Assembly (NCBI RefSeq): GCF_043290135.1
Contig: NW_027464588.1
Span: 3,857,501-3,921,500, forward strand
Origin: Rhipicephalus microplus
Taxonomy: Eukaryota > Arthropoda > Arachnida > Ixodida > Ixodidae
Length of the DNA: 64,000 nt
Direction: 5' to 3'
Notes under the pieces: generated by a model
What the model saw: the letters and a program-made list of their open reading frames with translations, nothing else
The model's database searches: none
Told to the model about the DNA's origin: nothing
Program-made: the position numbers and the translations under genes
Part shown: positions 1-64,000 of the stretch, in pieces
How the letters are laid out: every line of letters starts with the position of its first letter
How positions within the stretch are numbered: position 1 is the first letter of the stretch

Positions 1-386
1 CATGATTACATGCCACAGCCGAGGCGCCAAAATATTTCGACGTAACGTGGTGCAAGTGCTCACCGGCGTTTATTTCGTTGCGTCACTTCTGCGCTACCAC
101 GCCAGGCGCCGGTCCTGCCCTATACTGGCAGACGTGCGCTGCGCTGCCTCTCTTTGATGCATGCGCGTTTCAGCTCGTCCGGCGTCCCTCTGTAACGAAA
201 ACAGGGAGACGCAGTGCTGCCTGGGTCACGCATCGGCGCGAAATGCAGCATGTCATATTTCACTGTCATTTACGGCATCAATTATTTCCACCTCGTAATG
301 TTGGGCTGATTTTAAAGTGGCATATCAAAATTTCTTATTTGTGGTTCGTATATCATCGATTTCTACTGTACGTGCAATGTGCCGAT
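1..386 (-). mobile_element. TM147 element copy A, cut by the window edge
   Basis: This is the GC-rich module and left arm of the TM147 repeat in reverse orientation. Positions 60-260 match the GC-rich module of the other copies (GCCAGGCGCCGGTCCTGCC and ACGCATCGGCGCGAAATGC are shared). Positions 265-386 are the left arm, ending at the run of T that is the reverse of the A-run before TTGGCAGATCCC in other copies. The module joins the arm directly, so one or more monomers are missing here. It appears to interrupt the LINE reading frame that continues at 387. It is non-coding; open frames here are only GC-rich chance frames. Confidence 0.7.
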
Positions 387-507
387 TTTTTTTTGTTGCT
401 TCGAACGCTTGGAGGCACCGTCAATGGAGGTTATAGATAGGGCACGTGTATACAAGTTTGGTGTGTTGGAAGGTTTTGTATGCGATTACCCTTATGGTCG
501 GTGAAGT
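387..507 (-). pseudogene. LINE RT C-terminal fragment
   Basis: Read on the minus strand, this encodes SPTIRVIAYKTFQHTKLVYT, the thumb-region signature seen after the RT core of CR1/Jockey LINEs (usually ...RxxAYKTLVRPxLEYA...WDPH). It continues the frame that stops at 2622 on the far side of the LTR element, sharing the tetranucleotide ACTT at both junctions. It ends where TM147-A begins. It is not functional. Confidence 0.72.
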
Positions 508-721
508 TGTAGAAGAATGGGAGACGGCCAGATGGCGGCGACGAGCCCGTGCAGAGGTCGAAGCTTTTATCTGAGTCGCAGGCGTAGGCGGAGTTGCCGC
601 TGCCGCGTTCAGCCAGGCCAGGAGTACCGTTCTGAAATTCCTCGAAGCTCGTACCACACGAGCCACATGGCTCGCTTCTTTTTCGGCGATGCCGGCGGGC
701 CAAATATAGCGTGGTGTTACA
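508..721 (-). repeat. 3' LTR of the 508-2621 element
   Basis: This matches 2405-2621 along its whole length, including the stretch around GAGCCACATGGCTCGCTTCTTTTTCGG-type sequence near 660-688, which is itself partly palindromic (GAGCCACATGGCTC). It starts TGTAACACC on the minus strand at 721 and ends TACAACTTCAC at the 508 side, with TG/CA ends. Confidence 0.8.
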
Positions 722-2404
722 TAGGCTCCTCCCTAGCGCATTGCGCGATTGAAAACATATGCACAAAAAGAAGAGAGAGACAGATGCTATGTAAAGAAAA
801 GACAACCCGTAAGGTGTTCGTTTGGGAAGTCCAGGATGTCAGCGTGATAGGGCACAGGGTCGTGATGATTTTTTGATGGTCGGCACGGGGACAAACGTAG
901 GGGCCAAATGAAGAAGCACCACCGGTGCATGTTTATAGACAAGCATGTCCCTTGATGGCTAGGTGGATGCGTTTGTGAGTACTCCAGGTAGCGCGAGCGG
1001 GCGCGGCTGTGAAAGGTACCCGTAGAAGTGACAGTTTGGCTGCTAACGTTGGCACCGGGTCAGTGGTGCTCGTGTTGACTGCCGCGGAAACGCCGTGCTT
1101 GAAGAACCATCTGAAGGACGGGAAGTGATCGGTCAGCACGTCGGGCTGAGGTGAACCAGGCTTGCGACGTGGCCAAAGGAATGCCTGCATTCGACTTGCA
1201 CGCTTGGTAGTTCGCGTCCCACGTCAAGAACATGGCAGGAGGCATCTCATGGGAGAGAGCAAACGCGCATTCTTGATGTGGGTCTGTCGGCGTCCTGGAA
1301 GTCCCCTTTGAAGCCCCTTCGGTAGTCGGCGAACAAGGGCCCGTGCACAGGTGGACGTGGAAGATGGCTGCCTCTGTGGCAGGCGCGAAGTTAGTGGTGT
1401 GCACTCCGTACGTTGACGCGTGGGTCATAGTGCATCCAGCACGTTTGGTTGTGTCGGGTGAACGGCACGAGCTTCTGCTTAAGGGTACATAGACGGAGAT
1501 TCTAATGGCTGTTTGCAGGATGCACAGAGCACTGACGTGGATCGGGAGTTGCCTTCAGACACTGTCGGTGGTGAAGCCTGTATAATCGGGGGCCGAGCAG
1601 CACACTTGACGATGTCCGAGGTCACAGCAGACTCCTAGGTGTGCGGCAGTGTAGCCGTCCTGAATTCTGACATGTCCGAGAAGTTGTGGTCTGTGGAGGT
1701 TGGAAAAGACGTCCGGGTGTCGAGCGTGCCCGAAGTAGCATTGGCCGAAGACTTCGAAAAAACGCACCTCGTGGTCGACTGGTCGTCGGGAGCAGGAACG
1801 TCTCTAAGAAGATCGTCGAGAATGTGACCGGGTGTGAGAAGCCCTGCGCTAGTGGCCGGACCAGAGGTGGAAGGAGATGTTGCCGGGGAGGTTAGGTCGT
1901 GGTCAGTGGAGAGCTTCGGGCTGCAGGGTACCGCACGCTGCGACGGAGAGGAAACCTGGAAGTTGCGGGTAAATGGAAGTGGGCGGTAGGTGAGGCCATA
2001 GCTGGCAAGCACCGAAGAGCAGAGGTTATCCTACGGCTGAGGGCTGCAGCTTGAATTTGCAGCGAGATGAGCAGCTCTGCTGAAAGGGCATCGAGAAGAA
2101 TGGCATGAATCAGCGGTTGATCTTTGACGCCATTCAACACAAGAACGGTGTGATGCTGCTTGAACTACACTTTCGAGTAGGTCGATTGGAACGACGACAC
2201 TGGCGCGCAAATTCGCGGAAACATGGCAGCCGATTGCTCGTCGAAGGAGACGTCCTTCAGATCACCAGGTTCTTTATTTAAGGAACGGTAGCAGAGGTGG
2301 ATTAAGGTGCAGCTGCAAGGTGTGAGCTGGCTGGAACTTGGCCGCGAAGATCAGAGGCAGTGGTGCAGCGTCACTCACTTCTCCGTTGGTCCGGGGTTAC
2401 CATA
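722..2404 (-). pseudogene. LTR element interior with a Gag-like trace
   Basis: Reading minus, a stretch near 2150-2040 encodes LNGVKDQPLIHAILLDALSA, which resembles the start of a capsid-type Gag in tick Gypsy elements, followed by a low-complexity Pro/Ser/Thr/Ala-rich stretch to about 1640. Several frames stay open because of composition. No zinc knuckle, protease, RT or integrase is visible. I infer a decayed, non-autonomous interior and would not assign a product beyond Gag-like. Confidence 0.4.
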
Positions 2405-2621
2405 TGTTGAGGAAGGAGAGACGGCGAGACGGCGGCGACGAGTTCGTGGCAAGGTCACAGCTTTTATTTGAGAAGCAGGCGTAGGCGGTGTCGCTGCTGC
2501 AGCGTCCAGCCATGCCAAGTGCTAGACCGTTCTGAAATTTCTCGTGGCTCGCACCACCCGAGCCACGCGGCTCGCTTCTTTTTCGGTGTGGCCAGCTGAC
2601 CAAATCTAGCGTGGCCCTACA
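2405..2621 (-). repeat. 5' LTR of the 508-2621 element
   Basis: Direct-repeat partner of 508-721. On the minus strand it starts TGTAGGGCC at 2621 and ends TCAACA at 2405. The interior follows with TATGGTAACCCCGGACC, the likely tRNA primer site. Confidence 0.8.
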
Positions 2622-3888
2622 AAGTAAATATATATGACCATGTGATGAAGCCTAGAGATGTTGAAATGCTTGCAGAAAGTGACGCCTTGTGCTTAGAAAA
2701 ACATAACGTATTTGTTACTCCTACGCCAAGATATCTACAAGATTCTACCTGTGTTAGCATATTATTGTCTATTATCTAAGGGAAGTGAAGGTGACATTGC
2801 TAACGGGACACGTGCGTAAAGACGAAAATTAAGCAGGAAGGTCTTTGATGACAATTTCGAACAGAAGGAGGCCAGGAAAAGAATCCTGTGGAACTCCGGA
2901 GATAGCGGTAGTAGCAATAGCTGAATGGCCTTTGATGGCGGTGTACTGGGAGAAATCAGTTGAAATGCAGTGAATTCACGACGAAATCAAGGGGGTCAAT
3001 TGAAAGGCAAAAATTTTTTGCCATGCGACGCTGGTGAGTGACGTGATCAAACGCCTTAGAAAAATTAAGGTAAATGATACCGGTTGCCAAAGATGCGTCT
3101 GGGTTTAGGTGCAAGTCAGTCGTGAATTCGTCAATTGAGATTTTCATGAATAGCCACACAGAAATCCATGTTAGTTCGGGAAGAAAAAATATTTATTGTC
3201 CAGGTGATTTGCCAGATGAGAGTAAAATATGTTCAACAAGTTTGCACGCAATACATGTTAGCGAGATAAGGTGGTAATTAGCTGTATCAAAGTGGCGTCC
3301 TGTCTTTCAATTAGGTGCAACCCTGTTACCCTAACACTCAGGCGAGATGGCCTTACTAGATAAAGATTGTGTGAAAATGATTTGTAGGATGCGACTAGAT
3401 ATTAGTTTATTTACCTTTATTAACTTTAGCAGATATGTTGGCAGGTCCAGGGGGAGTGTAAGTTATCCTGGACTGTGTATTTCTAAGTTATTCATTAGCT
3501 TATAGATTGCTTCAGCCGAAATTCTAAGAGGAAGCGTTTGAAAAAAAATTGGGTTGATAGGCACAGAAACATTTGCAACTGGTGAAAACAGAGGTGAAAT
3601 TGATAACGTCAGAAAAAAACCCTTTTGAAATGACACAACCATCTTCATTTATTGAAGATCTTATGTGAGCCACTCTACTTGGGAATGAACCAAGTATAAA
3701 ACATTTTTCGGCATAGTTCGGAGAATATATTTGTTGTAGAAGCGCTCTTCAGTGTGCCTAATCAATCTAGTATCTTCGCTTGAACTCTCTAAGTATTTAT
3801 TCCAGTTGAATGCAGAAAAAGAGTGCCTCGCTCCCTTGAGTAATGACTTGTTCTTATGGCACAAAGTTCTTATTGAAATTTGAACCAT
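2622..3888 (-). pseudogene. LINE reverse transcriptase (CR1-like), broken
   Basis: Minus-strand translations give the pre-RT linker (RHTEERFYNKYILRTMPKNV near 3770-3700), an RT core fragment with YLNFSKAFDHVTHQR (near 3080-3025, the motif usually written DFSKAFD), a GVPQ-type motif around 2900-2850 and a late-RT LGVGVTNTL near 2730. These lie in different frames with stops between. The order and spacing fit a CR1/Jockey-type ORF2. The catalytic FADD box is not intact in any one frame. Confidence 0.65.
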
Positions 3889-4750
3889 GGTTATTTAGCA
3901 GAATCACCATGAATGCAAAATAACGGCACTCATAACTCTGTTAGCGAGAATATTTTTTGAAAGGAATACTGAAGGCAACTACCAAGTCGATGTTCATTAT
4001 TGAATTAGTGGTCCGAAAACTTCCTGGTGTTGCTTCTCTGCCAAGGGAAGGCTTATTTTAAATAAAACCACGTTTTTGTGGTCCTCATTAGGTTATCGCA
4101 CTTCAAATTACCCGACTCAAAAGCGGGCCATCTCACGTTACTGTGGGCGGCAAAACTTTGCCCGGCTGTACTGTGCAGCCACCGACACTAGGAGCAGCAG
4201 AGCGAAAACAGCGATAGCCTTAGCAGCAACAATAGTCATTGATAAATTTTCTGCTGTTGGCTTAGAGATGGCAGACGCGTTTGTTTAACTTGGTCCCGCT
4301 AGACAGCCTGACCTGTCCTGTTTAACTACGCGAGAATTGGAGTTTTGAACCTCTCAAGCCAGCCCTCATAGTAATATCTGGCGGTTCCTTTTTCCATGAA
4401 TCAAAGAGAAATGAACAAACAGCATTTTATTGCGTCTCTTGATTCACTGAAGGTTTTTTCTTTAGTGCAGCTAAATCGATTACTAGTAATTATTTGTGGG
4501 TGGTTTGTCTGACGTCATCGGGGTTGTTGTGAGAATGTTCTACTGCAGTGCAAATACCTCAATTTCTTGCTAAGTAGGGCGCTGCTGTCGATAATATTGT
4601 TGTTTTAGATATTGTCAAATATTGATCTTTTTTCCGACATGAATCATTATTTGACATAAGTGTCTCTTTAATATGAAGACTAGTTTTCATCGACAGACAT
4701 ATCAGAAGGTGATTATCTAAAGTGTTGAAAAATACGACTGTTCATTGATT
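3889..4750. other. No recognised gene (within the nest 1 LINE)
   Basis: This AT-rich stretch lies between the endonuclease and RT traces of the host LINE. It holds no reading frame I recognise on either strand. It is longer than expected for the EN-RT linker, so a small diverged insertion may be buried here, but I see no terminal repeats or target duplication to support one. Confidence 0.5.
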
Positions 4751-5090
4751 CTCAAGGAAATCAGAATCTTTACTGTCAGTAGTGTACTTTAGTGAACGTT
4801 GTCGTAAATGAATGGAAAGTGCGAGGCTAAAAATTACTAAAGTATGGTCACTAAGGCCGTCGATGGCTGATAAATAAATTAGCTGAGAACTTGATACAAG
4901 GCTGAGGCAAGAGTGTTATTGACTGCAAGAGTGCTATAAATGCTGATGTAGAGCTCCTGAGAGCAGTATGAAAGGATACGCGACTAAGTTCTTGACTATA
5001 TTTCATCCTTCTTATCAGCAAAAAAGCGAAAATTTCTTGAAATTGTTTTACAAGACCACCACTTTTTTTAAATTGGGCAGCTAGTGTATG
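4751..5090 (-). pseudogene. LINE endonuclease (APE-type) fragment
   Basis: On the minus strand the end of an apurinic-like endonuclease is readable: GLSDHTLVIFSLALS (about 4858-4810) carries the conserved SDH of the catalytic site. The upstream part runs to the SINE at 5098 and presumably resumes at 5344. The endonuclease nicks target DNA for target-primed reverse transcription in intact relatives. The frame shifts just before the SDH motif, so this copy is dead. Confidence 0.55.
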
Positions 5091-5097
5091 GCGTTGA

Positions 5098-5343
5098 CGT
5101 CGATGGATTTGATTTGTGGGGTTTAACGTCCCCAAACCACCATATGAATATCAGAGACACCGTACTGGAGGGCTTCGGAAATTTCGACCAACTGGGGTTC
5201 TTCAACATGCACCCAAATCTGAATGCACAGGCCTACAACATTTCCGCCTACATCAGAAATGCTGCCGCCACAGCCAGGATTTGATCCCGCGACCTGCGGG
5301 TCAGCAGCCGAGTACCTTAGCCACTAGACCACCGTGGCGGGGC
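5098..5343 (-). mobile_element. tRNA-derived SINE, Ruka type of hard ticks
   Basis: On the minus strand the element opens GCCCCGCCACGGTGG, carries an RNA polymerase III A box TGGTCTAGTGGC (5321-5332) and a B box GGGATCAAATCC (5277-5288), then the usual body, and ends in an A/T-rich ATC-type tail near 5098-5112. The 7-mer GCGTTGA flanks it at 5091-5097 and 5344-5350, a plausible target duplication. I recognise this as the Ruka-like SINE described from Rhipicephalus; that is recalled, not searched. It is transcribed by pol III and mobilised by LINE enzymes in active members. It is the best single clue to the source organism. Confidence 0.88.
5277..5332 (-). promoter_or_regulatory. Internal pol III promoter (A and B boxes) of the SINE
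   Basis: The A box is at 5321-5332 and the B box at 5277-5288, spaced as in a tRNA gene. The B box differs from the consensus GGTTCGANNCC at a few places, so promoter strength is doubtful. Confidence 0.7.
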
Positions 5344-5594
5344 GCGTTGAAGTTGAAGGAACTGCTAAGTGCACATGGTAAAAACATTTTTCTAGGCAAA
5401 CAAATGAACAGAAAATATTGGCAGATCCCATGTACAGTGGGAATCAATGATATGCGAAGCACGAATAAGAATTGTTGATATGTCACTTTGAAATAAGCTC
5501 AACATCAAGAGGTGAAGATAAATGATGCCATAAATGACTTTCATGTCACGATTATTATGTTTGGATGTGTCGTTTACCTTCATTATCTTTACAC

Positions 5595-7030
5595 GTCACG
5601 TGGTACCAATTTTAGTAAATGTGGAGCTTGCAAAATGCCCGCAAGCATGCTATGAGCGTGGTATATTGTCATGTTCTTGCATGACACGCGTGTCATGATT
5701 ATCTTGTTTGCATCAGTGTTATACTTTTGTCATTCATTGACGTCACGTAACACCAAATTTTGTATATGTGGAACTAGCGAAATGGCCTCGTGTGTATCAT
5801 GAAGGGCCGATGTACTCCAACGGGACGTTGACGTGCGCGCACGCTGGGCACACTGACGCTTCGTTAGCAAAACGGGAGCACCGTATAGTCTGACGCCAGG
5901 CGTGACTAGCATTAATCGGCGCGCCTCGATGGCAACCGGCGCGAAATGCGACATGTTGAATTTTGCGCCGATGCCTTATCCAGACAACACTGCGTCTCCC
6001 TCTTTTCGTGACGGAGGAATGTCGAATGAGCTGAAACGAGCATGCGTCAAAGGAACGCAGCGTGGCGCGCGTCTGCCAGTGTATGGCAGGACCGGTGCCT
6101 GGCATGGCAATGCCGGCGTTACGCGACCAAATAAACGCCGGCGAGCACACGCACCGCGTCACGTCGAAATGTATTTGGCGCCTTGTCTGTGGCATGTAGT
6201 CATGTTATCACATCACTCGCATCTCATGACGATCATGTTTGCATTATTCACATACCTTCATCTATTGATGTCGCGTAATACCAAATTAGGCATACGTGAA
6301 GCTGCCGAAACGGCCGCGAGCGCATTGTCAGTGTAGCATGTAGTCATCATGTTCTCACATGACACGCATGTCGTGATTATCACGTTTAGATATGCCATTT
6401 ACCTATGTCGTCTGTTCGCGTTGCCTAATACCGAGTTGGTACATGTGAAGCTAGCAAAACGGCCACGAGCGCATCATGAGCGTAGCATGTAGTCATGTTG
6501 TTACATAACAAGCATCTCATGTTTATCAAGTTTGCACTAGTATCATACCTTCATCATTCATTCACGTTCTGTAATACCGAATTTCGTCTAAGTGAAGCTA
6601 CCTAAAGGCCGCCAGTGCATCATGAATGTGGCATGTGGTCATGTTGTTACATGACACGCATTTAATTATTATTATGTTTGCACCAGTCACATACCTTCGT
6701 CATCCATTCACGTACTGTAATACCAAATTTGGTATTTGTGACGCTAGCGAAACATCCGTGAGCGCATCATGAGCTTAGCATGTCAGTCATGTTGTTACAT
6801 AACACGCACGTCATGATTTTCATCATAGGGTCTGTCGCTTGTCTTCACCATGCAATCATGCCATCCCATACCAGTTTTTCAACATGCCATGTTAACGAAA
6901 CTACCGCAAGAGCTGCAGGACCATGAAATGAAAATTATGCCATTCATGACATACATGTCAAGATTTTCATGTTATGATTAGACAAAAAAGTTTTCATACA
7001 GTCATGTTATGCCATAGCAAGGTTGGTGTC
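5595..7030 (+). repeat. Tandem array of about 147-bp monomers
   Basis: The monomer landmark ACCAAATTTGG or its decayed form occurs at about 5605, 5752, 6280, 6430, 6576, 6722, 6870 and 7016. Spacings are 147, 150, 146, 146, 148 and 146, apart from one 528-bp gap that holds the GC-rich module. Each monomer also carries CATGTAGTCATGTTGTTACATGA-like sequence with short inverted CATGT/ACATG pairs. Divergence between monomers is substantial, as in an old array. Confidence 0.85.
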
Positions 7031-7075
7031 GATACTATTATTGAAACGGCCAGGAAAGCTAAAAGTCGTAGGCAG

Positions 7076-7108
7076 ACAGACAGACAGACAGACACACCGA
7101 TAGATCTA

Positions 7109-7175
<67 letters not shown>

Positions 7176-7200
7176 GTAGATAGATAGATAGATAGATAGA
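7076..7200 (+). repeat. CAGA, TA and GATA microsatellite
   Basis: The tract runs through five CAGA units, an AT run of about 40 bp and then GATA units. The same GATA tract stands just before the right arm in copies B, D and E (and in C, where it ends the copy), so it is part of the element rather than a chance microsatellite. Confidence 0.95.
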
Positions 7201-7447
7201 AGCAAGGGCCAACGTTGGATTCATTCAAGTATCTGGCCTGGCAACCACCTTCGTCAACTGATACAGCAGGGGCGGAGGCCCTACTAAAGCATCACTTCGA
7301 CAGACTGCTACTGGGTCGTGTCACCGCTGCCGACATGAGCTTACCTCGCCTTCTCGCGCAGGTTAGTTACAGAACCCTGAATCTTGCTACCGATGTTCAA
7401 ACCGATGTTTGATAGCGGTGTGATGCCCCGACTGCCTAGTTCAGTTT

Positions 7448-7762
7448 TTGAAAAAGTGCATGTGTTTGCGTGCGCTTCGCTCTCACGTCTTTGATGTATT
7501 GCTCTTACTGCTCTCCAGTGACGTGGATTTAAACCCTGGCCCAGGTCAGGCTACAAGAAGTAAAAGCGATAGTGCTAGTCTTGAAGGGATTTGTGAAATT
7601 GTGAGCAGGCTAGAGCAGGGCCAGACACGTTTTTTCGCTGAACTAGAAGAAGTGAGGAAGCAGCAGTCTGCTTTTGCTGCTTCTCTTCAGGAACTGCAGA
7701 GTACCGTTGCTGCTCTTCACAGCAACTTTCTTACAATGAAAGAAAGCCCTCAGGAGCGTTAA
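7448..7762 (+). pseudogene. N-terminal CR1 ORF with 2A-like motif and coiled coil
   Basis: The 104-residue frame has a hydrophobic Leu-rich run followed by DVDLNPGP at residues about 25-32 (7520-7543), matching the 2A consensus D-V/I-E-x-N-P-G-P except Asp for Glu at the third position. 2A peptides cause the ribosome to skip the Gly-Pro bond and are known from several non-LTR retrotransposons. Residues about 45-100 (SRLEQGQTRFFAELEEVRKQ and on) look like a coiled coil, as in LINE ORF1 proteins. A stop follows at 7760. The RT that should follow is deleted, so it is a remnant. Activity of the variant motif is not known. Confidence 0.6.
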
Positions 7763-7809
7763 AGAATACCTTTATAATACGAACGTACTATATAGTATAA
7801 GTTTGTTCA

Positions 7810-8280
7810 TTACTCGAGTACACTTGCGCAGCATGGGACCCTGACACCATCTGTCTTGTAAATAAACTTGAGCGTATCCAGAATCGCGCAGCCAGGTTTG
7901 TCTCTGGTAATTGCAACTATGAAAGCACCATCTCAATAATTAAAGACAACCTTGGCTGGAAAACGCTAGCCCAACGCCCCTAGGCAACAAAGTTGGAACT
8001 TTTTTCACATTTACTCTGATCTCACAGGTATTAACAAAAACTTGTACATTTTTCCCCTCACTTCATCTCTATGCGTCCTGATCATGACTGTAAGGTACTT
8101 AAAACGCGATGCCGCACAACAGTGTTTCATTATTCATTCTTTGCTCACACCTCCACGCTTTGGAAGAGACTTGCTAATGGTATAGCAGATTGTAAAACAC
8201 TTTCCCAGTTCCAACTGTTTTTACATTCAAATTTTCCATATGTCTCCTCTATGTTGCATACACCGCTTTGTTATTAGCTC
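7810..8280 (+). pseudogene. CR1 RT C-terminal remnant
   Basis: Frames here read AWDPDTICLVNKLERIQNRA (about 7830-7890) and, after a stop and shift, TTVFHYSFFAHTSTLWKRLA near 8119-8178. Both are hallmarks of the C-terminus of CR1-like ORF2. A stop occurs at LGWKTLAQRP then a shift. This is the 3' part of the 7201-8384 LINE. Confidence 0.7.
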
Positions 8281-8384
8281 ATTCTTTAATCTTTGTCTTT
8301 GTGTAAACATATGTACTGTTACGGGATTAATCCTGTTACCCCCCTGCAATAATGCCCTCGTGGCGCTGCAGGTAATTTTATAAA

Positions 8385-8432
8385 TAGATAGATAGATAGA
8401 TAGATAGATAGACAGACAGATAGATAGATAGA
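8385..8432 (+). repeat. GATA microsatellite, right part
   Basis: Continuation of the TM147-B GATA tract beyond the LINE insert. It leads directly into CGCTCATAGTCGACGAAG, the right arm. Confidence 0.9.
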
Positions 8433-8474
8433 TACGCTCATAGTCGACGAAGCTCTCTAAGAAATGCTTCGCAT

Positions 8475-8889
8475 ATATAAGTCATCGGTGCCAGCTGACG
8501 TAATATACTTCACACACTGTTCGAAGCAGACAGTCAGTGAGCTGATGGTGAGCTCATAAAGGGGACTATTAGTGTCCGGGCATTGAGAGAAGGACCAACT
8601 TTATTTACACAGTGTAAAAAGGGACTTTATTAAAATATGTGCCCTTTACAACACGATTTTAGGGGAAGCCTTTTATAAAGTTTTTTTGTGTTGCTTTTTT
8701 ATTATTCATTCAGTCAATCTTAATAGGTTAATCCAATACAAAAAAGCCTTTTACATGCTATGATGAAGCCACAGTTTGCTTGAAACCACAAAATAAATTA
8801 AATTTGATTTGGAGCTGTTTTAGAGATTGTCCTAAAGGAGGGGATTGCAGACGAGTCGTAAGTCAAAGTGAAGTTGCGGTATGGTGAAT
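8475..8889. other. No recognised gene
   Basis: AT-rich sequence with several AATAAA-like runs and no frame I recognise. It lies between TM147-B and the readable part of the Gypsy-D pol frame, so it may be decayed Gypsy or LINE sequence. Confidence 0.5.
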
Positions 8890-8916
8890 GTCCAACAAGC
8901 TATATTCAACGAATGT

Positions 8917-9056
8917 CATTATGTATTGAGCAGGACTTTTTAAACTGCTTCTCCCGCGGCCCCTTTGAAAGAGAACGGCAACAACCCATTATGTATTGAG
9001 CAGGACTTTTTAAACTGCGTCTCCCGCGGCCCCTTTGAAAGAGAACGGCAACAACC
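8917..9056. repeat. 70-bp tandem duplication
   Basis: CATTATGTATTGAGCAGGAC starts at 8917 and again at 8987, exactly 70 bp apart. The two units differ at one base I can see (CTTCTCC against CGTCTCC). It lies in the Gypsy-D RNase H-integrase linker and is a recent local duplication relative to the rest of this decayed element. It shifts the frame. Confidence 0.97.
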
Positions 9057-9284
9057 CATTGGGAACTTAAGCATCGATCACTTCGCATAACAACGAGCGG
9101 ACTCTGAAATCCAAGGCCTTATCGAATACCTCCAAGACAAGGCTGCCGTTGTTCCGAAGGTATTCAAGCGAAAACTGGCGTCGTTTTTCATGCGTATCGG
9201 CATCCTCGGCAAGTAGAACTTCTCCCCACATTGGGCTCTCTACCTGATCGTAGTACCTTTGGCAATACGTCCAGAAGTTCTGGA
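9057..9284 (+). pseudogene. Gypsy-D RNase H-integrase linker and start of integrase finger
   Basis: The plus-strand frame reads ADSEIQGLIEYLQDKAAVVP and continues KVFKRKLASFFMRIGILGK, a stop, then NFSPHWALYLIVVPLAIRPEVLD. This is the segment between RNase H and the integrase zinc finger of Gypsy elements, ending just before the HxxxxxGHLG motif. The reading is cut by the LTR of Gmr-C. Confidence 0.72.
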
Positions 9285-10403
9285 TGCTGGCATGCAGACT
9301 TACAATTCACTCAATCGTTGCTCAGGGAGAAGTCTCGGAGCAAAGAAATGACGAAGGCATTTAGAAGTAAAACAAGAGGCGCAGAAACTGTAGGAATAAG
9401 GAAGAAAAATACATGAAGTTACAACGTACACACTAAGCCTAAGCTAACAATCTAAAACCTGTCCTATACATTGTTCCACTATACTGCTTGTGAAAATAAA
9501 GAGTCACCGGTGGTGCTGATGGCGGAGGTAGCTTGGTGGGTTGAGGTGGCAGACGCAGGCGATGATTCAGCAGCTGGAGTCACATGCTGACCAGCGAGTC
9601 GACGCTTGGCGGTAGACGAAGAGAATATTGACCTCACAAGTACTGCGGCTGCTTTCCGACGATGGCTTGTTCCGAGGAGGAAAGCACCACCCGGAAGGTT
9701 CCGCCCTCTACGGGTGGTTCGGTACCGGAGCCTAGGTCCACACACCTGGGACGTGACTTTGAACAGTCACTTCTGGAACTCTGGAAGGCTGTGTACGTCT
9801 GAGTACAATCTGGCCAGCTGGGGCATTTAGGCCTTGTCCGAGTTCACACCGTTCGTATCCGGAACCCGACAACGCAGTTGCGCGACACCAATAATCATTT
9901 CTCCAGCCTGCTCGGTAACATTATGCCTTTGACTCGTGAGCTTATTTGTTGCCTGTGAATATGGGCACATAACCACGCTGCGACTGTCTGCTCTTTTTTT
10001 TTCGTCTACCATGTGGCTTCTGCCCATTGGTGTTTACTAAAAGACTTGGCCATGCAAGCTTTCGCACGAAGTTTCTTTCTTTTTTCAGTGGGCCGTAATT
10101 TCACGCGTGACATTTTGCACCGACGTCATAGTCATCTGTCGTCTCTCCGCTGCTCTGTCGAGAAGCACCACTTCCTTCACCTCCAAGCACGTTGCACAGA
10201 AACCCATGGTGCCATCACGCTTCACAAACACCATCGCATCACTCAAATACATCACAATACACGCCTTTTTGGGAAAGTGTTTCTGCACAAAAGTGCTGCT
10301 TTGTTCTTGGATCAAATCATTCAATAAAAACACAATAGACCGATAACCAAAATGGTCGAGTTCCATTCTGTCGGTGGTTTACTGTGCTATGTAGTTTCCC
10401 GCA
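9285..10403 (-). repeat. 3' LTR of Gmr-C
   Basis: It matches 22677-23046 (for 9285-9650) and 26340-26992 (for 9660-10403), with one extra stretch of about 100 bp near 10235-10370. On the minus strand it begins TGCGGGAAACTAC just after the pol stop. Its low end is approximate, set by similarity to the 5' LTR start at TGTTATTAAAA. A frame ending at 10085 (YLSDAMVFVKRDGTMGFCAT in its middle) is weakly conserved in the other LTR, but I do not recognise it. Confidence 0.65.
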
Positions 10404-10448
10404 CTGAGATGTTTTTCACTATGGTGAAATAATTGCCCCAGTGTATAG

Positions 10449-10811
10449 TCACTGAATTTGGCTTATGTAATCCGCCCCAACATTTTCAGACCCTTTGACG
10501 TGCTCTACGTGTAATTCATATTCCTGCAAGGCCAAACTGCATCTCAACACTGCGCTGTTGAGATGCTTTGCCCGCGACAAATATTGCAAGGGTTGATATT
10601 CAGTCTGAAGTATAATGTAGATTACACATAAATATACGTAGAACAATTCTATAGCCCACACCAGAGCTCGTCGCTCGTGCATTATAACAGAATACTTCTG
10701 TTCCCGAGGTAATAACTGCCGGCTAGCATACGAGACTGCATGTAATGCAGACTCATGCACTTGCATAGGGACAGGACCCATGCAACTTTCAGAGGCATCC
10801 CTACGTAGCAC
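10449..10811 (-). pseudogene. Gmr-C RNase H
   Basis: The 120-residue minus frame carries LRRDASESCMGPV (TDAS box), SYASRQLLPREQKYSVI, ERRALVWAIE (the Glu box, normally ERECLALVWAIE), LQTEYQPLQYL (normally TDHQPLQYL) and ends GSENVGADYISQIQ then a stop. This is the Gypsy-type RNase H that removes RNA template during reverse transcription. It stops 46 bp before the LTR, so RNase H is the last pol domain. Asp to Glu in the third acidic box suggests decay. Confidence 0.88.
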
Positions 10812-10965
10812 AAGGGGTCATTTGAGATCTGGAGACGTTGATGATTGGTACTTGGTTGAACACCTTCTCTGAGATTTCGAAGGCGGCTTCTCTTTCCCTG
10901 TTGCAGCTGACCTTTGCTTTCTTTTTTCTTGGTCTATTCAGCTAGGGGCCAAGTTTTCTCCGCGT

Positions 10966-11400
10966 ATTGTGGTATCAAATCAGGGCGATACCCTGTCAGA
11001 CCAACCCAACAACGAAATTTTTCCTTGGTCTCAGGTCGTGCAGCTCTTGCTATCTTTTAAATAGTGTCGTCCATTGGTTTAATGATTCCACCTCCAAGTC
11101 GATGGGCGACCAAAACTACGCCCGTCACGCCAACTTCACCCTTCTGGAGCTTGATTGTGATTTCAGCCACGTGAATCCTTCTGAAAAGTTGACACAGGGT
11201 TTCCGCATGCTCTCGCCATGTCTAACGATGAGCACGTCATCAATGTAATGGACGAAATTTCGTAAGCCCTGCAGAAAGCGTCTCATTATTCGAGTAATGA
11301 CTAGCAATGCTGTTTTGATCCCAAAGGCACGTAGAAAAATTATAATGTCCCGATTTAGTGGAGAAAGCCGTTTTTGGGTGGGAATTGCGGGCCAGAGGTC
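10966..11400 (-). pseudogene. Gmr-C reverse transcriptase, C-terminal half
   Basis: Reading minus, KTAFSTKSGHYNF (about 11365-11330) then ITRIMRRFLQGLRNFVHYID and the catalytic YIDDVLIV (about 11250-11230) are the fingers-to-palm region of a Gypsy RT. The frame shifts at least once. The N-terminal half is 5.4 kb away at 16845-17110, separated by the CR1 LINE and a CCGT-core repeat. Sequence at 10812-10965 between YIDD and RNase H is degraded. Confidence 0.82.
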
Positions 11401-11430
11401 CCTATTTATTTATTTATTTATTTATTTATT
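11401..11430 (-). repeat. TATT tail of the CR1 LINE
   Basis: Seven TATT units on the plus strand, the AATA-type 3' tail of the minus-strand LINE. Gmr-C RT sequence resumes directly beside it. Confidence 0.9.
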
Positions 11431-12179
11431 ACCCTCAGGGCTTACAAGACGCGTTACAGAGGGGAGGGGCTACATCAATAGTTGATCATAAGGCACAAAA
11501 AAAACAGGGAACTCAAAGGAATACGAGATAAACCAACAGCGAAAATGCATGAGCGGAGATACCCATGTTACGGTACAATAACACGTATAAGGTGAATGTG
11601 ATCAAAAACTGAAAAAACTCACTGCTAATAACAATACCAAGTATAAGGTGAAAACAACTGAAAACCACACTGCTAAGAAGCAATACGAATAAACAATTGA
11701 AATATAAAGTGAACATAGGCAAGAACTCAAGAGTAGATCACACTGGAAAAGTTCCGAGTTGATTTTAGCACACGCACCTTCATAAACCCAGCATAATAGA
11801 AAAAATATAAGCAGGTAAGGCGTAGGGGTGTACTTTCTAGGTAAGGTTTGTAAGTGCTCCACGAAAAAGATGAGTATCTGCGATAGTCACCAATGAGGCA
11901 GGCAGGTGACTGCAATCAGCACACGTCTTCGGAAGAAATGAGTTACTGTATGTTGTGGTACGCTGAAATCGAATGCGAATTTTATGATGGTGGTCAACAC
12001 GAGCAGAAGTATAGGAATGGGATGCGATGAAAAGGGATCGCAGCAAATGATTGTGATAATATATTTTATGAAAGAGGCCTAGTCGAGAAAGCTTTCTGCA
12101 AGAGACAAAAAGGGAATGTTAAGTGTGGTCTTCATGTTAGTAATGCTTGCTGTGTGGTGGTAGTCGGAAAGAATGAAGC

Positions 12180-13510
12180 AAACTCAGTGGTTTTGAACAC
12201 TTTCTAAACTATTTATAAGGGTTACAAAACCGGGGTCCGAAACAGAAGATGCGTATTCTAGGTTAGATCGAACGTAAGTGAAATACAATTGTTTCTTGAG
12301 TGAAGGCGGAGCAAGGTGGAAGTTTCGTTTTAGATAACCAAGCATACGGCTCGATTTTGAAACTATGTACTCGATATGCTGTTTCCAGGAAACATTCTAA
12401 GAAATATGTATACCAAGGTATTTGTATAAAACTATAGAGTCAAGCGGAACATTTTTAAGGAAATAGTTTGGACAGGACGATTGCTTGCGCGAAATTCTCA
12501 AAGATTTACATTTGGAAATGCTCAGATTCATAAGCCTGAGCGCACACCAAGAAGTGATTTTAGCGAGAACAGTCTGTAATGCAGCAATATCTGAGCTAGT
12601 AGTTTGCATGCGGTACACAACACAATCATCTGCGAAAAGACAGATAGAGCTGGATATATTACTAGGAAGGTCATCGATGTAGATTAGGAAGAGCAATGTT
12701 GCTAAAACAGAACCTCGAGGTACATGAGAACTGACGGGAGTTGAAGCCAAGTTTGTTTCATTAGCGAGTACATACTGAGTTCGGTAAGTTAAGAACGCAA
12801 TAATCCACCCCGAGACTTGAGTACCGGGGTTTAGCTGACAAATCTTTAGTAATAAATGTTGATGGTTAACTGTGTCGAAAGCTTTAGCAAAGTCTAAGAA
12901 CACAGTCGGTTTCGAGTCCGGAGTCGAGAAATGAGTGCAAATCAACAGTTAAGGTCAGAACCTGCGTTTCACATGAATAATGTTTTCAAAATCTATGCTG
13001 AGATGGATGGAAAAAAATATTCAATTCAAGAAAGTTAACCAGGTGCGTAAAAATGATATGTTCAAGAATTTTGCATGGCACAGATGTGAGTGAGTTCGGC
13101 CGGTAGTTACATTGGTTTTGCGTGTCTCTTGATTTTGTGAAGCGGAACTAGTTTGCCTGTTTTCAAATCAATAGGCAAGCATACATCTTTGAGAGATTTG
13201 TTGAAGATGCACTGCAGTATTATTGATCTGTATTCTAAAGTACTTTCAAGAAATTTTGAAGTGATTCCATTAGTGCCACGAGAAGATGACAACTTAAGTC
13301 CCTTAATAATACTTCTAATCTCAGCATGGTCAACAAAAACAAAATACATGGGAAGAAAATTGGGTTGGGGAGGGAAAGGCTCATTAGAAATAAGGAATTG
13401 TTGAATAGGCGGGTAAAAGTTTTGTTAAGTAGTGATGCGCAATGGTGATTAGGAACTTGCTCACTGGAGCCGTTAACAAGAGTTATAATGGTATCGTTTT
13501 TACTCTTCAT
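12180..13510 (-). pseudogene. CR1 LINE reverse transcriptase
   Basis: Minus frames give IIKGLKLSSSRGTNGITSKF (pre-RT), TVFLDFAKAFDTVNHQHLLL (motif A, 12900-12840), SHVPRGSVLATLLFLIYIDD (normally VPQGSVLGPLLFLIYINDL), the catalytic LFADDCVVY (about 12640-12615), YKYLGIHIS, then after a stop LGYLKRNFHLAPPSLKKQLY and LEYASSV. Domain order is that of a CR1 ORF2. It copies LINE RNA at the nicked target in intact members. At least three breaks separate these segments. Confidence 0.88.
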
Positions 13511-13526
13511 AACGTTCTTAAAGCGG

Positions 13527-14760
13527 TTAGGATTGGTTTGAAGGATTGACGGAAGGGTCTAATAAAAAAAACAAATCTGGCGTTCTTGAGGCCGTTAGAA
13601 TAAACTTTAGCTTCGCGCTTCTACGCTGCCCATCGGGTGGCACTTGGGCATTTTTTCGCTGTGCGAAAAAACCGCCATTTTTATTAGATAAACACTTAAG
13701 CAACTTTTTATACCAAAGAGAGTTAGAGGATTGCAGTACTCTTCTTAGTGAAATGTATTTGTTTATCAGATACATGACTTTTGTTTTAAAATAGGCCCGA
13801 ATTTCTTCAATCGGTAGCTCATTGCAGGTTAGCAAGAAAGTGTCTAGAAAAGACGAAAGGTCACTGTTTATAGCATCAAAGTTACCCTTGTTGTAATCCC
13901 TGATATATTTAGCGCGATTGCTAGCATGTGTGGAAGGAACAGATATGGTGAAATGCAATGCATCATGATCACTGAGGCCAGGATTGTGCGTTACTGGTGA
14001 CGCTTTATCAGGTGGTGACGTGAGGATTACATCAAGCAAAGAAGACGTTGATGCTGTTACACGTGTTGGATGCTGAACGATCTGACACAGCGTGAAATTT
14101 GAGCAAACATTAAGAAAACAAGCAGCGTCAGTGGACACGGGCTTAGAAACGATATTAAAGTTGTTCCAGTTCAAACAAGGAAAATTGAAATCACTGAGAA
14201 AAAAGATGGGTACACCGGGAAATTGTACTGAAATTTAATTGAGACAGTCATAAATGTTTTCGCAAAAATCATCGCAGGACCCAGGCGGGCGATAACATGC
14301 ACTAAAAATTTGATGCCTGAAGAAAATTTTTATACAGCACCATATAATTTCTAAATTGTAAGTAAGCAACAGTGAAAAACAGTCAAATGTATCGTTAAAC
14401 GCAATCAGCACACCTACACCAACTCTTTGTTCGCGGTCGTTGCGAAGGACAATGAATTTTTTGTTGCAATGAAAAAATTCAGCGGTAGTTGTTTTCTCGG
14501 AGAGCCGGGTATCAGTAAGTACAATAATATGAGCGTTGCAATCATTAATTAGGGCACTATGCTGTGTCTTTTTGGATAAAGACTATGTATGTTAGTGAAA
14601 AGTACGGGCACTTCTAATGTTACGCCACCACCCCTCGAGCATCCATACTTCGTCGCCGAGAAAACACGACCGGAGCGAGTTGCTCCTGGGCAAGAAGTAT
14701 CTAGGCTTCGGAAGTCCCCCTCAGAACCCGTCGGGTGTATTGCATCGTCGTTCAGATCAT
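13527..14760 (-). pseudogene. CR1 LINE endonuclease
   Basis: Minus frames read HIIVLTDTRLSEKTTTAEFF (normally LTETWL), ACYRPPGS, PIFFLSDFNFP (normally GDFN) and, after a shift, LLDVILTSPPDKASPVTHNP followed by GLSDHDALHFTISVP with the SDH box (about 14005-13960). This is an APE-type endonuclease in its usual place before RT. The 215-residue open frame 14174-13527 covers its second half and the linker. Confidence 0.85.
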
Positions 14761-14802
14761 ATGCGTATATTGATTACCAATAAAAAGTTTGCTATGTTTT
14801 AA

Positions 14803-15165
14803 CTAGAGAGAAGCTTCTAGGCGTTTTCTATACTCAACAAGCTTTTTGCGGGCAAGTCGAGTTGCAGGAAGGATATCCAAACTAATGCTAAAATCTGAAT
14901 CATCGAGCAATGATCGCTTAGCAAAAACAAGTTCCTTAATTTTGTTTGCAGAAAATTTAACGATGATAGGTCGATTCCTACCAGAAGTAAATCTGCCGAT
15001 TATATGTGCATGGGAAATGATACCAGTTGGAATCTCAAACTCGAGCTGTTCGGCAGCAAGTGCAAGAATCTTCTTTTCTGAATCTTGCCACGTTTCTGAA
15101 TTGCTGTCCGTAATTCCATTAAAAGCTAAGTGTTCTCGCCGAGAGCGATTTTTGGCGTCATCCAA
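14803..15165 (-). pseudogene. CR1 LINE ORF1 RRM-like segment
   Basis: The 120-residue frame contains DDAKNRSRREHLAFNGITDS, HAHIIGRFTSGRNRPIIVKF and SISLDILPATRLARKKLVEY. This pattern (ENRSRRxNLxFxG ... AHRIGRxxxxxxRPIIVKF ... R..RKKL) is the RNA-binding ORF1 domain shared by CR1 and L1-like LINEs. A coiled-coil region should lie upstream and is degraded. ORF1 binds LINE RNA and acts as a chaperone in known relatives. Confidence 0.82.
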
Positions 15166-15435
15166 ACGTGCTTAAGGGTTGCATTCTCTTTTCACATGCG
15201 CTATAGAACTTGACGTCTTTCGTCTGTGTCAAGTTTTCAGCTATCGTAGGTGGTGGATTGTGTTTCAAGTGCCCGTAATCATTTGTCAATATCAGCTATT
15301 GACTTAAAGATGAATTCTTGTGCATCTTTCAGTGCGGTGATAGCCTGCGACATGTTGGATTGGTTCTCGTCAATGCTGATTGAGTGCTCATAGGTTCTTT
15401 TATAAGTTTAAACATTTCATTCGTGGTTTCAGTTC

Positions 15436-15516
15436 CAGGTCCCGGTTTTTCTCAATGTCACCACGCAATAACAACAACCGGTCACGAATTGGGTCAAACA
15501 GCGTTCCAGGGCATGG
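15436..15516 (-). other. 2A-like skipping motif at the CR1 ORF1 start, frameshifted
   Basis: On the minus strand the frame reads FDPIRDRLLLLRGDIEKN, and a one-base shift then gives PGPGTETTNEM. The intact form would match the 2A signature (Leu-rich run then GDIExNPGP). It is the second 2A-like motif in a CR1 LINE of this window, after 7520-7543. This copy cannot work because of the shift. Confidence 0.65.
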
Positions 15517-15570
15517 AAGCACAAATATAAACTGATTACCTCATTTTAAACAGTTATTAAGTACAAAGGT

Positions 15571-15960
15571 TTAACCAACCTGCGCAAAAAAGACGATTCG
15601 TGAATTTTTGGCCATTCTAGTCGTGCCTACATGCCCACTGACGAGTGAGCACGCGAACCCAGAAGCTCGGACGGAAGGATGGTCGATGTCACTACGGCTG
15701 AGTGGCGGAAGATGGGGAACAGGTGCGCAGACTCGGTGGTGTTCGGAGAGCACAGCGACGCTGCGCATATAGGCACGGGTATTAGGTCATCCGTAAGCAG
15801 GCTGGGGGCATCGTTGAAGCGTGCTGCAGGGTACCGTACCGACCACACAAGGAGGCCTACGATCTGTGCAAAGAAGCCGAGTCGTGAATTGTTGGTAATT
15901 CCAGTCGTGCCTCCGTCTGCCAGTATTTTTTAGTAAGGTTGAACTTTTAAAAGAATTTTC
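15571..15960 (-). repeat. Partial tandem monomers upstream of the CR1 LINE
   Basis: GCGCAAAAAAGACGATTCGT at about 15583 and GTGCAAAGAAGCCGAGTCGT at about 15865 begin related sequence that continues GAATT.TTGG..ATTC.AGTCGTGCC in both, 282 bp apart. This looks like one full and one partial monomer, which suits a tandem 5' UTR promoter of the LINE or a repeated Gag-like frame (282 is 94 codons, and the minus frame reads VRYPAARFNDAPSLLTDDLI). I cannot choose between them. Confidence 0.5.
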
Positions 15961-15968
15961 TAGTTACA

Positions 15969-16571
15969 GTATCCGCAAAAATCGCAGCATATCCACGGAG
16001 TGCATGACGATAAGTGAGGCGAAACATCCATTAGTCCATCCGCGCTTCCGTCCATTCATTCACTCTTGCTTCCATTCACCCGTGATTTCCGTCTGTCTGG
16101 CCATCTATGCATCCGTCCATCTGTTTGTGCGTGCGTTCATGCGTGCGACCATTTGTGCTTTCATCCCTTTGTCCGTCCGCACGTCCGTCCGTCCACGCAT
16201 TCGTCCGTGCATGCGTCCGTCCGTCCAACCATCTATGCGTCTATCCGTTCATCAATGCATGGGTCTTTTTCTCCGCCCGTACGTCTGTCCATCCGTCCGT
16301 CTATGCCGTGAACACTCCAAGTACCACCGGCTCACATATTTTCAATATATATATTCATCCTTTAGAAGTATCCCTATTCAACGGACGCAAAGGACTAAAC
16401 GAGAGGTGGCACGGCCGGACTAGAGGAGTGGCACGCACGCACTTTCTTACGGCCTGCGCTTCGTGTCTATTTCCCACATTTCCCGCCTCTAGTTCATGGC
16501 ACTGCGGCACTACCCTCTACAAACCTTGCTAAAACCAAGGAGGTTTCGCCCAGCGTATTCAACATGGCAAC
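15969..16571 (+). repeat. CCGT-core dispersed repeat, copy 1
   Basis: A left arm (GCAGCATATCCACGGAGTG), a degenerate tetranucleotide core of CCGT/CCAT units (about 16020-16310) and a right arm (AACACTCCAAGTACCAC to CGCCCAGCG). The same three parts occur in reverse at 21063-21650. Period-4 sequence keeps several frames open for over 100 codons; these are not genes. Confidence 0.85.
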
Positions 16572-16844
16572 TATTTTTGGTACAATAGTGCTAAAAGTGC
16601 GTCCTGCCTATACTGGTTTTGTTCAGTAAGCATCAAATTCAAGGCACAATTTGTTAGATCTTAGGTCACCGATACTGTTCTCTGTAGTTTATTTCATCGA
16701 AAACAACTATCTTTGCATTTATGACAAGCGTGCGCGGGTTTCCTCCCCAATTCAAATGAGTGAGCGCGTGCCGCTTCTCTGGTCCAGCCGTGGTGGTGGC
16801 TACCTACTAATACGACGCACTACTACTACTACTACATACGTCGC
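16572..16844. other. Gmr-C RT interval with no recognised gene
   Basis: This holds no frame I recognise. It ends with a TAC/CTA microsatellite of five to six units at about 16818-16840, beside the broken RT frame at AKFFKLW. Confidence 0.5.
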
Positions 16845-17110
16845 GGCCGCACAACCCACAGCTTAAAGAACTTCGCCCCTAAAATAACACCTGTCTTTGA
16901 TAATGGTTCCACGTCGTAAATTGCAACATCGTAATTCCAACGGAAATCGATGAAAACGTGGCAGCTTTTTACACATTTTCTTAACCAGCACGCACCACTG
17001 GCCAATTGTGTGGACAGTTCGACCATTCAATCACTTCAAGCTTGAGCATATCTTGCAGCTCTCTCTCGTTGACTGCTATCATTGAAAAAAAGCTGTGGGT
17101 GTTGTTGAGT
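16845..17110 (-). pseudogene. Gmr-C reverse transcriptase, N-terminal half
   Basis: Minus frames read AVNERELQDMLKLEVIEWSN then CPHNWPVVRAG, equivalent to the Gypsy RT start ELxEMLxLGVIExSxSPYxSPVVLV, followed by degraded KLPRFHRFPLELR-type sequence and AKFFKLW (normally AKFFSKLDL). It lies directly downstream of the integrase C-terminus at 17121-17430, so integrase precedes RT in this element. Confidence 0.75.
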
Positions 17111-17120
17111 GTGGATGGGT

Positions 17121-18529
17121 TCAGAGGTGGTCGATTGAAGACGGCGTTCCAATACAATTTTTTTCACGGTAATTCGGAAAAGGCGTCTTCATGACTTCAC
17201 GAGATCTCACGAAGTTCGTTGCACAGGCGTTCCTGGAGGTCGTGCCCAAGCTTAACCGATTTGAAACCACTGCCCTCAGTAACCTTGAAGCTAGGTGTCG
17301 GCGTATCTTTCTTTTCCTTTTCCACCACAATAAAACTTACCGGCTGTAATGCGCTTTCAGGTTGGCAGTCTTCATGACGCTTCATCATATTGATATGAAA
17401 GAGCTTACTATTTTGGGTCTTGTTCAACCAGTAGGCAAAGTTTCCTTTTTTTCCACGTGACCAGGAAGGGTCCTTCCCACTGCATCAGTAGCTTGTTCTC
17501 TGTATTTGAAATCAGTCTGTGGGATCGATCACCAATGTTCAGTCAACGCGTTTTACTTCCTCGGTCAGAACATTTCTTCTGGGTCCCTTTGGCACGTGAA
17601 AAATTCTTTTGCGCCAACAGTAGGGTCTTTTCAACACTAACTCTAAGGTCTAAGACATATCCATACGTCATCTTTACTTCTTCGCGTGTATGATCTCCAG
17701 TCCACATTTATTTGAGTATGCTTAGAGGCCGTCGAACATGCTTGCCGTACAACAACACAAATGGCGAGGAGCCCATACTGTTGTGCGGTACTTTGCGGTA
17801 CGCAAAGAACAGAGTTGCCAACAATCGATTTAATGACTTGGTTCTTCTTCACTCTATTTCCGCAGCATTTGCTTCAATATACTAGTGAATAGCTCCAAGT
17901 ACCAGTACACTCGGGATGGCAAGACGTCAATTTGAGATGTTTATTGGCCAATAAAATATTCACTCGCCTCAATAGATCAGATTTAAAGCACGGCACGTAA
18001 TTGCACAGTATCTTGCTAGCGAACCCAATGCGAAAAACCATTGGAATAAATTTTCGAAGGCAATAGCACGATCAATCGATGACAGAGCTACCGCATTTGC
18101 GTATCGAGTGGCGAAGGCTACCAGAGTCAGTATGTGACGCTTCAACATATGCGTCGTTGGCTTTAAAGGTCTGGTGATGTCGACCGCCACTCTTTAAAAA
18201 GTAGTGTCAATTTTAGGTGTTTGACTCACAGAGGCCTTTCCATTCTTTTTATTAGGATAGGTTCGCTGGCTTACGTCATAAGAGCGCACATAACTTTTCA
18301 GTGCCTCCTGAACGCCAGGCCTGCAGAATGCGCCTAAAACTCGATCGATGGTACTTTCGATTCCCTCTGCGCGGACATACGTTTCGTGAGCAAAAGACAA
18401 CGATTGGCCATTCAGATTTTGGGCTATAAACAATTGTTGCATCATTTCATCTGAGGGTCTCCGGTAGTAGCGCCACAGAATTCCTTTTTCCATACTGAAC
18501 AAGTAAGTTGCAAGTCTTCCATGAAACAC
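17121..18529 (-). pseudogene. Gmr-C integrase
   Basis: From 18529 down: an H2C2 finger (FAHETYV, then YVRSYDVSQRTYP where one Cys reads Tyr and the other Ser), the core start AVDITRPLKPTTHMLKRHIL with the first Asp, a degraded middle, FAYR-equivalent remains near 17800 and the GPF/Y-side segment NKTQNSKLFHINMMKRHEDC near 17425-17370. The integrase would join the element's cDNA to host DNA. Metal-binding and catalytic residues are partly lost. TM147-C abuts its N-terminus at 18533. Confidence 0.85.
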
Positions 18530-18530
18530 T

Positions 18531-18577
<47 letters not shown>

Positions 18578-19078
18578 CCTGCCTACGCCTTTTAGCCCTC
18601 CTGGCCATTTTGATAATGGTATCGATGACAATCTTGCTATTGTATAACATGTCTCTATGAAAAACATATTTGACTAGTCGTAACATTAAAATCATAACAT
18701 GTATGTCATTAATGTCATGATTTACATTTCACGGTCCTGCAGCTCTTGTGGTGGTTTCGTTCACATGGCATTGTCAAAACTGGTACGGTATGACATGATT
18801 GCATGGCGAACACAGGCGACAGAGCCTAACATGAAAATAATGACATGCATATCATGTAACAACATGCCTACATGCCATGCTCATGATGCTCTCGCAGCCG
18901 TTTCGCTGCGTCACTTATACCAAATCTGATATTACAATATGTGAATGGATGACGAAGGTATGTGACTGGTGTAAACATGATAATCATGAGATGCGTGTCA
19001 TGTAACAACATGACTACTTGTCATACACATGATGCACTGGTCGCTTTTGCTAGCATCACATATAGCAAGAGAGAGAGA

Positions 19079-19164
19079 GAGAGATAAAGATGCAAGGAAA
19101 GGCAGGGAGGTTAACCAGACGCACATTCGGTTTGCTACCCTGCACTGGGGAAGGAATAAAGGGG
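19079..19164 (-). mobile_element. 86-bp LINE 3' tail in TM147-C
   Basis: AGCAA flanks the insert at 19074-19078 and 19165-19169, a 5-bp target duplication, and removing it restores a normal TM147 monomer. On the minus strand it ends ATCTTTATCTCTCTCTC, a CT-repeat tail typical of tick I-clade-like LINEs. It is a severely 5'-truncated insertion. I recognise the sequence GGTTAACCTCCCTGCCTTTC as common in tick genomes by memory only. Confidence 0.8.
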
Positions 19165-19900
19165 AGCAAATTTAGTATTAAAGTACGCGAACGTGTGACG
19201 AAGGTGTGACTGGTGCAATTATGATAATCTTGAGGTGCGTGTCATGTAACACCATGACTACATGCCAAGCTCATGATGCGCTGGTGGTCGTTCCTCTAGC
19301 TTCAGTTATACCATATTGGGTATTACGGGACGTGAATAGATAACGAAGGCTTAATACTGGTGCAAACATGCTGAACATCAGATGCGTTCCATGTAACAAC
19401 TTGACTACATGCTACGCTCATAACGCGCTCGCGGCCGTTTCGCCAGCTTCACATGTACCTAACTCGGTATTACGCGACGCGAATGGACGACATAGATAAA
19501 TGACACATCCAAGTATAATAATCACGACATGCGTGTCATGTAACAACATGACTACATGCCACTCTCATGATGCGCTCGCGGCCGTTTCGCTAGCTTCACA
19601 TATGCCAATTTCGGTATTACGTGACGCCAATGAATGTCAAAGTTATGTGACTGGTGAAAACATGATAATCATCAGATCCGTGTCATGTGATAACATGATT
19701 ACATGCCACAGTCAAGGCGCCAATACTGTTCGACGTGACGTGGGGCACGTGTTCGCCGGCGTTGCTACGCCAGGCGCCGGTCCTGCCATATACTCGCAGG
19801 CGGGCACTGGTGCTGCGTTGTTTTGACACATGCACGTTTTTGTGTGTCCGGCATCCCTCCGTCACGAAAAGAGGCAGACGCAGGGCTGTCTGGGTATTGT

Positions 19901-19938
19901 ATCGGCGTGAAATGCAGCAAGTCGAATTTCACGCCGAT
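19901..19938. other. Conserved hairpin in the TM147 GC-rich module (copy C)
   Basis: Arms 19901-19913 and 19926-19938 pair perfectly over 13 bp (ATCGGCGTGAAAT with ATTTCACGCCGAT) around a 12-nt loop. Equivalent hairpins stand at 5938-5969 in copy B and 51974-52005 in copy E with different but mostly pairing bases. Confidence 0.8.
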
Positions 19939-20309
19939 TGCCGCCAGGCCGCGCCCACGGACGCTGGTTCCGCCCGATGTCAGACTGTAGAGGGCTCGCG
20001 TTTTGCTAACGTAGCGTCGCTGCGCCCAGCGTGTGCGTGCGTCAACACTACATTGGAGTATATTTGGCCCTTCATGATGCACTCGCGGCCGTTTCGCTAG
20101 CTCCACACATACTAAATTTGGTATCACGCGACGTGAATAAATGACGGAGGTAAACCACACATCCAAACATTATAATTGTGAACCGGAAATAATGTATGGC
20201 ATCATTTACCTACATCTTGTTACGTTGTGCTGATTTTGAAGTCACATAACATTTCTCAATCATGCTTCGCATACCACCGATTCCCACTGTACTTGAGATC
20301 TGCCAATGT

Positions 20310-21062
20310 TTTTGAGCTTTGCACACATCTCCTCTGGTTAAATGCATTGCGTTCATATTGACCTTAGATAACGTCGACCATTCTCGGCCCTTGACACCGA
20401 CCACCATTGAAACAGGGGGATTTTTGCCTCCATTCCTCTTCCACTTGCTGAACGTCCTTGTTTCGACGTTTTTCTCCTAATTTACTCTTTCCACTTTTCG
20501 TTGGAATCTTGAACTTTCCTTGCTCCGTGAATACTGCCATTGTATAAGCCGGACAACAGATGTTAGCATGAATTTTACTATTCAAATACCCCAAAAATAA
20601 AGCTACCAAATTTCAACCTGCACCTCCGGACCGCTAATGCTACTGCCATTGTCGAAGAACAACGTAGCAGTAGCACATGTTAGAGCTTCATATTGAACCA
20701 GAGATTGACGGACTACTAGCTCAGTACTTCTTGTGTCTTTGCCACGAGGCTATTTAATGGGTAAGCTCTTATGTAGGTTCATGTAAAGCGAAAACCACCG
20801 ATGGCCTTTTTATAGCTTCTTGTAGCGGCATACATTTGTTACTCCTAGCCGTTGTAGTAGTGTGTAACAAATATAACATTTTGACCTCCAAGGTGGTACC
20901 GGTGAGAGATTTCTTCTGTGCGCTGTTGAACAATAAAAGATTGTGCCTAATGTACATCCCAATGGCTGCTGAGGGGGAATGAGAGACAGGGAAATTCGGC
21001 TTTTAGTTAACGCGCACGCTGCGAATTATTTATTGTTCAACAACGCACAGAAGACAAGAAGG
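20310..21062. other. Gmr-C interval with no recognised gene, holding a long inverted repeat
   Basis: Expected to hold Gmr-C Gag end and protease, but no frame matches a family I know. An 81-residue minus frame at 20609-20364 is unassigned; it is rich in Lys and Gln and has four scattered Cys. At 20912-20937 and 21029-21054 stand 26-bp arms (TCTTCTGTGCG.TGTTGAACAATAAA and its complement) that differ at one base by eye and enclose 91 bp, possibly a small foldback element. Confidence 0.5.
20912..21054. repeat. Inverted repeat, 26-bp arms
   Basis: Arm 1 is 20912-20937 and arm 2 is 21029-21054. They are reverse complements except at one central position (CGC against CGT). The 91-bp loop holds GCTGAGGGGGAATGAGAGAC. 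No target duplication is evident. It could be the termini of a MITE-like element or a locally formed foldback. Confidence 0.8.
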
Positions 21063-21650
21063 GTTGCTACGTTAAACTCGCTGGGCGTAACCTGCTAGGT
21101 TTTAGTAAGGTTTAGCGAGCGTTGGGCCGCAGTGCCATGAATACAGTGAACTAGTATATACCATGAACTCGAGATGGTTAAAGGTGGGAAATAGACACGA
21201 AGCACAAGCCCCATGAAAGTGTGCGTGTGCCTCCTCTCACTCAGTCCTTGGAATGTCCGCGGGATGGCGGTGCTTCTATATGAGGAATATATAATGAAAA
21301 GATGCGAGATAGTGGTACTTGGAGTGTTGAATAGGTGGACGAACGGACACACAGACAGATGCAAGGACGGACGCATGGATGGATGCACGGACGGACGCAC
21401 GGATGGATGCACGGACGAATGGACGCATAGACGAACGCAGGAGCGGATGCATGGACGAACACAGGGACGGACACACAGATGGGCGTGCGGACGCACGAAC
21501 AGACGCACACATGGACGGGCGAATGGACGCACAGGTGGCCACGCAGACGCACGCATGGACAGACGGAAGCAAGAACGAATGGACGGACGGATGCTTCGCC
21601 CCACTATCCATCATTCACTCCGTGGATATGCTGCCACTTTTTGTGGATAC
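21063..21650 (-). repeat. CCGT-core dispersed repeat, copy 2 (inverted)
   Basis: Reverse partner of 15969-16571. It has the GGGCGTAACCTGCTAGG arm at the low end, a degenerate GGAC/GGAT tetranucleotide core (about 21340-21600) and the CGTGGATATGCTGCC arm at the high end. The pair is inverted across 4.5 kb within Gmr-C. Confidence 0.85.
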
Positions 21651-21789
21651 CTTAGTATCGTGTCCTAGCTTATGGCAATATCCACATTAAGGTTGTTTAA
21701 GCTTAATTCGGCAATTTGAGGCCCTGTGACTAGCTTGACAAGATAGAAGACACTTTATCGTCATTTTCATGGATAAGCCTTCGCTCTTT
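21651..21789. other. Degraded Gmr-C Gag downstream region
   Basis: No domain recognised. It lies between the Gag SCAN-like segment and the inverted CCGT-core repeat. Confidence 0.4.
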
Positions 21790-22605
21790 ATCGTGATACC
21801 ACTATTCTATAATATGCCACAAAACATGAGCAAGTTACGCTGTCATTTTGCTTCTGAAAAATCATCAGCGGCTTCTGCCATGTGTTAAAGCTTGTTCTGA
21901 TTTTTTTTTGACGGAAAAACATCGGAAGTCTTGATAGCAGTTGTGACATTCCACAGACACTTTTAGATTTGGCAGTGCCAAATGCTTTTGTTTGTCTTTC
22001 AGATATACACTCACCGATCAAATAAACCCAACGACTCACAGCGTGTTGTTTTCCGGTCTCACCCTTTTGGGGCTTGCTTTGAGAAACTTCTCCAGGTAGC
22101 GATCGGCCGTAAACCGAAAGCGTTGAAGCAAAGCTAATTTCGCGTCATTATAGTCGAGTTAATCTTCAGAAGACAGCCGTACATAGACTTGTGAGGCCTT
22201 CCACTCAAAGATAAGCTTAGGGCTGTGGCCCATTTTCTTCTCCACTAGTTTTTTCAGGTGGTGACGTTCCCAAACGTTTTTAGGTTTGAACCCAAATTGT
22301 TGAGGTTTTCATTAAATTGCGGAATTAGGCAGTGAAGATTCTCGTTGAAAAAAGCATTCCCTCCAGATCCTCGGTCAGCTATTCTCGCCTTGCTACGATT
22401 GCCTTCTAATTTCACAAATTTAACTGGAACTTCACATTTTTCTTGCTTGTTTCTTCTAGTTCGAGCAGCCCCTCTCTTGCTTCGCGCTCTGCTGCTCGCT
22501 CACGTCGAGCCCGTGCGCCTTCGCATCTAACCGCACCTTCGGCCTTTCATAATCAAGCCTGACGCGCTCGGCGAAAACAGCTAGATCTCCTCATTCGGTT
22601 GCCAT
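21790..22605 (-). pseudogene. Gmr-C Gag with SCAN-like segment
   Basis: An ATG at 22605 opens MATE then a stop, followed by the charged N-terminal region (FAERVRLDYERPKVRLDAKA), a capsid-like middle (HCLIPQFNENL and LALLQRFRFTADRYLEKFLK) and SRWVYLIGECISERQTKAFG onward to about 21800. This is the layout of the long, Glu/Arg-rich Gag of tick Gmr1-like Gypsy elements, whose later part is related to the SCAN domain. Gag forms the particle in which reverse transcription occurs. Several stops and shifts are present. Confidence 0.72.
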
Positions 22606-23226
22606 ATTCTTAATACGCCTACCGCTAACAATACTATAACAATAACGGCTTTGTGGTGACGTAGCGGACTCCAATTTGTTATTAAAATATACATTTAAAT
22701 AACCCATTACCCGAAGAGAAAGCCTCAGAACTAAGAAACGAAGCCATTTATAACAAAACAAATAAGTAGAAACATTAGGCATAATGAAGGAAACAAGAGT
22801 TGAAGTTAGAACGTACACATTGAGCATAAGCAGGCAAACTAAAACGTGCCCTCTACGTTGTCCCACTTTAACGTTTGTGATAATAAGTAGTCACCTGTGG
22901 CATTAATAGTGGCAGTGGCTTGATGTGTTGAAACGGCGGACGCTCACGATAGCTCAGCAGCTGGAGTTGCACGCTAACAAGCACGTCAGAGCTTAACGGA
23001 AGACGAGGTAATTTTGCACTAACAAGAACAGCGGCTGCTTTCCAATTGTGATGCAGGTTCATTTTAATAATCATAAGAGCTCTCAAGGTTCGGACCTATA
23101 AGAGTCTTATTGGAGGCCAAAGCCGTTTGGTTTTTAACAATGTCTACACAAAAAGCCAAATGAAAAAGTAAAGACATGAAAATCCCCACAATACCGAAAC
23201 ACTTATTGACTGCATGCGGTAAACCC

Positions 23227-23791
23227 TGTGGGTGTGCTGACACCCCCTATAAAGTTGTTTGCGCTGCGTGGTGCACGTGTCTCGCCCAAAAGCCGCATTT
23301 TGGGTTACAACCACCGGGCGGTAGGTGGCCTTCTGTTCGCGTTGACCGCCACTGTCATCAACATGGTATTGCACTGGCGGTGACCCCTGGCGGAAGGCAA
23401 GCCTTCGTAGCGGGTGAGAGTTGAGTGAGTCTCCCCTGCACGTGGCGGTTGCCACGAACCGTTGTCTCTAGCATACAGGTCCTCGGTGAGTGGAACCACA
23501 GGCTACACGTCGAGGATCCTCGTGGTAAGTCAAGGGTTGGTGACGCCACCTTGGGTATGTTATTAGGTTGTCATGTTATTGTGTGTTTGTCGTGTTATTG
23601 TGTTTGTCATGGAGTGTATAGTAATATTGTGTAAGGTTGATACCGAGTGATGTAGCGATTCGGGGGACGGTATTGTCGTTCAGAAGTAGTTAAATAAATA
23701 TGTGTGTACTGTTTGGTTTGTACCGACTTCGTCTGCTGTGTCCATTCACTCTAAGAGCGTGGCGTGGCGCTCGCCAATACGAGACCCCACA
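23227..23791 (+). repeat. 5' LTR of LTR-H
   Basis: It opens TGTGGGTGTGCTGACACC, holds TTAAATAAATATG (possible polyadenylation signal) near 23690 and ends GAGACCCCACA. It matches 25022-25679 throughout except for the extra block in that copy. Confidence 0.88.
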
Positions 23792-25021
23792 CTGGCTGTC
23801 CAACGTGGAGCTTTTGAAGTATCAGACGCCAGTTCTCGCGGTTCGGTACAATCTTTGTTAGAACTGGGCTAGAGTGGGCCTAGCGGGACTTCTTTGCTAG
23901 CGTCGGTAGTGTGCTTTGTTGAGAGTGAGGAGAGCGGTAATGGCGACGTGTTTAAACTTGTCGGCAGGTTGTTTTTTTTTCTGCTTGCAAATGTTTTTTT
24001 GTTAGTTTGCAAGAACGCTGTTGAGTTAGGACGAGAGTCATCCGGTCTGCATCCTGATGTGAGCAAGGCCTATAGCACGTGGATTGCAGGCCGAGCCCGA
24101 AGCGAATCAGTACGGAAGCCTTGTGAGTGGTCTGCTTTTCTATAAATAGCTTCTTCTATCTCTTTCGGCTCAGGGAGCCGGGCGTTGTTGCTGTCTGGTA
24201 TTGCGGCTCGACGCCGGGGCATCGTAACACCGTCCGGGGTGGTGGACGCCGATCGCTCGGTAAGCTGCTTGGTGCCACGAGCGATAGGGCCACCTCAGTG
24301 GATGTCTCCTTGCGGCTGCCTCGTCTGCGTCTAGGCTGAGTGCTGGGTGAATGCCGGTTGTTGTCGAGCGACTTATTAAGCCTAAGGCTCCACGCAGCCG
24401 CCTGTCGCACGTGGCACAACCAGAAAGATCGTGGCGTCGAAGTGTTGCACTCTGCTTCCATAATTTTTTTATCTTGCGATGCATGAGTTATGAAAAGTGA
24501 TTTTTGTTTAGTTTGAATGGGTGTCTCGGCTGCCGCCGATGTATTAACTAGCTGCACTGACCGACGTCCCACGTGGGTGAAAAGCCCGAAGCTCGCTTCC
24601 CTAGGCCCTGCTCCATTGTATCTTTCGAGTGTTGTGGAATGTACGCATCGGGAGTGTTGTAAGTCACGGCTCGCTGTCATCCGCACATCTTCAACGCCGC
24701 TGACCAGGAATGCGGTCGCAAGGACGGGCTATGGAAATGCCTGGGACCTGCGCAACTGGCTGCAGTCCGGCGCCCTCGAAGGTGCTGGTCGCAACCGGAA
24801 GACGTTTCGGCACGAGTGACAGTTCATCGCGCCGACGACAACGTTGCTGTTGCGGGACCGGTACCAAGGTGAAGTTGAGCCGGGCAGTGGAGCAGTGCAG
24901 ACCGGCGACGGTGTCGTGGTGCGCGGACATTATTAAGGGACATGTTTTGCAATTTTTTGTTAGAGCTTGTGCAGAAGATTTCTTTGTTTTTCGGAATATG
25001 GCTTGAATTAAGTTTGGGAGA
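23792..25021 (+). other. Interior of LTR-H, no gene recognised
   Basis: No Gag, protease, RT or integrase motif is visible on the plus strand. A 176-codon minus-strand frame (24686-24156) is open but antisense to the element, Arg/Ser/Thr-rich and without a recognisable domain. I treat the interior as non-coding cargo. Confidence 0.55.
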
Positions 25022-25679
25022 TGTGGGGGTGCTGAGACCCCCTGTAACGTTGTTTGCGCTGCGTGGCGCACCTGTCTCGCCCAAAACCACAATTCGGGTT
25101 ACAACCACAGGGCGGTAGGTGGCGCTGTGTTCGCGTTGATCACCACTATCATCATCATAGTGTAGCAATGGTGGTGACTCCTGGCGGAAGGCAAGCCTTG
25201 GTGGCGGGTGAGAGTTGAGCGAGTCTCCTCTGCGCATGGCTGTTGCCGCGAATGGTTGTCTCTAGGAAATAGGTCCCCGGTGCGTGGCACCCCAAGCTAC
25301 GCGTCGGAGGCCTCGTGGTAATTTAAGCGTTGGTGAAGCCGCCTTGGGCGCGTTATTGTGTTTGTCATGGTATTGTGTGTTTGTCGTGTTATTGTGTTTT
25401 TCATGGAGTGTAGGGTAATATTGTGTAAGGTTGATAACTATTGATGTAGCGAATCGGCGGACGATATCGTCATTTTAAATAGGTTAATATATGTATGTTG
25501 TTGAACGTAAACATTCGACAGAAGTCTGTCTGAATGGGTGTGAAACTGGAAGATGAATAATCAAAACTTTTGGATGGAGTCTAAATCATCTCCCATGTGT
25601 TCGGTTTGTAACGACCGCGTCTGCTGAGTCCATTCACCCCAAAAGCGTGGCGTGGCGCTCGCCAATACCAGACCCCACA
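25022..25679 (+). repeat. 3' LTR of LTR-H
   Basis: Partner of 23227-23791 with an extra segment of about 85 bp near 25500-25590 (contains GAACGTAAACATTCGACAG) that is absent from the 5' copy. Confidence 0.88.
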
Positions 25680-26059
25680 ACCCTTATTTAATAAAAACAA
25701 ATGACCAAGTTGATCCAACCAAACTACTCTATCCTAACGCGGGTGACCGGTGGAGTGGTGAAAGATGAGAGTTCAGTCTCACCAGCGAGTTAAGGTTCGC
25801 AACGATGAACAAACCGGAAGGCAGTGGCTCCGGGTTCAGGACGTGGGGTGGCTGGTGATGAAGGAACGCTGGCTGCTGGTGATGCATCGAGAAACGAGGG
25901 CCAACCAGGCCAAGCAGCCGGGCGCAACTCTCGGGCTGACACGCCCATGGTTGTTGCTCGCCTGCCTTCGAAGATCAGGTCCAACACCAGACGGACCATC
26001 TTGAATGTTCGTTCTTGTGACCACCTTCCGCGAGCCACGTCCTCTTCGAACTCCCCTGC

Positions 26060-26078
26060 TCTTTTATACTCAGGCTTC
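26060..26078 (-). promoter_or_regulatory. TATA box of the solo LTR
   Basis: Minus strand CTGAGTATAAAAGAGCAGG. A strong TATA match placed mid-LTR, as expected at the U3/R boundary. Confidence 0.55.
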
Positions 26079-26992
26079 TGCTTTAGCTCCGACCCACTTG
26101 TATCATCCTGATTGGCGATTCGGCACCTTGGGGGCACCCAGCCAGTGGGCCATAAAATTTCTTTCGCGACTTCGCATTGGGCCACTAGCACGTCGATTCA
26201 TCGCGCCACAAGCTCTCGCGCTCGACCTTACTTTGACATTATCTTCAGCTTCCACCACAGTACGCACGCGTTCTTCAATACTTTCCTGTAGCTCACTTCT
26301 CTTAGGCACACATTTCAAACGCGCACTTGAATGATCACACTGACGCTGGCTTGTTCCGAGGAAGTGAACGCCACCCGAAAGGTTCCAACCTCCACGGGTG
26401 CTTTGTTACCAGAGTCGAGGACTGCACATTTGGGACGTCAAAAAACCCACCTTTAACAGTCACGGGCAGTACTAACAAAGGTTATGTACCTTCAAGAATA
26501 CCCTGGGCAGCTGGAGCGACGCTGCGTTTGTCTTACTTCACGCGTTAGGGTCCGGAACCCAACACTTCCGTCATGCGATACCAACGATCTTCCCTCTAGC
26601 CTGCTCGATAACGTCCTGCCCTTGACTTGTCTGTTTGTTTGTTGCCTGTGAAAACTAACACATACTCACTCGGCAACTGTCTCCTCCTTTTTCTTCTTCT
26701 TGGTGTCTTCTTCCCATTCATGTTCATAAAGGCCGAGGCCATGCATTCTTTCGCGCTAACTTTCTCTTTTTTTTCAGTGGGTGGCAGTTTTGCGCGCGAC
26801 ATTTCGCACCGACGTCATCGCCACCTGTCGACTCTCCACCACTCAATCAAAAAACACCGCTGCCTTCACCTCCGAGCACGTTCTACAGGACACCACGGTG
26901 CCACAACGCTTCACAAACAGAACCGCGTCACTATACTACACCGCAATGCTCGGCATGATGTCCCTACAGCTGACACTTTGTAGTTTCTCGCA

Positions 26993-27055
26993 GGCTAGCA
27001 AGGACATAGGAAAAGTACTACTGACCCCAATTCACACGTCACCCAATACGTAAAA
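26993..27055 (+). pseudogene. Gypsy-D integrase finger, middle piece
   Basis: The plus frame reads LART, stop, EKYY, stop, PQFTRHPIR, equivalent to RTxxRIxEKYYWPxLTxxVxxYV of the Gypsy integrase finger. It continues across TM147-D into KTCRECQ at 28850. TAAAA at 27051-27055 is the target duplication of TM147-D. Confidence 0.8.
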
Positions 27056-28714
27056 AATTGGCATCATCCCACGTACAGTGGAAATCGATGATATTGCGAA
27101 GCACGAATAGGAAATGTTGATGTGTCACATTATAATCACCACAACGTTACGAGTTGGAGGTAAACGATGCCGTTAATGACTTCCGTGTCAAGTTAATCAT
27201 GTTTGAATGTGTTGTTTACCTTTGTAATCTATTCACGTCACGTGATACCAAAGTTAGAATATGTTGAGCTAGTGAAACGGCCGCGAGCACGCTATGAGCA
27301 TGATATGTTGCCATAATCTTACATAACACGCGTGTCAGGAGAATCATGTTTGCACCAGTCATATACTGCGTCATTCACTGACATCACGTAACACCAAATT
27401 TGGTATATGTAGAGCTAGAGAAACGGCCGCAAGCGCATCATGAAGGGCCCAATATACTTCAATTTAGCGTTGACGCGCACGCACCTAGGGCACAGCGACG
27501 CCACGTTAGCAAAACGCGAGCACTCTATAGTCTGACGCCAGGCGCGACCAGCGTTCATTGGCGCGGCCCAACGGCAACCAGCGCGAAATGCGACATGCTG
27601 CATTTCGTGCCGATGCGTTACCCTGAAAATACTGCGTCTCCCTTTTTTTATGGCGGAGGGATGCCGGACGCACTAAAACGCACATGCGTCAAAGGGACGC
27701 AACAAGGCACGCCTGCGAGCATATGGCGGGACCGGTGCCTGGCGTGGCAGTGCCGGCATGACGGGACGAAATGAACGCCGGCGAAAAAGCGCACCGCATC
27801 ACGTCGCAATGTAATGGCAGCTTGACTGTGGCGTGTAGTCATGTTCTCACATGACACGCATCTCGTGATAATCATGTTTTTACCAGTCACATACATTCGT
27901 CATCCATTGGCGTCATGTAATACCAAATTTGGCATATGTGAAGCTCCCGAACGGGCCGTGAGCGCATCATTTGTGTGGCCTGTAGTGATGTTGTTACATG
28001 ACACGCACATGTCGCGATTATCATGTTTGGATGGGTCATTTACCTATGTCCTCCGGTCGCGTCCCGTAATACCGAGTTTGGTACAAGTGAAGCTAGCGAA
28101 ACGGCTGCCAGCGCATCATGAGCGTGGCTTGTACTCATGTTGTTTCATGATGCGATCTCACAATTACATGTTACCACCAGTCACATACCTTCACATAAAA
28201 CTGTGAAGTGCCGCTGTCTGTCAGTGCCGCTGTCTGTCTCCTTCTTTTTCTTGTCTCTCGTTTTTGGCGCTGTTTTTTATGTGAATCATGTCGTACCAAC
28301 TCGCCCAAGCAACCACGTTAGCTACTCACATACCTTCGTCATTCATTCACGTACTGTAACACCACATTTGGTATATGTGACGCCAGCGAAACGGCCGTGA
28401 GCGCTATATGAGCGTGGCATGTAGTCATGCTGTTTCATGACCCGCATACCATGATTTTTATGTTAAGGTCTGTCGCTTGTGTTCGTCATGCAATCATGCC
28501 ATACCATACAAGTTTTTCAACATTCCATGCAAACAAAACCACCGCAAGAGTGGCAGGACAATGAAATGTAAATCATGACATTCATAACATCCACGTTACA
28601 TTTTCATGTTATGACCAGTCAAATATGTTCAACATACAGTCATGTTATGCCATACTAAGTCTGGTATCGATACCATTATCGAAACATCCAGGAGGGCTAG
28701 AAGTTGTAGGCAGC

Positions 28715-28746
<32 letters not shown>

Positions 28747-28849
28747 CAGATAGATAGATAGACAGATAAATAGATAGATAGATAGATATATAGATAGATA
28801 GATAGATACGCTCAAAGTTGCCGAAGTTCGCTAAGAATTGCTTCGCTAT
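27056..28849 (+). mobile_element. TM147 element copy D, complete with 5-bp target duplication
   Basis: Left arm AATTGGCATCATCCCACGTAC, GATATTGCGAAGCACGA, a monomer array, GC-rich module (about 27440-27830), more monomers to about 28690, a GATA tract (28711-28808) and right arm CTAAGAATTGCTTCGCTAT. TAAAA flanks it at 27051-27055 and 28850-28854. Joining at one TAAAA restores the codons for IRKTCRECQ of the Gypsy-D integrase, so both ends are fixed. Length is 1.8 kb. No protein-coding gene is credible. It is the best reference copy. Confidence 0.85.
28711..28808 (+). repeat. GATA microsatellite of TM147-D
   Basis: Interrupted GATA/GACA units immediately before the right arm CGCTCAAAGTTGCCGAAG. 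Confidence 0.95.
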
Positions 28850-29770
28850 TAAAACCTGCCGAGAGTGTCAGTGATGGAAGTCACCGCGAACCATGCCAGC
28901 TAGACTACTACAAGCCATGGAGCGGCCTCCATGACCGTTACAGCATATCGGCATAGACTGGAACGATTTCCGACGTCGAATTCAGGAAAAAAATGGATTG
29001 TCGTAGCTTCTGATTACCTCAGCCGCTACGCCGAAACAAAGGTGCTGTCTAAAGGCAGTGCAACGAAGGTACCAATCATTCACAGAGAACATCGTCCTGC
29101 ATCATGGTGAACCAGAGATTCTCATTAGCGACAGAGGTACGGCCTTCACTGCAGAGTTACCTCATGTGATCTTGGTACACAGTCAGACAAGTCTCCACCG
29201 GACGACACAGTGCCACCCAAAAACCAACAGTCTCACCGAGTGGCTAAAGAAGACCATCGCCGACATGCTGGCTGTGTATGTCGACGTCAAACTCCAATTA
29301 CGTGAGTGGGATGCCATCTTTCCGTACATGACTTTCGAACTTGACACGGCAGTGCAGGAGACGATGCAGATGTCACCATACTAATTAGTCTACGAAAGGC
29401 AGCCGTCGAGGACGCTCGACGGTGTGCTGCCAGATGTAGCTGACGAAGAAAATCTCGATGTGACTGTCAACCATTAGCGCGCTGTACTAGCACGACAACT
29501 ATCCCGCCTCTAGATTAAGAACGAACACACAATCCATAATCGCCTTTACAACCTTCGACGACGCTTCGCGGAATACCAATCGGTGAATGTGTTTGGGTGG
29601 GGACACGGATACGCCAAGCTGAAGTGAGTGAAAAACTTGTGCGACGGTACTTTAAAAGGTATAGAGTACTTTGACCTCTCAGCTACTCGACTACGAGGTT
29701 GTACCAGACGGCATCACGAGCCCTGAACTCGTTCAAGTGCCTGAAGCCGTATTACGCACGTTCACGAAAC
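28850..29770 (+). pseudogene. Gypsy-D integrase core and C-terminus
   Basis: The frame reads KTCRECQ (finger Cys pair), a stop, then the core: WIVVASDYLSRYAETKVLS, HHGEPEILISDRGTAFTAEL (second catalytic Asp), NSLTEWLKKTIADMLAVYVD (Glu box, normally NGLTERxNKT) and FELDTAVQETMQMSPY. Later parts (ELVYERQ-equivalent, LDGVLPDVADEENLDVT, VWVGTRIRQ, LDYEVVPDGIT) are readable with shifts. The first catalytic Asp segment is altered to GIDWNDFRRR. The longest open frame is 29058-29384. It is dead. Confidence 0.88.
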
Positions 29771-29789
29771 TAAGAACTATATCATTTGT

Positions 29790-30330
29790 TGTTGTTTCTG
29801 TGTTATAGTTTTTTATTACTTGTACTATTTATATTTGCTTTTCTTGATTTATAGCAGTTACTTTTATGGTTCCTCTTTCTTATGTTTTAAGCATCATGAT
29901 GATGCTTTTTCAGAGTGGCCCAATGCCACGCGCGCTTCTAGTGTTCGCTTTTATTTGATTCGGTTTTCGTCCACAAAGCCTGGTGCAGGAATGCTCAGCC
30001 CAAACTGCGCTTCATTGTTCGAGAAGGCTCGCGATCATTGTAGATAGTTCTGTTAGGATTCTTCCCAAGGCGCGAACACTCGAAATCATTCCTGATCTTG
30101 CGCCAAGACCTGTGATAAGTCTGTAGTCTTCGACGACACATATGTAAATGCCACCACACTTCGCCGCTTGTCAATTGGTCGACGGCTAACCCCCTTTTCG
30201 CCGCCATCATGGCCCTTGTATTGCTTTAACCTGACCTTCAGTCTCCCTGTAACAAACTAGGCCGAAAAAACAGCTTCAATTGAGCATCGAGTCTGCTCGC
30301 TTTGTCCGCTTCACGACCCCTTCACAACAT
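29790..30330 (+). repeat. Probable 3' LTR remnant of Gypsy-D
   Basis: The sequence follows directly after the integrase C-terminus (LKPYYARS-equivalent near 29750), where a 3' LTR is expected. No partner LTR exists because the 5' half of the element is missing, so its ends cannot be set. It includes TTCGAGAA (30018-30025) and further GAA/TTC pentamers to about 30090, reminiscent of heat-shock elements. Confidence 0.45.
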
Positions 30331-31289
30331 GCGTGTTTTAGAAGATTGTCGGTGATGGACAAAAACAGCATGGTGAGCGCTCTTGAAACGTACTCTAGTG
30401 CCTACCCATAACTTCGAAACGCGTAGGTTAGAGCTTGAGCTGCGAACGTGTGCCGGCGTTTCACGACCTGCTGGCCTCAGTTTTGGTCTACGAAGGCACG
30501 ACATTTCTTTGTCGACATCAATGCCTTGCTGCAGTGCTTACTTCAGCTGTTTTAATTGAAAATCTGGTGCTATTGCACTCGAAGTAGTCCATAAAGAAAC
30601 ATCGTTGATGCATTTAAAAGCTTCACGGCTTCAAAAACGCACTGTCACTACTAACACGAAGTGAAAAAAAGAACATAACTGCCTCGGCGAATCTCCCATG
30701 CTCGCTCGGTCAGGGTTTTTCAGTGCTATCGAGAAACATTGAACATGACCTACAAGGCTGCGTGGAAGTGCCTGCTGGTGCGCCATTTCGGACGCCACGC
30801 TTTAACTGCGTCATGCCACATTATTTCTCTTGAGCACCAACAGACGGCAGCATCAGCCCACTTTCCTAATAGAGAGCATGAAGTGAGAGAGAATGTGCAA
30901 ACGATTTAGGGCGTGCTCGTACGGAGGTGAGCCAGTTCCGCGATTGCTCCAAATAGCTCCGTCACACCTCAGTCAGTGAAACAACGGCTGCTTATTGGTC
31001 TTTCCCAAAAAGTCAGAGGTTTCACGGCTAGGGTGAAACACTTTTTTCAATGTTTTTTTAATTCTCATATATTAGCGTTAACTTTACAGCATCATGTTCA
31101 TGACAGAAATACGTGATTGATGTCTTGCTGGACCCCGGCATAGAACACTTTATTGTTGAAAAGTCAAGTTGATTCGGAAACATTAGAGAGCACCGCTGCT
31201 AAACCTGGGAGTTATGAGATTGGTCTATATAGACGTGTTTCACAGATGATGGTACTTCAACGGCCGCTAGACAGAAAAAAACAAGGTGT
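30331..31289. other. No recognised gene
   Basis: About 1 kb with short open frames only on both strands, no terminal repeats and no match to families I know. It may be unique host DNA between the second and third nests, or an old unreadable repeat. Confidence 0.5.
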
Positions 31290-32053
31290 GGCCTGCTCTT
31301 TGCTGCTGAAGCGGCAGAACGAGCCTAGTTTACCACGCACCCACTCTGGCTCCACCACTTCTCCCAGGATTAACCAATACTGAAACAACAAAAGCTGACA
31401 CAATCATAAGAGCGGCATACAAAGTTGCAATTGAACTGCCCACCAATGCAAGCACCAAAGAAGTTGAGGCGCTAGGATTTAATAATGCCCAAGAAGAACT
31501 CACGTCCGCCATGCTTATATTTCAAAAGGAACGATTAAATTTGGCAGACCAAGGAAGAGTTCTACTTGAGCAGGTTGGCTATCTCTTACGGCCTCGACGC
31601 GCTGGAGAGGAGACATACTACCTCACCACATTAACGCCCAAATCAGGGCATCAACCATCCCGAAGAATATGAGCGCAAAATACAACCCAGGCATGCGGCA
31701 AGCCAGAGCAAGATTAATACAAAAGCATTACGGTAGCAACCCAACCTTCTTCTACACAGACGCCTGCAGACTGCAAGAAAATAGTTACACCATTGTTGCG
31801 ACCATTGTTACAACTATAGCAGCGCTGATGAAAACCCTGTTGTTCAGTACGGCCGAAACGGCAGTGGTAGCTTTCGCGATCAGATGCGCTGAACAAAAGG
31901 AGACTCCGCCCTTGTGATTACCGAATCCTAACCAACTTGCCGTACGTTTCATGCTGGGTTGATTCCAAGGACAGCTTTGAGCATGCAATACAGCTTTGAG
32001 CATGCAATACTAAGGAGCCCTGTGCATGTGGAACTTGAGGGCAACAAAATAGT
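31290..32053 (+). pseudogene. I-clade LINE RT end and RNase H start
   Basis: Frames read IIRAAYKVAIELPTNASTKE (RT thumb) and HYGSNPTFFYTDACRLQENS, carrying the first RNase H acidic box FYTDA, then AETAVVAFAIRCAEQKE with the Glu box (normally AETxAIALAI). A 19-bp tandem duplication at 31972-32009 breaks the frame before the PVHVELEGNK segment. RNase H distinguishes the I clade from CR1 and RTE. It ends at the Gmr-A LTR. Confidence 0.82.
31972..32009. repeat. Perfect 19-bp tandem duplication
   Basis: CAGCTTTGAGCATGCAATA occurs twice head to tail at 31972-31990 and 31991-32009. It shifts the LINE RNase H frame by one base. Confidence 0.98.
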
Positions 32054-32581
32054 TGCTACGAAGCGCACCGCTGACGAGGTTATGAAGGGCGCCACGAAAC
32101 TCGCCGCTTACAAGGACACCGGCTGCGCCGACAGGGAAAGGGCTCGAAGCAACGAGACGCTTCGCTGACGCATAGGTCGACTGCTGGCGACGCGCCGCAG
32201 GGCTTTTTTTATAGGCACAGGATGGATTTTAAGAGTCACCAACGTCACACCAGAAGCGCCGCTAGCCGTGATGTCAGAATTCTCTAATGGGGCCCTCTGC
32301 TGGGCCGCGTCATGCAAATCAAATCCAGAGCCACTGCGCGTGGTTGCACCCAAGGACGAGTGACGTTGCCACGCATTGCGTAACACTCGCCAGACTGGAA
32401 GGCGCTGTTTGCTTCAACGGGTTCGTGGGCTGAGGGAACTCGCTTTGCGTTGCGTGACAGACCGGCACCGCCGCTTGATGACGTCGTGGAGTTGACTGCG
32501 TCAGGCGGGTTTGATCGCGGCCTTCACACAGATTGCCCTTGCAGAGGCATTGATGTTCGGCGTGGACTCCCAGGCGTAACA
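32054..32581 (-). repeat. 3' LTR of Gmr-A
   Basis: It matches 53274-53802 along its length, with many substitutions. Minus-strand start TGTTACGCCTGGGAGTCC at 32581, preceded by the purine-rich GGTGGTGGGGGTGC. Confidence 0.88.
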
Positions 32582-33079
32582 GCACCCCCACCACCAGACA
32601 ATGCACTGGAAAGACGAGCTGCTTCCACGTGGCTCAGATGTCGGGTGCGCTCGTTCTCCAGGTCTCTCCAGGTTTGCCTCTAGGGCCATGGGGAGAATGT
32701 AGCTCTAGGCTCAGTTCCGTGAACACATTCATTCCTTCAGAACGGATCTCAGCTCCACTGGCTTGTCGCAACAACTTGTCAGCCAGCTTCTCTCGTCTCT
32801 TCTGATGATTTTTCGTTTGAGCACTTGTCAATGGTTCTGGAACTTGTAAAGAACAGTTCGACAACAGACAACACACGACACAAGCAAGTGCCCTCGGTCA
32901 CCCGAAAAAACACCAGACAATGTATAGTACAACACCTAGCTACGTGTCTATTAGAATTTCGTTCCCTCTATATCAAGAGGCTTGTGTGGGACACAAGGCT
33001 CTTAATATGAGAACTCAAATTTTTACACATACAAAAAACGTAATGAAATAGAATACAACAGAAAGTTGGCCCCTTGAGA
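32582..33079 (-). other. Gmr-A 3' untranslated region and polypurine tract
   Basis: About 500 bp between the RNase H stop and the 3' LTR. An 80-codon minus frame (32876-32634) is present but not recognised. The polypurine tract GGTGGTGGGGG lies at 32584-32596 next to the LTR and would prime plus-strand DNA synthesis. Confidence 0.6.
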
Positions 33080-34398
33080 TCACTCTGGGTGAGAACGCTC
33101 AGCTAAGGCCGTGATGAGGACAAAGTTTTTCCCCGAATCGCCAGCGAGAAACCGAAAGTTGGAGAAGGTACTAACTAAAACACTGCTCAATGCGTCTGCA
33201 TTAGCGTTTAGTTTTCCTTTTTTGTAGTAAACGTCAAAGTTGTGCTGTTGGAGTATGATGCTCCACCTCAGTAACCGGCCACATTTAGGTGACATGTTAC
33301 TTAACCAGGTTGGAGGACAGTGGTCAGTGTCGACCACAAACCTCGAACCGGAAACATAACAGGCTAGCTTTTGAACGGCCCACACGAGACAAGCGCATTC
33401 CTTTTCAGTGATACTGTATGCCTCTTCCCTGCAGCTGAGTTTTCGACTTAAATACAAAACTGGCCTTTCGTTACCATCACTGTCTTCTTGGCGAAATATA
33501 GCTCCCACACGATGATCACTCACGTCGCAATAAATCATAAATGTCTTAGAGAAATCGGGTGCCATGAGAACCGGCTTTTTGCTTAGGGCCTGTTTCAGCT
33601 GACAAAACGTATTCTCCTTTTCTGTGTCCCATATTACATTTACTGGTTCGCACTTTTGAAGTGCGTCAGTTAGAGGACTGGCAATGCTAGAGTAGTTTTG
33701 CACGTAATGCTGATAGTATCCAGCTAGGCCCAAGAATGCCCTTATCTCAGATTTTGTGGATGGTCGTGAATAGTTCATGACGGTCATTACCTTAAATTCT
33801 GAAGGTTTACGCCACCCACATCCCACAACGTGTTCCAGGTAAGACACCTCGCCACACATTAGGTGACATTTAGTAGGTTTCACGGTAAGACCAACATATT
33901 TCAACCAGTTCAGTACGACTCGTAATTGCTGGACATGTTCTTCCCAGTTGTCTGAGAAGATGGCGACATCGTCCAGATATGGCAGAGTCAACTCAGAGAA
34001 GCCATTAAGAACACGGTCCATTAAGCCTGAGAACAAAATGGCGCATTTTTGAATCCAAAGCTCAGCTTAAGTGGACGATACGTTCCGAATGTAGAAACGA
34101 ATGCTGCATATCGGCTAGCACGCTCCGTAGGCGGGACTTGCCAAAACCCTCGCACGAGGTCTAACGTAGAAATATAGCTAGACTGTGACACAGTTTCTAC
34201 CCTCTCCTCTAGGTTTGGTATAGGGTAAGCTTGGTCTCGAGTTATGGCGTTAAGACGCCAATATTCGAAGCATGGCCTCGGATCTTTTCCTGGAAATTGA
34301 ACCAACATTAGAGGGGACGTATAGTCGCTCTCGCCCGATACTAGGGCTCTCAACTCCAGCATTTTATTGATCTCCTCTTTCATGATCTTCTTTTGCAC
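33080..34398 (-). pseudogene. Gmr-A reverse transcriptase and RNase H
   Basis: Two overlapping minus frames. The first (34398-34021) has MLELRALVSGESDYTSPLML, FEYWRLNAITRDQAYPIPNL and the LSFGFKNAPF box. The second (34036-33080, 318 codons) has the catalytic YLDDVAIFS, FLGLAGYYQHYVQNYSSIAS, then RNase H with MIYCDVSD, ITEKECACLVWAVQKL, VVDTDHCPPTWL and KLNANADALSSVL. Catalytic residues look mostly intact; a frameshift near 34030 and no clear start break it. It is the most complete Gypsy RT in the window. It stops 500 bp short of the LTR with no integrase after it. Confidence 0.93.
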
Positions 34399-34572
34399 AG
34401 GGAAACATCAATACGGCTGGCTACGGATTGGTTTCTCAGAAGTTAGCTCGATATCGTGTACAGTCACCTTCGTTCTTCCAGGACGGTCCGAAAACACGTC
34501 TTTAAACTTGGAAACAATCTTTCTCAGGTCATTCTTATAGACTTCACTTGACCTAGGCTCTAGATTCAACTG

Positions 34573-35784
34573 CTACAAGATTACCTCCGATCCCCTTTCG
34601 ATTACATCACTAGAGGTCAAAATATCTGCTCCCTCTTCCTCTGAAGCATGCAAAAGAAAATCTACGACCGCTTGACGTTGGACGTATGGTTTCATCGAGT
34701 TACTGTGATAAATTTTGTTCGGCTGCCTTCCTAATTTTACTTCATAATTGGTATCAGAAAGATTCAATATTACTTTGACAGGCACTTCTTAATGAACCTA
34801 AAGCTTCTTTTTGCACGGCCGCAGCAGCATTACCTCACTGCCTACATCAAAGGTGCACTTCTTAGTCAATTTGTCGTAGTACTCCTTCGACAACCTATGT
34901 GCAGCCTTCATGTAGCTTTCCACAATATCTTCCGTTTTTCCAAGCTCGTGATGGAGGTCTAGAAAATACGCAACTGCATAAGGGTCCTCATCGAATTCCT
35001 CCCAGGACTGACGTAGCATTCGCAATGGTGTTCTCAAACTGTTGCCATACACAAGCTCTGTAGGGCTAAAACCTGTGCTCTCACGAGGAGATGATCTCAA
35101 AGCAAACATAGCGGGAGAAATACATGCTTCCCAGTCGCATTTGTGCTCGTAGGAAAGAGCTCTCAGTATCCGTTTCAGAACAGAATGCATACGCTCTACC
35201 GGAATTGATTGCGGGTGATGGATCGAGCTGTGCACTACTGTTATTTCACATTTATCCCAAAAGGTAGTGGTAAGGCAGCTGGTGAAGACACTGCCAGTGT
35301 CGCATTAGATTTCAGAAGGAAATTTGACGCGTGCAAATATATATAGCAGTGCATCCACGACATCAGGAGAATTGAGCTCCTTAAGTTGTATCGCTTCTTG
35401 AAATTTCGTGGCTACACAAAGGGCTGTCAGGATGTACCGACAACCTTGCCTCGACTCTGGCAACAGCCTGACGATAATAATTACTAGCCGCCGATAAGGT
35501 TCTGTGATAATTGGCACAAGCTTTATGGGTGCCTTTCACTTGTCTGTGGATTTCCCCGCTCTCTGACAAGTGTCGCATTAGCATACAAAGTCTTCGATAT
35601 CCTTCCAGCGTTTCGGCCAATAACCTCAAGGGAAACTCTAGCCGTGTTTTTTTTATGCCGAGATGCCCTGCCCACGCGTTTTCACGCGCCAGTTCCAATA
35701 GTTGGCAACGATACTTTTGTGGCACCAAGAACTGCTCATACTTGCGACCTTGCGGATTTGTCTAGCTTCGATAGAGGAGCCCCG
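34573..35784 (-). pseudogene. Gmr-A integrase, upstream of RT
   Basis: From 35784 down: VPQKYRCQLLELARENAWAG then HLGIKKT (finger His), LVIIIVRLLPESRQGCRYIL (core start; the usual Asp in DIVGPL reads Ile), the break near 35240-35300, IHHPQSIPVERMHSVLKRIL with the catalytic Glu, FSPTELVYGNSLRTPLRMLR, SEVMLLRPCKKKL and the GPF/Y-side LNLSDTNYEVKLGRQPNKIY ending SSDVIERGSEVIL. It lies directly 5' of RT. The second Asp region (CDTGSVFTS) is visible near 35300 with a stop. Two or more shifts break it. Confidence 0.9.
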
Positions 35785-35927
35785 TGTAGAAAAAAGATTG
35801 AAGATGGAGCTCGGAGGCGAGAAAGAATAAGTGGCCAGGGCGCGCTCTGTATATTTTTCATTCTCGTTCTGTCAACAATAAGCCGAAAACGTATCGGTTC
35901 TGCGGTCTCTCTGGTCCTTCTGAAACA
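35785..35927 (+). repeat. 5' LTR of the BEL element (143 bp)
   Basis: TG...CA ends. About a dozen differences from the 3' LTR by eye, mostly in the first half; the last 60 bp are nearly identical. AATAAGCCGAAAACG probably corresponds to an AATAAA signal (AATAAACCGAAGACG in the other LTR). TGGTGCCATGAAC follows as the likely primer site. Confidence 0.93.
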
Positions 35928-35934
35928 TGGTGCC

Positions 35935-37172
35935 ATGAACAAGAGTATCTGTGGACAGATGCAAAGACATCAACCCCATTCGAACAACGGGTTGAAGAAC
36001 GAAGCAGGGGCGTCTGGCTCAAGGACGAACCGTCAAAGGAAGGACCATGACCGACGACTGTTGGCGACGCACATAAACAGGCAAGAGCTTTTTCAACACG
36101 TTTTAAGCATGACTAAAGAGGTCCTATCGAAGAAGCGAAAGACGCTTCGAGTCAATGTGTCAGCGCTTACGAGCGAAATTGATAAGAACATAGAAGAAGA
36201 CGCCAATAGAGCGCAACTTATGCCGCTTCTAAACCAGATAAAAAGCGTGTCACAGGCGCTAAGACAAGTTAACGAACAGATTGAGCCGTTGATTGAAGAA
36301 GACAACGCGGAGGCAGAATTTGAAAGAGTTTTGCATTATGAGATGAAGATCGTCGCTGCAATTACAAAAACAGAGAAGCAATGACGCTAGTTACAACAAG
36401 CGACGCAACTCACTACGAGAATAGTAAGAGAACAGGCGAGCTTAGTGCAAAGTACTAACCAAATCTCGGAGACGCAAAAGCTTGTTAAGTTGCCACGCCT
36501 TGAGATGATCAAGTTTGATAGGAAAAAGCCGCATGGCCAAGGTTTTGGCATCAGTTCAAGACATCATTGCATAACAGAGTGAATATACCAAAGAATCAAA
36601 CATTTAATTACTTTCTGGCGTTTCAGAGCGGGGAGACTGCGTCCCTCATAGAAGCTTTGCAGTTTTCTGATCAGAATTCCGAGCATGCAGTCTGTCTTTT
36701 GAAAGAAACGTTCGGACGACAAGATCACGTAAGAGAGACCTACACAAAATAGCTAGCAAACGTGGAAGCAGTGAAGAGTATTAAAGATGTTGATGGGTTG
36801 AAGAAACTCTTCCAAACGTTGCAAGTGACCACACGAGCATTGCAGTCGTTAGGAGTGGAAATGGACAGCTAAGCCACAGTGATAGCTCCTGTTGCAAAGT
36901 CTGCGCTACCAGTGGATATAAGGATTGAGATAAAGATGAAGGAGATAGAGAAAGGTGACAACAGACCAGTAACTACGGAATCGTACTCAGCGTCAAGAGA
37001 CAGCACCAGCAGTTTGAAAGAAATTAAGGAGTTTTTAAAGGTATTTATACGCAGCAGAGAAGAAACTCGGGAGGAAAAGTACGACATTATTCAGTCACCG
37101 CACAGTATGAGGCGTACTAGAACATCTACGCTTCAAAGCACTTCGATTAAAAATGCGCCTTCTGTGAGATGA
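35935..37172 (+). pseudogene. BEL/Pao Gag
   Basis: An ATG at 35935, eight bases after the LTR, opens 149 codons to 36384: a basic start, then a helical region LNQIKSVSQALRQVNEQIEP and EDNAEAEFERVLHYEMKIVA, typical of BEL Gag (DUF1759-associated). The reading resumes in other frames with LPRLEMIKFDRKKPHG (normally LPKLELPKFxGD), FQSGETASLIEALQFSDQNS and KSIKDVDGLKKLFQTLQVTT to about 37100. The open frame extends upstream through the LTR, but the start in Gag proper is the natural one. Stops at 36382 and later kill it. Confidence 0.82.
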
Positions 37173-37239
37173 CTGAACCCTACACGGAAGATTGCAGAAG
37201 AAGCATTACTATGCAACACAAGAAAGAAGCCTTGCAGCG

Positions 37240-37680
37240 GGAGTGAAGATGCTTCAGATGCACCAGATCTAACCACACAGCGAAGATATGCCGCGCTAAC
37301 GTACGCTGCAAAACATGCAAGGGAAAGGACGCGACATCCATGTGTCGATCACGTACGCCTACAGGAAAGTCAGCACAGCAGCAAAGCGGCGGTGATGTTG
37401 AGCAAGTGCGTAAAAGCGCGCAACCTGACCGGCTAGACACCAGCAAGTCCTGCAACATGCACGCACAGCAGTCTGGTGAACACAAGTGCATACTACTGCA
37501 GACAGCCTTTCCTTTGACGGACGGAGAAGACAGCGGATGCCACGCACGGATTCTGTTGGACAATGGGAACCAGAGGACATTCGTCCTCAAAAGACAGTCA
37601 AGAAAACTAGCGTGTAAGGGCCCCACGTCGGAGGGAGTCACGATTGAGGCACTGGAGATATAAACTATATCCTGTGATGT
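37240..37680 (+). pseudogene. BEL/Pao zinc knuckles and aspartic protease
   Basis: CFRCTRSNHTAKIC (about 37248-37290) is a perfect CX2CX4HX4C knuckle; a second one, CKTCKGKDATSMC, has lost its His. The 107-codon frame 37340-37663 then carries GCHARILLDNGNQRTFVLKR, the BEL protease active site (normally ARILLDSGSQRTFI) with DNG for DSG. The protease releases mature particle proteins in active elements. Confidence 0.85.
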
Positions 37681-38170
37681 GCTACCATCGCCACCGTTGA
37701 CAATACACGAAAGAGCAAGATCGATGTAAATTCATTCGGTTCATTACAGTGAGAATAAGGACAAAGAAGGAAAAAATACGGAAACTTCAATAATAATTGC
37801 AGCAGATTATTACTGAACCGTAGTCACTGGTCGCATTCACGAGATCCATTCTACAGTAATGGCAATAGAAACGATGATAGGATGGACGGTCCAAGGTCCT
37901 GTAGGACTTCATTGTGTGCCAATAAAATCATCGACGATTACGGTACTCAAGGTCAGTGCCAAGTCGGACACGACTGTGGACGACCTGCAGAAATTCTGGG
38001 ACTTGGAAAACATGGGCATCAGGGAGAAAACAGCAACAAAGATGAGCGATGAACATGTGCTAGAGTACGTACGACAAACGATGGAGTTCAAGGCAGGGAG
38101 ATACCAAGTGCGGCTAACATGGAAGTATAAACTGAAATGGGACGACGCGTTACCAAGCCAGTATCTATAA
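37681..38170 (+). pseudogene. BEL/Pao region between protease and RT
   Basis: Frame 37859-38170 reads IETMIGWTVQGPVGLHCVPI (normally xTxLGWxxxGP), LQKFWDLENMGIREK (normally LxxFWELExIGI) and MEFKAGRYQVRLTWK (normally GRYxVxLPWK). These signatures sit just before the BEL RT. The RT core, expected next, is deleted. Confidence 0.8.
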
Positions 38171-38251
38171 GCTTGGAAGGACTAGTCGGAGGAGCTTCAT
38201 CACTAAGATGACTTCACCGTTAGCAGATGCTGTGACAGCAGTCAAGCTGAA

Positions 38252-38686
38252 GTGAAAGTATCGACTCTATACGGGTTCTCCGATGCAAGTCCAATTGCGT
38301 ATGGAGCAGCAGCGTACATTGTAACAGAATACTCCAATAGTAGCAATGAAGCCAATTTAACTATTTCAAAAGGTAGAGTCGCTCCAATCAAAAGGATTAC
38401 ACTAGCAAGAGTGGAGTTGTTGGCTGCAACAATATCAGTCAGATTGGCCAGTCAATTCACTGAGAATTTCATTAGGAAACTAAGCAGTGTGAAATTCTCG
38501 ACTGACTCTAAAATTGTATTATGCTGGATAAAATCAAACAAGAGTAAAGATCTGTTTGTTCAAAAAAGGCATAAAAATCCTGCAGATTTTATGGCAAGGG
38601 GTATGAAGATGAATTGTTTTCTGAATGGTAAATTATGGTGGAAAGGTCCCACGTGGATCAAGATTGAAAAACAAAGGTGTTTATGA
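38252..38686 (+). pseudogene. BEL/Pao RNase H
   Basis: The 144-codon frame reads VSTLYGFSDASPIAYGAAAY (first Asp), ISKGRVAPIKRITLARVELL (Glu), KFSTDSKIVLCWIKSNKSKD (second Asp) and NPADFMARGM (normally NPADxxSRG). The catalytic set looks intact. It starts abruptly because the RT before it is missing. The next frame (38625-38930) continues the pre-integrase region. Confidence 0.9.
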
Positions 38687-38689
38687 CAT

Positions 38690-40087
38690 CACGCAAGAAG
38701 TGGACAGTGATAACAACAAAGACGACGAAAAGACCGTGGCGAGCTTAACTACCACCACGAGTCAAGAAAAGCTAATTGATGTGACCAGGTTTGGATCATA
38801 CAAGAAAGCGTTACAAGTTACCACGTGGGTGATGCGTTATATAGGAAACCGACGAAAAGAAAAGAAAACAGATTCGCTCACAGGAGAAGAATTGGACAAG
38901 GCAGAGTTTGTGCTGACAAAGCAGGAGTAGAAAACGTTACAAAATGCAGTGAGTCGAATATATGACAACATGAATCTGTACGGTACGGACATCTTCGAAG
39001 ATGATCAAGGTGTCCTTGGAGTAAAAGGGAGGCTTCAGTGGATTAATTTGAGCTTTGATGAATAGCATCCTATTGTTTTACCAAGAGAAAGTCACTTTTC
39101 AGAACTCCTAGTTATGAACGCGCATCAGGTGACAATGCACGGTGGCGTTGCGGCAACATTGACACATCTAAGAACGAAGTTTTGGATTGTGCGTGCCTGA
39201 AGTATGGTGAAATATGTGACAAAAATGCATCACATGTAGAAGATTTAATTCTAGACCAATGGCACGAGAAATTTCATCACTACCAGCTGACAGGATAACA
39301 CAGACGAGGCCATTCGACACAGTTGATATAGACTTTGCTGGAGCGCCAATTGCTCGAGAGGAGAAAGGCGACAGAATTACTAAGTTTTACAGTGCGATAT
39401 TTACGTGTGCAGTAACAAGAGCCATACAACTGGAGTTGGTCAAGAGGATGTCATTAGAAGCGTATACCAGTAACCTGAAAATAGGATGAAAGTTTATTGT
39501 AGAGTTAGCTCCATGGTTGGGAGGATTTTATGAAAGACTGATAAGATGCTTTAAGACGTCCATGGCAAAAAAATATAGGTGCTCGACTTTTGGATGAAGA
39601 ACTACGGACTGTGCTTGTTGAAGCAGAATGAGTAATTAGCAACCGGCCTCTTACTTAGGTGTACGACGATCCTAACGAGCCACAACCCATCACACCGGCA
39701 GACGTTATAAGAGGCAGGCAAGCAATGAGCAAGCAGGAAGAAAACAGATTCGGGGAATACAGTTTGCTTAATTACTGGAGTGCAAGAAAACAGGCAATGA
39801 TAACATGGTAGACCAGATGGAAAAAGCAGTACCTGAGGGAACTTAAGTGTGCCCGCAGAGAAATAGAGGGTCACACAATTATACAAGAAGGAGATGTACT
39901 TCTGCTTGGAGAAGCGCGAAAAGGAATACTGTGAAAACTCTACAAGGTCGAAAAGATTTTCCCAGGCAAAGATGGACTAGTGAGAACATGCTTGCTTCGT
40001 ACACCTGAAGACAAATTAGTCAAGAGGCCGATTCAACTGTTGTATTCGCTCAAAGGTTTCTTCGGTTGAATCTGGCCGGCGGGAAGA
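38690..40087 (+). pseudogene. BEL/Pao integrase
   Basis: Order: VTRFGSYKKALQVTTWVMRY, HPIVLPRESHFSELLVMNAH with MHGGVAATLTHLRTKFWIV (finger, 39068-39195), then 39259-39489 MAREISSLPADRITQTRPFD and VDIDFAGAPIAR (core Asp), VTRAIQLELVKRMSLEAY, a gap, APWLGGFYERLIRCFKTSM (normally PWxGGFWERLV, the Glu box), and GKDGLVR near 39970 with the C-terminal PIQLLYSL just before the 3' LTR. It has several stops and a short internal deletion near 39490. Confidence 0.88.
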
Positions 40088-40232
40088 TGTAGAAAACAGA
40101 TTGAAGATGGACCTCGGAGGAGAAAAAGAAGGAGTGGCCAGGGGCACACTCTGTATATATTTTTATTCTCGTTCTGTCAACAATAAACCGAAGACGTATC
40201 GGTTCTGCGGTCTCTCTGGTCCTTCTGAAACA
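40088..40232 (+). repeat. 3' LTR of the BEL element (145 bp)
   Basis: Partner of 35785-35927. It contains AATAAACCGAAGACG with a canonical polyadenylation hexamer. Confidence 0.93.
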
Positions 40233-40978
40233 CCCTGCTTTCTCAAAAAAGAAAACACACTTTTTCTTTTTTTGAAGTTCGCGCTTTCCAATAGCACTTT
40301 AATCGAGAGGTCCTCACGCTGCTCTCGAATGAGCATTTCTCGATCAACTCTCGACAGCTCACTCCAACTTTTCGCTACATGTGAGAGCATTGCACCCCTC
40401 TCGCTTTGACTTAATGGCGCTATGTCGTCTCCTCCGCAGACAGACACCGCGCCAGTCGCTTCGGTGACGGGCCGCTCGAATGACTGCTCAAATGACTCAC
40501 CCGGAGAATTTTCTGTCTGAGGTTTCATCGTCTCGCCGCCAAGGTCACGCAGATCAGCGGACCTTGCAGGTGGTGTTAGACCACACTGAACAAGATCAAG
40601 TTCCTGCGAAAGCTTCCGCGCTTGCGATCGCGTGAGGGCCATGTACGCTAAGTTGGAAAAGAACAATTTACCCTGCTGTTTGAGAAGCTGCTCTGAGTTA
40701 TTAGAGAAAAGATAAGGAAAACAATCGGGAAGCACGGCAGACACAGCCACTTCGGTGTGAAGCTTACCGAAAGGGCCTTCAATTACAACCGTAGCTATTG
40801 GTAAGCAAGCACTCTGCTCCTTAGAGACTTGTCTCATCCACGCCCATTCTCCCGTAAAGTCATTCGGAGACACCAACGAAGGATGGACAACGTCCATGGT
40901 TGCCGCTGAGTCTCGAAGTGCTCGAAACGTTTTCCCATTCACACTAATATCTTGGAGATACGGCTCTAGCAACCGCAT
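40233..40978 (-). pseudogene. Gmr-A aspartic protease region
   Basis: The minus frame (271 codons, the last about 20 from the BEL LTR) reads LLEPYLQDISVNGKTFRALR then DSAATMDVVHPS, an active-site-like DSA in place of DTG/DSG, followed by FPYLFSN and AYMALTRSQARKLSQELDL, typical of the protease-to-integrase region in tick Gmr1-like Gypsy elements. The rest is an acidic linker (LSQSERGAMLSHVAKSWSEL, DREMLIREQREDLSIKVL) leading to integrase, which is found across the BEL insert at 35784. Confidence 0.8.
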
Positions 40979-41349
40979 GTTCTTTTCCGATTCTCGGATT
41001 GTTGCGAAAGCAAACTTTTGCTTACAGTTTATCGCAATGTGCCTTCCTTTTTGCAGTTGTAGCAGATTAGCGGCTTCCGTAATTCCAACGCCCTTGCGGT
41101 ATCAGTGCGTTGTTTAGGAACCTTACTCGATTTCTCTGCTTCTGTTTGCCCTTCCCCTACAGTGTCCTTCGTAAGAGACGGGTCCTTCCTGAAATCATGG
41201 TGCGGAGCGGGTTTCCGTTGATAAGGTTCCTTTGAAAATCCTCGCCCTCTTTTGTTTCATCATTTTCAACGCGCAATGCCCTGCTATGAAACTATCTGCG
41301 AGTATAATACTCCTCAGCTAACTCTGCTGCCTTGTTTAGTTGTGCTTCA
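40979..41349 (-). pseudogene. Gmr-A Gag C-terminus and degraded zinc knuckle
   Basis: From 41349 down: EAQLNKAAELAEEYYTRR then a stop, the end of the SCAN-like capsid segment, followed by a basic region and GRHIAINCKQKF near 41040, remains of a CX2CX4HX4C knuckle with the first Cys pair altered. It joins KLGEVH at 46984 across the I-clade LINE. Confidence 0.72.
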
Positions 41350-41440
41350 AAAGGTGGTAGAAACATTTCTTGCCACTTAATAGCGCGGGAGCTGAGCCCC
41401 CTTATGGCTTGTGGCGCTCCCTCATGGTGAAAAGGCACCC

Positions 41441-42290
41441 TTACAAAGCAAAGAAGAGCCCTTCAAGTGCGATCCTCTTCATGGCACACGAGACGATCTG
41501 GCGCTGATCAAGCGCAGAAGTGCTGGTCATGATGGTCTCCCGGTATGACACTGCCGCATTCCGAGGTGAGCGATGTGGAAAAGTGGGACAAGTGAGGAGT
41601 ATGTGGAGGAAGTCTCCTGGTTTGCCGCAAAGTTTACACGAGGAGGGGAATTGGTCTGGGTAACAGGTGTTTAGCGATACGTGGTATGGAGGAGTCCGAG
41701 TTTGTAGGCGTCGCCAATGTGCGGCCTGCGCTATGTTTAGGGAGAGGGCTTGGGGTGTGTATATTCTTCGTTGATCCCGGTCATACGATAGAATATCACC
41801 AAGAGAGACCAAGCGCTCATAGACCTGAGGAGGGGGCTCCATTTTTAATGCCCGGAATGTGAGATCTCGGGCTAGAGAATGAAACTTCTCGTTCCCAAGG
41901 ACCCAGCAAGTGCTGGCGTCCAGATGAGGGTTGCGGAACGCTGAGGCTGCCAGAAGCGTAGCAAGCGAGCAACGGTAGGGGATATCAATACATTGGCGTA
42001 ATTCAAAATAGCTGATTTTGAGTCGCTAATGATTATGGTGGCGGATGCTGTAATATGAGCAAGCGCGATAGCTGCCTCTTCTGCCCCCGGGGAGGAATTT
42101 GTGACAATTGAACACGAAGTTAGAAGATTTGCGTGATTGTCAGCCACCACAAGGGCCATGCGGGATCCTGGCGCATATGCCGCTGCGTACACGTAGACCA
42201 CATCCTGGTCCTCGCCATATTGTCCCTGGAGGACCCGAGCCCTTGCCGTTCTGCGTTTCTCGTCTCGCACAGAATATATGTTCTTCGGAA
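41441..42290 (-). pseudogene. I-clade LINE RNase H and C-terminal zinc finger
   Basis: Minus frames: RTARARVLQGQYGEDQDVVY then VYAAAYAPGSRMALVVAD (normally VYVDAA; the first catalytic Asp reads Tyr), GAEEAAIALAHITASATIII with SDSKSAILNYA (Glu and Asp boxes), LIWTPALAG (normally WVPAHAG), then RRLQTRTPPYHVSLNTCYPD and CKLCGKPGDFLHILLTCPTF, a CX2C...H...C finger. The domain belongs to the I clade. The His of the WVPAH box is lost. Confidence 0.88.
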
Positions 42291-42299
42291 TGGGGGGGT

Positions 42300-43800
42300 A
42301 CTTAAGGTGAGAGCGGAGGTTAGAAGAAAGGGGGACCCCCTCAGGTCATTGTGTAATTGCAGCTAAGTTTCATTGGGACAAAACCGCACGGCCAGCCACA
42401 GAAGTAGACAAACCACATTTTTTTGCCGTAAACGTGGCTTCAGCTAGTACCTCAAATGTATTATGTACACCAAGTTTGAAAAGTCTGTCATTAGATGTAC
42501 TTGGGGGAAGGCGCAGGGCCGTTCTTGTGCAACTCTGTAGAAGCGCGTTAACCCAGTCCCTCTCCTTCTGTCGGAGAGGGAGGTAAGGGAGGGCATATGT
42601 GGTACAGCTTACGATGTGAGCCTGAGTGAGGCGAAGCCTGTTTCACTCGCGTAGGCCTGCCCGACGAGTCGAGTGATTTTCTGAGCATGTGTTTGGAGAG
42701 TCCTAATGACTTCCCATACGCCATGTGAGTAGTGAACTAGCCCTAGCACCCGATGTGTCAGACAAGTGGAATAGGGGGGGGGGGCACCTAGCGCGAGAGT
42801 GATAGGAGGAATGGCTGAAGTATGTCGTTTCGGTCGGTAAAGAAAGAGCTCCGATTTGGAAGGCGAACAGGTAACGCCCCGTTTTCTAACATATGTGTCG
42901 ATGGTGGTTAGTGCCAACTGTAAGTGTTCTTCTATTTCGGCGTCACAACCTTGGTTTGCTCAGACAGTGATATCGTCGGCGTAGAAGCCGAAGTGGATGT
43001 CGGAAATCTAATACAGCTTTTGGGGCAGAAGAAGTGCTATGTTAAATAGAATAGGTGAGAGAACTGCTCCCGAGGCGTGCCACGAGGCGTGCTCCCGAGG
43101 CGTGCTGACGAAGTCTCGGATGTAGTTGTACGTCGTCGCACCGACTTCTAGTGTTATGAGGTGCTCTAGGATAGCTGAGTGCGCAACGTTGTCGTGTGCG
43201 TTTGTTAGATCTACTCCTAAGCTGGCTCTGCTACCACAAATTGGAGAGTCGAGATTGTGGTGTTTTAGTTGCAGGAAAACATCCTGCGTGGAAAGCCCAG
43301 GGCGAAAGCCAAACATACAAGCATGAAAGAGATTATTGCCTTCTAGATACTGGCAAAGCCTCGTTTGGAGTACATGTTCCATGAGTTTGTCGACACAAGA
43401 AGGGAGGAATATGGGCCTTTGGTTATACGTAAGGAGAGGTTTCCCATGTTTAGGTATAAAGACAACCTTGACCTCCTTCCATTGTGATGGGAGGATGCCC
43501 CTTGGCCAGCACTCAATAAAGTATTCAGTAAGGACGGCAATTGATTGGTCATCGAGATAATGGAGTGCTCTGTTGTGAATAACTCTGGACCGAGGCTGAG
43601 GAAGTGCTGAGTTTTTGTAGTTCGGCTTGAACTTCGGCTACTGTAGTGGGTTGGTCGAGGAGCTCATTAGGACGGCTTGTATAGTCGCGATGCAATACGG
43701 CGGGTATGTTAGAAAGTACTGATTTCGAAGTTCCTGAAGGAACTCTGGTGGAGGTTTATCGCAAGTACGTAGGAGGTTGATGAGGTTGTGTTTTGGTTAG
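42300..43800 (-). pseudogene. I-clade LINE reverse transcriptase
   Basis: Minus frames in order: IPKHGK-type and NQRPIFLPSC-type remains near 43450-43390, MEHVLQTRLCQYLEGNNLFH, MFGFRPGLSTQDVFLQLKHH, LGVDLTNAHDNVAHSAILEH (normally DLxKAFDxVxH; Ala-His for Ala-Phe), SGAVLSPILFNIALL (normally QGSVLSPxLFNxxL), FHFGFYADDITV near 42990-42960 (YADD visible before a stop), and RKRGVTCSPSKSELFLYRPK. At least four breaks. Confidence 0.85.
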
Positions 43801-44885
43801 TCTTTGACTGAGTTGGATCAATTAGGTGTCTAAACAAATTCCAAGTCTGGGGCAAACTCATATTGTCATATAATTTATGGCAGAGCGATTACCAGTTCTG
43901 TAGTGAGAGTGGCTGCATGGGTCTCTATTTCTTTGCTCAGATGGGCAAGGCGACGTCTAAGAATTCGGTTCCAACGCTGACTTTGCCAGCGTCTTTCAAG
44001 GCTTGCTTTAGCGTCCCACAAATGCAGAAGACGAGAGTAAACTGTGTCGCTTGGGCAGTCCTCTCGTCCCAGACGAGTTGCCTAGCGGACATCACTACGA
44101 AGTTGTTTGGACCATTCAGTGATGCCGATAATAGACACGTGTGTGCGTGTTGCCCTATAAGTGCTGAAAAATTCACATTTGGTGAAAGTGCAACGTCTGG
44201 GATCCATGCAGAGTAGTTGCATATTTAAGAGAATTTCGATAATGTAAATGTGGCTACCAAATTCTCCTGTGTGTTGCACCATGTGTCATGAGAAGTAGAT
44301 GTGCGAACGAGAGGTCTGGTGTTGTGTCTTTGAGACATTATTTTCCATGCGTGTCGGAAAGGCAGAATCAGTGAGCAGGGAGAGACCAGTTTGCTGCGCT
44401 GCTAACCACACTCGACATCCTTTTGGTGTATCGCGCGGGTAACCTCAGGCCGTATGTGGGGCGTTAAAATCTCACACGACAAGTAGGGGGCACTTATAGG
44501 CTGTACGATTTGCGAGCGTGAACAGGCGCTGGAAATTGCTTTGTAAGCACTTAGGGCTGCTTTATACATTTTGGGTGAAGAGGCTGTTAGCTCTAGCACG
44601 TTGCGGGACAAGCTCAATTAGAAGGTGATCATTGTCTTGGACTGCTAAACAGTGGGAGATGGTGGTAATTGAGCGATCAATAAGAAACGGCACCCAAGAG
44701 GGTTTAGGGGATGTCGGTGTAATAAAAGAATAGCCGAAAAAGGTTAGTGGATTTGAGGGTTTTTGCAGGGCAAGGATATTGGGTCCCGCAGCACAAGATA
44801 GGAGTTGGTGGACATGACGCTTCTGGCCAAAACCTCGGCAGTTCTACTGCCAGAGTGTCAAATTACGGTTTGGAGCTGCCATCAT
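43801..44885 (-). pseudogene. I-clade LINE endonuclease
   Basis: ORF2 opens at 44885: MMAAPNRNLTLWQ, stop, NCRGFGQKRHVHQLLSCAAG and PNILALQKPS (normally LWQWNCRGxxxKR ... PxxIALQE; the catalytic Glu is altered to Lys). SWVPFLIDRS and HLLIELVPQRARANSLF follow. The second half toward 43800 (LSDHDIISI-type) is poorly readable. Confidence 0.78.
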
Positions 44886-45180
44886 GAGAATCGAGATGGG
44901 GCGTAGCCACCGCATAGGGTTGTGAGTCGTTAGCGACGTCAGAAAGCGGGTTCTTTTGTCGTTCAGCTGCTTTGGGCTTCTTGCGTTTACTACGGGTAAG
45001 ATCTCGCTTTTGAAGGCGTGTTGCGAAGAAATGGAGCTGTGATTGAAGATTGATGTAGCGGTCAGTCAATGATTGAGCTAAGGCATATAAACGATGCCTA
45101 AGCGCAGCACTGTCTGTTGTTACATTGATTATCGCATCTTTGAGCGTTGTGCATTCCTGGTTGATGCTATTGATACCATC

Positions 45181-46701
45181 CTACAATTTTGCCCCAAAAC
45201 GAGCAGTAAAAGACTCAAGCAGGGTCGGTATATCGGCTAGTGACCTGTGTGTGAGGGGACGCGACGTTCTGTCCTGATTTGTGTGCCGAGGAAGTTGCGT
45301 GTCGATATCAAACTCGAGCGAATGAGAAGATGATGCGGCGTTGACGTGGCTGGGTGTATAAGATATGCTAGAGGCGGTGGGTGGGTTGTGCGCAGGAGGT
45401 TGGGATGTAATAGGAGTTGGGGTAGTTAGAATGGCACAGCTTGTGGCAATAGTACTTCTATGGGCCTCCAGCTTCGCGATGTGTTCTCGAAGGGAAGCGG
45501 CTTCAGCTCGGGCTGCTTGAGCTTCAACTCTGGCTGCCGCTGCCTCCTCCCAAGACTTGGCCAGAACGTCTTGTAGACTGGAAGTCGCTGCTGACAACGG
45601 TGCGTGCTTGGAGGAAGAACGGGGAGGGCCTCAGTCTTGTTTAAGTGGCTTGGGTCAGGCTCGCTTGCGTTGGTTGGGCTGAGTGGGCTCCGACCATACC
45701 TGAGGGAAGTTGTCCCCGTGCGGAGCCGGTTCTTGTCCCTGTGTTTGATTTTTGTCTTGTCTGTTTGCGCGTCTGGTGATGGTTGCGTCCTTTGCATGAT
45801 CCAGTGCTGGTAAGATGAGAGCCATCGCACAGATTGCACTTACGCGTGGAAGGAGGTTCCTGGGGTGGATGTTGGATGCCACAACGCAGGCAAAGATTAG
45901 TCTTAGGGCTTGTGCATACGTCAAGGCGATGGCCCGGTAGTCTGCAATTCGTATGGACATCCGGACTTTCGTGGTATGGAGTGCAGCGGTGAATGGCTCC
46001 AATGTATTTGATGGAATGTGGTACCTAATTGGCGTCAAAGGTGATGAAAATGGAGTGCGTCTTCCACATTCCTCGGGCTGCGAGTATCGAGTATTCAGGA
46101 TTCCGCTCGACCAGGTCTTCGTACAGCTGGGTTGGGGTCTCGTCGTCAAAAGCGTTTGAGATGACTCCTCTTGTAGCTCCTGGTGGGGGTTCCACCTAAG
46201 CCACGCAGGGGTAAGCATGGTCACCAATGGTGTGTGAAGTCAGCGTCTTTAGGAGCTAAGCTGCAGTGAATGTATTAATGGTGGGGTGTATACGCAGACA
46301 TAAATCATCAGGTAGAGCGATTTGTAGTGCAGCCTGCACTGCCTTCATGAGTGGAGGCATTGGGAGATCTCGGAGTCGCAGTTGATCTCGTGGACGAACG
46401 ACGACGCGAATAGCATTCGGTGGGAGTGGTGGCAGTTGCTTGCTGCGTAGTACAATGATGCGCGTCTCCTTCGTAGCAGGTGGTAGGTGCGCCAGCGTCT
46501 TGCCTCTGCCAGTTGCCGCTACTTCGATGCACGTGATGTTCCTGGCGTTCGAGTTTGCCGCCTCGAAGGTGCGTTGGGCTCCAAAATTGGTTTCTGTGAA
46601 CAAGCTGGTCGAGATACAAAGGATTTGTAAAGAACTTGCGTCCAATTGCCAGCCTGGAACTCTTCAGCAGAGATGGTGTTGCTCTCAGCCGTTACTTCCA
46701 T
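45181..46701 (-). pseudogene. I-clade LINE ORF1 (Gag-like, CCHC knuckles)
   Basis: Starts MEVTAESNTISAEEFQAGNW at 46701, continues in a shifted frame VVVRPRDQLRLRDLPMPPLM and LCLRIHPTINTFTAA, then MSIRIADYRAIALTYAQALR-side sequence, knuckles CLRCGIQHP and CNLCDGSHLTSTGSC (about 45900-45780), and a C-terminal helix ARVEAQAARAEAASLREHIA (coiled coil). It ends at 45181. ORF1 binds LINE RNA. Frames change at least three times. Confidence 0.85.
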
Positions 46702-46983
46702 GATAACGGCAGGCGTTGCTGGCAGTGTCGACGAAAGAGCGGAGTCTCAGAGAGGCTTAGCTCGGATGCTCGGCTTCTCGGTTCACTAAGTGCCTGTTGC
46801 ACACAGAACGTCAGAGCTGGCCCGAAATGGGCGTCGTCTCTGTCTTCCTCAGACTTTTGTCGCTGTTCGAGCAGGTTAGTGATCATAGGGAAGCTTGGGT
46901 AGGAGTAGCACGTACCGTTTGCCGGAGCCGATGTTACAGGCATCCGATCATGTTGGCCCCGAAGCGGTGAGTAATGTACTTCA

Positions 46984-47157
46984 CCAAGTTTGTCCTGCAG
47001 CCAAAGCTTCACATTCTCCTCGACGCAGCGGTAGAATTGCTTTAATGCCGTGCATTCTACCACTTTATGGCGATCATCAGAAACACCTTCGCCTTCGAGC
47101 CATTCACTTAAATCCGCTTTAAGACGGAACACGAAGTCAACGTGTGACTCATTCCCC
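46984..47157 (-). pseudogene. Gmr-A Gag SCAN-like segment
   Basis: The minus frame reads [40 protein letters not shown] and FYRCVEENVKLWLQDKLGEV, the helical core (ADLxEWLxxExVxxxxKxxECxxLEQFYRxxPExVxxWxxDKLGE) shared between tick Gmr1-like Gag and the SCAN domain of vertebrate zinc-finger proteins. It follows RQMFRYA at 52403 across TM147-E and precedes NKAAELAEEYY at 41340 across the LINE. Confidence 0.85.
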
Positions 47158-47204
47158 TTTTAGATGCGAAGCATTTCTTAGCAAACTTTGGCGACGTTGA
47201 GCGT

Positions 47205-47369
<165 letters not shown>

Positions 47370-48532
47370 GCTGCCTACGACTGTTAGCTCTCGTGGCTGT
47401 TTCGATAATGGTATCGATACATAACTAGGTATGACATATCAAGACTATAAAAAAGAACATATTAGACTAGTAATAACATAAAAATTATGACATGGATGTC
47501 ATGAATGTCATGATTCACATTTCATGGTCCTGCAGCTCATGTAGTGGTATCGTTCACATGGTATGTTGCAAAAATGGTACGTATGACATGATTGCATGGC
47601 GGATACAAGTGACATACCCTAAAATGAAAATTACGATATGCTTGCCTTGTAACAACATGACTACATGGCACGCTCATCATGCGCTCTCGGTCATTTCGCT
47701 AACGTCACATATATCAAATTTGGTATCACGTTACGTGAATAAATTGCGAAGGTAAATAACTGCTGCAAACATGGTAATCATGAGATGCATATCATGTAAC
47801 AACATGACTACATGCCACGCTCATGATGTGCTGGTGGTCAGTTCGATAGCTTCACTTATACGAAATTTGGTATTACGGGACGTGAATGAATGAAAAAGAT
47901 GTGAGCCTGATGCAGACATGATAAACATGAGATGCGTGTCATGTAACAACATGGCTACATGCTGCGCTCACGATGCGCTCGCGGCTGTTTTGCTGGCTTC
48001 ACATGTACCAAAATCAGTATTACGCGACGCGAACGGACGACATAGGTAAATTGCACATCGAAACATGATATTCACGACATGCGTGTCACGTAACAAGTTA
48101 ACTTCATGCCACACTGATGATGCGTTCGCAGCCGTTTCGCTAGCTTCACATATGCTGAACTCGGTATTACGGGACGCCAATGGATGACAAAAGTATGTGA
48201 TTGGGGCAAAATTCGTAATCATGAGATACGTGCCATGTGAAAACATGGCTACATGCCACAGTCAAGGTACCAATGCATTTCGACGTGAACGCAGTGCGCG
48301 TGCTCGCGGCGTTCATTTCGTCGCGTCACGCTGGCGTCGCCACGCCAGGCACTGATACTCGCAGACGCGCGCCGCGCTGCGTTACTTTTACGCATGCGCG
48401 TTTCAGCGCGTCCGGTGTCCCTCCGTCCAGAGAAGCGGGAGACACAGTGTTGTCTGGATAACGCATCGGCATGGAGTAGTGTTACTCTATGGCATCGGCG
48501 CGAAATGCAGGATGGCACATTTTGTGCCAGGT

Positions 48533-50894
48533 AGGTAGGTAATCAACTTTATTGATTCACGAAGGAATCATTTGAGGGGGGGTGTGGTTGGGGAAGTGGA
48601 ATCAGGATGACGACGAGCCCTCGGGCCGCTCTAGGTGGCCGGACACTGCTGTGCTTCGGCGACCCGTCTGGCCCAGCTCACTGTCCGGAGCTGTAAACCC
48701 GGTTGCGAGCTGCGCAGAGCAGCCTCCCATCGCTCCTGGTGTTCTGACCCTTGCCACGGAGGCTTGGGTTTGTTTGGACAATTCATAAATATGTGCTGAA
48801 AGTCGGCTCTGGTGCTAGGACATAAGTTGCAATGAGGCGAGGTTTCACCATGTGTAAAAAGAGAGAGAAGAAAAGGAGTCGTTACTGTGGTCGTTTGAAG
48901 TCTGCGCCACAAAGCCTGGTCACTTTTGGAGAGAGATTTATGTGGCGGGGGATACGTTAGGCGGGAATTTCGGTAAAATAGCGTGATATCATGATCGCTG
49001 AAGAGTCGATCCCTGGCACATTGAAGCGAAGGCAGGTCGCTGTGAGCCCGGTTCGCGAGTGCTCGGGCTTGGGTGTGAGCGGCCGTGTTGCCTGGGTGTC
49101 CACAGTGCGCAGGGACCCAGAGGAGGATGATGAGGCGATCAGGCGGAAGAGATGATTCAAGAATTTGAGCAGCCGGAGAATGAATTCGGAAAGTGGCGAA
49201 ATTACGAATTGCAGTTTTTGAATCAGAAACAATATACTCAGCGGAGGAGTGAACAATGGCTAAAGCAATTGCCGCTTCCTCTGCTTCCAGGGATTCTGTC
49301 GAATTTTGAAGGGACGCACTAGCGACCAGTTTTTGAAATCCATCTACGACGGCTACCGCGAAAGCTCGATGATCTACATATTCGGCCGCGTCTACATAGA
49401 CTGCGGGAGAATTAGGAGGGAAGCGCTTCTGAAGGGACTTGGCTCTGGCTTCCCGTCGCGCCCGATTATGTTCTGGGTGAGTATTTTTGGGGAGTGGCGG
49501 AATTAATAGGTTGCTGATAACAGTGACGGGAACTGCGTGCGTGGCCGTGGTGTGACCAGGAACGTTGATTCCAAGTCGGTGCAGGAGTACCTGTCCTGAT
49601 TCTGAGAGTGATAGTCTTTGATATTGGCTGAAAAGATGCGCCTCTACAAGCTCTCCCAGAGTGTTGTGCACCCCAAGTTGAAGTAGTTTATCCGTGGCTG
49701 TTCATTTAGGGAGATGGAGCGCAGTTTTATAGGCATCACGAATGAGTCTGTTAAGTTGCTCGGTCTCTGTAAGTGAGAGATAGAGGTAGGGGATAGAATA
49801 GATAATTCTGCATAGGCAAAAGGCCTGTATGAGGTGGCGTGTGTCTGCTTCCCTCATGCCGCGATGACGATTGGATATGCGCTTAATGAGGGAAGCTGTA
49901 TTTTGAACTGAGGAGCGGATTAACTTTATTGTGTCAGCGTTCGAGCCATTTTCGGAAATATTAAGGCCTAAAATATTCATTTTATTGACCCTGCGAATAG
50001 GGGTGTCATCAAGCATGACTTGAATGTGACATGTATCTTGCTTTTTAAAGTCAATTACTAGGAGTTCCGATTTAGCCGCCGAGCAGGTGAGCCCAATATT
50101 GTTGGCGTGTTTAACAACAATGTCAGCGGCCAACTGAAGCTTCGATTCGATTTCGCCATGGTTGCCAGTATTGACCCAGATGGTGATGTCATCCGCGTAC
50201 AAGGAGTGATTGATAGAAGAAAGTTTGGCAAGTTCCCGCGCTAACGGTATGAGAGTAACGTTAAAAAGGAACGGGGACAAAACCGATCCCTGGGGCGTTC
50301 CCTTGCTACCTAGCATGAAGGGATCGGTTTTGAAAGTGCCCAACTGTAGGCAGACGGACCTATTGCTGAGAAAGGCAGAGACATACCTGTGCGTACGAGA
50401 GCCTACGTTTAGTTCACTAAGAGATTGTAAAATTGAGGAGTGAGAAACGTTATCAAAAGCCTTAGTCAGGTCCAATGCAAGGATGGCTCTGGTGATGTGT
50501 GGAAAAGTAGGATTTAGCACGTCCTCCTTAAGCTGCAGCATGACATCCTGAGTGGAAAGTCCCGCTCGGAAGCCGTACATGGTGGAGGTAAACAGTTTTT
50601 CTTGTTCCATGTAGCGATTAAGACGATTGAGAATTACATGCTCCATCACTTTTCCAGTACATGAGGTAAGAGAGATCGGTCTCAAATTATTAAGGTCTAA
50701 CGGCTTATTATGTTTGGGTATGAAAGTCACCTTAGCTGACTTCCATTCCTGGGGCAGCGTGCCCTGCTCCCATTGTTGATTTATGTAATCGGTAAGAGCT
50801 GCCACTGACTTGGAGTCTAAATTTCGGAGTGTTTTATTAGTAATTTCATCTAGTCCTGGAGCAGATGTGGTGCGAAGTTTGCTCAGGGCAGCCC
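48533..50894 (-). mobile_element. Young I-clade LINE, 5'-truncated, 13-bp target duplication
   Basis: The LINE is flanked by identical TTTTGTGCCAGGT at 48520-48532 and 50895-50907. It holds the RT core to RNase H end of ORF2 and a 98-bp 3' UTR ending CAATAAAGTTGATTACCTACCT (polyadenylation-like AATAAA and TACC repeats). The 5' end lies within the RT domain, the usual result of incomplete target-primed reverse transcription. The empty site is visible in the neighbouring duplicate at 51998-52010. One stop interrupts otherwise open coding sequence, so it is the youngest element here. Confidence 0.95.
48631..50894 (-). pseudogene. I-clade ORF2: RT and RNase H, one in-frame stop
   Basis: Same frame throughout: RT (50894-49705) with APGLDEITNKTLRNLD, FIPKHNKP, LRPISLTSCTGKVMEHVILN, FRAGLSTQDVMLQL, ALDLTKAFDNVSHSSIL (motif A), GTPQGSVLSPFLFNVTLIPL, LYADDITIW (catalytic YADD, about residue 260 of the open frame) and CSAAKSELL. 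A TGA at 49704-49702 follows HLPK. After it come VHNTLGELVEAHLFSQYQRL, RNase H with AVYVDAAEYVDH, SLEAEEAAIALAIVHSSAEY, VSDSKTAIRNFATF and LLWVPAHCGHPGNTAAH, then CNLCPSTRADFQHIFMNCPN (CCHC finger), ending at 48631. Catalytic residues look intact. An upstream ATG at 50976 lies in flanking TM147 sequence, so the first 27 codons of that open frame are not LINE. Confidence 0.95.
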
Positions 50895-51973
50895 TTTTGT
50901 GCCAGGTGCGAGCAACATCCGTCGGAGGGGCACGGACGCTGGTGGCGCCTGGCATCAGATTATAATGTGCTGTCATGAATGTCGTGATTCACATTCATGG
51001 TCCTGCAGCTCATGTAGTGGTACTGTTCACATGGTATGCTGCAAAACTGGTACGTATGACATGATTGCATGGCGGATACAAATGACAGACCCTAAAATGA
51101 AAATCACGATATGCTTGCCTTGTAACAACATGACTACATGGCACGCTCGTCATCATGCGCTCTCGGTCATTTCGCTAACGTCTCATATATCATATTTGGT
51201 ATTACGTTACGTGAATAAATTGCGAAGGTAAATAACTGGTGCAAACATGGTAATCATGAGATGCGTATCATGTAACAACATGACTACATGCCACGCTCAT
51301 GATGTGCTGGCGGTCGGTTTGATAGCTTCACTTATACGAAATTTGGTATTAAGGTACCTGAATGAATGAAGAAGGTGTGAGCCTGATGCAGACATGATGA
51401 ACCTGAGATGCGTGTCATGTAACAACATGGCTACATGCTACGCTCATGATGCGCTCGCGGCTGTTTTGCTGGCTTCACATGTACCTAAATCAGTATTACG
51501 CGACGTGAACGGACGACATAGGTAAATTACACATCGAAACATGATATTCACGACATGCGTGTCATGTAACAAGTTAACTACAAGCCTCACTGATGATGCC
51601 CTCGCAGCCGTTTCGCTAGCTTCACATATGCCGAATTTGGTATTACGGGATGCCAATGGATGACAAATGTATGTGATTGGGGCAAAATTCATAATCCTGA
51701 GACGCGTGTGATGTGAAAACATGGCTACATGCCAGAGTCAAGGCGCCAATGCATTTCGACGTGAACGCCGTGCGCGTGCTCGCTGGTGTTCATTTCGTCG
51801 CGTCACGCTGGCGTTGACGCGCCAGGCACTGATACTCGCAGACGCGCGCCGCGCTGCGTTGCTTTAATGCATGCGCGTTTCAGCGCGTCCGGTGTACCTC
51901 CGTCACGAGAAGAGGGAGACAAACTGTTGTCTGGGTAACGCATCGGCATGGAGTAGTGTTACTCTATGGCATC

Positions 51974-52005
51974 GGCACGAAATGCAGGATGTCATATTTT
52001 GTGCC
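51974..52005. other. GC-module hairpin in TM147-E, empty target of the LINE
   Basis: GGCACGAAAT (51974-51983) and ATTTTGTGCC (51996-52005) pair with one G-T wobble. In the sister duplicate the 3' arm of this hairpin (from 48519) is where the LINE inserted. Confidence 0.75.
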
Positions 52006-52402
52006 AGGCGCGAGCAACGTCCGTTGGAGTGGCACGGACGCGGGGGCGCCTGGCGTCAGGCTATAATGTGCTCCTGTTTTGCTAACATAGCGTCGCTGTG
52101 CCCAGCGTGCACGCACGTTAACGTTACATTGGTAAGAACATGACAACAAACTAGGCTCATAGCGTGCTCGCAGCCGTTTCGCTAGCTCCACATATATTAA
52201 ATTTGGTATCACTCGACGTGAATAGATGACGAAGGTAAGCGACACATCCAAACATGATAGCCATAAATTAGAAGTCATGTACGGCATTATTTACGTCCAC
52301 CTCGTAACGTTGTGCTGAATTTAAAATGACATATGAAGATTTCTTTTTCATGCTTCACATATCATCGATTCCCAGTGTACTTGGGATTTGCCAATTTTTT
52401 TA

Positions 52403-52967
52403 GCATACCGGAACATTTGCCTGAAAGCCACGGGTGACAAGTTACAGCGTCTCAAGATCACTTCTTAAACCTCGTCATAGCTCTCAAACGCTTCCCTCGA
52501 CAAGCACGTTATCACGTCCTACACTTCGCTGGGAAGAAGAGCTAACAGGTTCTGCGCCCAAAGAGACCGCTCCAACACATTTCGCTCACAGACGTGTTCG
52601 AACTTGACGAGATACTTCGCAATGCCCTCGCTACAACGAACGGTGGCAGTTGGTACCGAATAATGTAACCGCTGACTTGAACTGAAGCAGACGCTACGCT
52701 AGGCGCCTGCGAACACTGTACGATTGTCAATTCTATTCGTTTCAACTTGATGCGCTCCTGTCTCTTGGCCTCCTCACGCTCGCAACGTTCTCGCCTTTCA
52801 GCCTCCTCACGGCGTGCTTTGATACAAGGCCTCATCGACTTCCTCAGCCGACACTTCTTCATCCTTTATGATCTCAAGGATCGCTTGCTTTCGTTTCGCA
52901 CGACCCAAAGTAATGCCAAGTTCCTTACAAACTTCCATGAGTTCCTTCACTTTAAGGTTCTCCATCA
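52403..52967 (-). pseudogene. Gmr-A Gag N-terminus
   Basis: ATG at 52967 opens MENLKVKELMEVCKELGITL, GRAKRKQAILEIIKDEEVSA and EEVDEALYQ, then the frame shifts into RREEAERRERCEREEAKRQE and RIKLKRIEL (charged coiled coil, in a 106-codon frame 52862-52542), a degraded middle and NLSPVAFRQMFRYA at 52403. This MENLKVKEL start with a Glu/Arg-rich coil is characteristic of tick Gmr1-like Gag. The break at RYA is the TM147-E insertion. Confidence 0.82.
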
Positions 52968-53254
52968 TTCACACTAGCCTCTTTCTATTTGTCCCTGTTA
53001 AAAATATACTTTCCGCACCCACTATATAAATCCACTAGCAAGACGCGCAAGCAAATACTAACACTGCCGTATTTACACCCTCCGCATTAACGTTCGTTTC
53101 AAAGCACTCTGACTTTGCTTGAAACGATCAAAGCTCACTCACCAATGCTTAAACCAGTCTTTTTCTAAACTACCATAACCGGTGCTTGTGTAGTCTGGTG
53201 AACTGAGGGGAAAACTTCAGGCACTCACTGCATCGATGTGGCTGACGCCGGCTG
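52968..53254 (-). other. Gmr-A 5' leader
   Basis: About 290 bp between the primer site and the Gag ATG, with no frame of note. It would hold the packaging region. Confidence 0.55.
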
Positions 53255-53272
53255 ATCCCACCGCTGCCACTG
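53255..53272 (-). promoter_or_regulatory. Gmr-A tRNA primer-binding site (tRNA-Leu)
   Basis: Minus strand GTGGCAGCGGTGGGAT lies directly after the 5' LTR. Its complement ATCCCACCGCTGCCAC is the 3' end of a leucine tRNA (AAG type as known in animals). The first bases are changed from TGG to CAG-type. Confidence 0.7.
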
Positions 53273-53273
53273 C

Positions 53274-53802
53274 TGTTACAAAGCGCACCGCCGACCAGGT
53301 CACGAAGGGTGCCACGAAACTCACCGCTGACAAGGGCACCAGCTGCGCCGACAGCGAAAAGGCTCGAAGCAACGAGAGGCTTCGCTGACGCATAGGTCAA
53401 CTGCTGGCGACGCGCCGCAGTGCTTTCTATATAGACACCGGGTGGATCTTTTGAGTCTCCAACGTCTAACCAGATGCGCCGCGGGGTGTGATGTCAGAAT
53501 CCTTTATTGGGGCCCGCCACTGGGCCGCTTTATGCGGGTCAAATCCGGAGCCACTGCGCGTGGTGGCACCCAAGGACGAGTGACGTTGCCACGCATTGCA
53601 TATTACTCGCCACACAGGAAGGCGCCGATTGCTTCGACGGGCTTGTGGGCTGAGGAAACTCGGTGTGCGTAGCGTGAGGGATCGGCGCTGCCGCTTCATG
53701 AGGTCGCTCAGTAGACCGCGTCAGACGGGTTACATCGCTGGGTGTAAGACAGATTGCCTTTGCAGAGGCATTGACGTTTGGTGTGGACTCCCAGGCGTAA
53801 CA
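53274..53802 (-). repeat. 5' LTR of Gmr-A
   Basis: 529 bp, starts TGTTACGCCTGGGAGTCC at 53802 and ends TTTGTAACA at 53274 on the minus strand. It matches 32054-32581. CTATATAGAAAGC (minus, about 53430) is a possible TATA box; the other LTR reads TATAAAAAAAGC there. Confidence 0.9.
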
Positions 53803-53973
53803 GGGCCGACCGGCTTGCTCGTAAAATAAGGATATGAGCACCGGTCGCAACCTTCGGGGAACCCCCAATAACTCAACGCGACATCGTCGAAAACCAATGA
53901 AGAGAAAAAAAAATGTACAGTCCTTCCCATCCTTATCTTACCGTCGAACAGGCGCAAGATTGGCGTCGAGAAC
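53803..53973 (+). pseudogene. I-clade LINE RNase H, middle piece
   Basis: The plus frame starts ADRLARKIRI (from GCCGACCGGCTTGCTCG), continuing EGNKIA at 32053, and later reads MYSPSHPYLTVEQAQDWRRE just before Gmr-B. These match the RNase H end and the xxxPHPxLTxxQAxxWRxLQT segment of I-clade ORF2. A shift or stop lies between. Confidence 0.78.
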
Positions 53974-54621
53974 TGTTATGACCATCGTCAGTAGGCGCCA
54001 TGCTGTCGCTGCGAAACGTAGCCGGGCAGCGCTGCCAAGCCCGGAACTCCAGTTTTTTGGATCCAGCGGCGGGGAGCGACAAAAAGATTAGAAGACGATC
54101 CGTGAGCAAACGTCTCTACAAGCAATTTCTCCGGGCCAGCTTGTTTAGCAGACCGACCAAACAGGTCGTGTCTCCACGATTAAGTATCTACTCCTTGGCT
54201 GCCCTTCGTAAGAAAGGCGGAAGAAACAACCCAACCCACAAATTGTTCCGGGAAGGAACCCCATTTCTTCTCTTCTCAGATCATTGCGTCAAGAGGTGCA
54301 ATAAGTATTCGGCGCATGTGCGTTACTGACCGATGCCCAGTGGGTGGTGTTTTGTGTGTGTGATTGATGTTCCACTCAAGGAGGAGGAGCCCGACAGGGC
54401 TTAGAACGACGCCGCCGAGTGCTGAACGTCGCTCTGAACCATGTAACGCTTTAACCACCTCGCTCGTGGTTTGAGAAACCCCTATCATCATGCCGTAAAT
54501 AATTGTAAATAGTGACTTAAACCTGTTTGTTTCTCATATCTACATCTTGTCAGCTTTCCTTTCCTCCACCCGAAGTTACGCCACGCTACCACAAGAGACC
54601 AGACAGACTCGATTCTCAACA
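53974..54621 (+). repeat. 5' LTR of Gmr-B
   Basis: 648 bp. It matches 58224-58931. AATAATTGTAAATAGTG near 54500 is shared. It ends GATTCTCAACA. Confidence 0.92.
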
Positions 54622-54623
54622 AC

Positions 54624-54641
54624 TGGTGGCAGCGGTGGGAT
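54624..54641 (+). promoter_or_regulatory. Gmr-B tRNA primer-binding site (tRNA-Leu)
   Basis: TGGTGGCAGCGGTGGGAT is an exact complement of ...ATCCCACCGCTGCCA plus CCA, the 3' end of leucine tRNA (AAG) as I know it from animals. It starts two bases after the LTR. Confidence 0.82.
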
Positions 54642-54839
54642 ATGAAGCTACAAGAGACAGCAGCAGTCGGCCCAAGAGAAGTAGGTGGCTCGAGACATGG
54701 ATCACGTTTGGGTGAGTGCTTGGCGAACCAGGTTCTAAAAGCGGGTAAATTTTAGAAATGGTAGTTAACTTTGCCCAAAGCCTCAGTTTCGCCGCTCTGG
54801 GAAGTTTTTTTTTTGAAGTAGCGAGCATTCAGTACGATC

Positions 54840-56010
54840 ATGGACTTGAGGTAGCTGCAGAAGCCGGACTTGTTGCTGTTATGTGAGAAATTGGAAATCC
54901 ATACAAAGGTTTTGGCACGAAAACCCATAATCGTACAAGTAATAATGATTTTGGGGCTGATGATGAGGAGCTCTGTGAAGCATGGGACCTCATCAGTCAA
55001 AGAAAGAGACAGCAGAAAGAGGAGGAAGAGAGGCGTGAGCGCGAAAAAAAGGAGCGTCACCTAGAATGCGAGCATGAAACAAAAAGGCTTGAATCTTAGA
55101 GAGAGGAACGTCGCATAGTATGTGAACGGGAAATAGAAAGACTAGAGCACGAGATATCGATCCGCAAACGAGAACTTGAGTTGAAGAATATGTCGGGCAG
55201 TAGTCCCCAGTAAGTGGTACCTCATCGCAGCTTAAAGACAGAGTTCTGGATGTCTAGCTACATGCAGCCGTATACAGATTCAGGGGATGGTTGCTTGTGC
55301 TTCATGATATTTGAGTGGAAGTGCGAGGAACTGTCATTTAGGTGAGGCACATGGTGTCATAGACAACTCACGGTTCTGCCTTGCGAGGCAGACGAAGCTG
55401 TTGCGTGACTCAGTGAGCAGGACGTGAACAACTACGAGGTGTACAGTTAAGGCAGAAATGTTCCGGATATTCGCAACTTCTGTCTGGAGAAAAGAAGACC
55501 GCGTGAAACAGAAAGACAAGAGTCTGAAAGGGAGACACGTCGAAAAGCGCTGGACGTTGAAGTGCGCCATGAAGCGCCAGAACCAGGGATCACGCTAGAA
55601 GAGGGCCCACATATCCTCGAATGCATCAATGTAGAACATGTAGAAAACGAGCCTTTGCCGTTCTCGAGGTAGAGACGGTATTAAATTACGGTCCTTGCGA
55701 GGATCAGGTGTGTGCCAGCAGCCCTATTGGGCTAAGTAAGAAGCTAGAAACCATCCTCATGCCTCGAGAGGACGTCTCGAGATTGTCACATGCAGATATG
55801 GTTAGCACAGCGGCTAATCGAAGCGAGGACGCGACGCTTCAGGAGTGCATTGATGCCATCGGACAGGGCCCAGTTAATGGTTTCATCAGCGTTGACAAAG
55901 ATAATTTGGCCAGACTGTCCGTCGCGATGCAGAGTTCAAAAAGCGTTAGCGGGAGGGAAAATGTAGCACAAGCTCGAACAAGCTTCCCAATCCCTCAGTT
56001 CCCGATGTGA
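54840..56010 (+). pseudogene. Gmr-B Gag
   Basis: Frames read LLLLCEKLEIHTKVLARKPI and IVQVIMILG, then DEELCEAWDLISQRKRQQKE, EEERREREKKERHLECEHET, KRLES, stop, REERRIVCEREIERLEHEIS, IRKRELELKN, then a further Glu/Arg-rich repeat near 55490-55580. This is the N-terminal charged coil of tick Gmr1-like Gag (LLxLCEELGIxTKGLxRKPxIVQAI). Frame 55621-56010 (129 codons; VLNYGPCEDQVCASSPIGLS) continues it but I do not recognise a domain. Stops throughout. Confidence 0.72.
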
Positions 56011-57469
56011 CATGATGATGGTATCGAGAGAAAGGAGGCAAGAAAACATTACCGAAAAAGAAAGAAGCGGAGGCGTTCGGCACTGCGTAAGCTTAGGGCA
56101 GATCCCACTCAGTCTCGAGAAAGACGAAAGGCTGAGCCGTTAATCCATTTCAAGAAACGTCAATGGTGGCGTTCATGGAGGCAGAGGTGGTTAGCCAGGT
56201 GTAGAGAGGGAAAACGAGGTGCGTCACCTCAACAAAACGCGTGGTTCAGTTTGACGACTCCGGGAAAGCGGCCTTGCACGAAGGGTCAAAATTGAAAGGG
56301 CAGAGTGGCTAAATAGCATGTAGGGGTGAACACAAAGAGAAAATGCCACAGGATCCCCCCCTCTGCTTCTGGCGTCCCTTGCACATTCCTGAGTGGAGCC
56401 GACCTAAATGCAGAATGAGGCGTGACGGCACGACACAGCCTAGTGTTTGTGCTTTTTGTAGCCTCTGGCAAGCTCGAAAACCACGGGGACCGCGCCCTAT
56501 CGTGTACTATTTAAAACAATCTATTTCAGAAAGGGGGAACGGTCAGTATGAGTAACTATTGCACAGTTGTGTTAAATATGGTTACTGAGTGTTGCATTGG
56601 AGTTGAAGATTTCAGTCAGTTTAATTTTGTAAGTTGCATGACGCGGTTTAGAGTTTTCAGAAGGGAAACCGTGGAAGTAAAAGTGAAAATGTTTTAATCA
56701 TTTGTATGAATATACCTAGAAGGTGGAAACTGAACAAATTGTCCCGTTTTTCTAGAGTTTTATTGGTTTAGTGTAATGTCATATGCCTTCACTGTCATGT
56801 GGATATGGCGTGAAGGAGCATTTTAATGAGGAAGATATTAACATAGACCAGATTATTTCGTGAAATGATTAAGCTTGGCGCGACACAGTAGAATTGTCGT
56901 TACGGGCTGTGAGAATTAGGAGTCATCAAGTGCAAGGTTTAAGCATAAAAACTGTGTAAATCGTGTGAGGTGTTTTAATAAGTATTGCCCCATAGGATTA
57001 TTTTTTGTGTTGTACACAGTGTGTTACAACGTAACGTACGGTTGAACGTTTAGACAAACTGTGAGGGATTATGCGTTTTGTTAATAGTGCCGTGCATTTC
57101 GCAGTGTTGTAGAAATGATAATTGAAAACGCTCAGGGGAGCTCAGTGATTTATTTTTAAATTAAACGCGTTGACATATGCAGGTAACTTTAACCCATTGA
57201 ACCTGCTAGAAGGCGGCGTTTGTCCGTTATGTTTTGTTGCTTTGCTTTGAAGAATTATTGATCGAGTGATCATGTGAGTATATCATTAAGATTTCCCTAA
57301 ACGTTGAGGTAGACCGTTAGGTCACAGCGTAGGTTAAGGTTTTGGGGGGCTGGTTAGCTTAATGTCTCAATAGTAGGCGGTTATTGATGCCCGTAAACAA
57401 AAACGGACGTTAGGACAATTGTAGCGCTCACTGATCCGAGTTCCGGAATAATGCTCTCAGCGGGACAGA
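56011..57469. other. Gmr-B interior, nothing recognised
   Basis: The first 300 bp are basic and Arg-rich in translation (RKKRRRSALRKLRAD). The remaining 1.1 kb is AT-rich with no frame over about 70 codons that I recognise. Protease, integrase and RT should be here and are absent. Confidence 0.5.
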
Positions 57470-57842
57470 ACCGATGAAAGTGTTCAGCGATGAAAAGGAA
57501 ATTGAGGCCTTGGTGCCGCATCATGTCAAGACGACAGTGGTAAAGAGGAAAGATGCGCTCTACTTGAGCCAGAAATTGGGTTCTCCAAAGATAACTTACT
57601 GCGCTTCAGGAAAAGAGTGCGCTTGCATTGTGTAGGCCACTCATCAGTTGCAGGGTTGTCTCAGATGTGCTAAATTTAAAATAGAGGCAGATAATTGTCC
57701 CCTTCTGTGGCTGCAAGCCGTGACATCGAAGAACAGTCACCTCTTGAGGTGGAGCTTGATTTTTCAAAAATATCATCTTGACATTAGGCAAAAGAAGGGC
57801 AAAATGAATGGAAGCGCTAACGCGCTCAGTCGCTCTTTCTAA
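57470..57842 (+). pseudogene. Gmr-B RNase H end
   Basis: It begins VFSDEKEIEALVPHHVKTTV-type sequence, then KDALYLSQKLGSPKITYCAS and GKECACIV (normally YLSRKLxxxExxYxxxEKECAC), KFKIEADNCPLLWLQAVTSK (normally ETDHCPLLWL) and NSHLLRWSLIFQKYHLDIRQ ending NGSANALSRSF (normally NGNADALSR). This is a Gypsy RNase H whose C-terminus lies 380 bp before the 3' LTR. Confidence 0.85.
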
Positions 57843-58223
57843 GCTATCTATGGGTGCTCTTGATGTATCAAAATTGATATTTTAGTTTTTTCGTGCAACT
57901 TATTTTGTGAAATGTGTAATGTAGCACGTCTGGTTTCTTAGCGCAATTGAGTATTGATAGTTTTCAGTGCAAGCTTTTTGTTAAAGGTAGTAATGAAAAT
58001 TGTTTTGTCAGCCCTCTTTTGGCTTAGTTTGTTCCAAAGGGGCCGAGTGGTTGCTTGTGCATGTGATCTTGTATCACAGGCGCTGTTGAAGTTTTCGGCA
58101 ATTACTCAGACAATGCGACAAGCAAAGGCGAGTTCCTGGCATTTAACTACGAACCCTTTCGTCGTCCCTTCGAGCAGCAGTGGTGACTGCTGTCCTGCGT
58201 GACTGATCTGGCGAGGGGAAAGC
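57843..58223 (+). other. Gmr-B 3' untranslated region
   Basis: No gene recognised. GGCGAGGGGAAAGC (58211-58223) before the LTR is a possible polypurine tract. Confidence 0.5.
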
Positions 58224-58931
58224 TGTTATGACCGTCATCAGCAGGCACCATGTTGTCGCTGCGAATTGTAGCCGGGCAGCACTCCCACGCCCGGAACCCC
58301 AGCTTCTCGGATTCAGCAGCGGGGAACTACAAAAGAATTAGAAGACGGTCCGTGATCCAAAGTCCCTACAAGCAATTTTTCTGGGCCAGCTTGTTTAGCG
58401 AGATGGCAAAGCAGAGCGACCACACAGGTCGTGTCTCCACGATTCAAGTATCCACTCTTTGGCTGCACTTCCTGGGAAAGGCGGAAGAAGGAACCCAACC
58501 GCCAAATTGTTCCGGGAAGGAACCCCATTTCCTCTCGTCTCACATCATTGCGTCAAGAAGTGCAATAACTATTCGGTGGACCGTGCGTTACACGATCATC
58601 ACACACACACACAATCACACACACAATCACACACACAAAACACCACCCGGTGGGTGGTGTTATGTGTGTGTGATTGGTGTTCCACTTAACGAGGAGGAGT
58701 CAGAAAGGGCTTAAAACGACGCCGCCGAGTGCTGGACGTCGCTCCGAACCATGTAATGGTTCAACCACCACGCTCGTGCTTTGTGAAACTCCTGACCTCA
58801 TGCTGTAAATAATTGTAAATAGTGCCATAAATTGTTTGTTTTTTATATCCCCATCTTGTCAGCGTTCGTTTTCTCCACTCGAAGTTACGTCACGTTACAT
58901 CAAGAGACCGGGTAGGCCCCAATTTTCAATA
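58224..58931 (+). repeat. 3' LTR of Gmr-B, with an added hairpin
   Basis: It matches 53974-54621 but is about 60 bp longer because of a CA-rich block (58590-58650) that is the inverted copy of the adjoining GGGTGGTGTTATGTGTGTGTGATT. The 3' end is set at CAATA (CAACA in the 5' LTR). Confidence 0.9.
58625..58675. repeat. 24-bp-arm hairpin in the Gmr-B 3' LTR
   Basis: Arms 58625-58648 and 58652-58675 are reverse complements at 23 of 24 positions around the 3-nt loop GGT. The 5' LTR has only the right arm. Confidence 0.95.
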
Positions 58932-59270
58932 GTACAAACTAACAGATACCCACACTTAAAAATGAAACACCACATGAATCCCAGAATATACGTGCAAAGC
59001 TGTCCGTGGTGAAACAAACGGCCAGCTCTGGCCCACATTACGTGGGAAGGCGAATCATGGCCCCAAAACATCAATTTTACTCTTTTCGGGATAACATCTC
59101 GACCGAGGCTGAGTGAGATCTGGCTTGCTAGCAAAGATCAGCAAAGCCAGCTGGCTTCGCTCGACCAAGCCAGGTAGCCGAAAATGCAAGTGGAGCCCTG
59201 GACTGAGGACCCCACCCAATTGCCTGAAAACCTTCTAGGCAATAAAAAGATTCTTTTCTCTTTCTCCCTC
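58932..59270 (+). pseudogene. I-clade LINE C-terminus and 3' UTR
   Basis: Frames read NRYPHLKMKHHMNPRIYVQS then CPW, stop, then KRPALAHITWEGES (a CPWC...H...C finger missing its last Cys) and LASKDQQSQLASLDQARQVA ending ENASGALD, stop (about 59125-59205). The 3' UTR runs to GGCAATAAAAAGATTC with a TTCTC/TCCC tail near 59245-59275. It completes the LINE interrupted by Gmr-A and Gmr-B. Confidence 0.8.
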
Positions 59271-60689
59271 CCAGGAGAAACGCTTTCACACGCGATGCTA
59301 CACGGCACGTAGGACGTAAATAACGCTTTTTGTAGCTGCACACCAAAGATTGAATTATGAATTGTTATTAGGAGCACCCATTACATAGCATATGTTAACA
59401 GTTGGTCCTAAGAGGGCCAATTATTCATTGAGTATAGACCTCGATACTGTCCATGAGTACAGGCGGTTTGACTAACTTGAAATCTATTTAATGCTGGCCA
59501 TTTGACTCGCCTGAAATGAAATTCGTCACTGATGCTGTTCATGTGGAGGCAATCACCAGGCACATTCCAAAGACTTACGTATAGGCCAACGAAACTGCCC
59601 CGCGAAAGCACACACGATTAAAAGTTTAGTTCTTTTATTGCATTAACAACGCTGCTTACGCTCCAAAAACTGTGTTAAAAAACAAGAATTTACGACATAC
59701 ACAAAATATGTATTTGCCACAAGTGCTTCAGAAACTTTATCACCCCGCAGCTACTAATTACAACTCACAAAATCACTTAGAAGGTATTAAAAACGCAATA
59801 AATTTAACGTGCTACAACAGCAATCTTACGCACAATAAACACACGAATGTACATAGTTGTTCGAACCTGTATAGAAATTTTTCTTCATGGAAACATGGAA
59901 ACGAACTCCAGCGCCGGTCGTCATCCCGGTGACACTCTTCATCAAAGTACTACAGTGGCGCCATAACTTGATTGTTCAACATCGACTTACTGCACTGGAG
60001 GACTCACTCACACCACTTAAACATCACAACATCTGGGCCAATGTTCAACACCCATACAACTCTCCGACACCTCTCGTTCGGATCCTTCTCGGTTTCGCAA
60101 ACATTCTACGTGATTCTACTACGCGTAGCATGTGCCAGGGCCGCAGCCAGGAGAAAGGGCTTCGTCTCGCTGATTCGTCCAGCGTTGTTAGGTTCGCATG
60201 CGAAAACAGTCACAATCAAAAGAGGCTCCGCATCGATTTCTCAGTTTCTTCTCATCTAGGCTGGTTGGCTGTAGCATGTTTCGCTGTCGCATGGTAAGAG
60301 CACACGCCCTGGGTGCCTTTTTATACTTGCTTTCTTGCTGCGTTGCGTGCGCTCGTAAAGAAGACTTTTGATAGGGTGGCGTTGGTGCGCGTCTGCTTGA
60401 GCGCTCGTCTGTGACAATGAATAAGTGCTATTTCACAAATATTACACATTCTTGTACGCTTCTTGAAACTGTAGATCGCATGGCATTCGTTTGTGCTTCA
60501 ATGTGGCGTCTTTGTTCGCGTTCGAGCTGCTCAGCGGCACACAACTACTTCGCGGCGTCACACCAATAAAAAAAAACCATCTGCCACACACGCGCGCACC
60601 AAAGAATCATACTCTATCACACGAAAAATGAGGCAAACTGCCCTCCCTCTCCCCACACACACACACACACACAATCGCACACATAGAAA
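59271..60689 (-). other. No gene; LTR-like features on the minus strand
   Basis: No recognised frame. On the minus strand TGTCACAGACGAGCGC (60418), TATAAAAAGGC (about 60340-60330), a possible primer-site-like TGGCGCCACTGTAG (about 59967-59954) and GCAATAAAAGAAC (about 59640) are arranged like parts of an LTR element, but no partner repeat exists in the window. A CA microsatellite lies at 60652-60673 before TM147-F. Confidence 0.35.
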
Positions 60690-61858
60690 GTTGGCAGATC
60701 CCACGTACAGTGGGAATCGATGATATGCGAAGCACGATTGAGAAATGTTGATATGCCACTTCAAAATCAGCGCAACGTTACGAGGTGAAAGTACATGCTG
60801 CCGTACATAACTTCCGTATCATGATTATTATGTTTGGATTTGTCGTTTACCTTTGCCATCTATTCACGTCACGTGACACCAAATTTAGTATATTCGGAGC
60901 TGGCAAAATGGCCGCGAGCAAGCTATGAGTGTGGTATGTTGTTTTGTTCTTACATGACATGCGTTTCAGAATTATCATGTTTGCGCAAGTCATATATTTA
61001 GGCATTCATTGACGACACGTAACAACTAATTTGATATATGTGTAGCTAGCAAAATGGCCGTGACCGCATCATGAAGGGCCCAATATACTCTAATGTAGCG
61101 TTCACACGCATGCACGCTGGGCACAGCGACCCAACGTTAGCAAAACGCGAGCCCTTTTAGGCTGACGCAAAGCACAACCGGCACGACCAGCGTCCGTCGA
61201 TGTGGCCCGACGGCAACCAGCTCGAAATGCGACATGCTGCATAACGCGCCAATGCGTTACCCAGAAAACAATGCTTCACCCTCTTTTTGTGATGGAGGGA
61301 CGCCGGACGCACTGAAACGCGCATGCGTCAGAGCAACCCTGCGCGGCGAGCGCCTGCCAGTACATGACACGACCGGCGCCTGGCGTGAACACGCTGGCGC
61401 GACGCGACGAAATGAACGCCGGTGAGCTCGCGCACCATGTCACGTTGGAATGTGATGGCGCCTTGACTGTGGCATGTAGTCATGTTCTCACATGACACAC
61501 ATCTCATTATTATCGTGTTTGCACCAGCCACATACATTCGTCATTCATTGACGTCACGTAGTACCAAGTTTGGCATATCTGAAGCTAGCACAGCGGCCTT
61601 GAGCGCATCATGAGTGTGGCATGTAGTCACGTTGTTACATGACACGCATTGTTTCATTATCATGTTTGGATATGTCACTTACCTATGTCGTCCGTTCGCG
61701 TCGCGCAATACCGAGTTTGGTACACGTTAAGCTAGCCAAGCAGCCGCGAGCGCATCGTGAGCGTAGCTTGTAGTCATGTTGTTACATGACACGCATCTCA
61801 AGTTTATCATGCTTGCACCAGTATCATACCTTCGTCATCTATTCAGGTCCCGTAATAC
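60690..61858 (+). mobile_element. TM147 element copy F, 3' truncated
   Basis: Left arm at 60690 (GTTGGCAGATCCCACGTACAG), GATATGCGAAGCACGA, a monomer, the GC-rich module (about 61070-61460) and three monomers. It stops at TCCCGTAATACTG within a monomer, without GATA tract or right arm. The next sequence is a Gypsy fragment. Confidence 0.8.
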
Positions 61859-62060
61859 TGTGATGAAACGGTGAAGGCAACCTTTACTACGCCCAAAAAA
61901 ACACGATGAAGTGACCACACCTAAGCAACAGAACTAAGGCAAGCCAAGTATCCACAGCAGATGAAGATGACGACCACTCAAAAAGATGAACATGTGTAAA
62001 GAAAGTAGATGTGCTTAATGAATGCCTACACTAACTCCCTCTCCCTCCACGCGAAAGCGG
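61859..62060 (-). other. Junction between TM147-F and Gypsy-E
   Basis: No recognised frame. It lies downstream of the Gypsy-E integrase stop and may be its 3' untranslated region. Confidence 0.4.
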
Positions 62061-63106
62061 TCATCCTGGCCGCAGTTCTTGACCGCAGTTTAAAGCGAAG
62101 AGGAACGCCGTGTGAAAGGCTTCAGGGAGGTTACGTGGACTATTTCTGCTTCCGGGAAGTGGCGGTCCGTTGGAAGAAGAACGGGTGTCACGCGATAATT
62201 GACAGGAGACGTTTGATCCAAGAGTGTGGTGGGGCCACTGAAACGTTATTGAAACTTCTCGCACAGGCCAGGAGTGCAAATGGGTGTAAAAAGGAGGACT
62301 TCGTCGCCAGGGCTGAAGGACAAGCCAAGATGAGAGGCAACATATTCAAGCTTGCGATCCTGTTGCTTGGCATCAGAGTTGACGCGAGCCAGCTGGCGGC
62401 AATGAAGTAGACGAGACACGTATTCTTCACTTTAAGATGAACATGGTCGAACAGGCGCAGACAAAAACAAAACATCGAGGAAAGAAGAGAGGAAGCGACC
62501 GTGGACGAGGTAGAACGGCGAGTGGCCGGTTGTGCGCTCTACAGAGATTTTATAGGCAAAAGTGACAAATGGCAAAATGGTGTTCCAGTTTCTGTGGTCC
62601 GGTTCGATATACATGGCTAATACATCTGACAGTGTACGATGAAAGCGCTCAGTCAGGTCGTTCTTCTGAGGATGGTAACTGGAGCTTGTTTAGTGTATAG
62701 TGCCGGATGCCTTGAACACTTCTTCGACGAGTTCTGAAAAATACTCTTCCGCGGTCGCTCAGGATTACACGAGGAGCTCCGTGACGAAGGATTACTGCTC
62801 GAAGGATGAAGTCAGCCACTTCCAAAGCGGATGCAGAAGGCACAGGAGCTGTTTCGGCGAAGCGGGTCAGGTGGTCGACAGCTGTATCTATCCATCGATT
62901 GCCCGCGAAAGTCATAGAAAGCGGACTTTACAGGTCAACGCCAACTACCTCAAATGGTTGCAGGGGACATGGGAGCGGTTGTAACTGTCCATTTCGAGTT
63001 GATGTAGGTAGCTTGCGACGCTGACGAGGGCGCATGAGGCAAGGTACTTCGCGACAATGGTGGACAAGCCCGGCCAGTAGTAGTGACATCTTATGCGGTC
63101 ATACGT
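62061..63106 (-). pseudogene. Gypsy-E integrase fragment
   Basis: From 63106 down: HYYWPGLSTIVAKYLASCAL (finger), VVGVDL, stop (first Asp), WIDTAVDHLTRFAETAPVPS, VILRHGAPRVILSDRGRVFF (second Asp), SSYHPQKNDLTERFHRTLSD with VLAMYIEPDHRNW (catalytic Glu; found in a shifted frame near 62680-62590), FVTFAYKISVERTTGHSPFY, RLAHCRQ-equivalent LHCRQLARVNSDAKQQDRKL, SPGDEVLLFTPICTPGLCEK and FSGPTTLLDQTSPVNYRVTP (GPF/Y module), ending IVHVTSLKPFTRRSSSL, stop near 62090. Several shifts. It is a different Gypsy lineage from Gmr-A/B/C, judged by sequence. Confidence 0.88.
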
Positions 63107-64000
63107 GTTCTGAAACCGGTCATTTCCGGCTCATTTTTCTTTTTGATTTTAACTATGACATCCTTGACCCCCATTAGTTCCCTTATCCACTGTGCTCTCT
63201 TCTTGTCTTTCAAGGTTACACCTACCTTTTTTTTTCCATATATCGCAGCGTTGTCCTCAATTTAGGCTGAACTTTCTCTGTAAGTCTCAAGTTTTCTGCT
63301 TCATAGCAAAGTACCCGCAAGATGCAGCTGTTATATGCCCTCCTCTTAAGGAATAATGGCAATCTACCTGTCAGGATTTGAGAGTGCTTGCCAAATGTGC
63401 TCTACCCCATTCTTATTCTTCTAGTAACTTCAATCGCGTGGTTCAGCTCCGCAGTTATTACCTGCCCTAAGTAGACGTAGTCTTTCACAACTTGAAGTGT
63501 AATATTACCTATCTCGAAGCGCTGCTCTCTTCCGAGGTTGATGGACATTGCTTTCGTTTTCTGCAGATTAATTTTAAGACCCACCTTTCTGCTCTCCTTG
63601 TCAAACTCCGTAATCATGAGTTGCAATTCGTCCCCCGAGTTACTCAGCAATGCAATGTCATCGACGAAGCACAGGTTACTAAGGTACTCACCATTAACTC
63701 TTATGCTTAACTGTTCCCATTCTGGGCTTCTGAATTCAAACCTCATGTAAGCAAGTGGTAAATAGCATTGGGTAAACTCAATCCACCTGCCTTACATCTT
63801 TCTTCATTGGCATTTTGTTGCTTTGTTTATGAAGCAATATAGTAGCAGTTGATTTCCTGTATATTTCTTCCAGGATGTTTATATATACTTCATCGACGCC
63901 TTGATTCCGCAGTGTCTGAATGACTGCTGATATTTCTACTGAATCAAACGCCTTCTCGTAATCTATGAAGGCTATGTATAGTGGTTGGCTATATTCTGAG
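63107..64000 (-). pseudogene. RTE-clade LINE reverse transcriptase, cut by the window edge
   Basis: From 64000 down: SQPLYIAFIDYEKAFDSVEI (motif A), NILEEIYRKSTATILLHKQS, KKDVRQVD (normally KKGVRQGD), LSNLCFVDDIALLSNSGDEL (normally FADD), KVGLKINLQKTKAMSINLGR, VVKDYVYLGQVITAELNHAI, RRIRMGWSTFGKH and, in the C-terminal tail, DKKRAQWIRELMGVKDVIVK. The pattern is RTE-like. Ala to Val in the catalytic box and shifts mark it as dead. It abuts the Gypsy-E integrase finger. Confidence 0.9.

Follow-up and report, generated by a model that had tools for sequence, protein, structure and literature searches.

The modular repeat TM147, found in six copies in the window (the whole 64-kb stretch of Rhipicephalus microplus DNA analysed here), is almost certainly a high-copy family of HINEs, non-coding Helentron-associated elements, that would be moved in trans by a Helentron protein. 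The family is new; its kind is already known, namely a non-autonomous Helentron of the DINE-1/pearl type that inserts in T-runs. Literature listings, in a search outside which lay Repbase, supplements and most subscription journals, held no description of TM147. The word Helitron occurs nowhere in the available text of PMC3160391 and PMC12211944, and an exact scan of viral-contig and genome-contig collections for the TM147 5′ end gave no match.

A first-pass annotation had likened TM147 to DINE-1, Helentron and pearl elements. This was the correct lead, although its word 'analogous' was too weak, as TM147 belongs to that group by structure. The annotation also held that the mobilising enzyme could not be of Helitron type, an inference that fails because the target duplication on which it rested is itself unsupported.

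Anatomy, ends and abundance of TM147

The HINE layout is read on the strand opposite to that of the first-pass annotation (the minus strand for copy D). The earlier orientation was reversed, and what it called the left arm corresponds to the HINE 3′ end. In HINE orientation TM147, preceded by TT, runs from AAATGCGAAGCATTTCTTAGCGAACTTCGGCGACTTTGAGCG through (TATC)n, a module, monomers, a GC-rich module and two further monomers to TGCTTCGCATATCATCGATTCCCACTGTACGTGGGATCTGCCAATTTT. It thereby carries a palindromic 5′ subTIR, a TATC microsatellite, 147-bp core repeats, a 3′ subTIR, a 3′ hairpin and a terminal T-run, which together make up HINE anatomy. The features of copy D and of its junctions are as follows.

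27053..28850, minus: TM147 copy D, full length; its 3′ boundary lies within the T-run 27052-27057 and is not fixable to the base
28837..28850, minus: HINE 5′ end with palindromic 5′ subTIR (AATAGCGAAGCAAT in D; consensus AAATGCGAAGCATTT)
28716..28808: GATA/TATC microsatellite, by TRF
28468..28715, minus: 5′ unique module (Rmod), ~245 bp
27821..28467, minus: upstream block of 147-bp core monomers, with a local C/T-rich change at ~28207-28260
27444..27820, minus: GC-rich 377-bp module (family majority sequence: 65% GC)
27181..27443, minus: two diverged core monomers
27090..27103, minus: 3′ subTIR (TGCTTCGCAATATC in D; TGCTTCGCAT in the family)
27067..27084, minus: 3′ hairpin (TCCCAC-TGTAC-GTGGGA in the family), ~12 nt from the 3′ end
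28851..28854: host AAAA, four of the five target T/A, which with the element's T at 28850 reads TAAAA
27051..27057: host T plus an A-run common to element and host; the TAAAA of the first-pass annotation spans bases 1-5 of this stretch

A BLAST search of the window with copy D as query recovered the six copies with common modules that had been described before, and TRF confirmed the 147-bp monomers and the GATA tracts. The other five copies, with one insert, are:

1..387, plus: copy A, truncated by the edge of the window to its 3′ part
5416..8476, minus: copy B, split at ~7201-8379 by ~1.2 kb of other sequence
18532..20307, plus: copy C, 3′ end present and no 5′ end detected; begins in the TATC tract
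47162..52396, plus: copy E, with an internal duplication; 3′ boundary within the T-run 52395-52401
48532..50894, minus: LINE-like insert in the second GC module of E, with one in-frame YADD motif
60689..61858, minus: copy F, 3′ end present and 5′ half missing

Copy E, earlier taken as a single copy, is not a simple one: it contains an internal duplication (47497-48531 versus 50971-52008, 93%) in addition to the LINE-like insert, which is bounded by its own duplication, CCTGGCACAAAA (48520-48531 and 50895-50906). The truncated copies C and F both retain the 3′ terminus of the HINE and are without the 5′ one, a small sample (n=2). The sequence that splits copy B holds a frame reading DVDLNPGP at 7520-7543, which we take to resemble a 2A-type motif.

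The genome surveyed comprises 3.26 Gb in 1,202 contigs. A first look with copy D gave 28,870 candidates, 40 of which were scored, and ends were sampled from the window, 8 loci, 20 hit regions (some of them the same places) and 10 shorter regions. Among 34 copies with both ends, 11 were dropped as a refetched place or a segmental duplicate sharing the insertion site, leaving 23 non-redundant copies. All 23 have the same module order, local exceptions aside. Within the window these exceptions are E (duplicated and interrupted) and B (interrupted); elsewhere they are L002 (an inverted piece), L005 (~650 bp ahead of the TATC tract) and L020 (two microsatellites). TRF detected no microsatellite in L003, L006 and L037, and in L037 BLAST detected no 5′ arm either.

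For HINE-Mo of the predatory mite Metaseiulus occidentalis, the available part of PMC4067079 gives palindromic subTIRs of 12-15 bp, placed 2-4 nt inside the 5′ terminus and 38-60 bp inside the 3′ terminus. These elements also have a 3′ palindrome at a distance of 8-35 bp from that terminus, insert in T-rich targets and vary in their number of terminal Ts. The TM147 5′ junction has the consensus TT followed by AAATGCGAAGC, and its subTIR 10-mer ATGCGAAGCA begins directly after TT-AA, likewise within 2-4 nt of the 5′ terminus; it is exact in 12/23 copies, with one mismatch in 8/23 and two or three in 3/23. The 3′ subTIR TGCTTCGCAT, ~38 bp from the end and so inside the 38-60 bp range, has no mismatch in 22, one in 6 and two in 6 of the 34 non-redundant 3′ ends. 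With G-T pairs counted, all six pairs of the 3′ hairpin form in 19/34 ends, five in 11/34 and four in 4/34; at least five of six are thus present in 30/34, at a distance within 8-35 bp of the 3′ terminus. For the consensus hairpin the folding energy is -5.3 kcal/mol (z -2.6; 3/200 shuffles equally good); the 46-nt 5′ end folds no better than shuffles (z 0.01). Aligned, the 34 3′ ends are conserved until the T-run and vary past it.

By these published descriptions, TM147 and HINE-Mo share palindromic subTIRs, T-rich targets and the absence of target duplication; in both, the 5′ subTIR lies within a few nt of the terminus, the ~38 bp and ~12 bp of TM147 fall within the published 38-60 and 8-35, and some HINE-Mo elements also carry tandem repeats or microsatellites. 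TM147 differs in the 377-bp GC-rich module that splits its core repeats, and its exact inverted core of 10 bp is slightly below the 12-15 of the mite. Drosophila DINE-1, as summarized in the available text of the same paper, has subTIRs, a microsatellite, central repeats, a 3′ stem-loop and a TT target, as TM147 does; compared by description, its subTIRs are not palindromic whereas those of TM147 are. The oyster Cg_HINE/Pearl elements, according to the accessible portion of PMC7492417, combine mostly 4-nt microsatellites on the 5′ side with satellite-like core repeats (Pearl ~160 bp, Cg170) and a 3′ palindrome, again as in TM147. By the same description, their microsatellites are GTCY/GTCC/GTCK rather than TATC, and the GC-rich module is a feature of TM147.

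Other classes of element fit less well. By length, TM147 has no coding capacity (the longest ORF in D is 124 aa). Canonical Helitrons have 5′ TC, 3′ CTRR and A/T insertion; TM147 ends AAATGCG ... CCAATTTT, and D and E lie within T5 tracts. The 5-6 bp target duplication of cut-and-paste elements and MITEs is not found. Outermost inverted repeats are lacking in ends aligned by eye, the inverted match being subterminal on the 3′ side. A retroelement moving by TPRT was considered and rejected, since a poly-A tail is absent and the duplication unsupported.

The 40-base 5′ end has 2,481 genome matches at one mismatch or fewer and the 47-base 3′ end has 1,293, the reversed-pattern control giving 0 for each. 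Only 1/23 of the sampled 5′ ends and 5/34 of the 3′ ends lie within one mismatch (ungapped) of the search pattern, so copies should exceed these counts, with an estimated total from about ten thousand up to some tens of thousands, in a sample picked by similarity to D. That TM147 is mobile, as first proposed, was borne out: it is dispersed genome-wide with constant termini, and D and E sit inside other repeats that have uninterrupted paralogues. A satellite array left in place and only resembling an element, as the tandem 147-bp monomers might suggest, has practically no chance of being correct, being refuted by thousands of dispersed sites that share constant termini and by insertion in repeats with empty paralogues.

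The target site and the apparent duplication

The first-pass annotation had fixed the ends of D and E by interrupted Gypsy frames and read TAAAA (D) and TTTTAG (E) as target duplications. Insertion inside repeats whose paralogues match both sides was upheld; the Gypsy label is by eye, translations of the D flanks looking Gypsy integrase-like and those of the E flanks Gypsy gag-like. The letters of the duplications are indeed present, but the empty paralogues hold a single T5 (A5) tract.

For the D site, 12 of 40 listed matches were taken (1,455 first-look candidates), 11 of them besides D. An uninterrupted A5 is present in 8 of the 10 uninterrupted paralogues (L041, L043-L047, L049 and L050); L040 and L048 have diverged bases at the tract, and L042 holds another insertion. 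In D itself, one junction reads AAAAAA and the other T-AAAA; there the T belongs to the element, whose sequence on that strand finishes in CGCATTT, and the four A belong to the host. For the E site, 12 of 40 listed matches (1,555 candidates) gave 11 paralogues besides E, all empty: CCCC-TTTTT-AGC in 9/11, CCC-TTTTTT-AGG in one and CCCC-TTTTC-AGC in one. In E, CCCC-TTTT runs straight into AGATGCG, the start of the element, and the opposite junction reads TTTTTTT-AGC. Both cases are consistent with insertion into a T5 tract of which four Ts stayed 5′ of the element and one or more 3′ of it; the additional A in D and AG in E are TM147's own 5′ end, with no duplicated host base needed.

Across the 23 non-redundant insertions, the base past the T-run is equal on both sides in 9/23 (shuffled mean 9.2), two bases in 3/23 (2.0 shuffled, P 0.28) and three in none (0.26 shuffled); the longest common substring not made of T only averages 4.0 versus 3.8 in shuffles (P ~0.19, 300 shuffles). 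This verdict covers non-T bases, a T-only duplication being indistinguishable from terminal Ts, since a T-run forms both the target and the end of the element. In the 5′ flanks, T occupies position -1 in 21/23, -2 in 22/23, -3 in 16/23, -4 in 22/23 and -5 in 8/23, a TDTT-like four-base target signature with -5 unbiased, somewhat sharper than the published TT preference. Targets are T-rich with at least two Ts on each side and a variable T number, though not in every copy.

That TM147 is moved by a non-Helitron enzyme, whether a cut-and-paste transposase or LINE-type retrotransposition, and leaves a TAAAA-type duplication of 5-6 bp is therefore a very improbable reading. TAAAA and TTTTAG do stand literally on both sides of D and E, and T-rich targets like these resemble those of LINE endonucleases. 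However, the empty T5 sites would require that one T was lost from the same duplicate in both D and E, the base past the T-run matches at the shuffled rate only, a poly-A tail and outermost inverted repeats are missing, and the ends have HINE structure. The available text of PMC4067079 reports that the target is not modified, against some earlier studies, and that poly-T targets with variable terminal Ts complicate the analysis; the apparent TM147 duplication arose because this same problem applied here.

In one paralogue, L042, the T tract of the D site is occupied at the identical position by a second, shorter HINE. This HINE ends in the palindrome AGGAGCGAAGCTCCT, carries a microsatellite of the GTCC/ATCC type and in parts matches both non-coding flanks of the Helentron L064 (83, 78, 94 and 92% over 160, 104, 35 and 25 bases). 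Non-coding flank sequence is common to L064, H3, H5 and the L042 HINE, which by these matches is related to another Helentron of this genome (L064). Another similar copy in the window gave no empty site for D, as similarity stops ~100 bp short. Comparison of flanks among fetched loci yielded only L031, where the 3′ end of one TM147 directly abuts the 5′ module of a second one at its CTTTTAG tract, either a nested insertion or a tandem copy.

Helentrons of the same genome

A profile search with PF14214 (Helitron_like_N) gave at least 125 matches, 150 of 222 first-look candidates being scored, and matched 0/14 control genomes. L063 has two adjacent frames, which encode Rep (PF14214) and a PIF1 helicase (PF05970); the helicase carries an Exo_endo_phos domain at its C-terminus (PF03372, E 4.6e-8). 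This fusion of PIF1 with Exo_endo_phos, an AP-type endonuclease, is a Helentron hallmark, and on these domain assignments the Helentron enzyme class exists in the same genome as TM147. Such a protein (Rep nuclease, PIF1 helicase, AP-type endonuclease) would act on TM147 in trans, recognizing the 5′ subTIR end and the 3′ subTIR with its hairpin. One strand would be copied by rolling-circle replication and joined into a nick in a T-run, with no target sequence duplicated.

L063 defines the ends of a Helentron family, A (TTAAGTGTGAATACACTT ... GGGAGTTTTT), whose end layout is like that of TM147. These ends occur in 8 of 10 Helentron loci: both in H1, H2, H6, H7, H8 and H10, the 3′ end only in H4 and the 5′ end only in H9. 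H3 and H5 have no family A ends, and three further loci have one at the 5′ side. The ends of TM147 as a Helentron's own were found in 0 of the 15 Helentron loci examined (L063, L064, H1-H13). Exact 29-base TM147 5′ arms followed by four non-T bases, that is, without TATC, number only six, none of which lies near a listed PF14214 match by eye; partners that keep the TATC would escape this comparison.

TM147 may have a partner that is rare, has died out or bears different ends, or it may be served by family A acting beyond its own family. The last case, a variant of the best explanation in which the abundant family A moves TM147 despite its differing subTIR, appears rather unlikely. Its ends are the ones seen at L063, at 8/10 loci and at the 5′ side of three more, with the same palindromic layout and insertion without duplication; against this, its subTIR and hairpin sequences differ from those of TM147, while the HINE families in the accessible part of PMC4067079 are 95-98% identical to their autonomous partner.

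Family A Helentrons are nested in TM147 at 3 of the 10 loci, H7 (L077/L078), H10 (L083/L084) and H8 (L079/L080), as known from their end strips alone. With TM147 on both sides of the Helentron, H7, H8 and H10 had resembled an autonomous form of TM147. We rejected this reading on the junctions, which place family A Helentrons inside TM147 copies at two distinct positions. The empty site of H7 in TM147 is GGAGTAT^ATTGGG, with zero duplication, and that of H8 is CTAAATTT^GGTATC, with one G missing. H7 and H10 (3′ strips 98%, 5′ strips 94% identical) share their outer flank and so represent one insertion event, making two events with H8. That such a TM147-Helentron composite moves as a unit, a non-autonomous family regaining autonomy by capture, is improbable: because the outer flanks are shared, H7 and H10 show duplication of the composite, not its transposition.

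Implications for HINEs and their Helentrons

The classification of TM147 as a HINE very probably moved by a Helentron protein identifies a high-copy repeat family in a large genome. It also provides a case in which T-tract targets, combined with an element whose first base is A, produced a false claim of target duplication. At least two Helentron landings inside TM147 have generated composites whose outer ends are those of TM147 and whose core is a Helentron's. With HINEs lying beside Helentrons that encode an endonuclease, this genome makes HINE/Helentron partnerships testable, and likewise the spread of satellite-like 147-bp repeats.
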